Source: Clavibacter michiganensis (GTDB lineage: Bacteria > Actinomycetota > Actinomycetes > Actinomycetales > Microbacteriaceae). From it: DNA of 64,000 bases. Within the stretch, counting starts at the first letter, position 1, and every line of letters starts with the position of its first letter. Both the position numbers and the translations under genes were made by a program. The notes beneath the pieces were generated by a model. That model was not told where the DNA came from and searched no databases. It saw nothing but the letters and a program-made list of their open reading frames with translations. Positions 1 to 64,000 of this stretch are shown here, one piece after another. The stretch is taken from positions 2,232,001-2,296,000 of the forward strand of contig NZ_JAFBBJ010000001.1 in NCBI RefSeq assembly GCF_016907085.1, given 5' to 3'.

Positions 1-53
1 GCGCCGTTGACGGCGCGCTCGAGGCCCTTCTCGAAGTTGTCCAGGATTCCCAC
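1..53 (-). CDS. fhaA: FhaA N-terminus (DUF3662/FHA-domain protein), partial
   Basis: Only the first 17 codons and part of the next are in the window. They run leftward from a GTG start and read V-G-I-L-D-N-F-E-K-G-L-E-R-A-V-N-G. This matches the conserved N-terminus of actinobacterial FhaA, a DUF3662 domain followed downstream by an FHA phosphopeptide-binding domain. In the family, FhaA works with Ser/Thr kinases in cell-wall growth and division. The adjacent leucine tRNA is the same neighbour seen in Mycobacterium (known synteny). The rest of the gene lies outside the window, so the FHA domain cannot be checked. Confidence 0.85.
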   Translation of the reverse strand, partial: MGILDNFEKGLERAVNG

Positions 54-244
54 GTGTGATCCGTCCTCGCGCGGTCCTTCCGCGGATGAATAGGGAGATC
101 GTAGCCAACTCGCGAGGCGGTGCCCTGGACACCGGCCCCGCGCGGGGTGCGGATCGCCCTCGGGGAGGGGCGGACGGGGGCCCGGGCGGCGCGGGATCGG
201 GCGGCACGGGACCGGCTCCTGGGCGTGATAATGTCGTCCGGTTG

Positions 245-331
245 GCGCGAGTGGCGGAATTGGTAGACGCGCACGGTTCAGGTCCGTGTGTCCGTGAGGA
301 CGTGGGGGTTCAAGTCCCCCCTCGCGCACCA
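245..331 (+). tRNA. tRNA-Leu (anticodon CAG), CCA encoded
   Basis: The acceptor stem pairs GCGCGAG (245-251) with CTCGCGC (321-327), followed by discriminator A and an encoded CCA. The anticodon arm is CACGG/CCGTG with loop TTCAGGT, giving anticodon CAG at 279-281, which reads the major CTG leucine codon. A long variable arm and a T arm with GGTTCAAGTCC are present, as expected for a class II tRNA of 87 nt. A strong hairpin follows directly. Confidence 0.97.
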
Positions 332-337
332 GCACAG

Positions 338-367
338 GAGGCCCCCGGGATCACCCGGGGGCCTCTT
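338..367 (+). terminator. Rho-independent-type terminator after tRNA-Leu
   Basis: A perfect 12-bp stem, GAGGCCCCCGGG (338-349) and CCCGGGGGCCTC (354-365) with a 4-nt loop, starts 7 nt after the tRNA CCA. The following T-run is only two bases, which is common in very high-GC genomes. Confidence 0.8.
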
Positions 368-465
368 CGCGTCTCCGGCGCGAGGACGGGCGGAGCGGCG
401 ACGCGGGCCCAGCCGATCGGCGGACGGGATCAGCCGATGGTCGGGCCGATCGGATCCCCCGGCCG

Positions 466-2748
466 ATGCGCCGGCGGCCCCGCGCTGCGCACACTGGGGA
501 CGTGACGCACCCGACGCTCGCCCCCGCCGCCCGACCGACGCCCGTCGACCCCGCTGACGCACCGCCAACGAGCGCCGCGTCCGGCCCCGCCGAGGCCGCG
601 CTCGGTGCGCTCCGGGTCGTCGGCCGCGCCCTCGCCCGCCACCCGCTCGCGATCCTCGCCGTCCTCGGGGGCAGCGCGTGGATCGGGCTCATGGCCGGCC
701 TCGGCGAGCTCGCGCATCCGGCCGCCACCGCGATCGGCATCGCCGTCACCGTGATGGTGCTGGCCTGGTCGGAGAGCCGCATCGGGATCCTCCGCACGGC
801 GCTCGTCGCGGCCCTCGGCTCCCTGGCGCCCGTCGCCGTCGCCGCGCTCCTCCTCGCCGCGGGCGTCGCCGTCGGCGACCTCTACGCGCAGATCGACGCG
901 GCCGACCGCCTCTGGGCGCCGTCCGTCGTGCTCGTGGCGGTGGCCGCCGCCGCCAGCCGCGGGCTCGCCCCGGCCCACCGCGACGGCCTCCGCGCGGCCG
1001 TGCTCGCGGCGGTCCTCGCGGGGCTCCTCGCGGGCGGTCACGGCGTCGACCTCACGCGCGGCGTGGCGCTCCTCATCGGGCTCGGGCTCGGGCGCGTCCT
1101 CGTGCCGCTGTCCGCCCGCCCCGCCTGGCAGGACGAGGCGTCGTCCCGCGCCCGCGTCGTCGCCGCGACCCTGCTCGGCACGGTCACGCTCAGCTGGTGG
1201 ATCGCCGCCGTCTCGGGCGACGCGATCGGCGTGCTGAGCGCGATGGGGTCGCTGCTGGATCCCGGCCCCACGGTGGCGGTGCTGTGCGTGCTCATCGTCG
1301 CCGTCGCGCTGCTCCTCCGCGGGCGTCGTCTCGGGCTCGTGCTCGGGACCGCCGCGCTGCTACTCGTCACCGGGCTCCTCGCCTGGTACGACACCGTCAT
1401 CCCGCTCGCCGAGGACTGGTTCGCCTTCCCCATCGACTCCTGGATCGACCTCGAGCTGCCCCTGCTGGTGCTGACCACGTGGCTCGTGCCGGCGGCCGCG
1501 CTCGTCGTGCTCGTGGTGCGGCGGCGCTCGTTCGCCGCGCGCGCGGTCGCCGACGGGCGCTCGGCCGGGCGCGACCGCGTCCTCGCGCAGCTGATCCGCT
1601 CGGACGCCGGATCCCTCGGCTTCATGGGCACGTGGGCCGGCAGCAGCCACTGGTTCGCCGGCGAGGACGGCGACCCGGCCCCCCGCGGCGCCGTCGCCTA
1701 CCGCGCCGCGCACGGGGTGGCGCTGACGGTCTCGGATCCGCTGGCCTCCGCGGTCGACGCGCCCGCGACGATCCGCGCCTTCGCCCGGCACTGCTCGGCC
1801 CACGGCCTCGTGCCCGCCTTCTACAGCATCCACTCCCGGCACCTGCCGGTCTTCGCCGAGCTCGGCTGGAGCATCACGCCGGTCGCGGAGGAGGCCGTGA
1901 TCGACCTCCCCGGCTTCTCCACCTCCGGCAAGCGCCGGCAGGATCTGCGCACCGCCACCAACCGCGCGGCCCGGGACGGCGTCGACGCGCTGTGGGGCAC
2001 GTACCGCGGCCTGCCCGACCCGCTCCGTCGCGCGGTCGACGCGCTGAGCGGCGACTGGGCCGACGCGAAGGCGCTGCCCGAGATGGGCTTCACGCTCGGC
2101 GGCCTGCGCGAGCTCGACGATCCCGAGGTGCGGATGCTGCTCGCGGTCGACGCCGACGGCCGCGTGCACGGCGTCACCAGCTGGCTGCCCGTCTTCCGCG
2201 ACGGCCGCCTCGTCGGGAGGACGCTCGACGTGATGCGCCGCGGCGCCGACCCGATGCCCGGCGTGATGGAGTTCCTCATCGCGACCGCCGCCCGCGCCTT
2301 CCAGAAGGAGGGGCTCGAGACGCTCAGCCTGTCCGGCACGCCGCTCGCGGGCGTCGGGGCGATGCGGCCCGCCGGCCTGGTCGACCGGGTCGTGGCCCGC
2401 CTGCTCGCGGCGACCGGGCGCGTGCTCGAGCCGTCCTACGGCTTCACCTCGCTGCTGCGCTTCAAGGCGAAGTTCGATCCGCGCTACGAGACGCTCTGGC
2501 TCGCCTGCCCCACGGCGGCGGACCTCGCGCCGATCGGGCGCGCGCTGACGGCCGCGTACGTGCCGACCCTGCGGATCCGGCAGCTGGTGGGCGCGCTGCG
2601 GGCGGCGCGGGGCGAGGCCCGTGCCGGCCGTCGCGTGCGCCGGGCGGCCAGGCGCGCGGCCCGGGACGCTAGCCTCGGCCACACGGGGGACCGCGGCGCC
2701 GCGACCGGCATCGGCGGCGGATCCACCGGCGGGAGGCGGGACGCGTGA
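466..2748 (+). CDS. MprF-like membrane protein with C-terminal DUF2156 (GNAT-fold) domain
   Basis: About 760 aa. The N-terminal half (roughly 45-350) is a series of hydrophobic membrane segments. The C-terminal half is a DUF2156 acyl/aminoacyl-transferase-like domain: it contains FMGTWAGSSHWF, SGKRRQDLRTATNRA and a GLETLSLSGTPLA block typical of the family. Proteins of this layout transfer lysine or alanine from aminoacyl-tRNA to phosphatidylglycerol and flip the product, lowering surface negative charge and giving resistance to cationic peptides. The precise aminoacyl group cannot be told here. The ATG at 466 gives the longest form; a GTG at 502 (MTHPTLAP) is an alternative, and neither has a clean Shine-Dalgarno. 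The stop overlaps the next gene by 4 bp (GTGA), suggesting coupling to the two-component system. Confidence 0.8.
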   Translation: MRRRPRAAHTGDVTHPTLAPAARPTPVDPADAPPTSAASGPAEAALGALRVVGRALARHPLAILAVLGGSAWIGLMAGLGELAHPAATAIGIAVTVMVLAWSESRIGILRTALVAALGSLAPVAVAALLLAAGVAVGDLYAQIDAADRLWAPSVVLVAVAAAASRGLAPAHRDGLRAAVLAAVLAGLLAGGHGVDLTRGVALLIGLGLGRVLVPLSARPAWQDEASSRARVVAATLLGTVTLSWWIAAVSGDAIGVLSAMGSLLDPGPTVAVLCVLIVAVALLLRGRRLGLVLGTAALLLVTGLLAWYDTVIPLAEDWFAFPIDSWIDLELPLLVLTTWLVPAAALVVLVVRRRSFAARAVADGRSAGRDRVLAQLIRSDAGSLGFMGTWAGSSHWFAGEDGDPAPRGAVAYRAAHGVALTVSDPLASAVDAPATIRAFARHCSAHGLVPAFYSIHSRHLPVFAELGWSITPVAEEAVIDLPGFSTSGKRRQDLRTATNRAARDGVDALWGTYRGLPDPLRRAVDALSGDWADAKALPEMGFTLGGLRELDDPEVRMLLAVDADGRVHGVTSWLPVFRDGRLVGRTLDVMRRGADPMPGVMEFLIATAARAFQKEGLETLSLSGTPLAGVGAMRPAGLVDRVVARLLAATGRVLEPSYGFTSLLRFKAKFDPRYETLWLACPTAADLAPIGRALTAAYVPTLRIRQLVGALRAARGEARAGRRVRRAARRAARDASLGHTGDRGAATGIGGGSTGGRRDA

Positions 2749-3431
2749 GCGACGGACCCGGCGTGGGCGAGGGCACCTCCGAGGCCGCACGCGTCGTGAG
2801 CGTCGTGGTGGTCGACGACGAGTCGCTCGTGCGCTCCGGCATCGCCATGGTGCTCGGAGCCAGCCCGCGCATCGCGGTGCGCGCGGCCGTCTCGAGCGAC
2901 ACGGCGGTCGCGACCGTGCGGGAGCACGCGCCCGACGTGGTGCTCCTCGACATCCGGATGCCCGCGCCCGACGGCCTCGCGATCCTCGCCGAGCTCATGG
3001 CCGAGCCCCGGCCGCCCGCGGTCGCCATGCTCACGACATTCGACACCGACGACCAGGTGCTCGAGGCCCTGCACCGCGGGGCGTCGGGCTTCCTGCTCAA
3101 GGACACGGATCCCGAGCAGCTCGCCCGGCACGTGCTCACGCTCGCGTCCGGCGGCATCGTGCTCGCGCCCGGCCTCCGGCCCGGCCGGCTCTTCCGCTCG
3201 CTCGAGGACGACGCGGCCCGGGCGCGCGTCGCCCGGCTCGGGGACCGCGAGACGATCGTACTGAAGGCGCTCGCGCGCGGCCTGTCCAACGCGGAGATCG
3301 TCGCGGAGTGCGGGCTCACGCTCGGCACGGTGAAGGAGACGGTCAGCTCGATCGTCCAGGCGCTGGGCGTCGGCACGCGCGTGGAGGCGGCCGTCGTCGC
3401 CGACCGCGCCGGGCTCGTGCCGCGCCGGTGA
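2745..3431 (+). CDS. NarL/LuxR-family response regulator
   Basis: 228 aa with a receiver domain (18-135) and a C-terminal LuxR-type HTH (about 163-222). The acidic pair D24/D25, phospho-acceptor D69 (VVLLDIRMP) and K119 (FLLKD) are intact. The HTH reads LGDRETIVLKALARGLSNAE. The GTG start overlaps the upstream stop and has a strong purine-rich site, GGGAGGCGGG. The cognate kinase follows after 7 nt. Because it is coupled to the MprF-like gene, envelope-stress control is a reasonable inference, but no target site was identified. Confidence 0.93.
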   Translation: MSDGPGVGEGTSEAARVVSVVVVDDESLVRSGIAMVLGASPRIAVRAAVSSDTAVATVREHAPDVVLLDIRMPAPDGLAILAELMAEPRPPAVAMLTTFDTDDQVLEALHRGASGFLLKDTDPEQLARHVLTLASGGIVLAPGLRPGRLFRSLEDDAARARVARLGDRETIVLKALARGLSNAEIVAECGLTLGTVKETVSSIVQALGVGTRVEAAVVADRAGLVPRR

Positions 3432-3438
3432 GTGGGCG

Positions 3439-4569
3439 ATGCGCGTGACGGTCGAGGACGCCGCGACCGCGACCGGCGGTGCGACCCGGGCCGACCGGAT
3501 CCGCGCGGCGCTCGTCGACCTGCTCGTGGCCGGGGTCGCCACCGCGGCCTCCTTCACGTTCCTCGCCGACGCGGAGTCGCCGTGGGATGCGGTCGCCGGC
3601 GTCGTCGCGTGCCTCGGGTTGCTGCTGCGCCGGCGCTGGCCGTGGCTCAGCCTCCTCGCGGCGATGCCGGCCTTCTACATCGGCATCGCGTACGTGCCGC
3701 TCGTGGTCGCCCTCTTCGACCTCGGCCTCTCGCGCGCCGCGCGCTGGCGGGTGGGCGTCGCGACAGGCGCGTCCCTCGTCGCGTACCTGCTGCCGATCGC
3801 GCCGCCGGAGGACCTGCAGTCGGTGGTCGGGCCCCTCGTGGACGCGACGATCTACACGGTCGGGCCCGCGCTCCTCGGCGCGTTCCTCCTTGAGCGGCGG
3901 ACGGCGGCGGCGCAGCTGCGCGAGCTGCGGGAGGCGCAGACCCTCGGGCAGCGGCAGGCCGCGGAGGTCGCGCTCGCCCGGGAGCGCGCGGTGCTGGCGC
4001 GGGAGATGCACGACGTGGTGTCGCACCAGGTCAGCCTCATCGCCGTGCAGGCGGGGGCGATGCAGGTCGGCGCGGCGGACGAGCGCTCCCGGGAGGCCGC
4101 GCGCACGATCCGCGGGCTCAGCACGGTGACGCTCGAGGAGCTGCGCGGCATGGTCGAGGTGCTCCGCGCGGCGGGCGGCGAGCGGCGGGAGCTCGCGCCG
4201 CAGCCGACCCTCCGGGACGTGCCGGCGCTCGTGGCGGCCAGCGGGATCCGTGCGACGACCGACATCGACCTCCCCGCCGACCTCCCCGCGGCCGCCCAGC
4301 GCGCCGTCTACCGCACGGTGCAGGAGGGCCTCACCAACGCGCGGAAGCACGCGACCGGGGCGGCCGTGCGGATCACCGGGCGGCTCGACGCGGGCCACGT
4401 GCTGCTCGAGGTCGAGGCGGGCCGGGCGACGCTCCCGCTGCTCGACCTGCCGAGCGGGCGGCACGGGCTCACCGGCCTGCGCGAGCGCGCCCAGCTGCTC
4501 GGCGGGAGCCTCACGGCCGAGACGCGGCCCGACGGATCCCACGTGCTGCGGCTGCGATTCCCGCTCTGA
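3439..4569 (+). CDS. NarL-type sensor histidine kinase with degenerate ATP lid region
   Basis: 376 aa: hydrophobic N-terminal sensor segments (about 22-150), a coiled linker, and a HisKA_3 domain with phospho-acceptor H191 in REMHDVVSHQ. The N box (TVQEGLTNARKHA) and C-terminal GLTGLRERAQLLGGS are recognizable. The DxGxG (G1) box normally found between them is absent: the corresponding stretch reads VEAGRATLPLLDLPSG. The Asp of this box contacts the adenine of ATP in GHKL kinases, so ATP binding may be weakened or altered. It partners with the response regulator immediately upstream; the regulator-first order is common in actinobacteria. Confidence 0.88.
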   Translation: MRVTVEDAATATGGATRADRIRAALVDLLVAGVATAASFTFLADAESPWDAVAGVVACLGLLLRRRWPWLSLLAAMPAFYIGIAYVPLVVALFDLGLSRAARWRVGVATGASLVAYLLPIAPPEDLQSVVGPLVDATIYTVGPALLGAFLLERRTAAAQLRELREAQTLGQRQAAEVALARERAVLAREMHDVVSHQVSLIAVQAGAMQVGAADERSREAARTIRGLSTVTLEELRGMVEVLRAAGGERRELAPQPTLRDVPALVAASGIRATTDIDLPADLPAAAQRAVYRTVQEGLTNARKHATGAAVRITGRLDAGHVLLEVEAGRATLPLLDLPSGRHGLTGLRERAQLLGGSLTAETRPDGSHVLRLRFPL

Positions 4570-4600
4570 GGGGGGGTCGGCCGGTCGGCGCCGACGCGGC

Positions 4601-5188
4601 TCAGCGGCCGGCCGCCGAGGAGGGGACCGTGGCCGGCTCGGCCCCGGGCTCGGCCTCGGGCTCCGGGCCCGGCCAGATGGTCCACGCGACGGCCCAGATC
4701 GTGCAGATGCCGAGGAGGACGGTGAGCCGGCCGATCCAGTCCCCGAGCGCCTGGGTGCGCGCGGCGTCGCCGACGAACGCGATGGCGGCGAGCAGCAGGG
4801 CGCAGGCGATCGCGTAGGCGGCGACCGTGAGGATCCAGAGCCGCCACTCGTGGCGCACCCTGGCGCGGCCGGACCGGGGCGGGCGCACGGGCGCGGGGCC
4901 GCCGGCGAACCGGTGGGCGAAGCGGACGTCGAGCCAGCGGAGCATCGAGTGGCCGAAGGCGACGGATCCGCCGAGGTAGGCGGCGGCGAGGCCGTGGGTC
5001 CAGTCGGCGGTGGCCCCGCCGCGGAGGTCGATGGTCACGGCGACGAGCAGCACGAGATCCACCACGGGCACGCACGCGAGGACCGCGGCGCCGAGGCGCG
5101 GGCGACGGAGGGCGTAGCGGACGGCGAGCCCGGCGGCCAGCACGGCCCAGAAGCCGATCTCGCAGGCGATGATGACGGCGACGATCAT
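4601..5188 (-). CDS. Integral membrane protein of unknown function
   Basis: 195 aa with about five predicted hydrophobic segments: two near the N-terminus (MIVAVIIACEIGFWAVL and a VVDLVLLVAVT region), one near 70-90, and two in the C-terminal half (TVAAYAIACALLLAAIAFVG and VLLGICTIWAVAWTIW). The tail is short and Pro/Glu-rich. I do not recognize a family. It is convergent with the kinase and is transcribed toward it. No motif suggests an enzyme. Confidence 0.7.
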   Translation of the reverse strand: MIVAVIIACEIGFWAVLAAGLAVRYALRRPRLGAAVLACVPVVDLVLLVAVTIDLRGGATADWTHGLAAAYLGGSVAFGHSMLRWLDVRFAHRFAGGPAPVRPPRSGRARVRHEWRLWILTVAAYAIACALLLAAIAFVGDAARTQALGDWIGRLTVLLGICTIWAVAWTIWPGPEPEAEPGAEPATVPSSAAGR

Positions 5189-5282
5189 GCGGCGGACCCC
5201 TCGTCGCTCGGTGGGTCTCCACCGTATCGACGCGGGTCCCGCCGGCGACGCCCCAGATGCGGGGCGCCGGCCGGGTGGCTGG

Positions 5283-5405
5283 TCAGCCCTGGCGGGCCTT
5301 CATGCGCGGGTTCTTCTTGTTGATGACGAACACGCGGCCGCGGCGTCGCACGACCTGCGCGCCGGGGATCTTCTTCAGGGCCTTGATCGAGTTGCGCACC
5401 TTCAT
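5283..5405 (-). CDS. rpmJ: 50S ribosomal protein L36, zinc-free (C-minus) form
   Basis: A 40-aa protein beginning [20 protein letters not shown] and ending [12 protein letters not shown]. It has the 40-residue length and lacks all four zinc-ligand positions of the C+ form (no Cys at all), so it is the alternative L36 used when zinc is scarce. In actinobacteria such C-minus paralogs are typically repressed by Zur. The start has AAAGGA about 8 nt upstream. It diverges from a CobW-like gene, with a palindrome between them, which fits zinc-responsive control. Confidence 0.93.
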
Positions 5406-5419
5406 GGGATGGTCCTTTC

Positions 5420-5435
5420 ACGAGAACGGTTCTCA
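5420..5435. promoter_or_regulatory. Zur-box-like palindrome between rpmJ and cobW-like gene
   Basis: The intergenic region contains the perfect inverted repeat GAGAAC-G-GTTCTC (5422-5434), flanked by A on the right. It resembles actinobacterial Zur sites built around TGAAAA..TTTTCA. A likely -10 (TAGACT, 5438-5443) for the rightward gene lies just downstream, so repressor binding here would block both promoters. That Zur is the binder is inferred from the genes it flanks. Confidence 0.6.
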
Positions 5436-5448
5436 ATAGACTAGCGCC

Positions 5449-6522
5449 ATGCCCGCTCGCGACCACCTGCCCCTGCCCGTGTACCCGCAGCCGCCGTCGG
5501 GCGTCGTCCTCGTGGTGGGAGAGGGATCCGGCCTCCGCGCGGTGCTGCGCGACGCGGTCGACGACGTGGCAGCGACGGTGCTCGTGCTGCCGCCCGAGGA
5601 GGCGGATCCGGTCGAGCCCATCGCGCGGTTCCTCGACGACCTCGCGGAGCGCGGGTCGGGCGTCGAGGCCGTGGTGGGGATCCCCGCGACCGCCGACGCG
5701 CGCGCGACCGGCATGCAGCTCGACCTGCTGCTGCGCCGCGAGCACGACATGCAGCGGGCGTTCGGCGGGGCGGGATCCGGCTTCGGGCTCCGCCACGTCG
5801 TCTCGGTCGTGCCCGCCGACCGGCTGCAGACGATCGCCTTCGGCCGGGTGGAGGACGCGTTCGACGAGGCCGAGACGCTCGCCGACCTCGTCGAGTACGC
5901 GACCGTGGTGGTGCTGACCGGCATGGCGCGCGTGCCGGTCGAGTCGCGCGGGACGCTCGTCGCGCTCGTGCGCCGGCTCGCGCCGCGCGCGGCCGTGCTC
6001 GACGCCCGCCGGCCCCTCGCGCTCGACCGGCTGCCGCGCTGGGGCGACGTGGCGGGGCTCGCGGCATCGGCGGGGTGGATGCGCGAGCTCACGGCTGCGG
6101 GCGTCGCGACGCGGCCGGGGGAGGTCGATCGGCTGGAGGGGCCCGTGGGATCCGTCGTCGTGAGCGACCCGCGGCCGCTGCACCCCGAGCGGCTCGCGCT
6201 CGCCGTGGAGGAGGAGCTGCGGCCCGACCGAGCGGGCCTCGTGCTGCGATCCAAGGGCTTCGTGTCGCTGGCGTCGCGGCCCGGCGAGGTGGGCGGGTGG
6301 TCGAGCGTGGGATCCATGCTGACGCTCCAGCCGACCGGGATCGACCCGTGGCAGGAGGGCGCGCCGCACGGCACGGAGATCGCGTTCTTCGGCGTGGGGC
6401 TGCGGCCGGCCGTGCTGCGGCGGGCGATCGGGCGGGCCGTGCTGACGGGGGAGGAGCTCGCGGCGGGGCCGGCCGCGTGGGTCGGGTACGCGGATCCGTT
6501 CCCGCGGGTGGACGCGGACTGA
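5449..6522 (+). CDS. CobW/ZNG-like protein with degenerate P-loop
   Basis: 357 aa. The C-terminal third matches CobW_C domains (VLRSKGFVSLASRPGE, then TEIAFFGVGLRP). The N-terminal domain has the G3E layout, but the P-loop position reads GEGSGLRA (24-31), without the invariant Lys-Ser/Thr. The CxCC metal-binding motif of zinc-handling family members is missing as well. A zinc-metallochaperone role is suggested by the divergent C-minus rpmJ and shared operator, yet GTP hydrolysis looks unlikely from sequence. The ATG lies about 6 nt after a probable -10, so the mRNA may be leaderless. Confidence 0.7.
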   Translation: MPARDHLPLPVYPQPPSGVVLVVGEGSGLRAVLRDAVDDVAATVLVLPPEEADPVEPIARFLDDLAERGSGVEAVVGIPATADARATGMQLDLLLRREHDMQRAFGGAGSGFGLRHVVSVVPADRLQTIAFGRVEDAFDEAETLADLVEYATVVVLTGMARVPVESRGTLVALVRRLAPRAAVLDARRPLALDRLPRWGDVAGLAASAGWMRELTAAGVATRPGEVDRLEGPVGSVVVSDPRPLHPERLALAVEEELRPDRAGLVLRSKGFVSLASRPGEVGGWSSVGSMLTLQPTGIDPWQEGAPHGTEIAFFGVGLRPAVLRRAIGRAVLTGEELAAGPAAWVGYADPFPRVDAD

Positions 6523-6596
6523 CGGCACCGCGCGGCCGGCGCCTGCCCCGGCGCCCGCGCGGCGCGCCCGGCGGCAGGGGAGCGTGACGGTCCGCC

Positions 6597-8465
6597 GTGA
6601 GCGCATGCGCGCGCCTGGTCACTGCTCGACGCCCGGCGTTCAGTGGGGAGGTGAAGCAGAACCGCACCGCGGCGGGCACGACCCGCACCACCCGCACGAC
6701 CACCCGCACCACGCACGACCGTACGGCCGACGAGCGCACGGCGGACGAGCGGCCCGCCGCCGAGGATCCGGCCATCGTCCCGGAGCCCGTGCCGGGACCC
6801 GAGCCCGAGGACGCGCTCCGCGTCGCGCGCGAGTCCTTCGGCTGGGACGAGCTGCACGACGGCCAGGTGCGCACGATCGGCCCGCTCGTCCGCGGGCGCG
6901 ACGCGCTCGTCGTCATGCCCACGGGCTACGGCAAGTCCGCGATCTACCAGGTGGCCACCGTGCTGATGCAGGGCCTCACCGTCGTCGTCTCGCCGCTCAT
7001 CGCGCTGCAGGCCGACCAGGTGCAGAACCTCGAGGACGCGCCCGCCGCGCCACCTGCACGCGTGATCAACAGCACGATCCGCGGGAAGGCGCTCGACGAG
7101 GCGTGGGCGACCGTGGAGGAGCCGGGCGCGCGGATCGTGTTCCTCACGCCCGAGCAGCTGGCGCGCGACGAGGTCGTCGAGCGGCTGGTGGCGCGCGGGG
7201 TGTCGCTCGTGGTGATCGACGAGGCGCACTGCGTGGCGTCGTGGGGCCACGACTTCCGGCCCGACTACCTGGGGCTCGGCGGCGTGATCGACGCGCTCGG
7301 GCACCCGCCGACCGTCGCGATGACGGCGACCGGATCCACGCCCATCCGCAACGAGGTCGAGGAGCGGCTGGGGCTGCGCGACCCGTTCGTGCTCTCGTCG
7401 GGCTTCGACCGGCCGAACATCCGGCTCGAGGTGCGGCGGCACACCGAGGAGGCGGAGAAGCGGCGCGCGATCGTCGCGCACGTCGTGGAGCAGACGCAGC
7501 CGGGCCTCGTCTACGTGGCGACGCGCAAGGACGCCGAGGACTACGCCGACGAGATCCGCGCGGCCGGGCTCCGCGTCGACGCGTACCACGCGGGCCTGCC
7601 GGCGCCCGAGCGCGAGCGCGTGCAGACCGCGTTCCACGAGGACGACGTGGACGTGGTGGTCGCGACGAGCGCGTTCGGCATGGGGATCGACAAGCCGACC
7701 GTGCGGTACGTGATCCACGCGGCTCCGCCCGAGTCCGTCGACGCGTACTACCAGGAGGTCGGGCGCGCGGGTCGCGACGGGGAGCCGGCGGTCGGGATCC
7801 TGCACTACCGCGCCGAGGACCTCGGCCTCCGCCGCTTCTTCGCGGCGCGCACGCCCCGGCCGGCGAGCCTCCGCGACGTGTACGCGGCGGTCGCCGTCGC
7901 GGGCGTCGACGGCCCGGTGCGGCCGGCCGCGGTCGCCGAGCGCGCGGGGATGTCGGCGCGCACGGTGGGCGGCGTGCTCAACCTGCTCGTGGACGCGGGC
8001 GTGCTCGGATCCGACCGGGACGGCGCCTTCGTGCGCGAGGAGCTGGATCCGCGCGAGGCCGCGTCCCGCGCCAAGGAGGTCGCGCAGGAGCGCGAGCGCA
8101 TCGAGGTCTCGCGCCTCGACATGATGCGCGGCTACGCCGAGACGCCGCAGTGCCGCCGCCAGTTCCTGCTCGGGTACTTCGGCGAGGAGTCGCCGGAGAG
8201 GTGCGGCAACTGCGACGCGTGCGACCGGCTCGAGGAGGGCGACGCGCACGACGCGGCGATGGGGGCGCCAGCCGCCGCCGATGACGCGCCCGCCGCGTCG
8301 GACGAGATGTTCCCCGCGCAGTCGCAGGTCACCCACGCGGAGTGGGGCCCGGGCACAGTGATGAGCACGGAGGAGGACCGGATCACCGTCTTCTTCGAGA
8401 GCGAGGGGTACCGCGTGCTGTCGCGGAAGCTCGTGGAGGAGGGGGAGCTGCTGCAGCCGTCGTGA
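6597..8465 (+). CDS. recQ: RecQ-family ATP-dependent DNA helicase
   Basis: Up to 622 aa. Helicase motifs are intact: Walker A TGYGKS (109-114), DEAH box in VVIDEAHCVASWGHDF, and motif VI QEVGRAGRDGEP. A RecQ zinc-binding region follows (CRRQFLLGYFGEE then CGNCDAC). No HRDC domain is evident; the C-terminus instead carries a conserved actinobacterial module (HAEWGPGTVMSTEEDRITV). The enzyme unwinds recombination and replication intermediates 3' to 5'. The first about 55 residues are a Thr/Arg-rich low-complexity tail. The start is uncertain: GTG 6597 or GTG 6651, neither with an ideal ribosome site. Confidence 0.9.
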   Translation: MSACARLVTARRPAFSGEVKQNRTAAGTTRTTRTTTRTTHDRTADERTADERPAAEDPAIVPEPVPGPEPEDALRVARESFGWDELHDGQVRTIGPLVRGRDALVVMPTGYGKSAIYQVATVLMQGLTVVVSPLIALQADQVQNLEDAPAAPPARVINSTIRGKALDEAWATVEEPGARIVFLTPEQLARDEVVERLVARGVSLVVIDEAHCVASWGHDFRPDYLGLGGVIDALGHPPTVAMTATGSTPIRNEVEERLGLRDPFVLSSGFDRPNIRLEVRRHTEEAEKRRAIVAHVVEQTQPGLVYVATRKDAEDYADEIRAAGLRVDAYHAGLPAPERERVQTAFHEDDVDVVVATSAFGMGIDKPTVRYVIHAAPPESVDAYYQEVGRAGRDGEPAVGILHYRAEDLGLRRFFAARTPRPASLRDVYAAVAVAGVDGPVRPAAVAERAGMSARTVGGVLNLLVDAGVLGSDRDGAFVREELDPREAASRAKEVAQERERIEVSRLDMMRGYAETPQCRRQFLLGYFGEESPERCGNCDACDRLEEGDAHDAAMGAPAAADDAPAASDEMFPAQSQVTHAEWGPGTVMSTEEDRITVFFESEGYRVLSRKLVEEGELLQPS

Positions 8466-8476
8466 GGCCCGCCGCC

Positions 8477-9556
8477 TCAGTCCAGCCGCACCTCGCGCCC
8501 GCTCGCGGCCGACGCGTAGACGGCCTCGAGGATCCGCGCGAGGTGCAGCCCGTGCGCCGCGGGAGCGACGGGCGCGACCTCGCCGCGCACGGTGCGCACG
8601 AACGTGTCGATCTCGACTTGGAAGCCCTCGTCGAGGTCGAACGACAGCGCGTCGATGTTCGGCATGATCTCCACGGCGGTGTCGTGCAGCTCCGTCGTGA
8701 TCCGCAGCTCGGGCTCCAGCGTCGCGCCGCCCCGCTCGCCGAACACCTCGAACGACTGGCTGTCGCGGCCGTGCAGCGAGTACGAGGTCTCGATCGCGAG
8801 CACGGCGCCCGAGGCGAAGCGCACGACCGCGCCCGCGAGGTCCTCGACCGGGTCGTCCGACGGCGTCTGGTCGGCGCTGAGGTAGCGCGTGAGGCCGCGG
8901 AGGTTCGTGCGGCTGCCCAGGCGCGAGAACGTGTAGCCGGTGACCGCGACGGGCTCGGGGAAGTCCATGAGCCAGAGGGCCATGTCGAGGAAGTGCACGC
9001 CGAGGTCGATGAGCGGGCCGCCCCCGGAGACGGACCGGTTCGAGAACCAGCCGCCCGGATCCCCCGCCTGGCGCAGGAACACGGCCTTCGCGTAGTACAG
9101 GGGGCCGAGGTCGCCCGCGTCCACGAAGCGCTTGAGGGTGACAGCGTTCGAGGAGTGGCGGCGCACGTAGCCGACCTGCACGGATCCGGCGCTCGCCGCC
9201 TCGGCCGCCACGATGGCCTCGGCCTGCGCGACCGTGACGGCCATGGGCTTCTCGAGCAGCACGCTCTTCCCCGCCTCGAGCGCGGTGATCGCGACCTCCG
9301 CGTGCGTGTCGTTGCGGGTGCAGATGCTCACCGCGTCGATGCCGGGGTCGGCGACGAAGGCGCGGAAGTCGGTGGACACGATGCCCGCGCCGTGCTCGGC
9401 GGCGCGGGCGGCGGCCCGCTCGCCGTCGATGTCGCAGATGCCGGCGATCACCACGTCGGGGTTCCGGGCGTAGGCGGCGAGGTGGAGGCCGGCGATGGTG
9501 CCGGCGCCGACGACGCCGATGCGGACGGGGGCGGCGGATGCGGCGGGCGCGCTCAT
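8477..9556 (-). CDS. Gfo/Idh/MocA-family NAD(P)-dependent oxidoreductase
   Basis: 359 aa, starting MSAPAASAAPVRIGVVGAG. The Rossmann motif GVVGAGTIAG (15-24) and the catalytic-Lys signature EKPMAV are present, followed by GGPLIDLGVHFLDMALWLM of the C-terminal substrate domain. Family members oxidize or reduce sugars, inositols and keto-sugars. The ATG overlaps the upstream isomerase stop by 4 bp (ATGA), so the two are co-translated. The substrate is unknown; the pairing with a TIM-barrel isomerase is typical of 3-keto-glycoside or inositol catabolism. Confidence 0.88.
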   Translation of the reverse strand: MSAPAASAAPVRIGVVGAGTIAGLHLAAYARNPDVVIAGICDIDGERAAARAAEHGAGIVSTDFRAFVADPGIDAVSICTRNDTHAEVAITALEAGKSVLLEKPMAVTVAQAEAIVAAEAASAGSVQVGYVRRHSSNAVTLKRFVDAGDLGPLYYAKAVFLRQAGDPGGWFSNRSVSGGGPLIDLGVHFLDMALWLMDFPEPVAVTGYTFSRLGSRTNLRGLTRYLSADQTPSDDPVEDLAGAVVRFASGAVLAIETSYSLHGRDSQSFEVFGERGGATLEPELRITTELHDTAVEIMPNIDALSFDLDEGFQVEIDTFVRTVRGEVAPVAPAAHGLHLARILEAVYASAASGREVRLD

Positions 9557-10413
9557 CGGACGGCCTCCGCGGCGAGGCGACGGGCGGCGGCGAGGCCCTG
9601 GGTGAAGCCCGTGATCGGATCCTCGAGCCCCTCGAACTCGATGGACACCGGGCCGTCGAAGCCCGACTCCGCCACGAGCGCGAGGATGCGGCCGATGGGC
9701 AGGTCGCCGGCGCCGACGACGGCGCCGCGGATCCCCCGCCCGCCGAGCGTCGTCATCCACGTGCCGTCCGGCGGCACGTCGCGCACGTCGAAGTCCTTGA
9801 GGTGCACGACCGCGGCGTGGGGGAGGAGGCGCGGCACGGCGGTGAGCGGATCCTCGTCCACGCAGAGCGAGTTGCCCACGTCGAGCGTGACGCGGAAGGC
9901 GGGCCGGTCGACGGCCTCGACGAGGCGCAGGATCCGGTCGCTCGCGTTCATGCTCATGCCGTGGTTCTCGACGGTGGTGGCGATGCCGAGGGTCGCGGCG
10001 TGGTCGGCGAGGTCACGGCACACGGGCACGATCGTCGCGAAGGCGCGCTCGAACGCGTCGTCGTCGGTCTCGCGCCAGGGCCACGCGAACACGTCGTGCC
10101 GGAGCAGGGGGATCCCGAGCTCGTGCGCGACCCGGAGGTGCTCGTGCAGCCGGGCGACCTGGCCGTCGAGGTCGGGGGCGAGCAGGTCGGCGCCGACCGC
10201 GTAGTTGGCGAGCTCGACGCCGCGCGCGTCGGCGCGGGCGCGGATGGCCGCGACCAGAGCGGGGTCGTCGACGAGCTCGCTGCCCAGGCCGGCGATCGAG
10301 ATCTCCAGGTGGGCGGCGTCGGAGTCGGCGACGAGGTCGACGACGTCGGGGACGGTCAGGGTGCCGGCCTCGAGGGCCGGGGCGAACGTGTAGGAGCTGA
10401 CGCCGATGCGCAT
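9553..10413 (-). CDS. Sugar phosphate isomerase/epimerase (AP-endonuclease-2-like TIM barrel)
   Basis: 286 aa, MRIGVSSYTFAPALEAGTL. It has the xylose-isomerase-like barrel layout with metal-ligand segments TTVENHGMSM, RVTLDVGNSLCVDED, VVHLKDFDV and SIEFEG. The start is set by GGAAAGG about 8 nt upstream. It is the first gene of a leftward pair with the oxidoreductase and diverges from the M81 gene across a 222-nt region. Likely role: isomerization or lyase step on a keto-sugar intermediate (inference from context). Confidence 0.85.
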   Translation of the reverse strand: MRIGVSSYTFAPALEAGTLTVPDVVDLVADSDAAHLEISIAGLGSELVDDPALVAAIRARADARGVELANYAVGADLLAPDLDGQVARLHEHLRVAHELGIPLLRHDVFAWPWRETDDDAFERAFATIVPVCRDLADHAATLGIATTVENHGMSMNASDRILRLVEAVDRPAFRVTLDVGNSLCVDEDPLTAVPRLLPHAAVVHLKDFDVRDVPPDGTWMTTLGGRGIRGAVVGAGDLPIGRILALVAESGFDGPVSIEFEGLEDPITGFTQGLAAARRLAAEAVR

Positions 10414-10511
10414 GGGCGGCCTTTCCGGATCCGGCGGCCGGGCGGTCGGCCGTGATCCCACGCTAGGCGCGGCGTCCGTCGGCGTCCCGGGCCCGCCGTT
10501 CGGACGCGACC

Positions 10512-10531
10512 GGTTTAACGGAGCCGTAACC
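10512..10531. promoter_or_regulatory. Candidate operator in the divergent sugar promoter region
   Basis: GGTTTAACGG (10512-10521) and CCGTAACC (10524-10531) form an imperfect inverted repeat between the divergent isomerase and M81 genes. A second AT-rich site with TTTAAC occurs upstream of the binding-protein gene (17719-17742). The ROK regulator encoded in this locus is the obvious candidate binder, but that is inference. Confidence 0.4.
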
Positions 10532-10635
10532 GCCGGCCGGCGGGACGCGTCGCGGGCCTCCATATGGTGGGAGCACCCGGCAGGAGGGCGGCGCTCGCCG
10601 ACCCGACCCGACCCGCGCCGGACGGAAGGGACCCC

Positions 10636-12132
10636 ATGCCGCACCGCCCCCGGATCGTCTCGCTCGGCATGTCGCTCGAGGCGAGCGTGTACTCGCCCGC
10701 CGTGACCCGCGTCGACCAGTTCGTGCGCACCGAGGGCGACGCCTACCTCGCCGGCCGCCCGTTCCTCGCGCCCGGATCCCCGCTGCGGGAGCGCACCGCG
10801 TGGACGGCTCTGCCGCACTTCCGCGCGATCCCCGGCGGCCCCGTCCCGGCCGACGACCACCGCGCGATCCTCGACGACATGCTGGGCGCGCTCGAGCGCT
10901 CGCTGCGCGACGACGGCCCGGTCGACGGCGTGCTCCTCGACATCCACGGCGCCATGAGCGTCATCGGCACGGACGACCCGGAGGGCGCGCTCGCCGCCCG
11001 CATCCGCGAGCTCGTCGGCCCCGACGCGATCGTCTCCGCGACCATGGACCTGCACGGCAACGTCACGCCGCTGCTCGCCACGTCGGTGGACCTCATCACC
11101 TGCTACCGCCTCGCCCCGCACGAGGACGCGCTCGAGACCGTGGAGCGCGCGGTCGGGAACCTCGTCGACCGGCTCACGGGGCCGAGGCGCCGGGATCCGG
11201 TGGCGACCGCGTGGGTGCCCGTGCCGATCCTGCTGCCGGGCGAGAAGACGAGCACGCGCGACGAGCCAGCCAAGGGGCTGTACGGGCGGATCCCGGGGAT
11301 CACGGCGCGCGACGGCGTGATCGACGCGGGGATCTGGATCGGCTACGCCTGGGCCGACGAGCCGCGCAACCACGCGGCCGTGGTCGTCACGGGCGACGAC
11401 CCCGCGGTCGTCGCCGCGTCGGCCGAGGAGCTGGCCGCCGAGCTCTGGCGGGTGCGCGACGACTTCGCCTTCGTCGCGCCCGTGGGCACGCTCGACGAGT
11501 GCCTCGACCGCGCGGTCGCGAGCGACGCGACGCCCTTCTTCCTCAGCGACTCGGGCGACAACCCCACGGCCGGCGGCGCGGGCGACGCGACGGGCACCCT
11601 GCGCGCGCTGCTCGCGCGGCCCGAGATCGCGTCGGGCGCCGTCGAGGCCGTGTACGCGTCCATCCCGGATCCGGGTGCCGTCGCCGCGTGCGTGGCGGCG
11701 GGCGTGGGCGGCGAGGTCGACGTGCGGGCCGGCGCGCTCGTGGACGACACGGTCGCGCCGCCCGCGGAGATCCGCGGCACGGTCGAGCACATCGCGCACG
11801 GGGATCCGGCCGCGGACGTCGAGGCGGTCGTGCGCGTGGGCGGGCTGCGCGTGATCCTCACGGGCCGCCGGAAGCCGTACCACCTGGAGCGGGACTTCCA
11901 GCGGAACGGCATCGACGCGCGGGCGGCCGACATCGTGGTGGTGAAGATCGGCTACCTCGAGCCCGAGCTGCACGCCATGGCGGCCGACTGGATGATGGCG
12001 CTCACGCCCGGCGGCGTCGACCAGGACCTCGCGCGGCTGCCGCACCACCGGATCATCCGGCCGATGGTGCCGTTCGACGAGGTGACGGAGACGCCCGACC
12101 TGTCCGCGCGGATGATGACGCGCGCGTCCTGA
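10636..12132 (+). CDS. M81-family (MlrC-like) metallopeptidase/amidohydrolase
   Basis: 498 aa. The start MPHRPRIVSLGMSLEA has GGAAGGG 6 nt upstream; an earlier in-frame ATG at 10564 lacks one. Family signatures: GVLLDIHGAM, ATMDLHGNVTPLL and DSGDNPTAGGAGDATG, which carry the zinc ligands in MlrC-type enzymes. The founding member cleaves linear microcystin, but most relatives sit in sugar or amino-sugar loci and their substrates are unknown. Here it diverges from the isomerase pair and converges with the ROK regulator, so it probably acts on the same imported compound. Confidence 0.85.
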   Translation: MPHRPRIVSLGMSLEASVYSPAVTRVDQFVRTEGDAYLAGRPFLAPGSPLRERTAWTALPHFRAIPGGPVPADDHRAILDDMLGALERSLRDDGPVDGVLLDIHGAMSVIGTDDPEGALAARIRELVGPDAIVSATMDLHGNVTPLLATSVDLITCYRLAPHEDALETVERAVGNLVDRLTGPRRRDPVATAWVPVPILLPGEKTSTRDEPAKGLYGRIPGITARDGVIDAGIWIGYAWADEPRNHAAVVVTGDDPAVVAASAEELAAELWRVRDDFAFVAPVGTLDECLDRAVASDATPFFLSDSGDNPTAGGAGDATGTLRALLARPEIASGAVEAVYASIPDPGAVAACVAAGVGGEVDVRAGALVDDTVAPPAEIRGTVEHIAHGDPAADVEAVVRVGGLRVILTGRRKPYHLERDFQRNGIDARAADIVVVKIGYLEPELHAMAADWMMALTPGGVDQDLARLPHHRIIRPMVPFDEVTETPDLSARMMTRAS

Positions 12133-12159
12133 GCGCGGCGCGGGCCTCGCGGGCGCCGC

Positions 12160-13437
12160 TCAGTACAGCCGCGCCAGCGCCCGCCGCAGGCACAGCTGCC
12201 CGATGCCGAGCACGCCCGCGTCCACGCCGGCCTCGCTCTGCTGGATCCGCAGCGTCGTCGTCGCGAGCGGGTGGCAGCTCTCGTAGAGCTGCGAGCGGAT
12301 GGCGGCGACGAACGGCTCGACGGTCGACAGCATCCCCCCGATGACCACCACCTCGGGGTTGAAGAAGTTGACGACCGCCGCGAGCGTGTCGCCGACCGTG
12401 CGCCCGGCCTGGCGCAGCTGCGTGGTGGCGCGCGCGTCGCCGTCGTGGGCGAGCCGCACCGCGTCCGGCAGGTCGCGCACGGGCGCGCCCGCCGCGCGCA
12501 GCCCGGCGACGATGCCGTTCGCGCCGATGACCGTCTCCAGGCAGCCGCTGTTGCCGCAGTTGCACGGGATCCCCGCGGCGGCCGCGACCCGGACGTGCGC
12601 GATGTCGCCCGCCAGCGCGGTGGCGCCGCGGTACACGTGCCCGTTGATGACGATGCCGCAGCCGACCGACGCGCCCGCCTTGAGGAAGAGCATGCTGCCC
12701 ACCCGCACGCGGGATCCGGCCGCCCGGCGGTCGAGGGTCGCGTGCTCGCCGAGGCCCATCATGTTGGCGTCGTTGTCGACCACGGCGACGGCGTCGAACT
12801 CGTCCGCGAGCCAGCCGACGACGTCGAAGCGGTGCCAGCCGGGCATCGACGCGGGCGACTCGACCATGCCGCGCGCGGTGTCCACCGGGCCGGGCAGGCA
12901 CATGCCCACGCCGCGGACGACGGGATCCCCCGACTCCGCGACGAGGGCCCGCAGCGCCGTCGCGACCAGCGCGAGCACGCCGAGCGGGCCGGCGCCGATG
13001 TCGATGGGGATGGTGCGCGCGTCGACGATCGTGCCGGACATGCTGAGGAGCGCGAGCCGCGCGTGGCTGCGGCCGAGGTCGGCGGCGAGCATCACGCCCG
13101 CGTCGTCGCGGAGGTGCAGCACGCGCGGGCGACGGCCGCCCGTCGGGTCACCGGATCCGCGCTCCTCGACGAGGCCGGCGCGGAGCAGCTGCGCGATCTT
13201 CCCCGTGATCGTGGACGGCGGCAGGCCGAGCGTGCGGGCGAGGTCGGCGCGGTTCGTGGCCGAGCCCGTGGCGATCATGTACAGCAGCGCGGAGGCGGTC
13301 TCACCGGCGATCTCGCTGTCGGGGACCTGGCGCCGGATGCGCGGGGGCGGCGGCGGGAGGCGGCCGCCGCCGAGCAGGCGCTCGGGTGGGCGCGCCGCGG
13401 GCGGACCGGCGGATCCCGCGGGCGGGGAGACGGTCAC
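12160..13437 (-). CDS. ROK-family transcriptional regulator (NagC/XylR type)
   Basis: 425 aa. A winged HTH at about 45-95 (NRADLARTLGLPPSTITGKI) precedes a ROK sugar-kinase-like domain. That domain has the zinc motif CNCGNSGCLE and a GMCLPGPVD segment. Such proteins repress sugar uptake genes and are released by the sugar or its phosphate. The GTG start overlaps the stop of the kinase gene by 4 bp. It is the last gene of the transporter operon, so it is probably autoregulated with it. Confidence 0.9.
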   Translation of the reverse strand: MTVSPPAGSAGPPAARPPERLLGGGRLPPPPPRIRRQVPDSEIAGETASALLYMIATGSATNRADLARTLGLPPSTITGKIAQLLRAGLVEERGSGDPTGGRRPRVLHLRDDAGVMLAADLGRSHARLALLSMSGTIVDARTIPIDIGAGPLGVLALVATALRALVAESGDPVVRGVGMCLPGPVDTARGMVESPASMPGWHRFDVVGWLADEFDAVAVVDNDANMMGLGEHATLDRRAAGSRVRVGSMLFLKAGASVGCGIVINGHVYRGATALAGDIAHVRVAAAAGIPCNCGNSGCLETVIGANGIVAGLRAAGAPVRDLPDAVRLAHDGDARATTQLRQAGRTVGDTLAAVVNFFNPEVVVIGGMLSTVEPFVAAIRSQLYESCHPLATTTLRIQQSEAGVDAGVLGIGQLCLRRALARLY

Positions 13438-14441
13438 GCGCCCACGGCCCCGGCGGTCGACCGCGCGGCATCCACGGCGCCGGCCCGGCCCGCCTCCGGC
13501 AGCCGCCCGGCGATGAGGGCCGACGCGATGACGCCGGCCTGCCCGCCGAAGCGCGCGGCCACCACGAGCGGGCGGCGCTGGAAGGTGAGGAGGGAGTCGA
13601 GGCGCTCGCGCAGCGGCCCGAGGAGCTGCTCGCCCGCGCGGGACAGCCCGCCGGCGACCACGACGACCTCGGGGGAGAGGATCGCCGTCAGCTGCGCGAA
13701 GGCGAGCGCGAGCGCGTCGATGCACGCGTCGACGACCCGCTGCGCGACCGGATCCCCGGCGGCCGCGGCGCGGAACACGCGCGCGGATCCGCCCTCGGTG
13801 CTCGCGCTGCCGGTCGCCCGCGCGTACGCGTCGGCCACGCCCTGCGCCGACGCGACGGTCTCGAGGCAGCCGGAGCCGCCGCACGCGCACCGGACGCCGG
13901 CGTCGGATCCGACGGGCGTCGTGCGCAGGTGACCGATCTCGGCGCCGCGCCCGCCCGCCGTGTACAGCCGGCCGTCGACGAAGACGGCCGCGCCGATGCC
14001 CGTGCCGATGGTGACCACGACCGCGTCGCGGGTCCCGCGCGCCGCCCCCATCTCGAACTCGGCCACCCCGGCGCCGCGCGCGTCGTTGCCGAACGCGACG
14101 GGCAGCCCCGTGGCGTCGGCCAGCAGGTCGCGCATGGGCACCTCGCGGAGGCCCACGTGCTCGGCGAGCACGACCACGCCGCGGTCGTCGTCGACGACGC
14201 CGGCCACGTGCACGCCGACCGCCTCGGGCGCGGCATGGGGGTGGTCGCGCGCCGCGTCGGCGACGGCGGAGGCGAGCGCGGCGACCAGCGCGGCGGCGTC
14301 GTGGGTGGGCGTCGGCATCGAGCGGGCCTCGACGACCTCGCCGCGCGCGTCCACGACGGCGATCTTGACGTCGGTGCCGCCGATGTCGAAGGCGATGACC
14401 GGCCGGGGGACCCGCAGCTCGAGCCGCGGGAGGCCCGTCAC
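13434..14441 (-). CDS. ROK-family sugar kinase
   Basis: 335 aa, no HTH. The N-terminal ATP motif AFDIGGTDVKIAVVD and the zinc signature CACGGSGCLE are intact, and VVVAGGLSRAGE is the second phosphate loop. The family phosphorylates glucose, N-acetylglucosamine, N-acetylmannosamine or similar. The GTG start at 14441 overlaps the permease stop (GTGA). It probably phosphorylates the sugar imported by the ABC system encoded just upstream in the operon. Confidence 0.88.
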   Translation of the reverse strand: MTGLPRLELRVPRPVIAFDIGGTDVKIAVVDARGEVVEARSMPTPTHDAAALVAALASAVADAARDHPHAAPEAVGVHVAGVVDDDRGVVVLAEHVGLREVPMRDLLADATGLPVAFGNDARGAGVAEFEMGAARGTRDAVVVTIGTGIGAAVFVDGRLYTAGGRGAEIGHLRTTPVGSDAGVRCACGGSGCLETVASAQGVADAYARATGSASTEGGSARVFRAAAAGDPVAQRVVDACIDALALAFAQLTAILSPEVVVVAGGLSRAGEQLLGPLRERLDSLLTFQRRPLVVAARFGGQAGVIASALIAGRLPEAGRAGAVDAARSTAGAVGA

Positions 14442-15385
14442 TTGACCGCGCCCGCGGTGAGGCCCGTCGCCATGCGCTTCTGCACGATGAGGAAGAGGAT
14501 CACCACGGGGAGCGCCATGAGCGTCGATCCTGCCATGATGCCGCCCCAGTCGGTCTCCTGCATCTGGCCGCGGAAGCCCTGGAGCCAGAGCGGCAGCGTG
14601 CGGCTGTCGTCGGCGGAGAGGGTCACGAGCGCGAGCGTGTACTCGTTCCACGCGGCCAGGAAGCTGAAGATGCTGGAGGCGACGAGGCCGGATCCGAGCA
14701 GCGGCAGGGTGACCCGGCGGAACGCGCCGACGCGGCTGCAGCCGTCGAGCATGGCGGCCTCCTCGAGCTCGACGGGGATCCCGTCGACGAAGCCCTTCAG
14801 CACCCAGATCGTGAACGGCACGTTGGCGGCGAGGTAGAGCAGGCTCAGCCCGAGCACGGAGTTGAGCAGGCCCCAGCCGTCGAGCATGCGGTACTGCGAG
14901 ATGAAGAGCGCCTCCGCGGGGATCATCTGGATCACGAGCACGGCCACGATCATCGACGTGCGCCCCCGGAAGCGGAACCGGCTGAGCGCGAATGCGGCGA
15001 CCACCCCGAACGCGAGCGACCCGGCCACCACGACCAGCGCGATGAGCGTGCTCATCCTGAGCGCCGACCAGAACCGGCCGTCGCCCAGGATGCGCGCGAA
15101 GTGCTCGAGCGTGCCGCCGACGGGGATCCACGTGGGCGTGCGCGACGACAGCTGCTCGGGCGTGAGGAACGCGGCGTCCACCATCCAGTAGACGGGGAAG
15201 AGCCAGACGAGGCCGAACGCGATCGCCACCAGGTCGAGCGCGATGCGGCCGGGCGAGCGGCGGCGGCGGGCGCGGGGCGCGCGGGCGGCGGGTCGCGCGT
15301 CGCCCGGTGCCGCGGCGGGCGAGCCGGGGGCGGATGCGGAGCCGGACGCGGGCGTCGTCGCGGAGCGTGCGATGGTCGCGGTCAT
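14438..15385 (-). CDS. Carbohydrate ABC transporter permease (MalG type)
   Basis: 315 aa with a Pro/Ala-rich cytoplasmic N-terminus (about 50 aa) and six membrane helices. The EAA loop reads ELEEAAMLDGCSRVGAFRRVTLPL, split by the usual Gly. It is the second permease of a CUT1-type importer. The ATG overlaps the preceding permease stop by 4 bp. Confidence 0.92.
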   Translation of the reverse strand: MTATIARSATTPASGSASAPGSPAAAPGDARPAARAPRARRRRSPGRIALDLVAIAFGLVWLFPVYWMVDAAFLTPEQLSSRTPTWIPVGGTLEHFARILGDGRFWSALRMSTLIALVVVAGSLAFGVVAAFALSRFRFRGRTSMIVAVLVIQMIPAEALFISQYRMLDGWGLLNSVLGLSLLYLAANVPFTIWVLKGFVDGIPVELEEAAMLDGCSRVGAFRRVTLPLLGSGLVASSIFSFLAAWNEYTLALVTLSADDSRTLPLWLQGFRGQMQETDWGGIMAGSTLMALPVVILFLIVQKRMATGLTAGAVK

Positions 15386-16344
15386 CGGCCGTCCCCCTCG
15401 GTCAGGAGCGCCCGGATGTAGCGCCAGGTGAGCACCAGGCTGACGGCGAGCATGACCATGGCGGCCGCCGAGGCGACGCCGTAGTTCCCGCCGGAGAGCC
15501 CGATCTGGTAGACGAACGTGCCGAGCACGTTGGTCTGGTCGGTGATGCCGCTGCTCTGCTGCAGGATGTGGATCTGCGTGAACACCCGCAGGTCCCAGAT
15601 CACCTGCAGCAGGCTCACGAGCAGGAGCACCGGGGCCACCGACGGCGCCACGATGTGCACGAACCGCTGGCGGCCGTCGGCGCCGTCGAGCTGGGCGGCC
15701 TCCATCATCGACTCGTCGAGCTGCGTCACCGACGCGTAGACCATGAAGACCACGAGCGGCACGCTCATCCACGTGATGAGGAGGCCGGCCACCGCGAAGA
15801 ACGTCAGCGGATCCGACAGCCAGTTGTAGCCGACCATGCCCTCGACGCCGAGCTGGCCGAGGGTCCAGCCGACCACGCCGCTGCGCGGGTCGAACAGGAG
15901 CTGGAACACCTGCAGCGAGCTGAGCACGGGCATCGCCCACGCCACGAGCATCACGATCTGCACGGCGACCGCGATGGAGCGGCGGACCTGCGTGAGCAGC
16001 ATCGCGCCGGCCGTGCCGATGACCACGGTCGCCGCCGCGCAAGCGAGGCAGAAGCCCACCGACCGGCCGAGCGACGCCCAGAAGGCCGGATCCCCGAGCA
16101 CCTGCGCGTAGTTGTCGAGGCCCACGAGCTCCGGCGCCTGCCCGAACTGCTGGGCGAGCCCGAAGCGCTGGAACGACATGATCACCTGCCGCGCCAGCGG
16201 GTACGCGAGGCCGACCGCGACGATCGCGACGGCCGGCAGGACGAGGACCCACGCGAGCCGGCGCTCGGCCTTCGGGCTGCGCGGCGCCTCGAGCGCCGGC
16301 GCGGGCGACGGGGTCGAGGTGGACGTGCTGAGGACGGCGCTCAC
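15382..16344 (-). CDS. Carbohydrate ABC transporter permease (MalF type)
   Basis: 320 aa with about six membrane segments. The EAA motif DESMMEAAQLDGADGRQRFV contacts the ATPase. It lies 7 nt after the binding-protein gene. No ATPase gene is present in this locus, so the importer probably uses a shared MsmK/UgpC-like ATPase encoded elsewhere, as is common in actinobacteria. Confidence 0.92.
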   Translation of the reverse strand: MSAVLSTSTSTPSPAPALEAPRSPKAERRLAWVLVLPAVAIVAVGLAYPLARQVIMSFQRFGLAQQFGQAPELVGLDNYAQVLGDPAFWASLGRSVGFCLACAAATVVIGTAGAMLLTQVRRSIAVAVQIVMLVAWAMPVLSSLQVFQLLFDPRSGVVGWTLGQLGVEGMVGYNWLSDPLTFFAVAGLLITWMSVPLVVFMVYASVTQLDESMMEAAQLDGADGRQRFVHIVAPSVAPVLLLVSLLQVIWDLRVFTQIHILQQSSGITDQTNVLGTFVYQIGLSGGNYGVASAAAMVMLAVSLVLTWRYIRALLTEGDGR

Positions 16345-16351
16345 GGGCGGA

Positions 16352-17638
16352 TCACGCCTGGCCGAGGAGGCTCGTGAGCTTGGCGTCGGCGGCGGAGGCC
16401 AGCGCGACCGTGTCGCCGCCGGCCGCGACCGCGACGTAGAAGTCGTCGATCACGCGCGCGCCCTCCACGAGCGCCCAGTTCTGCGCGGCCGGCGTGCCGA
16501 CCGAGTTCCGCACGGCCTCGGTGGTGAGGGTGGCGAGCTCGTCGCTGCCGAGCGCGGCGGCGTAGTCGAGGTTGCCGGGGACCCAGCCGCCCTGGGTGGC
16601 GAAGTACTCCTGGAAGGGCTGCGAGAAGATCAGCTTCATGGCCTCCTTGGCGAGGTCCTGGTTCTTCGAGCGGCCCGAGATGGCGACGTTGGACCCGCCC
16701 GCGAACGGGTGCCCGGCGTCGCCCCCCGCGGCGGCCGGGAAGCCGAAGTAGCCCACGTTCCCGGCGTCCACGAGGGCCTTGTCGATGTTGGCCAGGTGCC
16801 AGTTGAAGCCGAAGAACATCGCTGTCTCACCCGCGTTGAACGGCACCCACGGCTTCTCGGAGACCTCGCTGTCGGTCACGCCGCCCGCGGTGGATCCCGT
16901 CTTCCAGATCTCCTGCAGCGCCTGGAACGCCTTCTGGCTCTCGGGGCTGGAGAGCGAGCCCTTCCAGGTGTCGCCGTCCTGCTCGGCGAGGCGGCCGCCC
17001 TCGGTGAACTGCCACGCGAGCGCCGACTGCCACGAGATGCCCGGGAGGTAGAGGCCCGAGAACGACGGGTCGCCCGCGTGCGCGGCCTGCAGCTTCGCGG
17101 CGGCGGCGGTGAGCTCGTCGACGCTCGTGGGGACCTCGACGCCGGCCTGGGCGAACATGTCCTTGCGGTAGAAGAAGAGGCGGCTGCCCGCGTAGAACGG
17201 GGCCGCGTACATCTGGCCGTCGTGCGAGCCGAGCTCCACGAGCGACTGCGTGAGGCTGGATCCGCCGAGCTCCTCCTTCATGTCCTCGAGGCTCGTGAGG
17301 GCCCCGACCGCGCAGAAGGTGGGCGCCTGCGTGTTGCCGAGCTCGATGATGTCGGGGGTGGAGTCGGCGCTCGCGAGCGAGGTCTGCAGCTTCGAGACGA
17401 TGCCGTCCCACACCTGCAGCTCGATGGTGAGGGTGGATCCGGGGTGCTGCTCCTCGAACGTCTTCTTCAGCCAGTCGCGCGCCTCCTGGGAGACCGAGTC
17501 GGTCATCATCCAGACGCGGAGGTCGGCGGTGGCGGGGCCACCGCCGCCGCTGGATCCGGAGGCGCAGGCGGCGAGGAGCGCGGTGAGGCCGAACGCCCCT
17601 CCCAGCCCGATGGCGGTGCGGCGGGTGATGTCGGCCAT
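16352..17638 (-). CDS. Sugar-binding lipoprotein of ABC transporter
   Basis: 428 aa. N-terminus MADITRRTAIGLGGAFGLTA has a twin-Arg pair followed by lipobox LLAAC (Cys25), so it may be a Tat-exported lipoprotein. The remainder is a family-1 extracellular solute-binding fold (LRVWMMTDSVSQEARDWLKK, DIIELGNTQ, FNAGETAMFFGFNW). It captures an oligosaccharide or sugar outside the cell for the two permeases downstream. It is the first gene of the leftward operon and probably the most highly expressed. Confidence 0.92.
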   Translation of the reverse strand: MADITRRTAIGLGGAFGLTALLAACASGSSGGGGPATADLRVWMMTDSVSQEARDWLKKTFEEQHPGSTLTIELQVWDGIVSKLQTSLASADSTPDIIELGNTQAPTFCAVGALTSLEDMKEELGGSSLTQSLVELGSHDGQMYAAPFYAGSRLFFYRKDMFAQAGVEVPTSVDELTAAAAKLQAAHAGDPSFSGLYLPGISWQSALAWQFTEGGRLAEQDGDTWKGSLSSPESQKAFQALQEIWKTGSTAGGVTDSEVSEKPWVPFNAGETAMFFGFNWHLANIDKALVDAGNVGYFGFPAAAGGDAGHPFAGGSNVAISGRSKNQDLAKEAMKLIFSQPFQEYFATQGGWVPGNLDYAAALGSDELATLTTEAVRNSVGTPAAQNWALVEGARVIDDFYVAVAAGGDTVALASAADAKLTSLLGQA

Positions 17639-17718
17639 GACGGTGTCTCCTGGTCTCGCGGTGCGGGTGGCGGGTGGCACCATGCTCCGAGCACCCGGGC
17701 CCGCGCAGGCACGCGCCG

Positions 17719-17742
17719 TGTTAAATCGCGGCTGCATAAACA
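17719..17742. promoter_or_regulatory. Candidate operator upstream of the sugar-binding lipoprotein
   Basis: An AT-rich island in a GC-rich region with ends TGTT and AACA 16 nt apart (17719-17742). Read leftward it contains ATTTAAC, similar to the site at 10512-10531. It lies between the divergent binding-protein and cutC genes. Pairing is weak; a shared regulator is inferred. Confidence 0.3.
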
Positions 17743-17795
17743 TGTTCTTCATCTGCGGCATCGGCGGATCCGGGTGCCCGTGCTTCCATGGGGCC

Positions 17796-18545
17796 ATGAC
17801 GCGCCCCGCCGACCCGTCCCCCGATCGACGCGTGGCGGTGGAGATCGCCGTGCAGGACGCGGCCTCCGCGCGCACCGCCGCCGCCGCCGGCGCCGACCGC
17901 GTGGAACTGTGCTCCGCGCTCGCCGCGACGGGCGGGGTGACCCCGAGCGTCGGGCTCGTGGAGGCAGTGGTCGCGGTCGGGCTGCCGGTCCACGTGCTGA
18001 TCCGGCCGCGTCCCGGCGGGTTCGTGCACGACGCCGACGAGCGCGCGGTCATGCTGCGGGACGTGGGGGCGGCGCTCGCCGCGGGAGCCGCGGGCGTCGT
18101 CTCCGGCGGGCTCACGGAGGACGGGCGGGTGGACGCGGATCTCCTCGCGCGGCTCGTCGACGCGACGGGCGACGCCGTCTTCACGTTCCACCGTGCGATC
18201 GACGCCGTCGACGACCGGATCGCCGCGCTGGATGCGCTGCTCGCCGCGGGGGCCTCTCGCGTGCTCACGTCCGGCGGTGCCGCGCGGGCGGGCGACGGGG
18301 TGGCGGCGCTCGCGGAGCTGGTGGCGCGCGCGGAGGGGCGGCTCGAGATCCAGGCCGGCGGGGGAGTGACGGTCGACGCGATCCCCGGTCTCGTGGGCGC
18401 GGGCGTCGACGCGATCCACCTCTCGGCCCGGCGGCGCGCGACCGCCACGCGCGTGGGCCCGGGCGGCGGCGAGGCGGCGCACGACGTGACCGACGGGGGG
18501 ATCGTGGCGGCTGCGGTGGCGGCGGTGCGGGCTTCGTCCCGGTGA
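17796..18545 (+). CDS. CutC-family (PF03932) TIM-barrel protein
   Basis: 249 aa, MTRPADPSPDRRVAVEIAVQ. Family blocks: AGADRVELCSALAATGGVTPS, HVLIRPRPGGF, FHRAIDAV and the SRVLTSGGA segment. The name reflects an old link to copper tolerance; the biochemical role is not settled. Its position divergent from a sugar ABC operon supports a carbohydrate-related function here rather than copper handling. No Shine-Dalgarno stands out. Confidence 0.85.
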   Translation: MTRPADPSPDRRVAVEIAVQDAASARTAAAAGADRVELCSALAATGGVTPSVGLVEAVVAVGLPVHVLIRPRPGGFVHDADERAVMLRDVGAALAAGAAGVVSGGLTEDGRVDADLLARLVDATGDAVFTFHRAIDAVDDRIAALDALLAAGASRVLTSGGAARAGDGVAALAELVARAEGRLEIQAGGGVTVDAIPGLVGAGVDAIHLSARRRATATRVGPGGGEAAHDVTDGGIVAAAVAAVRASSR

Positions 18546-18590
18546 TCCGCCTCCGACGAGGGGTCGATGACGCGCTGAGGGCGAGGACCC

Positions 18591-19835
18591 CTATCGGACC
18601 ACGGGGGATCGCAGGGGGGAGCAGGCGGCGACGACGGCCGCAGCGGTGAAGACGAGGGTCACGGCGAGCAGCGAGATCCCGCCTCCGACGGTGGACATGA
18701 GGGCGCCGCCGCACACGGCTCCGGCCGCGGCGAGCGTGCGGTTCGCGCTGCGCATGGTGGCGTTCATGCGGCCGAGGAGCTCGTCGGGCGTGATGGTCTG
18801 GCGGAGGCTCATCTCGTTCGCGTTCTCGCATCCGGCGGCAGCGCCCTGGACGGCGAACGCGACGAACAGGGCGGCCACCGTCGCCGGCTGCGTCACGGAG
18901 CCGACCCCGATCGTCGCGACCGCGATCGCCGCCCAGGCGACCGGGTAGGCGGCACGGGCGGCGACGATCGTCCGGCCCGCGCCGAACCGCGCGCCGAGGC
19001 GCGGCGCGGCCGTCGCGCCGACGAGCATCGCGACCCCGCTGACGGCGAGGATCGCCCCGTAGACGGCGGCCGGGAGCTCGAGCGTGCGGAGCGCGAGGAT
19101 CGCGAACACCGTCAGCCCGGCGGCGTTGGCGAGGAACCACAGGTGCGTGGAGACCGCGAGCGGCGCGAGGGCCGGGTGCCCGTACGTCCACCGCAGCCCG
19201 TCGGCGATGTCCCGGCGCAGCCGCGCCCCCGCCTCGCGGGCCGGCGTGTGCTCGACCACGCGGACCCGGGCGATGAGGACGGCGTCGACGAGGTAGCTCA
19301 CCGCATCGAGGGCGATCGCGATCGGCGCGGTCACGATGCCGACCAGCACGCCGCCGAGAGCCGGGCCCGCCGTCTGGGCGGCGGCGTCGCTCTGGTCCAG
19401 GCGCGCGTTCGCGGCCAGGAGCAGGGGGCGCGGCACGATGCGGGTCAGCAGGGACTGCGTGGCGGCGAAGCCGACGACCGACAGGACGCCGAAGACGAAC
19501 AGCACCGCCGCCGTGGCCCAGAGGGTCAGGGATCCCGTCAGCCACAGGACGGGGATCACGCCGAGGGACACGCCACGGCCGATGCTCGCCGCGATCAGCA
19601 GCGGCTTGCGGGGGACGCGGTCGACGTACGCGCCGACGACCAGGCCGAACAGCGCGTACGGCAGGAACTGGGCCGCGTTCACCAGACCGACCTCGAAGGG
19701 AGTCGCGTGCAGCACCGTCACCACGAGGACGGGGACGGCCACCGCGCTCACCGCCGTCCCGAACGAGGAGACGGTCGCAGCGGCCCAGTACGAGCGGAAC
19801 CCGGGCACGCGACGCAGCGTCACGTCGTCGCCCAT
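18591..19835 (-). CDS. MFS transporter (EntS/MFS_3-like exporter)
   Basis: 414 aa with 12 predicted helices. The start MGDDVTLRRVPGFRSYW aligns with the usual N-terminus of MFS_3 exporters; a longer start at 19898 would add 21 residues without hydrophobic character. The loop GAYVDRVPRKPLLIAA matches the family's conserved motif A. The substrate is unknown (relatives export siderophores or macrolides). It is convergent with cutC. Confidence 0.87.
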   Translation of the reverse strand: MGDDVTLRRVPGFRSYWAAATVSSFGTAVSAVAVPVLVVTVLHATPFEVGLVNAAQFLPYALFGLVVGAYVDRVPRKPLLIAASIGRGVSLGVIPVLWLTGSLTLWATAAVLFVFGVLSVVGFAATQSLLTRIVPRPLLLAANARLDQSDAAAQTAGPALGGVLVGIVTAPIAIALDAVSYLVDAVLIARVRVVEHTPAREAGARLRRDIADGLRWTYGHPALAPLAVSTHLWFLANAAGLTVFAILALRTLELPAAVYGAILAVSGVAMLVGATAAPRLGARFGAGRTIVAARAAYPVAWAAIAVATIGVGSVTQPATVAALFVAFAVQGAAAGCENANEMSLRQTITPDELLGRMNATMRSANRTLAAAGAVCGGALMSTVGGGISLLAVTLVFTAAAVVAACSPLRSPVVR

Positions 19836-19969
19836 GCGCCCACGCTGGCAGGCCGCGCCGCCGCGGGCAAGCGAGCCGGCGACGGCGGCGGGCTGCATCG
19901 CCGGCGGACGGAGCCCGGAGCGGGCGTGCTGCCGTCGGGGGAGGCGGTGCGCCGCCCCCTCGTCGGGCG

Positions 19970-20160
19970 CTAGCGGAGGACGCGCAGGTCGGTCGCGGCC
20001 TCGATCGCCGTGATCGAGGTGAAGGCGCTGCGGTCCGCGCCGCCGCGGGGGATGTTGCCGTAGTGGATCCCGTACGCGGTGTTGCCGTAGTACCAGGGTC
20101 CGCCGCTGTCGCCCTCCTGGGTGATGTAGCCGTCGACCTGCCAGAGGTTCGCGTAGGACG
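19970..20160 (-). pseudogene. C-terminal fragment of a chymotrypsin-like secreted serine protease
   Basis: The last about 63 codons of a serine protease: SYANLWQVDGYITQEGDSGG then PWYYGNTAYGIHYG and a terminal DLRVLR. The GDSGGP motif holds the catalytic Ser, but the His and Asp portion and the signal peptide are gone. Coding similarity stops at about 20160, where an opposite-strand Rhs fragment begins. Clavibacter carries many Chp/Pat-1/Ppa-type secreted proteases of this fold that affect host interaction; membership is inferred. It is almost certainly non-functional. Confidence 0.7.
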
Positions 20161-20512
20161 CTTCACGCAGTACGACCCGAGCGGTCAAGAAAAAGCCCCG
20201 TACGCGTACGGTAACAACAATCCAGTTATCAACCTCGACCCTTCGGGCAATAACGCCTATACGGTTTTCGATACTGTCATGTTCGCCATCGATCTCGCAT
20301 ACAATGGAGCGTCGGCTTACAGAACCGGTACTGTCAAGGGTTACGCAGAGGCAGCGGTGAGCATGGGTGTTGGTGCTATAGTTGGATCCCTGTGCTCAGG
20401 AATCATTACTGGGTTCGCGCCAACCCTTATGGGATCGTTGACGGCCGCTATCGGATGCTCGGCGTTGTCCAGCGTCGTTGGAAACTTGGTTTCCACCGGT
20501 GAAGCCTTGTAA
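20157..20512 (+). pseudogene. Orphan Rhs C-terminal tip 1 (no start; core deleted)
   Basis: The open frame begins with the last part of an Rhs-associated core (GRFTQYDPSGQEKAPYAYGN then NPVINLDPSG) and continues into a tip of about 85 residues. The tip is hydrophobic and small-residue-rich (AVSMGVGAIVGSLCSGIITG, LTAAIGCSALSSVVGNL). The region is visibly lower in GC than its surroundings, as is usual for Rhs tips. There is no start codon or signal; the left edge abuts the protease fragment. The tip could be a membrane-acting toxin, or only the translocation part of one. A small membrane protein follows. Confidence 0.65.
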
Positions 20513-20533
20513 TCTACACAGAACGGAATTCCT

Positions 20534-20761
20534 TTGTCACAAGACCGAAAACAACACCTAAGCCCCGAGATTGGAATCGGATTTGGTGTCGTACTAATCC
20601 TTTTTTCTGTATTTGTTTTTGCGCTACCCGGGTCGTACGAATCGTCGACTCGAGGTTGGGCGGGAGCTCTCGGCATTCCAATCTGGATAGTCTGTATTCC
20701 TGTTCTACTCCTTGGAGTCTGGTGCATCTGGACAGGCATGCGTCAGCGCAAAGCGAAATAA
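20534..20761 (+). CDS. Small two-helix membrane protein, candidate immunity to tip 1
   Basis: 75 aa from a TTG start (GGAA about 8 nt upstream): MSQDRKQHLSPEIGIGFG, then two hydrophobic helices (about 14-33 and 48-67) and a basic tail MRQRKAK. It lies 21 nt after the Rhs tip and shares its low GC. In Rhs and other polymorphic toxin loci the gene directly after the tip encodes immunity, and membrane-targeted toxins usually have membrane immunity proteins. No family is recognized; the role is inferred. Confidence 0.55.
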   Translation: MSQDRKQHLSPEIGIGFGVVLILFSVFVFALPGSYESSTRGWAGALGIPIWIVCIPVLLLGVWCIWTGMRQRKAK

Positions 20762-20767
20762 CTTGAT

Positions 20768-20807
20768 AGCGATGGCCCGTCAGGACCTCTGGCGGGCCAT
20801 CGCTTTT
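20768..20807 (+). terminator. Strong intrinsic terminator after tip 1 cassette
   Basis: A perfect 12-bp stem, AGCGATGGCCCG (20768-20779) and CGGGCCATCGCT (20793-20804), ends in a TTTT run (20804-20807). It closes the first tip/immunity cassette and separates it from the second Rhs fragment. Confidence 0.85.
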
Positions 20808-20811
20808 CCAT

Positions 20812-21897
20812 GTGTCGGCCGACGTCGCGTATTCGTTCGCGAAGGATGGCGTGGACACGCTTGACATCCAGACCCGCACCAGCGGCAAGGAGGAGGGCGT
20901 CCCGGCCGGCGCGGTCACCGCGTACCAGTACGACTCGCAGAGTCGCCTGACGGTCGCCGAGGAGAGGGTGGGCGGCAACACCAACGCGATGTGGGCTTAC
21001 GGCTACGACGCCGCCGGCAACCGAACCTCGCAGAACCGCTCCGGCAACACGGGCGGCACGCAGAACACCGCCATCGACTACGGCTACAACGCGGCGAACC
21101 AGCTCACCAGCACCAGCGCGGACACCACCCAGTGGGTCTACGACGCCGCCGGCAATCAGGTCAAGAACGGCATCACCGGTGTCGTCGCGACCTACGGCGA
21201 CCGCGGACAGGTGCAGAGCATCGGTGCGACCAACTTCGCCGCGTTCGGAGAGGGAAACACCGACACCCAGAGCGCCACGGGCGGACGATCCTTCTCCAAC
21301 TCGATCCTCGGATTGTCGCGACAGACGAACACGTCCGCCAGCCTCGTGCAGAACTACAGCCGCACGCCTTCAGGTGAGGCCGTGGGGTTCCGGATCTCGT
21401 CCAGCCACTATTACGTGACCGACCTCCTCGGCTCCGTCGTGGGTATGTTCTCCGGTGCGGGCATCTGGGAAGGTGGCTACTCCTACAGCCCGTACGGCGA
21501 AGAGCGCGCTAGCTCGACGAACAGCCCCGTGGCGCTGAACTCGCTGCGCTACATCGGCGGCTATCAGGAGTCCGAGAACCTGTACAAGCTAGGCGCGCGC
21601 TACTACGATGCATCGCTGGGCCGCTTCACGCAGATGGATCCGTCCGGTCAGGAACCTCAGCCATACGCATACGCGGCATGCAACCCCGTTGGTAACATCG
21701 ATCCAAGCGGCCTCAGCTGCGCCGGAGCAGTTGCTGGCTTCATCTCGGCCGCAGGTCTGCTACTGATAACAGCAGGCTTTGCGCTCACAACCCCCGTCGG
21801 TGCGATCGCCACGGCCATCACGGCCGGTGGCCTCCTCCTCGAAGGGGCTGGCGTTTGGGCTACCTGGCAGGAAGTCAAGGAAGAGTGTGATGTATGA
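20812..21897 (+). CDS. 5'-truncated Rhs/YD-repeat protein with hydrophobic C-terminal tip 2
   Basis: 361 aa from a chance GTG directly after a terminator; no signal peptide or N-terminal Rhs domains. YD repeats (YGYDAAGNRTSQNRSGN, WVYDAAGNQVKN) lead into the conserved core end: RYIGGYQESENLYKLGARYY, DASLGRFTQMDPSGQ, NIDPSG. The tip (about 60 aa) is a pair of hydrophobic Gly/Ala-rich helices (AGLLLITAGFALTTPVGAIA, ITAGGLLLEGAG) ending WQEVKEECDV. In intact Rhs toxins the core forms a shell and the tip is the toxin. This copy is probably an orphan donor cassette or a remnant. It overlaps the next gene by 4 bp (ATGA). Confidence 0.75.
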   Translation: MSADVAYSFAKDGVDTLDIQTRTSGKEEGVPAGAVTAYQYDSQSRLTVAEERVGGNTNAMWAYGYDAAGNRTSQNRSGNTGGTQNTAIDYGYNAANQLTSTSADTTQWVYDAAGNQVKNGITGVVATYGDRGQVQSIGATNFAAFGEGNTDTQSATGGRSFSNSILGLSRQTNTSASLVQNYSRTPSGEAVGFRISSSHYYVTDLLGSVVGMFSGAGIWEGGYSYSPYGEERASSTNSPVALNSLRYIGGYQESENLYKLGARYYDASLGRFTQMDPSGQEPQPYAYAACNPVGNIDPSGLSCAGAVAGFISAAGLLLITAGFALTTPVGAIATAITAGGLLLEGAGVWATWQEVKEECDV

Positions 21898-22097
21898 GCA
21901 ATCTGACTCCGTCGTCCAATAAAGGAAGAGTCGCTCAGAGCGTCGTCGTCATATTGGCTGCAATCGCTGTGTTGCTTGCCATCACAGGGTTCATGGGTGG
22001 CAACATCCTGATCGGGGGCATCTTCTCGGCAGTGGCAGCCTTGCTGGCCGTAGGCGGTTACTTCGCCGTACGCGACATCGGCCGCAGGGAGCTCTGA
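21894..22097 (+). CDS. Small two-helix membrane protein, candidate immunity to tip 2
   Basis: 67 aa, MSNLTPSSNKGRVAQSVVVI, with two hydrophobic helices (about 15-33 and 38-57) and a charged end RDIGRREL. Its ATG overlaps the Rhs tip stop, the tight coupling usual for toxin/immunity pairs. It shares architecture and size, but not obvious sequence, with the 75-aa protein after tip 1. Function is inferred from position. Confidence 0.55.
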   Translation: MSNLTPSSNKGRVAQSVVVILAAIAVLLAITGFMGGNILIGGIFSAVAALLAVGGYFAVRDIGRREL

Positions 22098-22115
22098 CTT
22101 CGATCGAGGCTCTGG

Positions 22116-22153
22116 CGAACGGCCCCGTGGACTTGTGTCGGCGGGGCCGTTCG
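22116..22153 (+). terminator. Terminator hairpin after tip 2 cassette
   Basis: CGAACGGCCCCG (22116-22127) pairs perfectly with CGGGGCCGTTCG (22142-22153), 12 bp with a 14-nt loop, 18 nt after the stop of the small membrane protein. The T-run is weak. Confidence 0.7.
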
Positions 22154-22748
22154 TTCATGGCGACGGTGCGCGCCACCCTGATGCAGCCTTCCGGCGGGCA
22201 CCAGCGCCTCGTTGCAGGTAGAAGCGAACACCTATGCCCTCGGGCCTGGCTGCATGTTCCTCTCATCAACTCGAGTGACGAAGAGCACGTACTGCATCGC
22301 GATCGCCGTCGGGCACCGCGAACGCAATCGGGCTCGCGGGCGTCGCCGGGCTGGTGGTCGGGAACCCGCGGGGGTGGATCCCGGTCGGGATCGCCGTGCT
22401 CGCCGTGCTGTTCCCGCGGCTCGTCTCCCGGGACGTGCGGCGGGCGCGCGGGGGCCGGCACGGATCCACGCGACACCGTCGGCTGACCGACTGGACTAGC
22501 CGCGGAACGTCGATGCAGATGCATGCAGTTCTCCGTTGGCCTACGTTGTCAATCAGCGGGACGAGCCCTTCGGGTGGGACGTCCTTGCGCAGCGTCGGCC
22601 TCTCGGGGGAGAGGGTCCGACCGCCCGGCCCTCCGTGCACGGAGGCCGGGCCACACCATTTTCCGCGAGGTCGCGGTCTCCGCAGGATCCGCGGCCGCGG
22701 CCGCGGCCCGCTCGCGTCGCCCGCCGGTTGCGCTGGCAGGCTAGACGC
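22154..22748. other. No clear gene; degraded sequence with a membrane-protein-like remnant and a palindrome
   Basis: I see no intact gene. A stretch near 22320-22480 reads in one + frame as a membrane-segment remnant (GLAGVAGLVVGNPRGW, IPVGIAVLAVLFPRLVSRDV) with codon use like the host, but without start or clean stop. An inverted repeat, CCCGGCC-CTCCGTG / CACGGAG-GCCGGG, lies at 22624-22650 and is followed by ATTTT, so it may be a terminator. The final bases form the glutaminase promoter (TAGACG just before the ATG). Confidence 0.5.
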
Positions 22749-23720
22749 ATGACCGCCCCCGGATCCGCCCCGCACGATCCCGCGCACGACGTCGCCCACG
22801 CGCTCGACCTCGACCGGCTGCTCGCGTCGGTCGCCGACGAGGACGGCGGCGAGGTCGACGACAGCATCCCGCAGCTCGCGGAGATGGATCCGACGCTCGC
22901 CGGCATCACGCTCGTCACGCCCGACGGCCGCACGCACGCGGCGGGGGACAGCGCGCACCCCTTCTCCATCCAGTCGGCCGTGAAGCCGTTCCTGTTCGCG
23001 CTGGCGCTCGCCGACACCGACGGCGCCGCGCTCGACGCGGTCGGCATCGAGCCGACGGGCGAGGCATTCGACGCGATCAAGCTCGAGAGCGGCACCGGCC
23101 GACCGCCGAACCCGATGGTGAACGCGGGGGCGATCCTCACGGCGAGCCTCGTGCGCGGATCCTCCCTCGAGGAGCGCACCGAGCGGATCCTCGCGGGCCT
23201 CAGCGCGTTCGCGGGCCAGGAGCTCGAGGTCGACGAGGACGTCGCCGAGTGCGAGCAGCTGCTCGGGGACCGCAACCACGCGCTCGCCCACCTCATGCGC
23301 TCGGAGGGCACGCTGCACGTCTCGGCCGACGACGCGGTGGCCGCCTACGCGCGGGCGTGCGCGGTGCTCGTGACGCCCGGGATCCTCGCGGCGATGGGCG
23401 CGACGCTCGCGTGCGGCGGACGTAACCCGCTCACCGGGTCACGCGTGGTCTCCCGCGAGGTGGCGCGCGACGTCGTCTCGGTGATGGCCACGTGCGGCGT
23501 CTACGACGGCTCCGGCCGGTGGATGCGGCGGGTCGGCGTGCCCGCGAAGTCGAGCGTCTCCGGCGCCATCGTGCTCGCGTCGCCCGGTCGCCTGGGCGCT
23601 GCCGTCTTCAGCCCGCCGCTCGACGACCAGGGCACGAGCGTGCGCGGCGCGGTGCTCGCGCAGCGGCTCGCGGACGAGCTGGGGCTGCACGCGTTCGGCG
23701 GCGCGGACGGGCGCGGCTGA
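22749..23720 (+). CDS. glsA: Glutaminase (serine-dependent, GlsA type)
   Basis: 323 aa, hydrolysing L-glutamine to glutamate and ammonia. The beta-lactamase-like fold shows the catalytic S-x-x-K as S76-A-V-K79 in FSIQSAVKPF, the substrate loop GTGRPPNPMVNAGAI and CGVYDGSGRWM. Full length for the family. The ATG is 5 nt after a likely -10 (TAGACG), suggesting a leaderless transcript. Confidence 0.95.
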   Translation: MTAPGSAPHDPAHDVAHALDLDRLLASVADEDGGEVDDSIPQLAEMDPTLAGITLVTPDGRTHAAGDSAHPFSIQSAVKPFLFALALADTDGAALDAVGIEPTGEAFDAIKLESGTGRPPNPMVNAGAILTASLVRGSSLEERTERILAGLSAFAGQELEVDEDVAECEQLLGDRNHALAHLMRSEGTLHVSADDAVAAYARACAVLVTPGILAAMGATLACGGRNPLTGSRVVSREVARDVVSVMATCGVYDGSGRWMRRVGVPAKSSVSGAIVLASPGRLGAAVFSPPLDDQGTSVRGAVLAQRLADELGLHAFGGADGRG

Positions 23721-23832
23721 GGGAGCTGCTGCCGGTCCCTCTCACGGGCGCGATGATCCCGTCGCCCCTTCCGACCGCGCCTGCGCCCGGGTAGCGTCGC
23801 CCGGACGCGCCCGCCGACAGCTGGAGGACCCC

Positions 23833-24132
23833 ATCAGCGCACTCGACCTCATCGCGCTCGCCGCCTTCGACGCCCCCACGCTGGAGGACTTCGGCGGTCC
23901 GGGCGGCCCCGGCGGACCGATGGCCGGGCTCGTGATCGGCGGCCTCGTGTCCCTCTTGCTCCCGCTCGCCTGCGTCGTGCTCGCCATCGTCATCACGGTG
24001 TCCGTCGTGCGGACGCAGCGGGCGACGGAGCGCATCGAGAAGCGGCTGGAGGCGTTGGAGCGGGCGTCGCGCGATGCGACGACGGCCGGTCGCGAGGGGA
24101 CGGGCGCGCGCCCGGACGCGACCCCGCGCTAG
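23833..24132 (+). CDS. Small single-pass membrane protein, possible ATC start
   Basis: From ATC at 23833 it encodes 99 aa: ISALDLIALAAFDAPTLEDF, a Gly/Pro linker, one strong membrane helix (LVSLLLPLACVVLAIVITV), and a basic coiled tail (RIEKRLEALERA). GGAGGA sits 7 nt before the ATC, and no ATG/GTG lies upstream in frame, whereas the internal ATG at 23920 has no good site and would cut the conserved-looking lead. Either a rare ATC start or an ATG-to-ATC mutation is involved. Function unknown. It ends in a 4-bp overlap with the convergent hydrolase gene. Confidence 0.6.
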   Translation: MSALDLIALAAFDAPTLEDFGGPGGPGGPMAGLVIGGLVSLLLPLACVVLAIVITVSVVRTQRATERIEKRLEALERASRDATTAGREGTGARPDATPR

Positions 24133-25166
24133 CCGCGGGATCGGGCGTCGCGTCGCGCGCCGCGACGCCGCGCCCGCTCCGCCGCGTCCGCCATCGCCTC
24201 CGCGTGCGCGGTCTTCGCGCGGCCGATCGCCGCATCGTCGTCGCGGCGGATCGCGATGCCCTCGGCCACCTGCGCGCGGATCCCGCGGATCGAGTCGCCG
24301 AGCGTGGGCGCGAAGTCCGCGTGCTCCTCGTCGTGCTGCTCCTCGCCCTCCGGGAACCGGCGCAGCTGAGCGGACGCATCCTCGGTCGACGAGCCCTCGA
24401 CGGGCGGCCGCTCGAGGTGGGCCAGGCAGAGGCGGGCGACCTCGTCGGCGTGGTCGTGCATCACCGAGTGCGCGGCGCCGGGGATCTCCCACAGCCGTGC
24501 CCGCGGCAGCAGCCGGCCCATCTCCTCCACCCACGCGCGCGGGACGACGGCGTCGTGCTCCCCGCGGATCACGAGCGTGCTCGCGCGGATCTTCGGGAGG
24601 CGCGCCTCGATCGTGTACCGCATCATGCGCGGGAGCACGCGCAGGAACCAGCGCACGCCGCAGACGAGGTAGGCGCGGATGGCGAGCACCTGGATCCGGC
24701 TCGGCTCCCGCACCGAGGAGCGCAGGAAGCGGAGGGCGGCGCGCGGCACCCATCGCCCGGCCGGGTCCATGACCGGGCTGATGAGCACCACGGTGCTGAT
24801 GCCGGGCCGCCGAGCTGCGAGGTCGGCCACCACCTGCGTGCCCATCGAGTGGCCGACGAGCACGGGGTCGTCGAGGCCGAGCTCGTCGATCGCGGCGCCC
24901 ACGAGGTCGGCGTACTCGCGGATCGCGAGCGCGCGGCCGGGATGGGCGACGCCCGCGAAGCCCGGCAGGTCGAGCGCGTGCACGGTGCCGCGCGCGTCGA
25001 GGTGCGGGGCGAGGCGTTCGAAGTAGTCGGAGCTCACGCCGATGCCGGGGACGAGCACGAACGCGCGGTCGTCGGGGGTGCCGAGCGTGCTGATCCGCAC
25101 GGTGAGGCCGCGGTGCACGAGGCGCGTGACGCGGACCGTCGTCGCGGGGCGGCCGTGCTCGGTCAT
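24129..25166 (-). CDS. Alpha/beta-hydrolase with C-terminal charged tail
   Basis: 345 aa. Nucleophile elbow GHSMGTQ, oxyanion segment LVPGIGVSSDYFERL, acid in VIRGEHDAVVP and His in PGAAHSVMHDHADE. The last about 90 residues are charged and helical (EDASAQLRRFPEGEEQHDEE), outside the hydrolase fold. The substrate is unknown. Its stop shares the palindrome CTAG with the convergent small gene. Confidence 0.85.
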   Translation of the reverse strand: MTEHGRPATTVRVTRLVHRGLTVRISTLGTPDDRAFVLVPGIGVSSDYFERLAPHLDARGTVHALDLPGFAGVAHPGRALAIREYADLVGAAIDELGLDDPVLVGHSMGTQVVADLAARRPGISTVVLISPVMDPAGRWVPRAALRFLRSSVREPSRIQVLAIRAYLVCGVRWFLRVLPRMMRYTIEARLPKIRASTLVIRGEHDAVVPRAWVEEMGRLLPRARLWEIPGAAHSVMHDHADEVARLCLAHLERPPVEGSSTEDASAQLRRFPEGEEQHDEEHADFAPTLGDSIRGIRAQVAEGIAIRRDDDAAIGRAKTAHAEAMADAAERARRRGARRDARSRG

Positions 25167-25261
25167 GCGATGCCTCCTGCGGCGGACGGGTCGTCGGGTG
25201 CGATCCGCGAGGCGTCCACGCTAGGGCACGGCGCCTGCGGGTCAGCCGATCCCGCGCGCGG

Positions 25262-25651
25262 TCAGGCCCGCGCGTCCTCGCTCGAGATGCAGAGGCAGAA
25301 CGGGTGCCCCGCCGGATCCGCGTACACGTCGAAGCGGTCGGGCGCCGTCGGGTCCGCGGCCGGCTGGAGGAGGCGGCCACCGAGGGCGAGCACGCGCTCG
25401 CGGCCCTCGGCGAGGTCGTCGACGTAGAAGTCGAGGTGGATCTGCTGCTGCTGCCGCGGGCCCTCGCCCGGCCAGACCGGCGGCACGAAGTCGGGCGCGG
25501 GCTGGATCCCGATCTGCCAGCCGGCGTCGAACGACACGTAGTGCCAGTCGCCGCCCGCGTGCACCTCGCCGTCGAGGAGCCCGGCCCAGAAGGCGCTCTC
25601 CGCGGCCAGGTCCGGCGCGTCGAGCACCACGATCGTCTGCCGGATCCTCAT
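25262..25651 (-). CDS. VOC-family (glyoxalase-like) protein
   Basis: 129 aa, one or two beta-alpha-beta-beta-beta units (IRQTIVVLDAPDLAAESAFW; QIHLDFYVDDLAEGRERV; DPAGHPFCLCIS). The start is fixed by GGAGAGAAGGA upstream. VOC proteins include dioxygenases, lyases and antibiotic-binding proteins; the short form with C-terminal AGHPFCLC is usually uncharacterized. Confidence 0.85.
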   Translation of the reverse strand: MRIRQTIVVLDAPDLAAESAFWAGLLDGEVHAGGDWHYVSFDAGWQIGIQPAPDFVPPVWPGEGPRQQQQIHLDFYVDDLAEGRERVLALGGRLLQPAADPTAPDRFDVYADPAGHPFCLCISSEDARA

Positions 25652-25888
25652 GCGCGGTCCTTCTCTCCTCGTCGAGCGGTGACGCCAGCCTGGCACCGGC
25701 GTCCGACACCGACCAGGATCCGTCGCCCGCGCCCCTGGGATCCGGACCCCGACCACCGGTAGGTTTGACGGCACGGCGCGTCTCGCGCCGGTCGAACCCT
25801 GCGGGCATCGTGGCTCAGCCGTCGTACGCGACGGCGGGAGCGTGCGGTGGCCGTCGGGCCACCAGTCACCCTCCTGAAAGGAGCGACC

Positions 25889-26695
25889 ATGACCGCCCCC
25901 TCCGTCCAGCTCTACACGGTCCGCGACGCTGTCTCCGCGGACCTGCAGGGCGCCGTCGCCCGCGTCGCCGAGATCGGCTACACGCAGGTCGAGCCGTACG
26001 CGTTCGTCGAGCGCGCCGACGAGTTCGCCGCCGCGTTCGCTGCGTCCGGCGTCACCGCCCCCTCCGGCCACGCGCCCGTCATCGACGGCGACGACGACCA
26101 GGCCTCCCGCACCTTCGACGCCGCCGCGAAGCTCGGGATCCAGACGGTCATCGACCCCTTCATCCCCTCCGAGCGCTGGCAGACCGCCGACGACGCGCAC
26201 AGGATCGCCGACCGCGTCAACGAGCTGCAGGTGCAGGCCGCCGCGCGCGGGCTCGCCTTCGGCTACCACAACCACCAGTGGGAGTTCGCGAACAAGGTCG
26301 ACGGCCGCCCGGTCTACGAGCTCTTCGTGGAGCGCCTCAACGCCGACGTCGTGCTCGAGCTCGACACCTTCTGGTCGACCGTCGGCGGCATGGACACGCC
26401 CGCGCTCCTCCGGCAGCTCGGCGACCGCGTGCGGTTCCTGCACGTGAAGGACGGCAAGATCTCCGACGCGATCGCGAACGTGCTGCCGAGCGCCGAGTCC
26501 GCGCTCGTCGTGCCCCCGGAGCTCGCGCAGGCCTTCAAGATGCAGGAGCCCGCGGGTCAGGGCGACGTCGACGTCGCCGCCGTGCTGGCGGCCGCCCCGC
26601 ACGCGCTCCGTGTCGTCGAGTTCGACGACTACGCGGGCGACGTGTTCGACGGCATCGCGGCGTCCTTCGCCTGGCTGCAGGAGAACGACAAGTGA
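25889..26695 (+). CDS. Sugar phosphate isomerase/epimerase (TIM barrel), second copy in window
   Basis: 268 aa, MTAPSVQLYTVRDAVSADLQ, with GAAAGGAG upstream. Metal-ligand segments: VEPYAFV, AFGYHNHQWEF, DVVLELDTFWS, VRFLHVKDGK and RVVEFDDYAGD. It is first in a two-gene operon with a Gfo/Idh oxidoreductase (GTGA overlap), the same partnership found at 8477-10413 but with divergent sequence. Probably another keto-sugar or inositol-like pathway. Confidence 0.88.
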   Translation: MTAPSVQLYTVRDAVSADLQGAVARVAEIGYTQVEPYAFVERADEFAAAFAASGVTAPSGHAPVIDGDDDQASRTFDAAAKLGIQTVIDPFIPSERWQTADDAHRIADRVNELQVQAAARGLAFGYHNHQWEFANKVDGRPVYELFVERLNADVVLELDTFWSTVGGMDTPALLRQLGDRVRFLHVKDGKISDAIANVLPSAESALVVPPELAQAFKMQEPAGQGDVDVAAVLAAAPHALRVVEFDDYAGDVFDGIAASFAWLQENDK

Positions 26696-27801
26696 CCGGC
26701 GGCACCGGCCGCGTCGGCGTCGGCGTCATCGGCGCGGGCGTCATCTCGGGCACGTACCTGGAGAACATGACGGCGATGCCGGACCTCGAGGTCCTGTTCG
26801 TCGCCGACATCGACCTCGACCGCGCCCGCTCGCGCGCCGAGGAGCACGGCGTGCCGAACCACGGCACCGTCGACGAGCTGCTCGCGATGGACGAGATCGA
26901 GATCGTCGTGAACCTCACGCTGCCCGCCACGCACGCGGAGGTCGGCCGGCGGATCGTCGCGGCCGGCAAGCACGTGTGGAGCGAGAAGCCGCTGGCGCTG
27001 GATCACGAATCCGGCCAGGACCTGCTCGAGGCGGCGCGCGCGGCCGGCGTGCAGGTCGCGTGCGCGCCCGACACCGTGCTCGGCGCGGGGATCCAGTCGG
27101 CCATGCGCGCCATCGCCCGCGGCGACATCGGCGAGCCGCTCACCGCGACGACGCTGTTCCACGTGCCCGGTCCCGACGCCTGGCACCCGAACCCCGAGTT
27201 CCTGTTCGCGAAGGGCGCCGGACCCCTGTTCGACATGGGCCCGTACTACGTCACGACGCTCGTGCACGCGTTCGGCGCGGCCGAGACGGTGAGCGCGGTC
27301 TCCTCGACCTCGCGCACCACGCGCACCATCGGCAGCGGACCCCGCGCGGGCACCGACTTCCCGGTGGAGGTGCCCACGCACCACGCGGCGCTCATCTCGT
27401 TCGCGGGCGGGCAGTCGGCGCAGTCGACGTTCAGCTTCCAGAACGCGCTGCCGCGCATGGGCTTCGTCGAGATCTCGGGCAGCGAGGGCACCATCGTGCT
27501 CCCCGACCCGAACACGTTCGAGGGCGACAGCCAGCTGTGGCGCTTCGGGCAGCAGGAGCCGGAGACGCTGACGGCCGTGGGATCCACGTACGGCCGCGGA
27601 TCCGGCGTGCTGGACCTCGCGCGCAGCATCCGCGGCGGCGACCCGGTGCGCGCGTCCGGCGAGGTCGCGGCGCACGTGCTCGACGTGCTGCTCGCGATCC
27701 GCGACGCGGCCGACAGCCGCGAGGTCGTGAAGGTCGCATCGAGCGTCGCGAAGCCGACGCCGCTGGCCGAGGACTGGGACCCGGCGGCGGCGACGCTGTA
27801 G
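26692..27801 (+). CDS. Gfo/Idh/MocA-family oxidoreductase
   Basis: 369 aa from GTG (overlapping the isomerase stop). Rossmann motif GVGVIGAGVISGTYLENM, catalytic EKPLAL, and substrate-domain block GPLFDMGPYYVTTLVHAFGA. It presumably oxidizes the sugar acted on by the upstream isomerase, or the reverse. A strong terminator follows. Confidence 0.9.
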   Translation: MTGGTGRVGVGVIGAGVISGTYLENMTAMPDLEVLFVADIDLDRARSRAEEHGVPNHGTVDELLAMDEIEIVVNLTLPATHAEVGRRIVAAGKHVWSEKPLALDHESGQDLLEAARAAGVQVACAPDTVLGAGIQSAMRAIARGDIGEPLTATTLFHVPGPDAWHPNPEFLFAKGAGPLFDMGPYYVTTLVHAFGAAETVSAVSSTSRTTRTIGSGPRAGTDFPVEVPTHHAALISFAGGQSAQSTFSFQNALPRMGFVEISGSEGTIVLPDPNTFEGDSQLWRFGQQEPETLTAVGSTYGRGSGVLDLARSIRGGDPVRASGEVAAHVLDVLLAIRDAADSREVVKVASSVAKPTPLAEDWDPAAATL

Positions 27802-27817
27802 CGCGATCCGCTCGGCC

Positions 27818-27855
27818 GGACGGCCCCGCATCCCGAGACGGATGCGGGGCCGTCC
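27818..27855 (+). terminator. Strong terminator after isomerase/oxidoreductase operon
   Basis: A 16-bp perfect stem: GGACGGCCCCGCATCC (27818-27833) and GGATGCGGGGCCGTCC (27840-27855), 6-nt loop, 16 nt after the stop codon. No long T-run. Confidence 0.8.
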
Positions 27856-27896
27856 CGCGCTCGGCGCCCGACGACTGCGCGGAGGAGACTGGACCC

Positions 27897-28628
27897 ATGC
27901 AGCTGCATCGCGTCACCACCGGATCCGGCGCGCGCCACGTCGGCCTCGTGCACGGCCTCGGCGCGGACGGCGCGACCTGGGCGCCCGTCGTCGACCGGCT
28001 CGTCGCGACCGGCCGCTTCACCGTCACGACCGTCGACCTCCGCGGGCACGGCGAGAGCGACCGGGCGCCGGACTACGGCATCGAGGAGATGGCCGACGAC
28101 CTCGTCGCGTCCCTGCCGCGCGGGCTCGACGCGGTCGTCGGGCACTCGCTCGGCGGATCCGTGCTGGTGCGCGCCGTCGCCCGGCTCGAGCCCGCGCGCG
28201 CGATCTACCTCGACCCCGGGTTCCGGCCCGCGCTGCCGACCACGGGGATCCGCGGACGCCTGTTCTGGGCGGCGCCGCTCGTGGGCCTGGCCGCCGCGCA
28301 GATCCCGCGGGCCCGCGCCGCCGCCCGCGTGCGTGCCGCCTACCCGGCGTCGGTCCGGGCGTCGCTCGAGGCCGCGCAGGCGAGGTTCGACCGCGGGATG
28401 GCGGTCAGCGTCTTCCGCGACGTGGCCTTCCACCCGCTCGCCGTCAGCGCGCCCGCCGTGCCGTCCACGGTCGTGCTCTCCGACGACGCGCCCTCCGTGC
28501 TGCCCGACGCGAGCGCGGCGGATCTCGAGCGCCACGGCTGGGACGTCCGGCGCCTGCCCGGGATCCACCACGACATGCAGCTCGAGGATCCGGAACGAGT
28601 GCTCCGGGCGATCGAGGACGTGCTGTGA
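27897..28628 (+). CDS. Alpha/beta-fold hydrolase
   Basis: 243 aa. GLVHGLGADGATWAPVVDRL (oxyanion), GHSLGGS nucleophile elbow, and a final PGIHHDMQLEDP holding the catalytic His. The ATG follows GAGGAGACT. It is coupled to the HEAT-repeat gene by a GTGA overlap. Substrate unknown. Confidence 0.85.
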   Translation: MQLHRVTTGSGARHVGLVHGLGADGATWAPVVDRLVATGRFTVTTVDLRGHGESDRAPDYGIEEMADDLVASLPRGLDAVVGHSLGGSVLVRAVARLEPARAIYLDPGFRPALPTTGIRGRLFWAAPLVGLAAAQIPRARAAARVRAAYPASVRASLEAAQARFDRGMAVSVFRDVAFHPLAVSAPAVPSTVVLSDDAPSVLPDASAADLERHGWDVRRLPGIHHDMQLEDPERVLRAIEDVL

Positions 28629-29371
28629 CGGACGCCGAGCGCGACGACGGGCCGGCCGGACGCGAGCCGGAGCGCCCCGACCGCCCCGCCGACGCCGAGA
28701 TCGCCGCCCGCCTCGCCGCCGCCCTCCGCGCGCCCGACGCGTCGGCCCGACTGCAGGCCGCGCTCACCGCGGGCACCCGGCCGGATCCGGCGCTGGTCGA
28801 GGGCCTCATCCACCGCTGCCGCGTCGAGCCCGACCTCAACGTGCGCGAGATGCTCACGTGGGCGCTGATCCGCCACGACCGCGAGCTCACGATCCCGCCG
28901 CTCATCGCCGAGCTGGTCTCGCCCATCCCGCAGGCGCGCAGCCAGGCGCTGCACACGCTCTCCAAGATCGGCGACCGGCGCGCGCTGCCCGCCATCACGC
29001 CGGCGCTGCTGCGGGATCCCGACGACCACGTCGCGCGCACGGCCTGGCGGACGGCGTCGGGCCTCGTCGACGGCGACCGCGATCCGGCCGGCGCGCGCTG
29101 GCTCTCCCAGCAGCTCGCGTCGCAGCTCGGCCGCGGCGGACGCGACACCCAGGCCAGCCTCGCGCGCGCCTTCGCGAGCGTGGGCCGGGCGGCGCTGCCG
29201 GTCCTCGATCGGTCGCGGCGCGCGGCGGACGCCCGGGTGCGGATCCACGCGCTCGCCGTGATCGCGCAGCTCGCCGACCCCGACCTCCGCTTCGACGACG
29301 CGGTCGACGCGGCCCGCCGCACCTCCTTCGGCGCGCACCTCGCCCGGCGACCGGGCTTGCACCTCCCGTAG
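28625..29371 (+). CDS. HEAT-repeat protein
   Basis: 248 aa, starting at GTG. Charged N-terminal tail, then repeated alpha-helical pairs (RDRELTIPPLIAELVSPIPQ; ARSQALHTLSKIGDRRALPA; RVRIHALAVIAQLADPDLR). Repeats of this type bind protein partners or act as DNA glycosylases (AlkD), but no catalytic signature is visible. Co-translated with the upstream hydrolase. Confidence 0.75.
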   Translation: MTDAERDDGPAGREPERPDRPADAEIAARLAAALRAPDASARLQAALTAGTRPDPALVEGLIHRCRVEPDLNVREMLTWALIRHDRELTIPPLIAELVSPIPQARSQALHTLSKIGDRRALPAITPALLRDPDDHVARTAWRTASGLVDGDRDPAGARWLSQQLASQLGRGGRDTQASLARAFASVGRAALPVLDRSRRAADARVRIHALAVIAQLADPDLRFDDAVDAARRTSFGAHLARRPGLHLP

Positions 29372-29423
29372 CGTCATGTGGTCGGGTGGAGCCATGACCC
29401 ACCCCGCCGAGGAAGGCCCCGCC

Positions 29424-30332
29424 ATGCACCCGTCCCTGATCCCGCCCCGCCAGGTCAGGATCGGCGACGCCGCCGCGTTCGTCGGCACCACGCCGCGTGC
29501 CATCCGCCACTACCACCAGATCGGCCTGCTCCCCGAGCCCGAGCGCGGCACCGACGACCGCCGCCGGTACGGCTACGCGGAGATGATCCGGCTGCTGTGG
29601 ATCCGGCGCATGGCCGATGCCGGGATCGCGCTCGACGACATCCGCGACGCGTTCGCCGACCCGGAGTCGGCGGGTGCGAGCGCGGATGCGGAGGCCGACG
29701 CCGACGTGGACGGCATCCTCGGCCGGCTCGAGGCGACCCTCGACGCCCAGGAGGCGGAGCTGCGCCGCCAGCGCGCGGCCGTCCGGGGGATGCGCGCCCG
29801 GGGCAGCCGCCTCGGGCTGCTCTCCGACTTCGTCGCCACCCGCCTCGAGGGCCTGCCCGAGGGATCCCTGCGCCCCGCCGACCTCGACGGCCTGCTGGTG
29901 ATGGAGCGCGTCTTCGGCCCGCTCGGCGCAGCCCTCAACGCCACCCGCTACATCGCGATCGCCACCCTCCCGGGCCTGCGCGCGGCGTCCGATCGCGTCG
30001 AGGCCGCCGAGGAGGCGCTCGACGACACGGTCGCCGTCGACGACCCGCGCGTGGCCGAGGTCGCGGCCGAGCGACGCGCCTTCGAGGAGACGCTGCACGC
30101 GGCGATCGACGGATCCGACCTCCCGCGCCTCGACGACGACCTCGTCGACGCCTGGGACGCGCTGCACCCCGAGGGCGCCGACGGTGCGGACGAGGTCGGC
30201 TCTCGGCGGCCCGCCCGGTCCATGAGCGCGATGGACGCCATCGCGAAGATGCCCTACGACCTCTCCCCGGCGCGACTGCGGTGCATGGAGCTGGCGGCGG
30301 AGTCGTACGTGGGCGAGGCGACCGCTCGCTGA
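29424..30332 (+). CDS. MerR-family transcriptional regulator
   Basis: 302 aa. MerR winged HTH at the N-terminus (VRIGDAAAFVGTTPRAIRHY, RRYGYAEMIRLLWIRR), a coiled-coil dimer segment (LEATLDAQEAELRRQRAAV) and a long helical C-terminal domain without metal-binding Cys, so it likely senses an organic ligand. The ATG at 29424 is favoured by GAGGAAGG; an earlier ATG at 29394 is possible. Confidence 0.85.
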   Translation: MHPSLIPPRQVRIGDAAAFVGTTPRAIRHYHQIGLLPEPERGTDDRRRYGYAEMIRLLWIRRMADAGIALDDIRDAFADPESAGASADAEADADVDGILGRLEATLDAQEAELRRQRAAVRGMRARGSRLGLLSDFVATRLEGLPEGSLRPADLDGLLVMERVFGPLGAALNATRYIAIATLPGLRAASDRVEAAEEALDDTVAVDDPRVAEVAAERRAFEETLHAAIDGSDLPRLDDDLVDAWDALHPEGADGADEVGSRRPARSMSAMDAIAKMPYDLSPARLRCMELAAESYVGEATAR

Positions 30333-30468
30333 GGGCTCGGCGGGGACGCGGGTCCACGCATCCGAGCCGCCCCCGCCGCTGGCCCGCGGAGTAGGTTCGC
30401 GGCACGGCGGCCCGCGACGGGAGCGCCCGGATCCGCGCCCCCCCCCGCGGACGACGAGAGGCGCGCCC

Positions 30469-31059
30469 ATGGCCGAGATCGTGCTGTTCCACCACGTGCA
30501 GGGCCGGACGCCCGGCGTCCTCGCGTTCGCCGATGCGCTGCGGGACGGCGGCCACACGGTGCACGTGCCCGACCTCTTCGACGGCGCGCTGCCCGGGTCC
30601 ATCGAGGCGGGCCTCGCGCTGATGGCGGGCCTCGCCGACCACGTCGTCGCCGAGCGCACCGACCGCGCGCTCGACGGGCTGCCCGCCGAGCTCGTCTACG
30701 CCGGCGTCTCGTGGGGCGGATCCATCGCCCAGCGCCTCGCGCAGACCCGGCCGGGTGCCCGCGGCGCGCTCCTCTACGAGTCGTTCGTGTCGCTCACGGC
30801 GGAGTGGGCGTTCGGGCCGTGGCCGGCCGGGCTGCCCGTGCAGGTGCACGGCATGGCGCGCGATCCGTTCTTCGCCGGCGAGGGCGACCTCGACGCGGCC
30901 CGCGAGCTGGTCGCCGAGGTGGGCCCGGCGCTCGCCGAGGTCTTCGTCTACGACGGCGACGCGCACCTGTTCACGGACGCGTCGCTGCCGTCGTCGGATC
31001 CCGTCGCCACGGCCCTCGTGCTCGAGCGGTCCCTCGAGCTGCTGGACCGGATCGGCTGA
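30469..31059 (+). CDS. Dienelactone-hydrolase-family protein (Ser nucleophile)
   Basis: 196 aa, MAEIVLFHHVQGRTPGVLAF. The nucleophile elbow reads AGVSWGGS where classical dienelactone hydrolases have Cys, so it resembles the Ser-type relatives. Catalytic Asp and His are in YDGDAHLFTD. Preceded by GAGAGG and a nine-C homopolymer at about 30438. Substrate unknown. Confidence 0.82.
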   Translation: MAEIVLFHHVQGRTPGVLAFADALRDGGHTVHVPDLFDGALPGSIEAGLALMAGLADHVVAERTDRALDGLPAELVYAGVSWGGSIAQRLAQTRPGARGALLYESFVSLTAEWAFGPWPAGLPVQVHGMARDPFFAGEGDLDAARELVAEVGPALAEVFVYDGDAHLFTDASLPSSDPVATALVLERSLELLDRIG

Positions 31060-31084
31060 CGCCGGATCGCGCCGGCCGCCGCCG

Positions 31085-32068
31085 TCAGCGGGCCGGGAGC
31101 GACGCCAGGAACGCGTCCGTGGCGGCGGCGATCTCCGGCGACCTCGTGTGATGCAGGTAGTGGTCGCCTGTGAGCGGCACCACCTCGCCGCGCTCGACGC
31201 TCGCCGCCCGGGCCTCGTGCAGCGGGATCCAGCCGTCGACCTCCGCGTCGTCCTGCACCACGAAGAGCAGCACGGGGAGGTCCGCCGGGAACGTGCGCCC
31301 GCTCACCGACGCGAAGTTCTCCGTCAGGTGGTCCATCTCGTCGAGCATGGTCGGGGCGGTGCCGTTCCGCGTCGTGAAGAGGCGCATCTGCTCCTTCGTC
31401 GCCTCGTCGTAGGGGAGCCCCGCGTAGGTGTCGCCGCCGGTCGCGGCCAGCACGCGGAGGATCCCGAGGTCGCGGAGCGCGCCGAGCCCCTCGGTCGCGA
31501 CGGGCTCGTCCCAGCCCGGCTGATCCGGCACGCTGCTGTCGATGCCCACGAACGCGGTGAGCTCGTCGCCGTACCGCGCGGCGTACTCGATGGCGTAGAC
31601 GCCGGAGATCGAGTGGCCCATGAGCGCGTAGCGGTCGACGCCCAGCTGCTGCAGCGCCGCGTGGACCTCGTCCGCGATGGCCGTCGCCGTGCGCGGTACA
31701 TCGGTCTGGTCGCTCAGCCCGGTGCCGAACGGCTCGACGGCGATCACCCGGTGCGTGTCGTCGAGCGCGGAGATCAGCGGCTGGAAGTCGAGGCCGGGCG
31801 CCGCGGTGCCGAGGCCGGGCAGGAGCACGATCGTCTCCGCGCCGGTGCCGCTGACCACGACGTTCATCTCCTTCCCGTCGACGGGCACGCGCTCGCCGTA
31901 GGGCTCGATGGCGGCGAGGTCGCGCGGCGTCGCGACGGCGTTCACGATCGACGTGGCCGCCAGCGTCAGGACGGGCAGGGCCACCAACGCGGCGACGATC
32001 CGGAGGGCGATCCGCAGGGGCCGGCGCATGCGCGTCCGCGGCCGGGGCGCGGTCCCGGCGTCAGCCAC
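31085..32068 (-). CDS. Membrane-anchored or secreted alpha/beta hydrolase
   Basis: 327 aa with an N-terminal hydrophobic helix (IALRIVAALVALPVLTLAAT) that anchors or exports it. Catalytic features: LPGLGTAAPGLDF, MGHSISGVYA nucleophile elbow, and GDHYLHHTRSPE with the His. The GTG start overlaps the upstream DUF4406 gene by 8 nt. Confidence 0.83.
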   Translation of the reverse strand: MADAGTAPRPRTRMRRPLRIALRIVAALVALPVLTLAATSIVNAVATPRDLAAIEPYGERVPVDGKEMNVVVSGTGAETIVLLPGLGTAAPGLDFQPLISALDDTHRVIAVEPFGTGLSDQTDVPRTATAIADEVHAALQQLGVDRYALMGHSISGVYAIEYAARYGDELTAFVGIDSSVPDQPGWDEPVATEGLGALRDLGILRVLAATGGDTYAGLPYDEATKEQMRLFTTRNGTAPTMLDEMDHLTENFASVSGRTFPADLPVLLFVVQDDAEVDGWIPLHEARAASVERGEVVPLTGDHYLHHTRSPEIAAATDAFLASLPAR

Positions 32069-32429
32069 GGGCGGGGATCTCGGACACGTCGGCGTAGACC
32101 GGGAGGCCGAGGCGGCGGGCGATCGCGACGTCCGCGTCGGCGCCGGACGACTCGCCGGGGAGCCGGAGCACGGCGTCGCAGTGCGTGAGGAGCCGCGACG
32201 CGGTCTCGTACATGACGTCGGGACCGGCCTCCGTGTCGACGCCCGCCTCGGCGGCCACGCGCAGGATCGGCAGCGCCGCCCACTCGCCGATCATCGGCAC
32301 GTGCCCGAGCTGGAAGACGGGCCAGGCCGCCTGCTCGAGCCGGGCGAGGTTCCGGGCGATGAGCTCGGGATCGCCTCCCGTGCCGGAGCGGTAGGGGCCG
32401 GCGATGAGGATCAGCTGCGGGTCGGTCAC
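32061..32429 (-). CDS. DUF4406-family protein (nucleoside-deoxyribosyltransferase-like)
   Basis: 122 aa: LILIAGPYRSGTGGDPE at the N-terminus, SRLLTHCDAVLRLPGESSGA and the final ADVAIARRLGLPVY. This is the DUF4406/Ndt-like Rossmannoid layout. Function unproven. Starts from GTG and diverges from the DeoR regulator. Confidence 0.75.
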   Translation of the reverse strand: MTDPQLILIAGPYRSGTGGDPELIARNLARLEQAAWPVFQLGHVPMIGEWAALPILRVAAEAGVDTEAGPDVMYETASRLLTHCDAVLRLPGESSGADADVAIARRLGLPVYADVSEIPARG

Positions 32430-32483
32430 GCGAGTACGCTAGATGAAACACGCATGAACGCGCAAAACCGAGGAGGAACGCGG

Positions 32484-33239
32484 ATGCTGGCTGCGGAGCG
32501 GCACGAGTGGATGCTCGCCGAGCTCGCGCGCGACGGCCGGCTCGTCGCGAAGGACGCGGCCGCGAAGCTCGGCGTCACGGAGGACAGCGTCCGGCGCGAC
32601 CTGCGGACCCTCGCCGAGGCCGGGCGGCTGCAGCGCGTGTACGGCGGCGCGCTCCCGGTGTCGCCCGCGATCCGGGATCACTCCGAGCGGGCCGCGATCG
32701 CGGTGGACAGCAAGCAGCGGGTCGCCCGGGCGGCGGTGCGGCTGCTGCGGCCGGGATCCACGCTGCTGCTCGACGCGGGCACGACCGCCCTCGAGGTCGC
32801 CCGCGCGATCCCCGACGACCTGCGGCTCACCGTAGTGACGCCCGGGCCCCTCGTGGCGGTCGCGCTCACCGAGCACCCGCTCGTCGAGATCGTGCTCATC
32901 GGCGGCACCCTGTCCCGGCACTCCATGGTCGCGAGCGGGTCGCTGGCCGCGGAGGCGCTCCGCCGCGTGCGCGCGGACGTCTGCCTCCTCGGCGTGACCG
33001 GCGTGCATCCGGAGGCGGGCCTCACCACGGGCTCGCTCGACGACGCCGCGACGAAGCGCGCGATGGCCGCGCAGTCGACCGAGACGTTCGTGCTGGCGAG
33101 CGCGGAGAAGATCGGCGCCGCGTCGGCCTTCCCCGTGCTCGACCTCGCCGAGGTGACGGGTCTCGTGCTGGATCCCGACGCGCCCCTCGACGCGGACGTC
33201 GCGGCGGCGCTCACTCGAGCCGGGGCGCGGCTGCGCTGA
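32484..33239 (+). CDS. DeoR-family transcriptional regulator
   Basis: 251 aa. N-terminal HTH (RLVAKDAAAKLGVTEDSVRR) and a sugar-phosphate-sensing domain (LLDAGTTALEVARAI, LIGGTLSRHSMV, LGVTGVHPEAGLTT). GAGGAGGAA gives the ATG at 32484 over ATG 32454. It diverges from the DUF4406/hydrolase pair across a short AT-rich stretch (ATGAAACACGCATGAACGCG) that may hold its operator. Its last 29 bp overlap the convergent exporter gene. Confidence 0.88.
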   Translation: MLAAERHEWMLAELARDGRLVAKDAAAKLGVTEDSVRRDLRTLAEAGRLQRVYGGALPVSPAIRDHSERAAIAVDSKQRVARAAVRLLRPGSTLLLDAGTTALEVARAIPDDLRLTVVTPGPLVAVALTEHPLVEIVLIGGTLSRHSMVASGSLAAEALRRVRADVCLLGVTGVHPEAGLTTGSLDDAATKRAMAAQSTETFVLASAEKIGAASAFPVLDLAEVTGLVLDPDAPLDADVAAALTRAGARLR

Positions 33240-34773
33240 CCTCGCGGGCCGCGGCGCGGTCGGCCGTCGACGGCTCGGGCGCATCGGACGGCTCGTGCTC
33301 CTCGGGCGCCTCGGGTGCCGTCGGCTCCTCCGTCGTGCGCGAGTCCGTGAGCGACAGCGCGCCGACCGTCGCGATCACGCCGGTCAGCACGGCGACCACG
33401 AGGTAGGCGGCGCGCTCGCCCGCGAAGAAGGAGCGGACCAGCTCGGCGCTCCACGCGCCCGCCGGGAGCGCGGTCGTGACGAGCGCCGCGATCAGGGTGC
33501 CGACGACCGCCGTGCCGAGGCTCGTGCCGAGCTCCTGCGCGGTGTCGTTGAGGGCGGCGCCGATCGAGGTGCGGTTCCGGGGCATCGCCTCGACGAGGGC
33601 GACCGCGCAGATGGTCATGATCGTCCGCAGCCCGACCGTGAACACGATCATCGTCGCCATGATGGCGAGGTAGCCGTGGTCCACCGCCCAGGCGAGGCCC
33701 ACAAGCCCGCCCACCAGGAACCCGGTGCCGACGAGGCAGGCCGTGCGGTGGCCGAGGCGGGTAGCGAAACGCTCGGCGATCGGGCTCGCGGCGATCATCG
33801 TGACGATGATGGGCAGGTTCGCGAGGCCGGCCCGCATGGGGCTCCAGCCGTAGGCGTACTGGAAGTGCAGGATCAGCCCGAACAGGATGCTGGCGAACGC
33901 GACCGCCGCCCCGAGCTGCGTGAGCGCCGCGCCGCGGACGGGCCCGGCGCGGAAGATCGCGAGGTCGATCATGGGCGAGGCCGCGCGGCGCTCGCGGACG
34001 ATGAAGCCCGCGACGGCGGCGACGGCGCCGAGCGCGCAGGCGAGCGTGAGGGGCGCGAGCCACCCGTGCTCCACGCCGCTGGTGAGCGTGTAGCAGCCGA
34101 GCCCGATCGCGACGACGGTGAGCGCCGTGCCCGGCAGGTCGAGGCGCTCGGAGGTGAGGTCATCGCGGCGGTCGGCGGGGACGCCGGCGCGGACGCCGAT
34201 CCAGACCAGCAGCGCGAGGGGCGCGTTGATCACCAGCAGCCACTGCCAGCTGACCGCGGCGAGGATCGACCCGCCGAGGAGCGGGCCGAGGACGAAGCCG
34301 GACATGCCGACGACCATGACGATCGTGATCGAGCGCATGCGCAGCTTCTCGTCCTCGAAGAGGCGGAAGATCAGCGACATCGTCACGGGCGCCATGGCCG
34401 CGGCGGCAGCGCCGAGCGCCGCGCGCAGGGCGATGAGCTGGCCGATGTCGGTGACGAGGACCACGGCCAGGCTGATGAGGCCGAACGCCGCGAGGCCGAT
34501 CAGCAGGACGCGGCGGCGGCCGAACCGGTCGGCGGCGGATCCGGCGGTCAGCAGCAGCCCGCCGAACGTGAGCGAGTAGGCGCCCGTCACCCACTGGAGG
34601 CCCGTCGTGCCGCTGTCGAGCGCGCGCCCGATCGTCGGCAGGGCGATCGAGAGCAGCGTGTTGTCGACCATCTCGACGAAGAAGGCCAGGCAGAGCGCGG
34701 CCAGCGGGATGGCGGCGGCGCGGAGGGAGGCGTAGCCGCGCAGGGGCGCGGCGGTGATCGTGGGGGTGCTCAT
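33211..34773 (-). CDS. DHA2-type 14-helix MFS exporter
   Basis: 520 aa with about 14 membrane helices and a 50-residue acidic Pro/Ala tail. Signatures: LAFFVEMVDNTLLSIALPTI (helix 1, Asp), GSAADRFGRRRVLLIG (motif A) and GPLLGGSILAAVSWQWLLVI (motif C). Drug or metabolite export is the usual role. GAGGAT places the ATG at 34773; ATG 34785 is possible. It is divergent from a TetR repressor with a large palindrome between them, the classical arrangement for drug-inducible efflux. Confidence 0.92.
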   Translation of the reverse strand: MSTPTITAAPLRGYASLRAAAIPLAALCLAFFVEMVDNTLLSIALPTIGRALDSGTTGLQWVTGAYSLTFGGLLLTAGSAADRFGRRRVLLIGLAAFGLISLAVVLVTDIGQLIALRAALGAAAAAMAPVTMSLIFRLFEDEKLRMRSITIVMVVGMSGFVLGPLLGGSILAAVSWQWLLVINAPLALLVWIGVRAGVPADRRDDLTSERLDLPGTALTVVAIGLGCYTLTSGVEHGWLAPLTLACALGAVAAVAGFIVRERRAASPMIDLAIFRAGPVRGAALTQLGAAVAFASILFGLILHFQYAYGWSPMRAGLANLPIIVTMIAASPIAERFATRLGHRTACLVGTGFLVGGLVGLAWAVDHGYLAIMATMIVFTVGLRTIMTICAVALVEAMPRNRTSIGAALNDTAQELGTSLGTAVVGTLIAALVTTALPAGAWSAELVRSFFAGERAAYLVVAVLTGVIATVGALSLTDSRTTEEPTAPEAPEEHEPSDAPEPSTADRAAAREVSAAAPRLE

Positions 34774-34788
34774 CGGGATCCTCATCTT

Positions 34789-34841
34789 TATCGAACGCCG
34801 TACGAGAACCGTACGACGTTCGATAGTATGGAACGTCGTTC
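34789..34841. promoter_or_regulatory. TetR-type operators in exporter/tetR intergenic region
   Basis: A 37-bp perfect palindrome (34789-34825): outer arms TATCGAACG and CGTTCGATA, inner arms CGTACG and CGTACG, centre AGAAC. A second site, GAACG-T-CGTTC, lies at 34831-34841. A -10-like TAGTAT (34824-34829) for tetR overlaps them. Both divergent promoters would be blocked on binding. Confidence 0.75.
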
Positions 34842-34856
34842 GGTAGGATGCAAGCC

Positions 34857-35600
34857 ATGGCGGCAGATGGATCCACGGAGAAGGGCGGCGGCACCGCCGC
34901 GCCCACCCGCGCGCGGGGACGGCAGCGCGCGTCGCACTCGCTCGACACGGTGCTCGCGGAGGCCATCGCGATCCTCGACGAGTCCGGGGAGAAGGCGCTC
35001 ACCTTCCGAGCGCTGGCGGCGCGGCTCGGCGGCGGCGTGGCGAGCATCTACTGGTACGTCGCGAGCCGCGACGAGCTGCTCGAGAAGGTGACCGAGGAGG
35101 TCATGGGCCGGGTCCTCGCGGACACCGAGCCGCTGACCCACGGATCCGACCCCATCGACAACGTGCGCGCCGTCGCCCTGGCGCTCTTCGACGAGCTCGT
35201 GCGCCGGCCCTGGTTCGGGCAGTACATGCTCCGCAACAACGGGCTGCAGGCCAACTCGATGGCGATGTACGAGCGCATCGGCCAGCAGCTCCTGGGGCTC
35301 GACCTCACGTCACGGCAGCGCTTCCACGCGGTGTCGTCGATCGTCAGCTACGTCGTCGGGGTCGCGGCCGACCTCGCCGAGCCGCCGCCGCAGGAGTTCC
35401 TCGAGAGCGGGCTGGACCGGGAGGGGTTCCTGGGTGTGCTCGCCGACCGCTGGCGGGAGCTCGACCCCGAGGAGTACCCGTTCGCGCACGACGCCGCGGG
35501 CGAGATGGCGACGCACGACGACCTCGACGTGTTCCGCTCCGGGCTCGACCTGCTGCTGGCCGGGGTGCGCCTGCAGGCCGGGCTGCCGCCGGCGTCGTGA
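34857..35600 (+). CDS. TetR-family repressor (TetR_C type)
   Basis: 247 aa (ATG 34857; an ATG 9 nt earlier is also possible). N-terminal HTH: TFRALAARLGGGVASIYWYV. The C-terminal domain includes RRPWFGQYMLRNNGLQ. It resembles the TetR/TetR_C class that controls DHA-family exporters, consistent with its divergent neighbour. Confidence 0.88.
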   Translation: MAADGSTEKGGGTAAPTRARGRQRASHSLDTVLAEAIAILDESGEKALTFRALAARLGGGVASIYWYVASRDELLEKVTEEVMGRVLADTEPLTHGSDPIDNVRAVALALFDELVRRPWFGQYMLRNNGLQANSMAMYERIGQQLLGLDLTSRQRFHAVSSIVSYVVGVAADLAEPPPQEFLESGLDREGFLGVLADRWRELDPEEYPFAHDAAGEMATHDDLDVFRSGLDLLLAGVRLQAGLPPAS

Positions 35601-35610
35601 CCCGAGCGGG

Positions 35611-36306
35611 CTAGAGCGCGGGCACCGTCGACAGCAGCTGCTCGGCGTCGCGACGAGCCTCCGCGATCTCCGCCGTCCCCAGCCCGCACGCGCGCAGGCA
35701 CGTGGCGGCGATGGCGTCGCGGTCGGCGTCCCCCGGCTCGCCGCGGCGGCGGAGCTGGATCACGAGCTCGGCCAGCTGGATCAGCACGGCCCCCAGCGCA
35801 TCCGGCCCGATGGTCGCGCGGACCTCGGCGCTCGCCGCGGCCGTGCCGATGCGCCGGTACGCGTCCTGGAGCTCGCGGCGCTGCTGGCGGAAGCCGTCGT
35901 AGCGCTCGCCCTGCACCTCGGGCAGCAGGTAGAGCGTGCCGATGTTGTGCGGGGTGTCGGCGAGCGTGCGGAAGTCGACCATCACGAGCGCGTGCAGGGC
36001 GGCGGCGGCGGTGGCGCGGTCGGGCACGAGGTCCTCGATGCCGCGCACCACGTCGAGGCTGGGGCGCACGGAGCGCGTGAGCAGCTCGACGAGCAGGTCG
36101 TCCTTGCCGGCGAAGTGGTAGTAGAGGGACGCCTGCCGGATCCCGACCCGCTCGGCGATCGCGCGCGTGGACGTGCCGCTCAGGCCGTGCTCCGCGAACA
36201 GCGCGGCGGCGGCGTCGAGGATCTGCTCGCGCGGGCTCAGCGGGGATCCGGCGTCGGGCACCGCCCGGGGGCGACCGACGCGGGCCGGCTTGTCGTCCTT
36301 GGCCAT
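35611..36306 (-). CDS. TetR/AcrR-family regulator, last gene of the urea/guanidine operon
   Basis: 231 aa. HTH in GTSTRAIAERVGIRQASLYY, then an all-helical ligand domain. GAGG upstream sets the ATG at 36306. It lies 37 nt after the carboxylase on the same strand, so it probably senses the nitrogen compound and acts on the operon promoter, where a palindrome is found (43195-43214). That link is inference. Confidence 0.83.
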   Translation of the reverse strand: MAKDDKPARVGRPRAVPDAGSPLSPREQILDAAAALFAEHGLSGTSTRAIAERVGIRQASLYYHFAGKDDLLVELLTRSVRPSLDVVRGIEDLVPDRATAAAALHALVMVDFRTLADTPHNIGTLYLLPEVQGERYDGFRQQRRELQDAYRRIGTAAASAEVRATIGPDALGAVLIQLAELVIQLRRRGEPGDADRDAIAATCLRACGLGTAEIAEARRDAEQLLSTVPAL

Positions 36307-36343
36307 CCCGCCATCCTCGCAGGTGGGGATCACCCGGCGCCGA

Positions 36344-39300
36344 TCACGAGGCCGCCCCGATCACGGCGAGCACCTGCCCGGGCGCGACCTGCTCCCCGGG
36401 GCGGACGAGGACGTCGAGCACGCGGCCGGCGACCGGCGCGCCCACGACGGACTCCATCTTCATCGCCTCGACCGCGAGCACCGCGTCGCCCGTCGACACG
36501 AGATCGCCCGGGCGCACGTCCACCCGCCAGACGGTCGAGGTGAACGGCGCCATGACGGCCGTCGCACCCGGCGGGATCGCCACGGTCGCGGCCTCGACGA
36601 CGGGCGGCTCGTCGCGCACGTCGAACTCGCCCGACAGGCGCCAACGCGCCTTCTCCTCCTCGAACGCGCGTGTCTGCGTGTCGCGGAAGTCGCGGATCGA
36701 CGCGTCGTTCGCGGCGAGGAACGCGTGGTGGTCGGCGATGGAGAACTCGCCGTCCTCCGTCTCGTAGTGCCCGCGGCCGGCGTCCGTCTCGGCGCGCAGC
36801 TCCAGCAGCTCCTCCGCGCCGACCGGGTACCACTCGATGCGGTCGAAGAACCGCAGCGCCCACGGATCCTCCTGGAAGAGGCCGCCGCGGCGGAAGCGGT
36901 TCCAGATCTGGACGGTGCGGCCGACGAACTGGTACCCGCCCGGCCCCTCCATCCCGTAGATGCAGAGGTACGCGCCGCCGATGCCGACGGAGTTCTCCGC
37001 CGTCCAGGTGCGCGCCGGGTTGTACTTCGTGGTCACCAGGCGGTGGCGCGGATCCAGCGGCGTGGCCACGGGCGCCCCGAGGTACACGTCGCCGAGGCCG
37101 AGCACGAGGTAGCTCGCGTCGAAGACCGTGCGGAAGACGTCGTCGACCGAGTCGAGGCCGTTGATACGGCGGATGAACTCGATGTTCCACGGCGTCCAGG
37201 GCGCGTCGTCGCGGACGCCGGCCATGTAGCGCTCGATCGCGAGGCGCGTCGCCGGGTCGTCCCAGGAGAGCGGCAGCCGCACCTTCCGCGACGGCACCAC
37301 GAGCTGCCCGGTGGGCGGGATCTCGTCCTCCAGCTCCTGCAGCAGCCGCGTGACGGCCGTGGCCTTGAGCACGCGCGCATCGGTGCGGACCTGGAGCGAG
37401 CGGATCCCCGGCGTCACCTCGAGCACGCCGGGCGGCATGTGCTCCTGCAGCCGGGTCATCAGCGCGTGCACGCGCATCCGGAGGGCGATGTCGAGGGTCA
37501 TGTCGCCGTACTCGACGAGCACGTTGTCGTCGCCGTCGCGGCGGTACGCGACGCCGGGGCGCGCGTCGGTCGGCGGGAGCCTGCCGATCACGCCGTCGTC
37601 GCCGTCGCCGCCGGCCCGGATCACCTGGAGCGAGGCGCGCGCGTCCACGAGCGACGCCGCGGCCGCCTCCGTCACGGGCACGAACCGCACGGTGTCGCCC
37701 GGCCGCAGCTGGCCGAGCTTCCAGAGCTCGCCGCTCGCCACGACCGCCGGGCACACGAACCCGCCGAGGGACGGCCCGTCGGGGCCGAGGATGATCGGGG
37801 TGTCGCCCGTGAAGTCGATCGCGCCCACCGCGTACGGGGTGTCGTGGATGTTCGACGGGTGCAGCCCCGCCTCGCCGCCGTCCTCGCGCGCCCAGCCGGG
37901 CCGCGGGCCGATGAGCCGGATCCCGGTGCGCGCCGAGTTGTGGTGCACGCCGTAGTCGGTGGCGTAGAGCACGTCGATGTCGGCGCGCGTGAAGAAGTCG
38001 GGCGCCGCGTGCGGGCCCTCGGTGACGCCGATCTCCCACGTGGAGGTGAGGGCCGGCCGGCGGTGCGCCGGGGTCGGGCCGCCGATGATCCCGAGGCGCG
38101 CGCCCGCGGGGAACGCGGGGTGCGCGGCGTCGGAGTCGGGGGATCCGGGCCGCAGCACGTCGCCCGCGAGCAGCGCCCGGCCCGCGTGCCCGCCGAAGCG
38201 GCCGAGCGTGAAGGTGGACGCGGATCCGAGGTACGCGGGCACGTCGATCCCGCCGCGCACGGCGAGGAACAGGCGGAGGCCGGGCCCGTCGGCGCGGCCG
38301 ATCGCGAGCGTCTGCCCGGCGGCGACCTCGAGCGGCTCCCACATCGCGGCCGGTTCGCCGTCGATCGTGACCGGCGCGGGCGCGCCCGTGACCGCCACGA
38401 CGGATGCGGTCGAGAAGCGCAGCACGGGTCCGTCCGCCGTGATCTCGAGGCCGGGCGCGCCCTCCGGGTTGCCGACCGCGAGGTTCGCCTCCGCGAGCGA
38501 CACCGGGTCGAACGGGCCGCTCGGCGGCACGCCCACCTGCCAGTGGCCGAGCCGGCCGGGGAGGTCCTGCACGGTGGTCATGGTGCCGGGGGAGACGACG
38601 TCGATGCGCGGCGCCGGGTCGTCCGTCTCGTCGAGCGTGGACGTGGAGTGCGTGGCCGTGCGCAGCTCGATGTCGTCGGTGAGCGCCCGCAGCAGGCCGA
38701 TGTTGGTGACGATCCCGTCGATCCGGGAGCCGTCGAGCGCTTCGCCGAGCAGGTCGAGCGCGTCATCGCGCGTCTCGCCCGTGGCGATGACCTTGGCGAG
38801 CAACGGGTCGTAGGAGGCGGAGACCTCGAGGCCGGTCTCGATCCAGCCGTCGACGCGGATCCCCGGGCCCGCCGGCAGCACGGCCTGCGTCACGAGGCCG
38901 CTCGACGGGAGGGATCCCTTGGCCGGGTCCTCCGCGTAGACGCGGGCCTCGACGGCGTGGCCCGCAGGTGTCCACTCGCGCGTGAAGAGGTCGTCGGGGA
39001 GGCCGGCGGCGCCGTCGCGCGCGAGCCGCAGCATGAGCTCCACGAGGTCGACGCCGTGCACCTCCTCGGTGACGGGGTGCTCGACCTGGAGGCGCGTGTT
39101 CACCTCGAGGAACGCGGCCTCCTCGCGCACCGGGTCGTAGACGAACTCGACCGTGCCGGCGCTGCGGTAGGAGACCGACTCCGCGAGCGCGCGGGCCGAG
39201 TCGTGCAGCTGCGCGCGCACGCGATCGGGCAGCGCGGGCGCAGGCGCCTCCTCGATGACCTTCTGGTTGCGGCGCTGGAGGGAGCAGTCGCGGTCGCCGA

Positions 39301-40000
39301 TCACGGCCACGCGGCCGGCGCCGTCGCCCACGAGCTGCACCTCCACGTGCCGGGCCGGGCGCACGAGCCGCTCGAGGAAGATGCCGGTGGATCCGAAGGC
39401 CGACTCCGCGAGCCGCGTCACCCGCCCGAACGCCTCGCGCACCTCGGCGGCCGTCGCGCACGCCTGCATGCCGATGCCGCCCCCGCCGCCCGTGGCCTTG
39501 AGCATCACGGGCATGCCGATGCGCTCGGCCTCGGCGACCGCCTCGTCGGCGTCGGCCAGGAGGCCGGTGCCGGCGAGCAGGGGCACCCCGGCGGCCTCGG
39601 CCAGCTCGCGCGCGGTGTGCTTCGCGCCGAACGCGAGGATCTGGTCGGCGGTCGGCCCGACGAAGCGGATCCCCGCCTCCTCGCAGGCCGACGCGAACTC
39701 CAGGTTCTCGCTGAGGAAGCCGTAGCCGGGGTGGATGAGGCCGGCGCCCGTCGCGCGCGCGGCCTCGATGATCGCGTCGATGCGCAGGTACGACTCGCGT
39801 GGCGCCGCCGGGCCCAGCCGCACGGCCTCGTCGGCCTCGCGCACGTGGGGCGCGGCCCGGTCGGCGTCGGAGAAGACCGCGACCGTGCGCATGCCCATGG
39901 CCTTCGCGGTGCGGATCACGCGGCAGGCGATCTCGCCGCGGTTGGCGACGAGGACGGTGTCGAGGTCGAGCGCGCGGCGCGCGCCGCCTGCGTCGCTCAT
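36344..40000 (-). CDS. Biotin-dependent urea/guanidine carboxylase
   Basis: 1218 aa, full length for the family. Biotin carboxylase (about 10-460: VLVANRGEIACRVIRTAKAM, MLKATGGGGGIGMQ), an AHS2/KipA-like domain (TTVQDLPGRLGHWQVGVPPS), an AHS1/KipI-like domain (NVLVEYGDMTLDIALRMR), then a biotinyl domain with AMKM 36 residues from the C-terminus. It carboxylates urea to allophanate or, as shown for relatives clustered with DUF1989 proteins, guanidine to carboxyguanidine. Neighbouring DUF1989 pair favours guanidine. GTG 40012, overlapping the upstream stop, is an alternative start. Confidence 0.92.
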   Translation of the reverse strand: MSDAGGARRALDLDTVLVANRGEIACRVIRTAKAMGMRTVAVFSDADRAAPHVREADEAVRLGPAAPRESYLRIDAIIEAARATGAGLIHPGYGFLSENLEFASACEEAGIRFVGPTADQILAFGAKHTARELAEAAGVPLLAGTGLLADADEAVAEAERIGMPVMLKATGGGGGIGMQACATAAEVREAFGRVTRLAESAFGSTGIFLERLVRPARHVEVQLVGDGAGRVAVIGDRDCSLQRRNQKVIEEAPAPALPDRVRAQLHDSARALAESVSYRSAGTVEFVYDPVREEAAFLEVNTRLQVEHPVTEEVHGVDLVELMLRLARDGAAGLPDDLFTREWTPAGHAVEARVYAEDPAKGSLPSSGLVTQAVLPAGPGIRVDGWIETGLEVSASYDPLLAKVIATGETRDDALDLLGEALDGSRIDGIVTNIGLLRALTDDIELRTATHSTSTLDETDDPAPRIDVVSPGTMTTVQDLPGRLGHWQVGVPPSGPFDPVSLAEANLAVGNPEGAPGLEITADGPVLRFSTASVVAVTGAPAPVTIDGEPAAMWEPLEVAAGQTLAIGRADGPGLRLFLAVRGGIDVPAYLGSASTFTLGRFGGHAGRALLAGDVLRPGSPDSDAAHPAFPAGARLGIIGGPTPAHRRPALTSTWEIGVTEGPHAAPDFFTRADIDVLYATDYGVHHNSARTGIRLIGPRPGWAREDGGEAGLHPSNIHDTPYAVGAIDFTGDTPIILGPDGPSLGGFVCPAVVASGELWKLGQLRPGDTVRFVPVTEAAAASLVDARASLQVIRAGGDGDDGVIGRLPPTDARPGVAYRRDGDDNVLVEYGDMTLDIALRMRVHALMTRLQEHMPPGVLEVTPGIRSLQVRTDARVLKATAVTRLLQELEDEIPPTGQLVVPSRKVRLPLSWDDPATRLAIERYMAGVRDDAPWTPWNIEFIRRINGLDSVDDVFRTVFDASYLVLGLGDVYLGAPVATPLDPRHRLVTTKYNPARTWTAENSVGIGGAYLCIYGMEGPGGYQFVGRTVQIWNRFRRGGLFQEDPWALRFFDRIEWYPVGAEELLELRAETDAGRGHYETEDGEFSIADHHAFLAANDASIRDFRDTQTRAFEEEKARWRLSGEFDVRDEPPVVEAATVAIPPGATAVMAPFTSTVWRVDVRPGDLVSTGDAVLAVEAMKMESVVGAPVAGRVLDVLVRPGEQVAPGQVLAVIGAAS

Positions 40001-40008
40001 GCGCGCGC

Positions 40009-40701
40009 TCACGGCTGCACCACGATCATCCGCAGCGGCGTGCAGCTGAAGTCGTTGCACGGGTTGTTCATCTGCGGGCAGTTCGAGACGATCACCAGCA
40101 CGTCCCGCTCCGCGCGCAGGGCGACCCGCTTCCCGGGCGCGCTGAGGCCGTCGACTATGCCGAGGGATCCGTCCTCCTCCACCGGCACGTTCATGAACCA
40201 GTTGATGTTCGACACGATGTCGCGCGCCCCGAGCCCGTGCCGCGCCGCCTCGCTGAGGAAGTTCTCGCGGCAGCCGTGCTGGTACGCGGTGTGGTGGCCG
40301 TAGCGGAGCGTGTTCGACTCCTTCGAGCAGGCGCCGCCGAGGGTGTCCTGCCGGTCGATCTCGTTGCCCACCACGGTCATCAGCGGCCGGCCCTCGCTCG
40401 ACATGAGCACGGTGCCGGTGCGGATGTAGGCGTTGCCCTGCGCCACGAGGGTGTCGGGCACGCTGTAGCGCTCGTCCGGATCCTGGGCGTCGTAGACCAG
40501 GCAGTCGGCGGACTGGTTGCCGCCGACGTCCACGATCGTGAGGACCTCGCCGGCGCGCACGACGGCCGACCACGGCGCGAGCGGCGCGACGCGGTCGTCG
40601 CGCACGACGGTGCCGTCGACGAGGGAGGAGCTCCAGTCGAGCACGGCGTCGGGCGCGTGGACGGCGCCGGTCGGGACGGGGGATGCCGCGGTGCGGGTCA
40701 T
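40009..40701 (-). CDS. DUF1989 protein (urea-amidolyase-associated protein 2; carboxyguanidine deiminase subunit-like)
   Basis: 230 aa. DUF1989 blocks GNQSADCLVYDAQDPDERYS, CSKESNTLRYGHHTAYQHGC and SNCPQMNNPCNDFSC with conserved Cys/His that could bind metal. In guanidine-degrading bacteria the paired DUF1989 proteins form the carboxyguanidine deiminase CgdAB, making allophanate from the carboxylase product. ATGA overlap with the upstream partner. Confidence 0.85.
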   Translation of the reverse strand: MTRTAASPVPTGAVHAPDAVLDWSSSLVDGTVVRDDRVAPLAPWSAVVRAGEVLTIVDVGGNQSADCLVYDAQDPDERYSVPDTLVAQGNAYIRTGTVLMSSEGRPLMTVVGNEIDRQDTLGGACSKESNTLRYGHHTAYQHGCRENFLSEAARHGLGARDIVSNINWFMNVPVEEDGSLGIVDGLSAPGKRVALRAERDVLVIVSNCPQMNNPCNDFSCTPLRMIVVQP

Positions 40702-41540
40702 CGGGTTCCTCTCGCTTCGCAGTGGTCGATCGCGTTCAGGTAGGCGCGCGTCAGCTCCGGGGTCGCGTGGAAGCGCGCGTCGTCGGGGCCGGTGGGGGAG
40801 CCGCGCCAGGCGTGGATCCGCAGCGGGCCGACGACGTGATCGGGCCGCGGATCCAGCGGGTGCGGCACGTTCGCGACGAGCACCAGGAGCGGCATCTCGG
40901 CCACGAGCGTCACGTGCGTGCCGGGCCCGGCGGATCCGGTGGGCCGCAGCGCCCCGTCCGCCTCCACCCGCACGCCTTGGAAGAAGGAGACGCCGGGCGG
41001 CAGGTCGCGCCGGGTCAGCCCGTGCTTCGCGGCGGCCTTCACGAGCAGCGAGCGGCCGCTGGGCGTGGGGCCCTCGGGCGCGGATCCGCCGTAGCGCCGG
41101 TCGTTGAGCGCGTCGGTCGAGGTGCCGCAGAGCGCGTCGTGGTGGCCGGACGTGTCCTCGACGATGCTCGCGAGGATCCGGCCGTCGCCGCTCAGCAGCG
41201 GGGAGCCCGCGCCGAGGTACGCCTGCCACGGGATCTTCACGGTGTCGGCGACGTTCAGCCGCTCCCACGGCGCCTCGGCGTCGTAGAGCACGAGGTGCGC
41301 GCACGCTTCGCCCGTGGGGTCGTCGAGGCGGAGGCGGGATCCGCGCGCCAGCACCCGGTGCGCGTACCCGCCCGGCGCGACGGTCTCGGCCCAGGTGAGC
41401 GCGTCCGCGGCGACTCCCTCCGGCCGGTGCGGCGACGAGGACGCCGGCACGTACGGCATCCACTCGCTCTGCCGGTCGGCCTGCGCGCGGGCGTCCGCGC
41501 GGGAGGCGGTGACGCTGTCGGTCGTGCGCTGGTCCCTCAT
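40698..41540 (-). CDS. DUF1989 protein (urea-amidolyase-associated protein 1; deiminase partner)
   Basis: 280 aa, paralogous to the next gene. Conserved: ACAHLVLYDAEAPWERLNVA, VEDTSGHHDALCGTS, SFFQGVRVEADG, VANVPHPLDPR. The first about 50 residues are a charged extension. It overlaps the permease stop by 4 bp (ATGA), so permease, both DUF1989 proteins and carboxylase are translationally coupled. Confidence 0.85.
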   Translation of the reverse strand: MRDQRTTDSVTASRADARAQADRQSEWMPYVPASSSPHRPEGVAADALTWAETVAPGGYAHRVLARGSRLRLDDPTGEACAHLVLYDAEAPWERLNVADTVKIPWQAYLGAGSPLLSGDGRILASIVEDTSGHHDALCGTSTDALNDRRYGGSAPEGPTPSGRSLLVKAAAKHGLTRRDLPPGVSFFQGVRVEADGALRPTGSAGPGTHVTLVAEMPLLVLVANVPHPLDPRPDHVVGPLRIHAWRGSPTGPDDARFHATPELTRAYLNAIDHCEARGTR

Positions 41541-43129
41541 CGCGCGCTCGCCCCCGCCGGCTCGACCACCGGGATCGTCGCGGTCGTCGGCACCTCCGTG
41601 AGCCGGATCGGCCCGTCGGAGCGGTGCCGCCACGCGTGGTAGCCCCAGCCGACCAGGAGGGTCGCGCCGATGAACAGCAGCGCGCTGTACTGCAGCCACC
41701 ACGACTCGCCCGTGAGGTCGTAGATCTCGGGGCGCGGCCAGATCAGGTTCACGGCCATGGCCGCCTGGAACAGCACCGCCACCACGTTGATCGGGATGCC
41801 CCAGCGGCCGAGAGTGAAGAGCGGCTTGCCGTCCTCGTCGACGCCGCCGGCGGGGAAGCGCCCGCGGATCCGGGCGACCAGCAGCGGCCCGGTCACGCCG
41901 AGGTAGGCGAGGTACAGCATCGCGATGCAGAGGCTCGAGAGCGCCGTGAAGATCGCGGACTGGCCGGCGTTGACCGCGAGCGCGAGCACCGCGCCGACCC
42001 CGACGACGACCGAGGTGAGCACCGGCGTGCCCGTGCGCGGCGACACCTTCGCGAGCTGGCGGTGGAACGGCAGGGCCTTCTCCCGGGCCATCGAGTAGAT
42101 CATCCGGGTGCCCGAGGTCTGGACGGCGAGCGTGCACGCGAACACCGCCACGGCGACCGCGCAGAGCAGGAGGCGGCCGCCGAACTCGCCGGCGACCGCG
42201 GTGATCACCCCGGCCAGCCCCTGCGTGGCCAGCTGCCCGTCGGTGAGGCTCGGCGCCGCGACGAGCGCGCCCACGATGAGGAGCGCCCCGCCGAGCCCGG
42301 AGACCGTGAGCGCGCGGATGATCGTCTTCGGCGTGGTCTTCCGCGGGCTGTGGGTCTCCTCGGCGAGCTCGCCCGCGGAGTCGAAGCCCACCATCACGTA
42401 CGCGGCCATGAGGGAGGAGGCGAGGAAGGCCCACACGTACGGCTCCTCGCTCGCGGATCCCACGGTCGTGAACACCACCTCGGGTCCCCGCTTCGGCAGC
42501 AGGAACAGCACGGCGACGAGCGCGACGACGCCCACCATCTCGATGGCGACGCCCGCGGTCGTCACCCGCGCCATGAGCCGCACGCTCAGGATGTTCACGA
42601 CCGTCGTGACCGCCAGCATGATGATCCCGAGCAGCACCGCGTTCGCGGAGCCCGTGGGGGAGGCGACCGACGGATCCGCGTCCGGCCCGCCCACGATCTG
42701 GAACCCGGCCCAGATGGACGGCAGCACGGCCTGCACCGCGATGGCCGCGACCGCGACGGTGAGGATCTGGCCGACGATCATCGTCCAGCCGGTGAACCAG
42801 CCGAACGTCGTGCCCGCCAGCCTGCTCGACCACTGGAAGATCGCGCCCGAGATGGGCCACGACGCCGCGAGCTGCGCGAAGTTCAGCGCCACGAGCAGCT
42901 GGCCGACGAACACGATCGGCCAGGCCCAGAAGAAGGCGGCGCCGCCCAACCCGAAGCCGAGGCCGAAGAGCTGGAACACGGTCGTGAGGATCGAGACGAA
43001 GGAGAACCCGGCCGCGAAGGAGGAGAAGGGGCCGACGCCGCGATGCAGCTCCTGGGCGTAGCCGGGCGGGATGACGGGGGCGGCCGCGGCGGGTGTCGCG
43101 GCCGGCGAGGGGAGGTGCGGGGTGCTCAA
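41537..43129 (-). CDS. APC-superfamily permease of the urea/guanidine operon
   Basis: 530 aa with about 12 membrane helices. APC signatures: GVGPFSSFAAGFSFVSILTT, FDSAGELAEETHSPRKTTPK, TSGTRMIYSMAREKALPFHR. A TTG start is used (GAGAGG upstream). First gene of the operon; it likely imports the nitrogen substrate (guanidine, urea or a derivative). The substrate is not deducible from sequence. Confidence 0.88.
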   Translation of the reverse strand: MSTPHLPSPAATPAAAAPVIPPGYAQELHRGVGPFSSFAAGFSFVSILTTVFQLFGLGFGLGGAAFFWAWPIVFVGQLLVALNFAQLAASWPISGAIFQWSSRLAGTTFGWFTGWTMIVGQILTVAVAAIAVQAVLPSIWAGFQIVGGPDADPSVASPTGSANAVLLGIIMLAVTTVVNILSVRLMARVTTAGVAIEMVGVVALVAVLFLLPKRGPEVVFTTVGSASEEPYVWAFLASSLMAAYVMVGFDSAGELAEETHSPRKTTPKTIIRALTVSGLGGALLIVGALVAAPSLTDGQLATQGLAGVITAVAGEFGGRLLLCAVAVAVFACTLAVQTSGTRMIYSMAREKALPFHRQLAKVSPRTGTPVLTSVVVGVGAVLALAVNAGQSAIFTALSSLCIAMLYLAYLGVTGPLLVARIRGRFPAGGVDEDGKPLFTLGRWGIPINVVAVLFQAAMAVNLIWPRPEIYDLTGESWWLQYSALLFIGATLLVGWGYHAWRHRSDGPIRLTEVPTTATIPVVEPAGASAR

Positions 43130-43194
43130 TCTGCTGGCCTCTCACGGAGGGCGCGGGGAGGGGATGCGCCGGGGATCCGGTTGCCCGGTCGGAG

Positions 43195-43214
43195 TATCTA
43201 TCGGTTGATAGGTA
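43195..43214. promoter_or_regulatory. 20-bp palindrome in the operon promoter, candidate TetR operator
   Basis: TATCTATC-GGTT-GATAGGTA, one mismatch. It lies between the GlnR-like site and the permease start, where a repressor would block transcription. The operon-encoded TetR protein is the likely ligand-responsive binder (inference). Confidence 0.55.
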
Positions 43215-43228
43215 TTTCCGTCCAGTGT

Positions 43229-43266
43229 GGTTCTGCCCCGTATCACCGCGGTTTCCCTCGTGTTAC
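43229..43266 (-). promoter_or_regulatory. GlnR-binding site, two a-b pairs
   Basis: On the minus strand: GTAAC-n6-GAAAC-n6-GATAC-n6-GAACC, four 5-mers in exact 11-bp phasing. Actinobacterial GlnR binds gTnAc-n6-GaAAc pairs. Position, upstream of the promoter of a urea/guanidine operon, fits activation under nitrogen limitation. Confidence 0.75.
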
Positions 43267-43327
43267 CGGTGTGTGTCGTCTCCTCGGGCGACGGATCCGG
43301 TCGCCGTCGTCGGCCACCGCACGCGCG

Positions 43328-43360
43328 GAGGGGCCGGCAGCTGGTGGCTGCCGGCCCCTC
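43328..43360 (-). terminator. Terminator of the carboxylic acid reductase gene
   Basis: GAGGGGCCGGCAGC (43328-43341) pairs with GCTGCCGGCCCCTC (43347-43360), 14 bp, 5-nt loop, just beyond the reductase stop. Confidence 0.75.
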
Positions 43361-43384
43361 GCGTTCACTCCTCGTGCGGGGGCG

Positions 43385-46300
43385 TCACGCCGCCTCCTCC
43401 CGAGCCGGCGCCGGCGCGAGCAGCCCGAGGAACGCGAGGTCGTCCGCCACCTTGACGATGAGCACGCGGTCGAGCGACGGGATCTCCGACGCCCCGAGCG
43501 GGCGCACCGTGCGGACGGCGTCGGCGAACGCGTCGGCGGGGATCGCCGAGCCGGCGTGCGGCTCCTCGGGCGAGGCGAACGCGTGCATCAGCGGCAGGAC
43601 CGACCGGGCGCGGTCGGCGTCCGGCAGCGCTCCCAGCGCCGCGCGGAACCGGTCGACCCACTCCGCGTGGTCGCCCACGAGCTCGATGTCGTGGCCGTCC
43701 TCGCGCAGCCACTCGACGAAGGTGTCGAGCGAGACGCCGTCGTCGTGGGGGTTCACGACGTTGAAGGTGCGGTGCCCCTCGGTGATGGCGGCGCCGATCC
43801 CGTCGATCGCCGCGGCCGTGAAGTCGGCCGGCAGGCCGTCGTAGTGGGACCGCTGCCGCTCGCCGTCGGGACCGCGCCGCACGAACGAGGCCGGGGCGAG
43901 CCCGGTGGTGAGCACGCTCCAGATCAGCCGGGTGAAGACGTCGGGGAGGTTCACCTGGCCGCGCCAGCGCGGGTGCGCCAAGATCATGTCGGAGCGGAAC
44001 ACGGCCACGGGGACGCCGTGGTGCTCGTGCGCCTCGCGGAGCAGGACCTCGCTCGCCCACTTGCTCGCGCCGTACCCGTTGGCGTACTCGTCGCCGACGG
44101 CCCACTCGGGGATCATGGCGCGGATGTCGGCGTGCTCGTCGAGCGCGGCGGGCGCGGACGGTTCCGCGTCGGCGGCTGCGCCCGGCTGCGCGCCGCCCGC
44201 GACGGCGACGCTCGAGACGAAGGTGACGGGCACGCTGCCGGCGGCGATCGCCAGGCGGATCACCTCGGCGGTGCCGACGACGTTCGGACCGAACAGCGCC
44301 TGGTACGGGAGGACGTGGTTCACGAGGGCCGCGGCGTGCGCGACGAGGTCGACCCGGGCGGCCAGGTCGGTCCACCGCTCGTCGTCGAGGCCGAGGCGGT
44401 GCTCGCTGACGTCGCCCGCCATCACCTCGAGCGAGCCCTCCAGCTCGGCGAAGCGCCGGGCGAACGCGGGGTCGGCGGCGAAGGCGGCGTCGAGGCGGCG
44501 CCGGGCGTCGGCGTCGTCGGCCCCGCGCACGATGCACACGAGCGTGCCGCCCGCCGGGGCGAGGCGCTCGAGCCAGTCGATGGCGAGGAACCGGCCGAGG
44601 TAGCCGTTGGCGCCGGTGAGCAGGACGGTGCGGGACCCCGACCGGGTGGCCGCGGCGCGCGGGACCGGCGTCGGGATGCCGCCGAGCATCCGGTCGAGCC
44701 GGAGGTCGCCCACGCGGAGGGTGGATGCGCCCGCGCCGTGCACGCGGGTCACGGTCGGCCGGTCGTCGGAGGCGGAGCGCTCCACGAACGCGGCGACTGC
44801 GGCGAGGTCGTTGGTCGGGTCGGTGAGGACGCCGACGGGCACCTCGGTGCCGAACACGTCCCCGAGGATCCCGGAGAACGTCAGCGCGGACAGCGAGTCC
44901 CCGCCGAGGTCGGAGAATCGCGACGCGGCGGCGGTCGCGGGGGGCACCTCGGCCCCCAGGAGCCGGAGGGCGGCGCGCACCACGGTGTCGACCGTCGGCT
45001 CGTCGCCGGCGCGTTCGCGGAGGGCGGCGACCAGGGAGCCGGTCTGCTGCGCCTCGAGCGCGTCGTAGAGGGCGGCGAAGCGCTCGCCGTACCGCTGCGT
45101 GAGGCGCAGGCGCAGGAGCTTGCCGGCGTCGGAGAGCATGCCGCCGTCGACCGTGAAGGGCTGCGGTTCGAGGATCACGCCGCGGGGCACCTCGTAGGGA
45201 GCGAGGCCGTGCTCGCGAGCCGTGCGCTGGAGGGCGGCGAGGACGCCGCGCTCCGACGCCCCGGGGTCCGCCGGCACGACGACCGCGACGAGGAACGCGT
45301 GCCGGCTGTCGCCGTGCAGCGTGATCTGGTGCACCTCGGGCGTCCCGCCGTAGGTCGCCTCGAGCGACGCCACCGCGACGAACTCGCCCTGCGACAGCTT
45401 GAGCACGTTGTTCCGGCGGTCGAGGTACTCGTAGGTGCCCGGTCCCGTCTGGGCCATGACGTCGCCGGTCCGGTAGAAGCCGTCCTCGTCGAACACCGCT
45501 GCGGTGACGTCCGGCCGGCGGAAGTACCCGGCGATCACGGAGGCGCTCTTGACGAGCAGCTCGCCCCGCGGGTGCGGGAGGTCGGTGGTGCGGTACCCGA
45601 GCTCGGGCACGTCGACGAGCTTGTGCTCGGTGACGGGAGGCTGCTGGATCACCCCGTCGTGGAGGATGCCGCCGGCCTCGGTCGACCCGTAGAGGTCGTG
45701 CAGCGTCAGCCCGAGGCACCCCTCGATGTACGCGCGGAGCTCGGGCGTCAGCGGGGCGCTGGTGCAGATCGCCCGGCTGATCCGCCCACCGAACGCCCGG
45801 ACGCGCAGGTCGGCCTGGACCTCGGCGCGGACCGCGTCCGGATCCGTGGAGCCGGCGGCGAGCCGTCGCTGCTCCTCGCGGTCGCCCTCCTGCCGGACCA
45901 TCTCCGCGACGCGCGGCACGAAGACGAACTCGGTCGGGGCGAAGGCGCGGAGGTCGTCGAAGAGCGTCGACAGGTCGGTCGAGGTCGCGAGCGCGACCGT
46001 GCCGCCGCGACCGAGCGTGGCGAGCAGGGAGGAGCGGCCGGTGAGGTGGCTCATGGGGAGGTACGCGTACCCGACGATGGCGTCGGCATCGGCGTCGGCT
46101 GCGTCCGCGGCTGCGTCGGGCCGGAGCGCGTGCCACATCCGCTCCACCATGGATCGCGTGTACATCGCGCCCTTCGGCGTGCCGGTGCTGCCCGACGTGT
46201 AGAGCAGGAGCGCGAGCGGATCCTCGCCGGGTGCGGGGTGCCACGGGCTGCGGCGCGGCAGGCCGGCCCCGCGGGCGACGAGCCCGTCGAGGGTCGGGTC

Positions 46301-46762
46301 GGTGTCGGTGCCGGTGTCGGTGTCGGTGTCGAGCAGCACCGTCCGGATGCCGTCGCCCGACGCCTCGGCCACCGCCCGCGCCATCGCGGACTGCTCGGCG
46401 GTCGCGGCGATCCAGACCGGGGTCGTCTCCTCGACGATGCGCTCCAGGGCCGCGACGGGCGCGCTCGCCTGCAGGGGCACGATCACCGCGCCGAGGATCC
46501 ACGTGGCGAGGTCGAGGGTGACGGCGTCCGCGGTCGCCGTGCCGAGCACCGCGATGCGGTCGCCGGCGGACACGGTCTCCCCGAGCGCGGCTGCCAGCGC
46601 GCTCGCCCGGTCCCAGAGCTCCCGGAAGCTCGTGTCCGTGATGTCCGCCCCGGATCGCTGCCGCAGCGCCGTCCGATCGGCGTGCTGCGCGAAGATCGCC
46701 TCGACCGACGCGTCGTCGTGCTCGTCCCTCATGTTCTCGGTCCCCATGTTCTCGTTCCCCAC
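43385..46762 (-). CDS. car: Carboxylic acid reductase (A-PCP-R)
   Basis: Up to 1125 aa. Adenylation domain (LLLYTSGSTGTPKGAMYTRS, DLYGSTEAGG), carrier domain with phosphopantetheine Ser in FSDLGGDSLSALTFS, and thioester-reductase Rossmann domain (VLLTGANGYLGRFLAIDWLE, YGASKWASEVLLREA). It activates a carboxylic acid with ATP, loads it on the carrier and reduces it with NADPH to an aldehyde. A phosphopantetheinyl transferase must be supplied from elsewhere. Three in-frame starts occur at 46762, 46747 and 46732, each at the end of a repeated 15-bp unit. The adenylation domain carries Asp/Thr and Ala/Asp low-complexity loops. Confidence 0.93.
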   Translation of the reverse strand: MGNENMGTENMRDEHDDASVEAIFAQHADRTALRQRSGADITDTSFRELWDRASALAAALGETVSAGDRIAVLGTATADAVTLDLATWILGAVIVPLQASAPVAALERIVEETTPVWIAATAEQSAMARAVAEASGDGIRTVLLDTDTDTGTDTDPTLDGLVARGAGLPRRSPWHPAPGEDPLALLLYTSGSTGTPKGAMYTRSMVERMWHALRPDAAADAADADADAIVGYAYLPMSHLTGRSSLLATLGRGGTVALATSTDLSTLFDDLRAFAPTEFVFVPRVAEMVRQEGDREEQRRLAAGSTDPDAVRAEVQADLRVRAFGGRISRAICTSAPLTPELRAYIEGCLGLTLHDLYGSTEAGGILHDGVIQQPPVTEHKLVDVPELGYRTTDLPHPRGELLVKSASVIAGYFRRPDVTAAVFDEDGFYRTGDVMAQTGPGTYEYLDRRNNVLKLSQGEFVAVASLEATYGGTPEVHQITLHGDSRHAFLVAVVVPADPGASERGVLAALQRTAREHGLAPYEVPRGVILEPQPFTVDGGMLSDAGKLLRLRLTQRYGERFAALYDALEAQQTGSLVAALRERAGDEPTVDTVVRAALRLLGAEVPPATAAASRFSDLGGDSLSALTFSGILGDVFGTEVPVGVLTDPTNDLAAVAAFVERSASDDRPTVTRVHGAGASTLRVGDLRLDRMLGGIPTPVPRAAATRSGSRTVLLTGANGYLGRFLAIDWLERLAPAGGTLVCIVRGADDADARRRLDAAFAADPAFARRFAELEGSLEVMAGDVSEHRLGLDDERWTDLAARVDLVAHAAALVNHVLPYQALFGPNVVGTAEVIRLAIAAGSVPVTFVSSVAVAGGAQPGAAADAEPSAPAALDEHADIRAMIPEWAVGDEYANGYGASKWASEVLLREAHEHHGVPVAVFRSDMILAHPRWRGQVNLPDVFTRLIWSVLTTGLAPASFVRRGPDGERQRSHYDGLPADFTAAAIDGIGAAITEGHRTFNVVNPHDDGVSLDTFVEWLREDGHDIELVGDHAEWVDRFRAALGALPDADRARSVLPLMHAFASPEEPHAGSAIPADAFADAVRTVRPLGASEIPSLDRVLIVKVADDLAFLGLLAPAPAREEAA
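46298..46330 (-). repeat. GTCGGT hexanucleotide tandem repeat inside car
   Basis: Five and a half GTCGGT units (one with GCCGGT). On the coding strand it gives a DTDTDTGTDTD loop in the adenylation domain. Hexamer changes keep the frame. Confidence 0.8.
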
Positions 46763-46774
46763 GTTCTCGTCCTC
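46730..46774 (-). repeat. Triplicated 15-bp RBS/start unit of car
   Basis: Reading leftward: GAGGACGAGAACGTG, GGGAACGAGAACATG, GGGACCGAGAACATG, then a partial fourth unit. Every unit has a purine-rich ribosome-site-like part and ends in a start codon, all in frame. Confidence 0.8.
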
Positions 46775-46810
46775 TCGTCGTTCGTCCCGGCGCGCGCCTG
46801 CGCACCGGCT

Positions 46811-47193
46811 TCAGCGCTCGTCGAGCTCGATCCCCGCCGACGCCATCCCCCGACCGCGGCCCACCTCCCGGTCCCGGTGGACGCCGGCCCCCGGCGCGCA
46901 CGCACGGCGAGGGAGCGGTCCGGGTCGAGCGCGACGTCCGCGCCCCCGTTGCCGATCCCGGCGTGCTCGTCGCGGTGTCCCACGGCGCACGCCCGGAGTC
47001 CGATGCAGCGCGTGATGCGGCCGACGACCCCGGGCGGCCGCACGGGCGCTCCGCTGAGCGCGACGGGGATCGATGCGCGTCGGATGACCGTCGCGGCGAG
47101 CGCCCCGTCCACGGCGTGATCCGCGTTCGCCACGACCGCGGAATCCGGGAGGAGGGCCTCCCCGGGGGTCCGCAATAGTAGTTGCACTGACAC
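46811..47193 (-). pseudogene. Unrecognized frameshifted ORF upstream of car
   Basis: Between car and the SDR there is no intact gene. High-GC3 leftward coding-like sequence runs from about 47193 (ALLPDSAVVANADHAVDGAL, VVGRITRCIGLRACAVGH) to about 46890. It then appears to continue in another frame (HRDREVGRGRGMASAGIELD), stopping at 46811. One frameshift would join them into a roughly 125-aa protein. No family recognized. It could instead be a chance frame in a long leader of car. Confidence 0.35.
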
Positions 47194-47198
47194 AACTA
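47179..47198. promoter_or_regulatory. Palindromic operator upstream of car/SDR
   Basis: TAGTTG-n8-CAACTA in an AT-rich island, with TACTAT (-10-like, leftward) next to it. Such TAGTTG/CAACTA spacing is typical of MarR-type operators. It probably controls the leftward transcript (car) and possibly the divergent SDR. Confidence 0.55.
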
Positions 47199-47432
47199 AA
47201 CCCCCGCTTCCTCCGAGGTTCCCGGGTCCCGGGCGGCGCGCTACACTCCGCCGCCGGACCGGCGGGAGGGGCGGTCGAACGGTCGGCCCGTGCCGCCCGG
47301 AGCCTCGGAATCGCCTCCATGCGGGTGGTCGCCGGCGGGGCCGGAGGAGTTGGCTGGACGCTCCCGACGGCGGTGCGCGCGCCTCGCGGCGACGACGCCC
47401 GTCGTCCCCGCGAACCCCTCAGGAGGATCACC

Positions 47433-48200
47433 ATGGCTGGACGCTTCGACGGCAAGGTCGTCATCATCACGGGCGCCGGATCCGGCATCGGCGAGGCCAC
47501 CGCCCGCCGCTTCGTCGCCGAGGGCGCGAAGGTCGTCATCACCGACAGCGTCGAGGACAAGGTCCGGGCGGTCGCCGACTCACTCCCCGCGGGGAGCGTC
47601 ACGGCGCTCGTCGCGGACGCCGCGGTCTCGGCCGACGCCGACCGCACGGTCGCCGCCGCGCTCGACGCCCACGGCCGCCTCGACGTGCTCGTCAACAACG
47701 CCGGCACCTTCCAGGCCGGGCCGATCTCCGGCATCACCGACGAGGAGTGGCACCGCGTCATCGACACCGACCTCTCCGGCGTCTTCTACGGCACGCGGGC
47801 GGCGCTCCCGCACCTCATCGCGACCCGCGGATCCATCGTCAACGTCTCCTCGGTGTCGGGCATGGCGGCGGACCACCACATGAGCGCCTACAACGCGGCG
47901 AAGGGCGGCGTGAGCAACCTCACGCGCGCCACCGCGCTCGACCACGGGGTCGACGGCGTGCGTGTGAACGCCGTCGCGCCCGGCCTCATCTGGACGGAGC
48001 TGGTCGCCGGCAAGGAGGACGACGAGGAGCTGAAGGCCGAGTTCGCGAAGCGCATCTCCCTCGGCCGCGGCGGCCAGGCCGACGAGGTCGCCGCCGCCAT
48101 CGCGTTCCTCGCGAGCGACGACGCGTCGTTCATCACGGGCGCGATCCTGCCGGTCGACGGCGGCACCACGGCGAGCAACGGGCAGCCCTCGCAGGCGTAG
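47433..48200 (+). CDS. Short-chain dehydrogenase/reductase
   Basis: 255 aa. Cofactor motif TGAGSGIGEA, NNAG motif in VLVNNAGTF, catalytic Ser (VSSVSG) and YxxxK as YNAAK, and C-terminal LPVDGGTT. D in VITDSVEDK suggests NAD preference. AGGAGGA sits 6 nt before the ATG. It may process the aldehyde made by car, given the divergent arrangement (inference). Confidence 0.92.
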   Translation: MAGRFDGKVVIITGAGSGIGEATARRFVAEGAKVVITDSVEDKVRAVADSLPAGSVTALVADAAVSADADRTVAAALDAHGRLDVLVNNAGTFQAGPISGITDEEWHRVIDTDLSGVFYGTRAALPHLIATRGSIVNVSSVSGMAADHHMSAYNAAKGGVSNLTRATALDHGVDGVRVNAVAPGLIWTELVAGKEDDEELKAEFAKRISLGRGGQADEVAAAIAFLASDDASFITGAILPVDGGTTASNGQPSQA

Positions 48201-48237
48201 GGCTCGGCTCGTCGGGGGCGGGCGGCCGGCATCCGCG

Positions 48238-49032
48238 TCAGGCGGTTACGGCTGGCAGCTCCGCGACGGCGATCCGGTCGCCCGCGGCGTCGCGGATCTC
48301 CACGGCCGACGCGTCCTGGCGCAGCACGTCGGCGTTGAGGCGGCAGTCGATGCGCACGGTGGATCCGAGCATCGTGCCGGACGCGTGCTCCCCGCCGGCC
48401 GCATCGATCACGACCACGGAGAAGGAGTCGCCCGCGGGCAGGCCGTCGACCGACAGCACGGTCTCGGTGCCCCAGGTGTGCGCGACGACGTCGCCGGTGA
48501 CGTCGACGCCCGCGGGCGCGCCCTGGAAGGTCACGTCCTCGAGGGCGCCGAGCGTGCCGGCCGGGCCGGTCGCGACGTCGGCGCGCGGGGTCGCGAGGAA
48601 CGCGCCGCCGGCCGCGCCGAGGGCGAGGCAGGCCGCGGCGCTGGCGATCAGGAGGGCGGTGCGGCGGGGACGCGGTCCGCGGCGCGCGCGGTGCGCGTCG
48701 AGGTCGGCGGGCAGGTCCGTCGTCGTCTCGGCCTCGCCGCGGCCGTCCGCGATCAGCTCGATCCGTCGCGCCAGCTCCGCGCTCGGCTCCGCCTCCCGCC
48801 AGCCGCCGACCCCGCGGATCGCCCCCGGCAGCCCGCCGAGCAGCGCGATCTCCTCGTCGATCGTCGGGTCGGCGGCGCGCAGCGCATCCAGCTCCGCGGT
48901 CTCGGCGGGGGAGAGGTCGTCCGCGAGGGCCGCCGCGATGAGCTCGCCGCGGCGGTCTTCGGCCTCGGGCATGTCCGGCTCGGGGATGCCCGGATCGGGC
49001 GCGTGCGGATCGGGGGTGCGGTCGTCGGTCAT
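48238..49032 (-). CDS. RskA-family anti-sigma factor
   Basis: 264 aa: cytoplasmic anti-sigma helix region (EDRRGELIAAALADDLSPAE), one membrane helix (ALLIASAAACLALGAAGGAF) and an extracytoplasmic RskA C-terminal domain (VVVIDAAGGEHASGTML). No zinc HxxxCxxC motif. It holds the sigma factor encoded just upstream (ATGA overlap) until released by proteolysis. Confidence 0.88.
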   Translation of the reverse strand: MTDDRTPDPHAPDPGIPEPDMPEAEDRRGELIAAALADDLSPAETAELDALRAADPTIDEEIALLGGLPGAIRGVGGWREAEPSAELARRIELIADGRGEAETTTDLPADLDAHRARRGPRPRRTALLIASAAACLALGAAGGAFLATPRADVATGPAGTLGALEDVTFQGAPAGVDVTGDVVAHTWGTETVLSVDGLPAGDSFSVVVIDAAGGEHASGTMLGSTVRIDCRLNADVLRQDASAVEIRDAAGDRIAVAELPAVTA

Positions 49033-49580
49033 GCGGGATCCACTTCGTCGAGATGCGTGCGGAGGGCGCGGAGCGCGTGGAAGACGCGCGTGCGCAGGGT
49101 GCCGATGGGCACGCCCGTGGCCGTGGAGAGCTCCTGGTAGCTGAGCCCGGTGAGGTGCACGGCGACGACGGCCTCGCGGTGCGCGTCGCTGAGGCGCGCG
49201 AGGCCCTCCACGAGGCCCAGCCGGTCGAGCGGATCCGCCTCCCGCGTCGCCTGCTCCGGCGCCTCCTCCTCGGCGACGACGCGCGGGGTGCGCGCCCGCG
49301 CGCGGTGCACGTCGAGGATCACCCGCCGCGCGATCGCGAACAGCCAGGTGCGCGCGCTGCCGCGCTCGCCGTCGAACGAGTCGCGGGCCCGCCACGCGCG
49401 GAGGAACGTCTCCTGCACGCAGTCCTCGGCGAGCTGGCGGTCCTGCAGCGCGTTGACCGCGAAGCCGAGCAGTGCGCTCCCGTGCTCCGCGAACGCCCCG
49501 CGCACGTCGAGCCCGGGCGGGGGTGCGCTCATCGTGCTCCGCTCGGGTGCAGGGGCCGGACGCGTCAGGACGAGCGCCAT
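49029..49580 (-). CDS. ECF sigma factor (SigK-like)
   Basis: 183 aa from ATG 49580, chosen for GAGGGGGA 6 nt upstream and a promoter at 49628-49656; ATG 49532 is an alternative. Region 2 (GSALLGFAVNALQDRQLAED, CVQETFLRAWRARDSF) and region 4 (LSDAHREAVVAVHLTGLSYQ, GVPIGTLRTRVFHALRALR) are intact. Partnered with RskA; probably autoregulates through the shared divergent promoter motif. Confidence 0.9.
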   Translation of the reverse strand: MALVLTRPAPAPERSTMSAPPPGLDVRGAFAEHGSALLGFAVNALQDRQLAEDCVQETFLRAWRARDSFDGERGSARTWLFAIARRVILDVHRARARTPRVVAEEEAPEQATREADPLDRLGLVEGLARLSDAHREAVVAVHLTGLSYQELSTATGVPIGTLRTRVFHALRALRTHLDEVDPA

Positions 49581-49627
49581 CGTGATCCCCCTCAGCCTAG
49601 GCGGCGGGTGCGCGCCCTCACCGGGGG

Positions 49628-49656
49628 ATACGTCGGCGGAGGGTGCGGCGTTCATC
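49628..49656 (-). promoter_or_regulatory. ECF promoter of the sigma/anti-sigma operon
   Basis: On the minus strand GATGAAC (-35) and CGTAT (-10) separated by 17 nt, 48 nt before the sigma ATG. Identical layout to the rightward promoter at 49704-49732, implying autoregulation. Confidence 0.65.
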
Positions 49657-49703
49657 GACGGGCGGGGAGGGACCCGAACCGGCCTCGATGGATTCCCGCA
49701 CCC

Positions 49704-49732
49704 GATGAACGCCCGCCGCCCGCCGTGCGTAT
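49704..49732 (+). promoter_or_regulatory. ECF promoter of the CHRD/sortase operon
   Basis: GATGAAC-N17-CGTAT, 55 nt before the CHRD ATG. Matches the divergent sigma-gene promoter in both elements and spacing. Confidence 0.65.
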
Positions 49733-49786
49733 GCCCTGTCAGAAGCGGTGCCCGCCCGGGCGCCCCACCACGAGAGGCTGCACGCG

Positions 49787-50500
49787 ATGACGCACACGAG
49801 ACTCGTCCGGAACACGACCATCGGGGGAGCCGCCGCGGCCGCCCTCACCCTCCTCGTCGCGACGCCCGCGTCCGCCGAGACGACCGTCCCCGAGCCGGAG
49901 CGCTTCACGAGCGCGTTCACCGTGATGGCGACGCCCGACCAGGTGCTCAACGCCGACGGCGTCGCGACCCCCGGCGAGCCCGGCGCGACCGGCCGCTTCG
50001 ACCTCCGCCTCGACTCCGCGTCGAACACCATCTGCTACGACATCACCCTCACGGGCGTCACCGGCGAGTACCAGAGCCCCGCGAAGACGGCCACGCACAT
50101 CCACCAGGCCGCCGTCGGCAAGGCCGGCCCGCCGCGCATCGCGTTCCCGAACCCGGTCGACGCCGGGAACGGCACGCGCACGAGCTCCGGCTGCATGCAG
50201 GGGCCCTTCACCACCGGGATCATGAGCGCGCAGAACCAGGACACCGGCACGGGCTTCACGGTCGCGCAGATCGAGGCCGACCCGGCTTCCTTCGCGGCCG
50301 ACACGCACACCGCGTCGTTCACGGCCGGCGCCGTGCGCGGCCAGCTGACCCAGGTGCCGGTCGGCGGCGTCGACACGGGCGCGGGCGGATCCGCCACCTC
50401 CACCTCGGCCGCGATCCCGCTCGTCGCGGGCGGCGGTGCCGTCGCGCTCGCCGCGGCCGGCGTCGTGCTGATGCGCCGCCACCGCGCGCAGGAGTCCTGA
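49787..50500 (+). CDS. Secreted CHRD-domain protein with C-terminal membrane anchor
   Basis: 237 aa. Signal peptide (1-30, ending ATPASA), a CHRD domain (YDITLTGVTG, ATHIHQAAVGKAGPP) and a C-terminal hydrophobic helix with basic tail (VALAAAGVVLMRRHRAQES). The tail resembles a sortase sorting signal but has no LPxTG-like motif. The function of CHRD domains in bacteria is not settled. It is co-transcribed with a sortase and likely driven by the divergent ECF sigma. Confidence 0.85.
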   Translation: MTHTRLVRNTTIGGAAAAALTLLVATPASAETTVPEPERFTSAFTVMATPDQVLNADGVATPGEPGATGRFDLRLDSASNTICYDITLTGVTGEYQSPAKTATHIHQAAVGKAGPPRIAFPNPVDAGNGTRTSSGCMQGPFTTGIMSAQNQDTGTGFTVAQIEADPASFAADTHTASFTAGAVRGQLTQVPVGGVDTGAGGSATSTSAAIPLVAGGGAVALAAAGVVLMRRHRAQES

Positions 50501-50505
50501 TCCGC

Positions 50506-51174
50506 GTGCACCGCTCCCCGGCGGACGCGTCGCCCGCGCGGCACGCCCGCCGGGCCGCGGTGCTCGCGGGCGCGCTGATCCCGCTGGCCGTCCTCGCGGG
50601 CTGCGCGCCCGCGGATCCGGGGCCGGCTCCGGCCGCGCCACCCGCGGCGGCGTCCACGGCGCCGACCGCGCCACCGACCACCGCGCCGAGCGTCCCGCCC
50701 CCGACCGCCCCCACGGCCGTGCAGGGCCTCGGCGCGGTGCCCACGCGCGTCGCGATCCCCGCCATCGACCTCGACCAGCCGCTCATCGACCTCGGGATCG
50801 CCCCCGACGGCCGCATGGAGGTGCCCATCGACTTCGACGACGTCGGCTGGTTCACGGGCGGCGGCCGCCCCGGCGGTCGCGGACCCACGGTGATCGCCGC
50901 GCACGTCGACTCGCGCGTGGGGCCCGCCGCGTTCGCCCGGCTCGCCGAGCTCGGCGTGGGCGACGAGGTCTCCGTGCAGGACGTCGACGGCGGATCAACG
51001 CGCTACGCCGTGACCGAGGTCGCCGACTTCGCCAAGGCCGACTTCCCGACCGCGCGCGTCTTCGGCGCGCAGCCCACGGATCAGCTCCGCCTCATCACCT
51101 GCGGCGGGATCTTCGACCGCAGCGTCGGCCACTACGAGGACAACCGCGTCGTGTTCGCGGAGCCCGTCGGCTGA
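50506..51174 (+). CDS. Class F-like sortase, predicted lipoprotein
   Basis: 222 aa from GTG. Lipobox VLAGC (Cys33), a Pro/Thr/Ala-rich spacer (36-72) and the sortase core with catalytic H133 (VIAAHVDS), C199 (LITCGG) and R214. Class F sortases in actinobacteria anchor few, mostly unknown, surface proteins; the CHRD protein next to it lacks a standard motif. AGGAG lies about 12 nt before the GTG, so the start is somewhat uncertain. Confidence 0.87.
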   Translation: MHRSPADASPARHARRAAVLAGALIPLAVLAGCAPADPGPAPAAPPAAASTAPTAPPTTAPSVPPPTAPTAVQGLGAVPTRVAIPAIDLDQPLIDLGIAPDGRMEVPIDFDDVGWFTGGGRPGGRGPTVIAAHVDSRVGPAAFARLAELGVGDEVSVQDVDGGSTRYAVTEVADFAKADFPTARVFGAQPTDQLRLITCGGIFDRSVGHYEDNRVVFAEPVG

Positions 51175-51252
51175 TCCGCCGCGGAGCCCGTCGGCTGATC
51201 CGCCGCGGAGCCCGTCGGCTGATCCGCCGCGGAGCCCGTCGGCTGATCCACC
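51157..51252. repeat. Four 24-bp tandem repeats spanning the sortase stop codon
   Basis: Unit GCGGAGCCCGTCGGCTGATCCGCC (24 bp, shown here only for its ends GCGGAG..TCCGCC): copies at 51157, 51181, 51205 and 51229, the last with one mismatch. The first copy encodes the sortase C-terminus AEPVG and its TGA; the other three are noncoding on that strand. Confidence 0.95.
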
Positions 51253-51271
51253 TCGCGGCGAGCGGCGCGCG

Positions 51272-51538
51272 TCAGGCGGCCGGATCCTCGGGGTCCACGC
51301 CGCCGGCATCCGGCAGCCCCGCGCGCAGCCGCGCCGTGCGCTCGCGCACCAGCTCGAGCCGGGCGTCGTCGAGCGCGGCGGATGCGGCCAGCGTGCGGCG
51401 GCCGGCCAGCGCGACCCGCACCAGCACGACGAGCAGCACCGCGCCGAGCGCCACCAGCGCGACGGCCACGAGCAGCGCGATCGACCAGACGACGTCGTAG
51501 GCGGTCGGCAGCAGGATGCTGTCGGACGTGCCGCCCAT
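51272..51538 (-). CDS. Small single-pass membrane protein (paralog A)
   Basis: 88 aa: short N-terminus, one long hydrophobic helix (about 17-43) and a charged helical tail RLELVRERTARLRAG. It is a paralog of the gene immediately upstream, which shares RLEL(I)REQTARL in the same place. Function unknown. Confidence 0.7.
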   Translation of the reverse strand: MGGTSDSILLPTAYDVVWSIALLVAVALVALGAVLLVVLVRVALAGRRTLAASAALDDARLELVRERTARLRAGLPDAGGVDPEDPAA

Positions 51539-51540
51539 GC

Positions 51541-51804
51541 TCAGGCGGCCGGTCCGACGGGACCCGCGCCTGGCGCGTACGGCCCGGCCGGCTCGTCCCC
51601 GTCGTCCGCCTGCAGCCGCGCGGTCTGCTCCCGGATGAGCTCGAGCCGCGCCTCCTGCAGCGTCGTGGTCACCAGCAGCGTGCTCCGGGCGGTGAGCGCG
51701 AGCCGGATGAGCACCACGGTCGCGACGACCGAGAGGGCCACGAGCGCGAGGATCACGAGGATGTAGAGGGCGATGCCGATGCTGGCGCCGGGGGAGGAGA
51801 TCAT
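51541..51804 (-). CDS. Small single-pass membrane protein (paralog B)
   Basis: 87 aa, MISSPGASIGIALYILVILA, one helix and tail RLELIREQTARLQADDGDEP. Two nt separate it from paralog A, so the pair is a tandem duplication and one transcript. Function unknown. Confidence 0.7.
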   Translation of the reverse strand: MISSPGASIGIALYILVILALVALSVVATVVLIRLALTARSTLLVTTTLQEARLELIREQTARLQADDGDEPAGPYAPGAGPVGPAA

Positions 51805-51870
51805 CCCCCGAACGTATCGGCCGGGAGCGCTCCCGCACGAGGGAGTCACCCGCATGGGGGCGGACGCCGA

Positions 51871-51901
51871 CGGGCCCGGCTCCGTGGAGGAGCCGGGCCC
51901 G
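51871..51901 (-). terminator. Terminator of the Ig-like repeat gene
   Basis: CGGGCCCGGCTCC (51871-51883) pairs with GGAGCCGGGCCCG (51889-51901), 13 bp, 5-nt loop, 20 nt beyond the stop codon at 51922. Confidence 0.75.
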
Positions 51902-51921
51902 TCGGGCGCGGGATGCGCGGG

Positions 51922-53190
51922 TCAGCGCACCTTCACGCCCGCGCTCGCGCGCGCCTGGTTGTCGTACAGGTAGATGACGCCGCTGACCACGACGGTCACT
52001 GTGTGCCCGCGATCCGCCTCCGTCAGCGTGTACGTCTTCGCGGTCGCACCGGCGATGGCCTTCCCGTCGCGCTTCCACTGGTAGCCGAGCTCGAGCGACG
52101 ACGGCTTCCAGACGCCGGGCTGCGCGGTGAGCGTGCGGCCGACGACCGGGTTGCCGGTGATGCGCGGCGTGCCCGCGGTGATGACGGGCGCGGCGACGAC
52201 CTTCGTCTGCCCCGACGTGCGGGTCACGGGGACGTAGCCGTCGCGGGATCCGCGCACGGACACCGTGAGGCGGTGCCCGGCGTCGTAGGCCGTCACCGTG
52301 TACGCGGCGTCCGTCGCTCCCGGGATCCGCTCGCCGTCGCGGAACCACTGGTACTCGAGCGTCACGGGCGCCGGCTGCCAGAGGCCGGTGCGCACGGAGA
52401 GGGTGGATCCGTACTCGACCGTCCCCACGATCTGGGGCTGCGGGGCGGACGTGAGCGCCTGCGCGCCCGGCGCGCTCGCCGTGCTGCCCTCGACGTGCAC
52501 GTAGCGCCACGCGTCCGGGATGGGGCCGAAGGTCAGGTCGAAGGCCACGCGCTTGCCGTAGCCCGGGGTGACCGTGACGGATCCGGTGCCGCCGGCGTCC
52601 ACGAGCGCGCCGCCGTCGATCTGGTAGAAGATGTCGCTCTCCTCGGGCGTGAAGCCGTTGAGGGCCGCGCGCACGTCCCACCGGAACGTGACGGACGGGC
52701 CGTCCACGATCACCTCGGGCGTGTACTCGAGCGGGCCGCCGACCGACCGGACCGTCGTGGGCGCGGACGCCGTGCCGGTGACGGCGACGCCGCCCACGGT
52801 CCCGGCGACGCGCACGCTGATGAGGTGCTCGCCGGGGGAGGCCGGGATGTAGACCTCGTCCTCGTCGCCGGTGACGCTGCCCGTCCCGTCCGAGAGCCAG
52901 GGCCCGGCGCCGTCGAGCTGGTACTCGTAGCGGAGGCCGGAGTTGTCGGTGATCCCGCCGAGGTCCACCGAGATCACGCCGTGGAAGTTCGCGTCGGCGC
53001 TGTAGTCGAAGCCGTAGCCGCGCACCGTGGGGGCGGGGATGCGGACCGCTGCGGCGGTCGACGAGTCGGCGGCGGGCGCGGGCGTCGTCGCCGCCTGCGC
53101 GGGCGCGACCCCGGCGAACGCGGTGCCGGCCGCGACGACGACGGCCAGGGCGGTGAGGGGGAGTTGTCGTCCCCCGGTGGTGCGGGTCAT
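51922..53190 (-). CDS. Secreted Ig-like repeat protein
   Basis: 422 aa. Signal peptide (ALAVVVAAGTAFAGVAPAQA), a beta-rich N-terminal half and two copies of an actinobacterial Ig-like repeat. Each repeat has VG/YG-x-LT/S-V, then W-P-P-x-L-YQW-RDG-I-GAT-YT-D-GH--TV; compare LEYQWFRDGERIPGATD and LGYQWKRDGKAIAGATA. GGAAGGAA sets the ATG at 53190. Such repeats form surface or secreted stalks. No anchor or enzyme domain is seen. Confidence 0.82.
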   Translation of the reverse strand: MTRTTGGRQLPLTALAVVVAAGTAFAGVAPAQAATTPAPAADSSTAAAVRIPAPTVRGYGFDYSADANFHGVISVDLGGITDNSGLRYEYQLDGAGPWLSDGTGSVTGDEDEVYIPASPGEHLISVRVAGTVGGVAVTGTASAPTTVRSVGGPLEYTPEVIVDGPSVTFRWDVRAALNGFTPEESDIFYQIDGGALVDAGGTGSVTVTPGYGKRVAFDLTFGPIPDAWRYVHVEGSTASAPGAQALTSAPQPQIVGTVEYGSTLSVRTGLWQPAPVTLEYQWFRDGERIPGATDAAYTVTAYDAGHRLTVSVRGSRDGYVPVTRTSGQTKVVAAPVITAGTPRITGNPVVGRTLTAQPGVWKPSSLELGYQWKRDGKAIAGATAKTYTLTEADRGHTVTVVVSGVIYLYDNQARASAGVKVR

Positions 53191-53330
53191 GTGGGTTCCT
53201 TCCTTGCGGGCCGGGTCGCCCGTGCCCATGGTTCTCGCTGAGGTGGACGCCGCGCATCCCCCCGTCCGGGCCGCCCCCGGACGAGGCGTACCGTGGACGG
53301 GACCCGCCCCGCACCGTCAGGAGCCCCCGC

Positions 53331-53972
53331 ATGCCCACCGTCCTCCTCACCGGATTCGAGCCCTTCGACGGCGACACCAGCAACCCGTCGTGGACGGCCG
53401 TGCAGGAGGTGCGCGACCGCTGGGACGGGGACGCCGAGATCCAGGTGCGGCAGCTGCCCGTCGACTTCGCGAAGGTCGACGACGCGCTGCGGGCGGCGCT
53501 CGCCGAGGTGGATCCCGACGTCGTGATCTCCGTGGGCCTCGCCGGCGGCATCGAGACCCTCGAGGTGGAGCGCATCGCGATCAACGTCGACGACGCCCGC
53601 ATCCCCGACAACACGGGCTTCCAGCCCATCGACGAGCCGGTCGTCGACGGCGGCCCCGCCGCGTACTTCAGCACCCTGCCGATCAAGGCGGCGGTCGCGG
53701 CCGTGCGCACGAAGGGGATCCCCGCGGTCGTCTCGCAGACCGCCGGCACGTACACCTGCAACCACGTCTTCTACCTGCTGATGCACGAGCTGCGCGAGCG
53801 CCCGGGCACGCGCGGCGGCTTCGTCCACATCCCGTACTCGACGGAGGAGGCGATCGGCACCGACCGCCCCTACATGCGCATGGAGCAGATCGCGACGGCC
53901 CTCACCGCCGTCGTGAAGGCGACGCTCGCGAACGCGACCGACGTGAAGGTGGGCGGCGGGTCGCTCGACTGA
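53331..53972 (+). CDS. pcp: Pyroglutamyl-peptidase I
   Basis: 213 aa. Removes N-terminal pyroglutamate from peptides. Catalytic triad: E80 (LEVERIAIN), C143 (GTYTCNHVFY) and H166 (GGFVHIPY). N-terminal VLLTGFEPFDGDTSNPSW is the family signature. Full length. Confidence 0.95.
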   Translation: MPTVLLTGFEPFDGDTSNPSWTAVQEVRDRWDGDAEIQVRQLPVDFAKVDDALRAALAEVDPDVVISVGLAGGIETLEVERIAINVDDARIPDNTGFQPIDEPVVDGGPAAYFSTLPIKAAVAAVRTKGIPAVVSQTAGTYTCNHVFYLLMHELRERPGTRGGFVHIPYSTEEAIGTDRPYMRMEQIATALTAVVKATLANATDVKVGGGSLD

Positions 53973-53984
53973 TCCGCGGCGGCG

Positions 53985-55373
53985 TCACGCCACCCGCGCG
54001 TCCGCCCCGCGCACCCGCAGCATGAGCACGAGCCCCGCGAGCAGCACGATCACGATGCCGATGACCCCGAAGCGCGTGTCGCCCGTGATCGCCACCGCGA
54101 TGCCGAAGAGGCCGGGCGCCAGGAACGAGACCGCGCGGCCGGTGGTCGTGTAGAGGCCGAACATCTCGCCCTCGCGGCCGGCCGGCGAGATCCGCGCGAG
54201 GAAGGTGCGGCTCGACGACTGCACGGGACCCACGAACAGGCAGAGGAACAGGCCCGTCGCCCAGAAGCCGGCCTTCGCGTCGCCGACGAAGAGCACCGCG
54301 GATCCGCCGACGATGAGGCACACGAGCGAGACGAGGATGACGGGCTTCGCGCCGAACCGGTCGTCGAACCAACCGGCCGCGAACGTGCCGATGCCGGCGA
54401 CCACGTTGGCCGCGACGCCGAACAGCAGCACCTCGGTGGTCGTGAACCCGAAGACCTGGGCCGCGATGATCGCCCCGAACGTGAACACCGCCGCGAGCCC
54501 GTCGCGGAACACCGCGCTCGCGAGCAGGAACACGAGCACGCGCGGCGACTCCCGGTAGAGCTCGGCGATGCGGCGGAACAGCGTGCGGTACGACGCGACG
54601 ATCCCCTGCCGCGCGCGACCGGGCGTCGCGGGGATCTCGGGCACGCCCACGAGCACGGGGATCGAGAACACGGCGCACCAGATGGCGGCCACGAGGATCG
54701 CGATGCGCACGTCGAGCGCGCCGCCCTCCGCCCCCGACGGCAGGCCGAGGAGGCCGGACGCGCCGGGCGTCCCGAAGTCGAAGAGGAAGAGGCCGAGCAG
54801 CAGCGCGAGCAGCACGATGCCGCCCACGTAGCCCATGCCCCAGCCGAGGCCGGACACGCGGCCGACCGTGCGCGGCGTGCTCACCTGCACGAGCATCGCG
54901 TTGTAGTTGACGCTCGCGAACTCGAAGAACACGTTGCCGGTCGCGAGCAGCACGGCGCCGAGCCAGAGGTAGGAGGGCACGGGCTCGACGAACACCATGC
55001 CGAGCATCGCGAGCACGACGATCCCGGTGTTGATCCCGAGCCAGAGGCGGCGGCGCCCGGATCCGTCGGAGCGCTGCCCGAGCACGGGCGCGAGCACCGC
55101 GATGAGGAGGCCCGCGATGGTGAGGGCGAGCGAGATCACGCCGGAGGTGTCGGCCTTGGCGGCCACGAGCGCGGGGTTCCGGGCGTCGTCGCCCGCGGCC
55201 GCCACGATGGCGGGATCCACGAACAGGCTGCTGGCGAGGTACGTGCTGAAGACGAAGGTGGTGACCACGGCATTGAAGGCCGCGGATCCCCAGTCCCACA
55301 GCGCCCACGCGGCGACCCGTCGGCGGGGAGGGGCGGCGGGCTCGTCGATGCGTCCGGGCGCGGCGGTGCTCAT
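53985..55373 (-). CDS. UMF1/Atg22-like MFS transporter
   Basis: 462 aa with 12 helices. N-terminal AALWDWGSAAFNAVVTTFVF-type signature (here AWALWDWGSAAFNAVVTTF) is diagnostic of the UMF1 family. Atg22 relatives export amino acids from vacuoles; bacterial substrates are unknown. Convergent with pcp. Confidence 0.9.
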   Translation of the reverse strand: MSTAAPGRIDEPAAPPRRRVAAWALWDWGSAAFNAVVTTFVFSTYLASSLFVDPAIVAAAGDDARNPALVAAKADTSGVISLALTIAGLLIAVLAPVLGQRSDGSGRRRLWLGINTGIVVLAMLGMVFVEPVPSYLWLGAVLLATGNVFFEFASVNYNAMLVQVSTPRTVGRVSGLGWGMGYVGGIVLLALLLGLFLFDFGTPGASGLLGLPSGAEGGALDVRIAILVAAIWCAVFSIPVLVGVPEIPATPGRARQGIVASYRTLFRRIAELYRESPRVLVFLLASAVFRDGLAAVFTFGAIIAAQVFGFTTTEVLLFGVAANVVAGIGTFAAGWFDDRFGAKPVILVSLVCLIVGGSAVLFVGDAKAGFWATGLFLCLFVGPVQSSSRTFLARISPAGREGEMFGLYTTTGRAVSFLAPGLFGIAVAITGDTRFGVIGIVIVLLAGLVLMLRVRGADARVA

Positions 55374-55445
55374 GCTCGCAACCTAGTCGGTGGACGTGTC
55401 GCGGCAGGGTCGCGGGCCGCTCGGGCCCGCCCCTACGCTGGCCCG

Positions 55446-56198
55446 ATGGACGGACCCCTCACCGGCGGGAACATGAACCGCGTCGAGCGCGAGGGCGACA
55501 CCGTCACCCGCGACGCCGGCCCGTGGACCCCGACCGTGCACCGCTGGATGCGGCACCTCGCGCTCGCGGGCGTCAAGGGGATCCCGCAGCCGCTCGGCAT
55601 CGAGGGTGGCCGCGAGCGGCTGACGTACATGCACGGCGACGTGCCCGTCTACCCGCTGCCCGACTGGATCTGGGCCGACGACGTCCTCGTCCAGGCCGGC
55701 CGCCGCCTGCGCGAGCTGCACGACGCGAGCGTCGGCTTCATGCTGGGCGGCGCCGTCTGGCAGTCGGAGGTCAAGGTGCCGAGCGAGGTGATCCGCCACA
55801 ACGACTTCGCGCCGCACAACCTCGTCTTCGCCGACGGCCGGCTCACGGGCGTCATCGACATGGACATGGCCTCGCCCGGCCCGCGCATCTGGGACATCGC
55901 GTACCTCGCCACGCGCGCGGTGCCGCTCACCGGATCGACCCCCGAGGGCGCGCCCGGCATGGACGACGCCCGCCGCCGCGTGGCGCTGCTCCTCGACGCC
56001 TACGGATCCGACGCCACGTGGGCCGACGTCCTGCGGATCGCGATCCTGCGCCTGCACGACCTCGCCGGGATCTCGCTCGCCAAGGCCGACGAGCTCGGCA
56101 AGCCGCGCCTCCGCGACGACGCCGCCCACTACGAGCGCGACGCCGCGTTCCTCCGCGGGATCCTCGACGCCGAGCGCACGCATCCCGGCCCGGCCTGA
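55446..56198 (+). CDS. Aminoglycoside-phosphotransferase-like kinase (APH family)
   Basis: 250 aa. Brenner-type catalytic loop HNDFAPHNLVF and metal-binding VIDMDMASPGP. The N-terminal lobe is short. TACGCT is 6 nt before the ATG, suggesting a leaderless mRNA. The substrate is probably a small metabolite; resistance is not implied. Confidence 0.83.
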   Translation: MDGPLTGGNMNRVEREGDTVTRDAGPWTPTVHRWMRHLALAGVKGIPQPLGIEGGRERLTYMHGDVPVYPLPDWIWADDVLVQAGRRLRELHDASVGFMLGGAVWQSEVKVPSEVIRHNDFAPHNLVFADGRLTGVIDMDMASPGPRIWDIAYLATRAVPLTGSTPEGAPGMDDARRRVALLLDAYGSDATWADVLRIAILRLHDLAGISLAKADELGKPRLRDDAAHYERDAAFLRGILDAERTHPGPA

Positions 56199-56202
56199 CG
56201 CC

Positions 56203-56604
56203 TCAGCCGCGCGCGATCCGCCCCGCGACCTCCCGCAGCACGTCCGCGTCCTCGTAGGCCAGCCCCATCCCGACCGCGTCGGCCACCGGGAACCACGCCA
56301 CGCGCTGCCCCTCGGTGAGCCGGATATCCTCCGCCGCCGCGTCGAGCCGCGCGGTGAACGTGTGCTCGATCCCGTAGGAGCGCGTGCGCGTCATGAGGTG
56401 CGCGACCTCGGCCGGCGGGATCCGCACGCCCAGCTCCTCCTCCACCTCCCGCACGATGCACGCGAGCGGCGTCTCGCCCGGCTCGAGCATCCCGCCCGGG
56501 ATCGCCCACATGCCGGGGAACGGGATGGTCGGGATGTCGTCGCGCAGCTGCAGCAGGATGCGCCCGGCCGCGTCGACCAGCACGACCTGGCAGCCCTCGC
56601 TCAC
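56203..56604 (-). CDS. NUDIX hydrolase
   Basis: 133 aa. NUDIX box GGMLEPGETPLACIVREVEE followed by ELG, all Glu residues conserved. The GTG start overlaps the marR stop (GTGA). Substrate unknown. Confidence 0.9.
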   Translation of the reverse strand: MSEGCQVVLVDAAGRILLQLRDDIPTIPFPGMWAIPGGMLEPGETPLACIVREVEEELGVRIPPAEVAHLMTRTRSYGIEHTFTARLDAAAEDIRLTEGQRVAWFPVADAVGMGLAYEDADVLREVAGRIARG

Positions 56605-57095
56605 GCGGACGCGCCCGCGTCCGGCCCGTCGATGGTGTGCGCCGTCATCGCGATCGCGGCGCGCGCGATGTCCTCGGCGGTCTCCTCGGTGCCGAGCGCG
56701 GGGGAGGCCCGCAGCGCGACGGCGGCCGCCTCCCGGTAGTCGGCCTCCATGCGCGCGAGGGTCTTCCGGCCCGCGGCGGTGAGCTCGAGGAAGACGCTGC
56801 GGCGGTCCCTCGGGTTGGGCACGCGGTCGAGGTGCCCGGCTCCCACCAGGCGGTCGATCACGGCGGTCACCGCACCCGTGCCCATCGAGATCTCCGCGGC
56901 CAGGTGCTTGGGGGTCATCCGGTGGAGGTCGCCGACCACGCTGATCACGGTCAGGTCGGTGACGTTCACCCCGATGTCCTGCGCGATGCGCGTGCGCAGG
57001 TGGCGCTGCGCCGTCTCGACCATGTGCAGCGCGTTGGCGAGGGCCTCCACGGCCGCGGCGTCGTCGCGGCGGGGAGCGGTTCTCTCCGGGCTCAT
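56601..57095 (-). CDS. MarR-family regulator
   Basis: 164 aa. Winged HTH (RMTPKHLAAEISMGTGAVTAV) with wing PNPRDRRSVFLELTAAG. AGGGA is 9 nt before the ATG. Divergent from the TasA/SipW module across a palindrome at 57222-57248, so it likely represses itself and that module (inference). Confidence 0.88.
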   Translation of the reverse strand: MSPERTAPRRDDAAAVEALANALHMVETAQRHLRTRIAQDIGVNVTDLTVISVVGDLHRMTPKHLAAEISMGTGAVTAVIDRLVGAGHLDRVPNPRDRRSVFLELTAAGRKTLARMEADYREAAAVALRASPALGTEETAEDIARAAIAMTAHTIDGPDAGASA

Positions 57096-57209
57096 GTCGG
57101 GTGTCCCTGCATCGGTGGATCCGGCGGATCCATGGGCGGTCCAGCGACTGTAACGCGCCCTCGCGGCCGCGATCCCCTCGGCGAACGCACGCCCCCCGCA
57201 GTGGGGGGA

Positions 57210-57248
57210 TTGCGCGATTCCCAAGTAGCTGTATCTTCGAGTTACTTG
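57210..57248 (+). promoter_or_regulatory. Promoter and MarR-type operator for the TasA/SipW module
   Basis: TTGCGC (57210-57215), 16-nt spacer, TATCTT (57232-57237). The inverted repeat CAAGTAGCT (57222-57230) / AGTTACTTG (57240-57248) overlaps the -10, in a site typical for repression. Confidence 0.6.
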
Positions 57249-57320
57249 CAAAGCGAGTCACCGAGCTTCCTCCCCAGGGGCTCACCCCGCCCCTCCCCCC
57301 TACGCACCCGGAGTCTGACC

Positions 57321-57989
57321 ATGTCGCACCACATCGCCGCCGCCGCCAAGACCAAGCGCGTCCGCTTCGCCCCCCTCGCCATCGCCGGCGGCGTCGCCGC
57401 CGCCGTCCTCCTCTCCGTCTCGATGTCCGGCACGCTGTCGGGCTTCGTCGCCTCGATCACCAACGACACGAACACGGCGGCCTCCGGCTCGCTCGTCATG
57501 CAGGAGTCGCAGGCCGGCGCCAACGGCGCCGCGACCGTCACCTGCCTCAGCACGAGCGCGACGTCCGGCGTCGACTCCAACGCCGCCACCTGCTCCACCA
57601 TCAACAAGTTCGGCGGCTCGACCACGATGATCCCCGGCCAGACGGTCACGAGCGTCGTGAACATCAAGAACGTCGGCACCTCCAAGGCCTCGACCTTCAC
57701 GCTGACCCCCGGCGCCGCCTGCACGCAGACCAAGAACGGCACCGTCAACGGCTCGGCCACCGACTTCTGCTCCAAGCTCAACGTCGTCATCACCGCGGCC
57801 GGCAGCGCCACCCCCGTCTACTCGGGCACCGCCGCGGCCCTCGCCGGCTCCTCCGCCAAGACGCTGACCGCCCTCGCCGCGACCGCGAGCACCGACTTCA
57901 CCTTCGCCGTCACGCTCGACGCCTCCGCCGGCAACACGTACCAGGGCCTCGGCGCCTCGCTGCCCCTCACCTGGACCTTCGCCAGCTAG
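57321..57989 (+). CDS. SipW-dependent TasA/CalY-like secreted protein
   Basis: 222 aa. SipW-type signal (LAIAGGVAAAVLLSVSMSGT) followed by the family marker SGFVASITNDTNTAASG. The mature part is Ser/Thr/Ala-rich beta with several Cys (TVTCLSTSATSG, AACTQTKNG). In Bacillus such proteins polymerize into biofilm fibres after cleavage by SipW; here the dedicated peptidase is the next gene. Confidence 0.85.
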   Translation: MSHHIAAAAKTKRVRFAPLAIAGGVAAAVLLSVSMSGTLSGFVASITNDTNTAASGSLVMQESQAGANGAATVTCLSTSATSGVDSNAATCSTINKFGGSTTMIPGQTVTSVVNIKNVGTSKASTFTLTPGAACTQTKNGTVNGSATDFCSKLNVVITAAGSATPVYSGTAAALAGSSAKTLTALAATASTDFTFAVTLDASAGNTYQGLGASLPLTWTFAS

Positions 57990-58021
57990 TCCCCCCTGCC
58001 AGTCCCCCAGCTGGATCCCCC

Positions 58022-58047
58022 GCGGGGCCGCCGAGAGGCGGCCCCGC
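58022..58047 (+). terminator. Hairpin between tasA-like and sipW-like genes (probable attenuator)
   Basis: GCGGGGCCGCC (58022-58032), loop GAGA, GGCGGCCCCGC (58037-58047). It has no T-run and lies inside an apparent operon, so partial termination or mRNA 3'-end protection could raise fibre protein over peptidase. Confidence 0.6.
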
Positions 58048-58085
58048 ACCCATCCCCTCGAAGCCCCTGACCCGGGAGGCGCACC

Positions 58086-59153
58086 ATGACCGACATCCAG
58101 GACCGCTCGACCGCCCCGACGGCCGACGCCACGGCGCTCGACGCCACGGCGATCGACGCCCTCGAGCTCGACCTCGAGCTGGAGATCGACCTGGACCTGG
58201 AGCTCGACCTCGAGCTCCGCGCCGAGGACCTGCACCTCGACCCGGCCGCGGTCCTCGTCCCCCTGGTCCCCGCCCCCGCCCCCGCCCTCCCCGTGCGCGG
58301 CGCTACCCGTCGCGCCGCACGCGCCTCCCGCACGATCCGCCGCCGCACCGTCCTCATGTGGGCGGCCACCGTGATCCTCACCGCCCTCGTCGCGACGACG
58401 CTCCTCTTCCAGGCGTCCGGCGGCCGCTGGTTCGTCGTGCAGACCCCGTCGATGGGCACCACGGCCCCGGTCGGCACGCTGCTCCTCACGACCCCCGTCC
58501 TCCTCGAGGACGTCCAGCCGGGCGACGTCGTCAGCTTCCACCCCTCGACCACCCCGGACGAGACCTACACGCACCGCGTCATCGCGGTCGACGCCGACGG
58601 CCTCACCACGCAGGGCGACATCAACGGCGCGGTGGATCCCTGGAAGACCGACCAGGCGCACCTCGTCGGCGAGGCCACCACGATCCTCCCCGGCTTCGGC
58701 TGGCTCGCGAAGGGCGTGCCGCTGCTGCTCGCCGGCTTCGTCATCGTCTTGATGCTGACCCGCCTCATCGGCTCGCCCACGCACCGCGCCTCCATGCGCA
58801 TGCTCGGCGGCGCGCTGGTCGCCGCGTTCACGGTCTTCCTGCTCAAGCCCTTCGTCGGCCTCGTCGTCCTCGACGCCGCGACGCGTGGCAGCGACGTCGA
58901 GGCGACCGTCGTCTCGACCGGCATGCTCCCCATCCGCATCGCGGCGGAGGGCGGCACCCACGCCACGCTCGCCGCCGGCCAGGTCGGCACCATCACCGCC
59001 CCCGCCGGCGAGGCCGGGCGCTTCTACGACGTGTCCTCCACGCTCGACCTGCCGCTGTGGGGCTGGATCCTCTTCTTCGGCATCTGCGCGCTCCCCCTCC
59101 TCTGCACGCTCGTCGTCGGCCTCCCCGCCGAGCGCGAGGAGCGTCGCGCGTGA
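58086..59153 (+). CDS. SipW-like type I signal peptidase with acidic N-terminal repeat
   Basis: 355 aa. ER-type S26 peptidase: catalytic S122 (QTPSMGTTAPVG) and H163 (YTHRVIAV) with downstream GDINGAVDPW. Membrane helices at about 91-110 and C-terminally. Two oddities: residues 25-45 alternate acidic and hydrophobic residues (ALELDLELEIDLDLELDLEL), and about 140 residues follow the catalytic core. It likely cleaves the TasA-like and LamG proteins encoded on either side. Confidence 0.88.
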   Translation: MTDIQDRSTAPTADATALDATAIDALELDLELEIDLDLELDLELRAEDLHLDPAAVLVPLVPAPAPALPVRGATRRAARASRTIRRRTVLMWAATVILTALVATTLLFQASGGRWFVVQTPSMGTTAPVGTLLLTTPVLLEDVQPGDVVSFHPSTTPDETYTHRVIAVDADGLTTQGDINGAVDPWKTDQAHLVGEATTILPGFGWLAKGVPLLLAGFVIVLMLTRLIGSPTHRASMRMLGGALVAAFTVFLLKPFVGLVVLDAATRGSDVEATVVSTGMLPIRIAAEGGTHATLAAGQVGTITAPAGEAGRFYDVSSTLDLPLWGWILFFGICALPLLCTLVVGLPAEREERRA

Positions 59154-59992
59154 GCGTCGCCTCCCGCCTCGCCGGGATCGCCGCCTCCGTCTCCGCGGTC
59201 GCGCTCGGCGCCGTGCTCCTCCTCGCGCCCGGCACGAGCGGCGCCTACAGCGCCGCCATCACCAACACGAACAACACCGCCGCGTCGTCCGCCGCCTTCT
59301 TCACCTGCTCGAGCGCCTTCGCGGCCGACAAGGCGAACGCGCTGTTCGCCTACCCGCTCAACGAGGCCTCGGGATCCACGACCGCCGTCGACGCCGCCAC
59401 CGGCTCCTACCCGGGCACGTACCGCGGCGGCATGACGAGCGACACGACGAGCAGCCGGGCCTGCGCCCGCGACACCGGCGGCGCCTACGTGCTCGACGGC
59501 AGCGACTTCGTCACGAACGCCCTGCAGGCGCAGGGTCCGTCGACGTTCAGCACCGAGGTGTGGTTCAAGACGACCGTCAAGGGCGGCAAGCTCATCGGCT
59601 TCGGCAACTCGCAGTCCGGATCCTCGTCGGCCTACGACCGCCACACCTACGTCTCCACGACGGGCCAGCTGGCCTTCGGCACCTACAACGGCGGCTACCA
59701 GACGATCACGAGCTCCGCCAACGTCGCCGACGGCGCCTGGCACCACGTCGTGGCCACGATGTCGCCCGCCACGGGCATGACCCTGTACCTCGACGGCGCC
59801 CGCGTCGCCCAGAACACGGGCTTCACCGCCCCGGAGAGCAACAGCGGCTACTGGCGCATCGGCTACGACAACACCTCGGGCTGGCCGAACGCCGGATCCA
59901 ACTACTTCGTCGGCAGCATGCGCTTCGCGGCCGTGTACAAGACGGCGCTCACCGCGACGCAGGTGCAGAACCACTACACCGCCGGCCGCTGA
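59150..59992 (+). CDS. Secreted LamG-domain protein with TasA-like leader
   Basis: 280 aa from GTG overlapping the peptidase stop. Signal peptide (VSAVALGAVLLLAPGTSGAY) then SAAITNTNNTAAS, resembling the SipW substrate marker of the first gene. The rest is a concanavalin/LamG jelly roll (FSTEVWFKTTVKGGKLIGFG, DGAWHHVVATMSPATGMTLY, LDGARVAQ). LamG domains bind glycans. Probably a glycan-binding matrix component. Confidence 0.85.
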   Translation: MSVASRLAGIAASVSAVALGAVLLLAPGTSGAYSAAITNTNNTAASSAAFFTCSSAFAADKANALFAYPLNEASGSTTAVDAATGSYPGTYRGGMTSDTTSSRACARDTGGAYVLDGSDFVTNALQAQGPSTFSTEVWFKTTVKGGKLIGFGNSQSGSSSAYDRHTYVSTTGQLAFGTYNGGYQTITSSANVADGAWHHVVATMSPATGMTLYLDGARVAQNTGFTAPESNSGYWRIGYDNTSGWPNAGSNYFVGSMRFAAVYKTALTATQVQNHYTAGR

Positions 59993-59996
59993 CGCG

Positions 59997-60028
59997 ACGA
60001 CGGGACGGCCGGATGGCCGTCCCGTCGT
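59997..60028. terminator. Bidirectional terminator between convergent genes
   Basis: ACGACGGGACGGCC (59997-60010), 4-nt loop, GGCCGTCCCGTCGT (60015-60028), a 14-bp perfect stem between stops at 59992 and 60045. Confidence 0.8.
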
Positions 60029-60044
60029 GCGTGCGATCGATGGA

Positions 60045-61028
60045 TCAGCTCGCGGGCACCACGTCCCAGTGCTCGCGGATGAGGCCGCCGTCGACCCGGA
60101 AGATGTCGGCCGCCAGGAACGGGTCGTCCGCCTTCGCGCCGACCGGCTGCGAGAAGGTCCAGACGAGGTCGTCATCGGCGATCGAGATCACCGACTGCTG
60201 CGCCGGGAACTGCGCGCCGCCGGAGAAGAACGCCTTGAGCGCCGCCGTGCCGTTCGCGGCGACCGTGTTGTGCTGCAGGTACGCCGGGTCGAAGGAGCGG
60301 TCGAGCACGCTCGCGTCGTGATCCCGGAAGAGCGTGTCGTAGGCGCCCACGGCCAGCTGCCGGTTCGCCTCCTCCTGCTGCTCGGTGAGCTCGGGCGCGT
60401 CCGCCTCGCCCTGGTAGAGGTCGCTGAACATGGTGTTCGTGTTGCCGCTCGCGGGCGTGCCCTGCGGCACCGGCTGGTGGAACGACCAGACCGCGGTGAC
60501 CTTGCCGTCCGCGAGGCGGAAGAGGTCGACGGCCGCTTCGCCGGTGCGCTCGTCGTCGGGCTTGGAGGTGATCTGGTAGTGGACCGCCACGAGGTCGCCG
60601 TCCGCGGCGATGTGCTTGACCACGGCCTGGGCGCCCGGCACCCGCTGGTGCGCGCTGGCGAACTCGTCGAGGAACCCGCCGGGGCCGGCCTTCGCGCCCG
60701 TCCCGTTCGCGGTCGCGTCGGGCGCGATGGTCGCGATCGCGGCGGCGTTCGCCGCGGCGGAGGAGGGATCCGGGAACGCGGCGGTGAACAGCGCCGAGAT
60801 GGTGTCGGCGTTGCGGTCCTCGGCGTCGGAGTCGGTGCGGTCGGCGGTCGTGCCGCCGTCGCCCGATGCGGTGGGGCCGGTGGTGGCGACGGCGGTGGTG
60901 GCGTCGGGGGCGGCGTCGGTCGCGGCGGAGGCCGCGCCGGGAGCCGAGCATCCGGCGAGGATGACCACGCCGGCGAGGGCGGCGGTGCCGCGGGCGAGCA
61001 GGGAGACGGGGATTCGTTGAACGCTCAT
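60045..61028 (-). CDS. Lipoprotein with two SnoaL-like (NTF2-fold) domains
   Basis: 327 aa, lipobox LAGC (Cys27), a long Ala/Thr/Asp linker, then two NTF2-like domains. The first holds FLDEFASAHQRVPGAQAVVK and WSFHQPVPQG; the second holds YDTLFRDHDASVLDRSFDPA and WDVVPAS. No enzyme residues can be assigned. ATG 61034 (adding MC) is an alternative start. Confidence 0.8.
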   Translation of the reverse strand: MSVQRIPVSLLARGTAALAGVVILAGCSAPGAASAATDAAPDATTAVATTGPTASGDGGTTADRTDSDAEDRNADTISALFTAAFPDPSSAAANAAAIATIAPDATANGTGAKAGPGGFLDEFASAHQRVPGAQAVVKHIAADGDLVAVHYQITSKPDDERTGEAAVDLFRLADGKVTAVWSFHQPVPQGTPASGNTNTMFSDLYQGEADAPELTEQQEEANRQLAVGAYDTLFRDHDASVLDRSFDPAYLQHNTVAANGTAALKAFFSGGAQFPAQQSVISIADDDLVWTFSQPVGAKADDPFLAADIFRVDGGLIREHWDVVPAS

Positions 61029-61344
61029 GCACATACGATGCGGCCCGCGGCTGGAGATCTCCGATGTGCATGGATGCGGCGTCCGACGGCTGTTCCTGGT
61101 ACGCCGCGCGCGAGGCGGATCGTCCGGTGCGGGTCGCGCGGGCCTGCCCGCCCGCCCGATCGTCGCTCCGTTCCGAAGCCCATGCGCCGGGTCCGAGTCA
61201 CCCGGCAGGGGCCCCCTCGCTGCGCATGCGAGGGGGCCTCGCTGCGCCCGGACCCGCCGTGTCCGAGGGCGCACGACGAACGGCCCGGCGTCGTGGGCCG
61301 GGCCGTTCGAGGTGGTGCTGTCCGGGGTCGAGCCCGGGAGGGTG
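61029..61344. other. Intergenic region with two hairpins
   Basis: No gene seen. Two stem-loops occur: GGCCCCCTCGC (61210-61220) / GCGAGGGGGCC (61228-61238), and GAACGGCCCGGC (61278-61289) / GCCGGGCCGTTC (61297-61308). The latter lies 36 nt beyond the lipoprotein stop and is the probable terminator. The promoter of the SnoaL-like gene is near 61040. Confidence 0.65.
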
Positions 61345-62037
61345 CTACTTGGTGTTGACGGTGATCTTGGCGATGCCGACGACGAGCTGGTCGGTGACCG
61401 CGGTGGTGCCGAACGTGCTGTTCAGCAGGGCGGCGGCGTCGGGGCTGACCTTGACGGTGGTGCCCTCGAGGACGGCGTTGTCGCCCTCCATCTGGAGGGG
61501 CTTCAGGGTCGTGCCGTCGAGGTTGAAGATGTAGACGTCCTTCATGACCTCGCCGTCGCCGACCTGGACCGATCCGGTGAGGCGGCTGGTGCCGGGGTCG
61601 ATGACGAAGTCGGTGAGCTTCACGACGGTGGAGCCGGCGGTGAGGCTGATGCCGGAGCCGGCGTGGTCGATCTCGCCCTGGACGTAGGGGCGGTAGGACT
61701 GCTGCGGGTCGAAGTACTTCACGTTGCCGCCGGTGATGGGGAACGCGAGGGTGCCGGTGGCGCCGTCGAGGGTCGCGCCGCCGATGACGCCGGGGGTCAG
61801 GCCCAGGGTCGTGAGGGCGCCGGTGAAGCCGGAGTCGAGGGTGACCTGCGTGTTCACGCCGGTGAGGGTCGGGATCGTCGCGAGCGGGGTGGGGTTCGCC
61901 TCGGTCGTCGCGGTCGCGGCGGGCTGGGACGAGCTCGAGGACGAGGGGCTCTCGGCGGGGGTCGAGCAGGCCGCGAGGCCGACGACGAGGAAGCCCGCGG
62001 TGGCGAGGCCGAAGACGGACTTGGTGAGGTTGCGCAT
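61345..62037 (-). CDS. Secreted lipoprotein of unknown function
   Basis: 230 aa. Lipobox LAAC (Cys24), Ser/Ala/Thr linker, then a beta-rich domain (LAFPITGGNVKYFDPQQSYR, GEIDHAGSGISLTAGSTVVK, LTDFVIDPGTSRLTG). The layout recalls HtaA-like secreted beta proteins but lacks clear haem ligands; unassigned. AAAGGATC is upstream of the ATG. Confidence 0.78.
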   Translation of the reverse strand: MRNLTKSVFGLATAGFLVVGLAACSTPAESPSSSSSSQPAATATTEANPTPLATIPTLTGVNTQVTLDSGFTGALTTLGLTPGVIGGATLDGATGTLAFPITGGNVKYFDPQQSYRPYVQGEIDHAGSGISLTAGSTVVKLTDFVIDPGTSRLTGSVQVGDGEVMKDVYIFNLDGTTLKPLQMEGDNAVLEGTTVKVSPDAAALLNSTFGTTAVTDQLVVGIAKITVNTK

Positions 62038-62162
62038 GATGGATCCTTTGTTCTCAGGGCGGCCGACGTGGTCGCCGGTTGGAGTCGGATGGTGCTTCGG
62101 CGCCCCTCGCCGAGGCGATGGGTCCCGTGATGCTTTCGTGATCTCGCGGGTCCCGATCCGGG

Positions 62163-62807
62163 TCATCGCTGCATGCCGAGGCGCTGGTCGCCGTCGACCC
62201 GGAGGGTCACGGATCCAGTCGTGCCCTGGGCGGTCGTGGGTGCGGACTCGGCCAGACGCACCGTGACGCGCAGGTAATCCCGGCCGCCGACCGCGCGAGC
62301 GGGGGAGGCGGGCAGCGCGAACCGCCCGGTCGCGGGGCGGTCGGCGACGACGGAGGTCGTCGTGCCGGAGCAGACCGCGGTGCCGGGTGCGCCCGTCCAC
62401 GCGACCGTGCAGCGGTCGAACGCCACCTGGAGGCCGTCGGACGTGCTCGCGACGGCCGTCCCGCCGAGCGTGACCCGGAGCTCCCGCGCCGCGACGGTGC
62501 CGGTGTTCGCGAGGTCCACGAGACGCACCTGGGCGTCGCCCGGCCGCAGCCCGGTGATCGGGACGGCGAGCTGATCGGCTCCGCCCCCGCCCCAGTCGAG
62601 CTCCACGGCGCCCGCGCCCACGGTGACCCGCGACGTGGAGCGGTCGGTGAACACGGCGTACGCGGTGCCGGCGCCCGCGAGGGCGAGGACCACCGCGATC
62701 GCGGGGACGAGCAGAGGACGGGCGCGGCGGATCCGGCGGCGTGCGGCACGGCGGCCGTGCGGCGCGGGCGCGGCGGGGGCGGCGGGCGCGGCGCGATGGC
62801 GGGGCAT
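62163..62807 (-). CDS. TasA/CalY-like secreted protein (second module)
   Basis: 214 aa. A basic N-terminus (RRAARRRIRRARPLLV) precedes a signal (PAIAVVLALAGAGTAYAVFT), then TDRSTSRVTVGAGAVELDWG typical of SipW-processed fibre proteins, with LDLANTGTVAAREL-like (VDLANTGTVAARELRV) blocks. It follows a SipW-like peptidase with a 1-nt overlap (TGATG). Confidence 0.78.
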   Translation of the reverse strand: MPRHRAAPAAPAAPAPHGRRAARRRIRRARPLLVPAIAVVLALAGAGTAYAVFTDRSTSRVTVGAGAVELDWGGGGADQLAVPITGLRPGDAQVRLVDLANTGTVAARELRVTLGGTAVASTSDGLQVAFDRCTVAWTGAPGTAVCSGTTTSVVADRPATGRFALPASPARAVGGRDYLRVTVRLAESAPTTAQGTTGSVTLRVDGDQRLGMQR

Positions 62808-63454
62808 CAGGCCGGCTCGCCGGTCGTGCGCGGCGGACGACGCCAGATGACCGTCAGCAGCCAGATGGTGCCCGTCGCGCCGACGACCGCGAACGCGATC
62901 GCGCGGGTGATGGGGTCGCCGAGCCAGACGAACGGCCAGCCGAGGAAGGGCACGACCGACGTGCGCTCCCACACGGCGTCGTCGCCGATGGTGACGATCC
63001 ACGGATCGGCGGAGGGGTTGTTGTCGCCCTTGGTCTGGATGGCGAGCCGGTCGTCCGACCAGCCGTCGAGGTTCGCCGCGTCCTCCGGGCCGAAGACGTG
63101 CGTGACGCGGTGGATCACCCGCACGCGCGGGCCGCTGGGGGCCGTGAAGACGACGACGTCTCCTTCCGCCACCTCCGCGCGGGGCGTGGGGGCGGTGATC
63201 GCGAGGGAGCCGACGGGCATGCCGGGCGCCATCGAGTTCGACAGGACCGGGACGAAGCGGGTGACGCCGAGCGCGGAGAGCGCGACGACCGCGATCACGG
63301 CCAGCCCGACGGCCGCCGTGAGGAGCCCGCCGAGGGCCCCGAGGGCGCGGCGGGCCGGGCTGCGGCGGGCCGGGCTGCGGCGGGCCGTGCTGCGGCGGGC
63401 CGGCGCTGCGGCCGGGGCGGCGGGCGCGACGTCGGCGGCGCGGTCGCGGGTCAC
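62807..63454 (-). CDS. SipW-like type I signal peptidase (second module)
   Basis: 215 aa from GTG. Catalytic S74 (LSNSMAPGMPVGSL) and H115 (VIHRVTHVF), then KGDNNPSADPW. Two membrane helices. Residues 20-36 are an Arg/Ser/Pro repeat ([17 protein letters not shown]) from a 15-bp DNA repeat. It probably processes the TasA-like protein downstream and perhaps the LPVTG protein upstream. Confidence 0.9.
   Translation of the reverse strand: MTRDRAADVAPAAPAAAPARRSTARRSPARRSPARRALGALGGLLTAAVGLAVIAVVALSALGVTRFVPVLSNSMAPGMPVGSLAITAPTPRAEVAEGDVVVFTAPSGPRVRVIHRVTHVFGPEDAANLDGWSDDRLAIQTKGDNNPSADPWIVTIGDDAVWERTSVVPFLGWPFVWLGDPITRAIAFAVVGATGTIWLLTVIWRRPPRTTGEPA
63347..63406 (-). repeat. 15-bp tandem repeats in the second sipW-like gene
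   Basis: Four units of GCGGCGGGCCGGGCT or near variants at 63347, 63362, 63377 and 63392. In frame, giving the repeated RRSPA in the peptidase N-terminus. Confidence 0.85.
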
Positions 63455-64000
63455 GAGCCGGCCTCGACGGTGCGGCGTCGGCGGCGGCCGGCGAGCAGCA
63501 GGATCCCGCCGCCGAGCAGGGCGAGCAGGGCGCCGGCCAGGGCGGAGGCGATGTCGCGGCCGGTGACGGGGAGCAGATCGCGCGGGGCGTCGGCGGCCGG
63601 GGCGGATCCCGCGGGCGCCGTGCCCGTGCCGCTCCCGTCGCCCGGGCCGGTCCCGGACCCCGTGCCGGTGCCGCCGCCGGTGGACGGATCCGTGCCGGTG
63701 CCCGCCTCGTCGACGAGGGCGAAGCCGATGCGCACCATGCCGGCGGTGGACTCCATCCCGTTGTCGGCGCCGGACGGGAACCGCACGCGCACGGCGATGC
63801 CCACGGTCTCGCCTCTGCCGAGCGGGGTGCGCGTGACGACGCGGTCGAGCGTGGCGGCGGGACCGGATCCGAGGCGCTCGACGGGGCCGCGGCAGCGCAT
63901 GGGCGCCGTGAGGGTCTCGAAGCCGTCCTCGCAGAGCCGGACGGACAGCTGGATCCCGCCCAGGGCGTCGCCGGTGAGGGCCATCGAGCGCATCGAGTCG
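63451..64000 (-). CDS. LPVTG-anchored surface protein with TasA-like region, 5'-partial
   Basis: The last about 182 codons are present and the frame stays open to the window edge. A beta-rich region (LGGIQLSVRLCEDGFETLTA, GETVGIAVRVRFPSGADNGM) resembles CalY/TasA-type domains. It leads through a Gly/Thr/Ser/Pro spacer to LPVTG, a membrane helix and RRRRR tail, a complete sortase sorting signal. It overlaps the sipW-like gene by 4 bp. An internal ATG at 63993 is unlikely to be the real start. Confidence 0.85.
   Translation of the reverse strand, partial: DSMRSMALTGDALGGIQLSVRLCEDGFETLTAPMRCRGPVERLGSGPAATLDRVVTRTPLGRGETVGIAVRVRFPSGADNGMESTAGMVRIGFALVDEAGTGTDPSTGGGTGTGSGTGPGDGSGTGTAPAGSAPAADAPRDLLPVTGRDIASALAGALLALLGGGILLLAGRRRRRTVEAGS

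What the first reader, a model, noticed from the sequence alone, without database searches (positions are those of the whole stretch)
20157..22153. Two orphan Rhs tip/immunity cassettes with membrane-type tips
Sequence shows two Rhs core ends (both carry GRFTQ-DPSGQ), each followed by a short hydrophobic, Gly/Ala-rich tip. After each comes a 67-75-aa two-helix membrane protein and then a perfect-stem terminator. Rhs loci are known to store displaced tip/immunity pairs. Tips this small and wholly hydrophobic, paired with tiny membrane proteins, differ from the usual nuclease tips and suggest pore-forming or depolarizing toxins with membrane immunity. The two tips share architecture but not obvious sequence.
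Basis: partly seen in the sequence, partly recalled or inferred. Interest (0 to 1): 0.78.

Follow-up and report, generated by a model that had tools for sequence, protein, structure and literature searches.

The report
Orphan Rhs membrane-toxin tips with immunity
Two leftover ends of large secreted bacterial weapon proteins, each a tiny greasy domain paired with a small membrane protein, belong to a widespread and seemingly undescribed actinobacterial family of what look like miniature membrane-attacking toxins and their antidotes.

Summary
Window 20156-22153 carries two Rhs C-terminal modules, each with a small hydrophobic tip (87 and 61 aa), a small two-helix membrane partner (75 and 67 aa) and a strong hairpin. 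They are remnants. In 2 of 17 other genomes of the genus the same slot holds Rhs genes, and one of these (G011) has an intact 1144-aa Rhs frame, with a signal peptide, ending in tip B with partner B. In the window, sequence between the middle of a protease gene and the GRFTQ codons of the first Rhs is missing. The wider find is a lineage of short Sec-type Rhs proteins in Microbacteriaceae, Streptomyces and other actinobacteria. Of 120 distinct tips, 119 are at most 118 aa, 93 have exactly two cysteines and 117 an even number. A small membrane-protein ORF follows in 101 of 117, against about 8% at control positions. Partners co-vary with tips beyond core relatedness. None of 74 tip sequences matched Pfam. 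Most likely these are disulfide-closed, membrane-depolarising antibacterial toxins with membrane immunity proteins, working like Tse5/Tsi5 but Sec-exported and much smaller. Toxicity was not tested. The kind is known; the lineage appears to be a new variant.

The parts
19970..20157 (-). 3' remnant of a chymotrypsin-like serine protease gene; homology to relatives stops at 20157
   Evidence: (PF00089, 16.5 bits, below its cut-off)
20156..20248 (+). Rhs core end A (GRFTQYDPSG-X17-DPSG), all upstream core missing
   Evidence: (TIGR03696 partial, 26.7 bits, below its cut-off of 32.5)
20249..20512 (+). tip A, 87 aa, hydrophobic, C-x20-C, five glycine-zipper matches, plus stop
20534..20761 (+). partner A, 75 aa, two TM segments (predicted immunity protein)
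20768..20804 (+). terminator-like hairpin A
20812..21711 (+). Rhs core fragment B, 300 residues of YD repeats and Rhs core without its N-terminus
21712..21897 (+). tip B, 61 aa, hydrophobic, modelled as a helical hairpin with Cys3 and Cys59, plus stop
21894..22097 (+). partner B, 67 aa, two TM segments (predicted immunity protein), 94% identical in G011
22116..22153 (+). terminator-like hairpin B

Best explanation
These are two stored (orphan) toxin-tip/immunity modules of a Sec-exported Rhs toxin lineage. In intact relatives an about 1140-residue Rhs protein is exported, an aspartyl-protease plug (DPSG-X17-DPSG) frees the C-terminal tip, and the tip, a short Gly/Ala-rich helical hairpin closed by one disulfide, inserts into a competitor's membrane and depolarises it. 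The small two-helix membrane protein from the next gene protects the producer. In this genome tip A (low G+C) was placed in front of the older tip B, and a deletion then removed the shell, leaving the tips without a carrier but the immunity genes intact. Shown: gene order, synteny, deletion junction, signal-peptide-like N-termini in intact relatives, family-wide tip and partner features, tip-partner co-variation, purifying selection on tip B and partner B. Inferred: order of acquisition, autocleavage, disulfide formation, membrane insertion, toxicity, immunity, transcription of the remnants.
For: G011 homologue with the same tip and partner. Rhs genes between the same protease and right-flank sequences in G011 and G015, and near the protease stretch in G012. 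93 of 120 distinct tips have exactly 2 Cys, 17 have 4; same-length core stretches have 0 in 85, 1 in 34, 2 in 1. TM-bearing ORF downstream in 101 of 117 against 192 of 2399 and 65 of 870 controls. Partial tip-partner correlation given core 0.49, reached by 0 of 2000 permutations. Glycine-zipper matches in all 119 tips: 326 against 200 (sd 14.6, highest 240 in 300 shuffles). Hydrophobic N-terminal stretch in 63 of 66 full-length frames (no control run for this measure). Precedents: Tse5/Tsi5 (PMC9637101, PMC10684867, passages), EsxX (PMC12744356, passages), a Bacillus teneurin-like tip that inhibited growth only when given a signal peptide (PMC13018210, sections 8 and 9).
Against: No toxicity data. 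The hydropathy window calls a TM helix in only 67 of 120 tips, and in 10 of 21 tips of long Rhs as well. Tip B has one GxxxG and no strict glycine zipper; counted per tip, zipper presence (93 of 119) is only modestly above shuffles (mean 82.3, sd 4.3, highest 94). Both tip models are low confidence (mean pLDDT 62). A profile of 24 tips found no PDB chain. Even Cys counts occur in 21 of 21 long Rhs tips too, so they mark exported tips in general. 18 of 119 tips had no TM partner under the standard rule (three of these for lack of downstream sequence), 8 none under a relaxed rule.
Confidence: 0.72

Rival explanations
1. The hydrophobic tips are not toxins but C-terminal membrane anchors or assembly tails that hold the Rhs shell on the producer's surface, with the small membrane protein as a receptor; variety reflects self recognition or adhesion.
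For: Hydrophobic C-terminal tails and membrane partners fit anchoring; animal teneurins use related shells for adhesion (PMC13018210 abstract).
Against: 119 tips fall into 74 clusters after one conserved core end; displaced tip/partner modules lie beside main genes; tips and partners change together beyond core relatedness; a soluble-looking 4-Cys tip class uses the same slot.
Confidence: 0.12
2. Tips act on the envelope by another route (for example blocking a membrane enzyme or a cell-wall step) and the partner guards that target: toxin/immunity, but no pore.
For: No direct evidence of pores; tip B lacks a strict glycine zipper; some partners have one TM helix only.
Against: No conserved polar or catalytic residue stands out: apart from the two Cys no column is invariant in the 24-tip or the 6-tip alignment (both sets were picked for having two Cys).
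Confidence: 0.2
3. In this genome the modules are decayed debris without any present function (this can be true together with the main reading of the lineage).
For: No carrier of this lineage remains in the genome; fragment A begins at a deletion junction.
Against: Tip and partner frames are open; tip B and partner B show dN/dS 0.04 and 0.07 against G011, though most of that history may predate the deletion. Immunity genes could still protect against G011-like rivals.
Confidence: 0.35

Closest known systems
Tse5/Tsi5 (Pseudomonas aeruginosa T6SS Rhs toxin)
   Same: Rhs shell, aspartyl dyad before the tip, membrane-inserting tip, immunity protein with two predicted TM segments (PMC9637101, PMC10684867, passages)
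   Different: T6SS delivery with PAAR-like N-terminus and 149-aa tip; here a signal peptide in intact relatives and 61/87-aa tips with two Cys. The match of the G011 protein to the solved Tse5 chain lies in residues 568-725, the shell; that 1121-aa chain appears to be the shell alone, so tips were not compared.
Glycine-zipper LXG toxins EsxX, TelE, TspA (T7SSb, Bacillota)
   Same: Gly-rich membrane-depolarising or membrane-damaging C-termini; membrane immunity for TspA and for extracellular EsxX (PMC12744356, PMC10434224, passages)
   Different: LXG carriers and T7SSb, not Rhs; polytopic or soluble immunity; tip B lacks the motif
Bacterial teneurin-like proteins (BiTLP of Bacillus)
   Same: YD shell in a Gram-positive, hydrophobic tip that permeabilised cells when exported; almost all such genes have a further gene, thought to be immunity, next door (PMC13018210, sections 8, 9)
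   Different: Teneurin superfold of over 2100 residues, described as rare (abstract); no small two-Cys tip family in the sections read
WapA (Bacillus)
   Same: Gram-positive wall-associated YD-repeat toxin (named in a PMC10684867 passage)
   Different: Called distantly related there; its size and enzyme-type tips are recalled, from no call

Membership tests
Rhs polymorphic toxin/immunity locus | YD repeats and Rhs-associated core | tested here: met
   B: PF05593 9.1e-10, TIGR03696 71.3 bits over cut-off 32.5. A alone keeps only the core end: 26.7 bits, below cut-off
Rhs polymorphic toxin/immunity locus | Aspartyl dyad DPxG-X-DPxG before the tip | tested here: met
   DPSG-X17-DPSG in A and B; X17 form in 99 of 119 family members
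Rhs polymorphic toxin/immunity locus | Variable tip after conserved core with co-varying downstream gene | tested here: met
Rhs polymorphic toxin/immunity locus | Tip toxic, neighbour protective | not testable with these tools
   no bench data
Tse5/Tsi5 pore-forming family | Sequence relation of the tip to Tse5-CT | tested here: inconclusive
   G011 protein matches the solved Tse5 chain only in the shell, and that chain seems to lack the tip; a 24-tip profile finds no PDB chain
Tse5/Tsi5 pore-forming family | T6SS-type (PAAR-like) N-terminus | tested here: not met
   G011 and G012 proteins: signal peptide, DUF6531, RHS repeats, no PAAR model at E 0.01
Tse5/Tsi5 pore-forming family | Two-TM immunity protein | tested here: met
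   predicted by hydropathy, both partners; protection not tested
Glycine-zipper toxins | GxxxGxxxG-type motif | tested here: inconclusive
   five matches in tip A, none in tip B; 93 of 119 tips against 82.3 (sd 4.3, highest 94) in shuffles

The most novel reading that the evidence does not exclude
Actinobacteria carry a specialised Rhs lineage in which the shell serves as an export and delivery capsule for bacteriocin-like peptides: hydrophobic hairpins closed by a single disulfide, too insoluble to be secreted bare, matched by dozens of dissimilar small membrane immunity proteins; genomes that lose the shell keep tips and immunity genes as a stored antidote set.
Probability: 0.5. Interest if true: 0.78.

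Novelty: new variant of a known kind. Interest (0 to 1): 0.62.

Why it matters
If true, it adds a large, unannotated set of very small antibacterial membrane toxins with matched antidotes (119 tips in 74 clusters; no Pfam match in the 74 sequences scanned) in Gram-positive soil and plant bacteria. It offers a simple model of how a Sec-exported shell can carry an insoluble peptide to a membrane, and it gives a directly testable case of immunity genes outliving their toxin.

Tried and rejected
Truncated enzyme tip: rejected for B because the G011 protein ends at the same residue. Chance ORFs: rejected by homologues and selection. Known domain: Pfam and NCBIfam gave no tip domain for the window's fragments and, for 24 tips, one weak glycine-zipper hit in one member at 0.0087. 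In the broad Pfam scan 0 of 74 tip sequences matched at E 0.001 (73 of the 74 cluster representatives, the 21-aa L080 tip left out, plus tip A). Of 62 partner sequences three Pfam models matched one member each (DUF4190 1.2e-15, Holin-X 0.00037, DUF4191 0.00088) and a PADLOC '2TM' effector model matched one (0.00034). Holin, DUF3165 and SLATT hints on the window's own partners are below their cut-offs.

Intact homologue of tip A: none found. Of 398 family genomes searched with fragment A, 13 others matched; most rows cover mainly the core end, seven run past residue 50 at 33-45% identity, and one (G377) covers residues 22-103 at 37%, E 5e-4. None of the listed DNA matches in the 17 other genus genomes covers query positions 1-656. 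A profile of 36 tips picked for Cys spacing 14-27 scored tip A 19.8 bits, against 11.5 for the best of 200 shuffles of tip A and 10.0 for the best of 300 shuffles of profile members: a weak family link. No fold search was run because both models have mean pLDDT 62. Literature: no description of this lineage in searches; subscription papers and preprints are not covered.

Rows dropped before counts: distinct tips only; core score at least 70 bits (31 of 151 set aside); one 380-residue frame (L089) dropped, giving 119; 3 of 120 lacked 500 nt downstream. Loci L001-L056 were not used. Tips are related by descent, so cluster counts are also given (71 of 74 mostly even, 60 of 74 mostly two Cys). A first control on long Rhs used stretches too short to hold every neighbour (3 of 20 with a TM neighbour); with longer stretches it is 5 of 20, and that figure is used. 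Tip definition near the core end differs by a few residues; counts are from 48 on.

Full report
Observation. Both modules are real. Fragment A starts at GRFTQ (20156) with nothing of the core before it; tip A is 87 aa and partner A 75 aa, from a TTG that the one database homologue found (P0006, 69% identity, six member sequences, JGI source) supports. Fragment B keeps 300 residues of Rhs core (20812-21711); tip B is 61 aa, and partner B (67 aa) overlaps its stop codon by 4 nt. Hairpins follow each partner, strong but not perfect. G+C is 54% and 49% in the A end/tip and partner, 65%, 63% and 58% in B core, tip and partner, and 74% in the window, so A looks like the later arrival.

History of the locus. 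The genome has no full copy of this lineage, only the two fragments and a distant 2293-aa Rhs frame. Of 18 genus genomes, this one included, 9 have a DNA match to the finding; two of these (G002, G010) match over about 32 nt only, six others (G003, G005, G011, G012, G015, G016) over 846 nt or more. G011 has a 1144-aa open frame ending in tip B (60 of 61 residues) followed by partner B (63 of 67). In G011 and G015 the protease stretch (window 19929-20157) and the right-flank sequence (from window 22312 on) lie on either side of Rhs genes; in G012 the protease stretch lies near an Rhs gene, but the right-flank match is on another contig. Left homology ends at window 20157 in all three, and base by base against G011 it ends there while the window goes on with Rhs codons. 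So sequence between mid-protease and GRFTQ of the first Rhs is gone. Homology of fragment B to G011 begins at 20812, after seven bases that follow hairpin A, as expected when a tip/immunity cassette is placed upstream of an older one. G015 shows the same order with an intact first frame (1147 aa) and a 380-aa second one.

The family. A core-end profile (A1, 15 rows) matched 46 of 398 Microbacteriaceae genomes at E 1e-10 (26 of 85 genera) and 111 of 394 genomes of the class (48 of 138 genera). Most listed rows in both score under 80 bits, many in frames over 2000 aa, so the close lineage is rarer than these totals. In named genomes 201 stretches were confirmed and the best 80 kept (79 loci: Clavibacter, Microbacterium, Cryobacterium, Salinibacterium, Streptomyces, Kitasatospora and others). 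From loci L057-L208 and the window 151 distinct tips were cut, 120 with a core score of at least 70 bits. Median length is 81; 119 lie between 21 and 118 aa. Cys counts: 7 with none, 3 with one, 93 with two, 17 with four. Core stretches of equal length: 85 with none, 34 with one, 1 with two. At the same Cys frequency 60.8 of 119 would be even and 30.6 would have two; observed 116 and 92. Of 74 clusters 71 are mostly even and 60 mostly two. Control: 21 tips from 20 stretches with Rhs frames above 2000 aa have median length 461, median hydropathy -0.28, a TM segment in 10 of 21 and a TM neighbour in 5 of 20; their Cys counts are all even, so evenness marks export, while small size, hydrophobicity and exactly two Cys mark this lineage. 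The 20 stretches were picked from the rows that one search listed, not drawn at random.

Partners. An ORF of 40-170 aa with a predicted TM segment starts within -30 to +120 nt of the Rhs stop in 101 of 117 cases (two or more segments in 67), against 192 (62) of 2399 random stops and 65 (22) of 870 ends of other long frames. Of 18 tips without one (three for lack of downstream sequence), 10 have one under a relaxed rule, for which no control was run, and 8 none. Similar tips have similar partners: 18 of 22 pairs with tip similarity above 0.6, none of 4951 pairs below 0.3; partial correlation given core 0.49, 0 of 2000 permutations. In between (0.4-0.6) partners were alike in 7 of 34 pairs, so some related tips have unlike partners.

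Mechanism. G011 and G012 proteins have RHS repeats, DUF6531 and Rhs core. 63 of 66 full-length frames have a hydrophobic N-terminal stretch and 62 an AxA-type site after it. The X17 dyad is found in 99 of 119; Tse5 has X19 and enterobacterial Rhs X18, and in Tse5 both Asp are needed for tip release (PMC10684867, passages). Tip B is modelled as a two-helix hairpin (2-24, 30-59), which could bring Cys3 and Cys59 together; tip A as three helices with Cys49 and Cys70 on either side of a turn; both at mean pLDDT 62, and no coordinates were measured. In the alignment of 24 tips the two Cys are the only invariant columns, but the set was picked for two Cys at that spacing. The reading is an exported, disulfide-closed hairpin that enters membranes, with a membrane partner as immunity. 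No step of the activity itself has been shown.

Comparison. Rhs pore formers (Tse5/Tsi5), glycine-zipper T7SS toxins (EsxX, TelE, TspA) and a Bacillus teneurin-like tip toxic only when exported make the kind known. Zhang et al. 2012 list two-TM toxin and immunity classes (PMC3482391, passages only). What appears new is a Sec-type Rhs lineage built around minimal two-Cys membrane tips, with no Pfam match for the 74 tip sequences tested, and not found in the literature searches named in Tried and rejected.

Noticed in passing
window 19970-20157: A chymotrypsin-like serine protease gene is cut off at the Rhs junction; the same stretch lies near Rhs genes in G011, G015 and G012.
   Followed up: partly
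L071:1812-8693 (own genome): A second Rhs frame of another lineage (2293 aa) with a long soluble-looking tip and a soluble-looking ORF downstream.
   Followed up: partly
L112, L116, L119 (Streptomyces): A four-Cys, mostly not TM-like tip class ending in YTF, with 42-52-aa one-helix partners sharing RPDGPSW.PY; another member (L133) has an unlike partner.
   Followed up: partly
L100, L140, L142, L096: A tip class without Cys (about 103-112 aa) with one-helix partners of about 41-65 aa.
   Followed up: no
L061 and L062: Gly-rich tips with two internal Cys, reminiscent of class II bacteriocins (recalled), each followed by a 33-39-aa one-helix ORF.
   Followed up: partly
L117: Three distinct tip modules in one Kitasatospora locus, an array of stored tips.
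   Followed up: no
L214:1501-1662 (G010): A weak relative of partner A (33% identity, E 0.008) with no Rhs motif in the fetched locus, perhaps a lone immunity gene.
   Followed up: partly
G011:C2:42148-42726: Against the window, the G011 right flank jumps from query 3462 to 3999 with no gap on its own side, so its glutaminase gene seems to lack about 540 nt.
   Followed up: no
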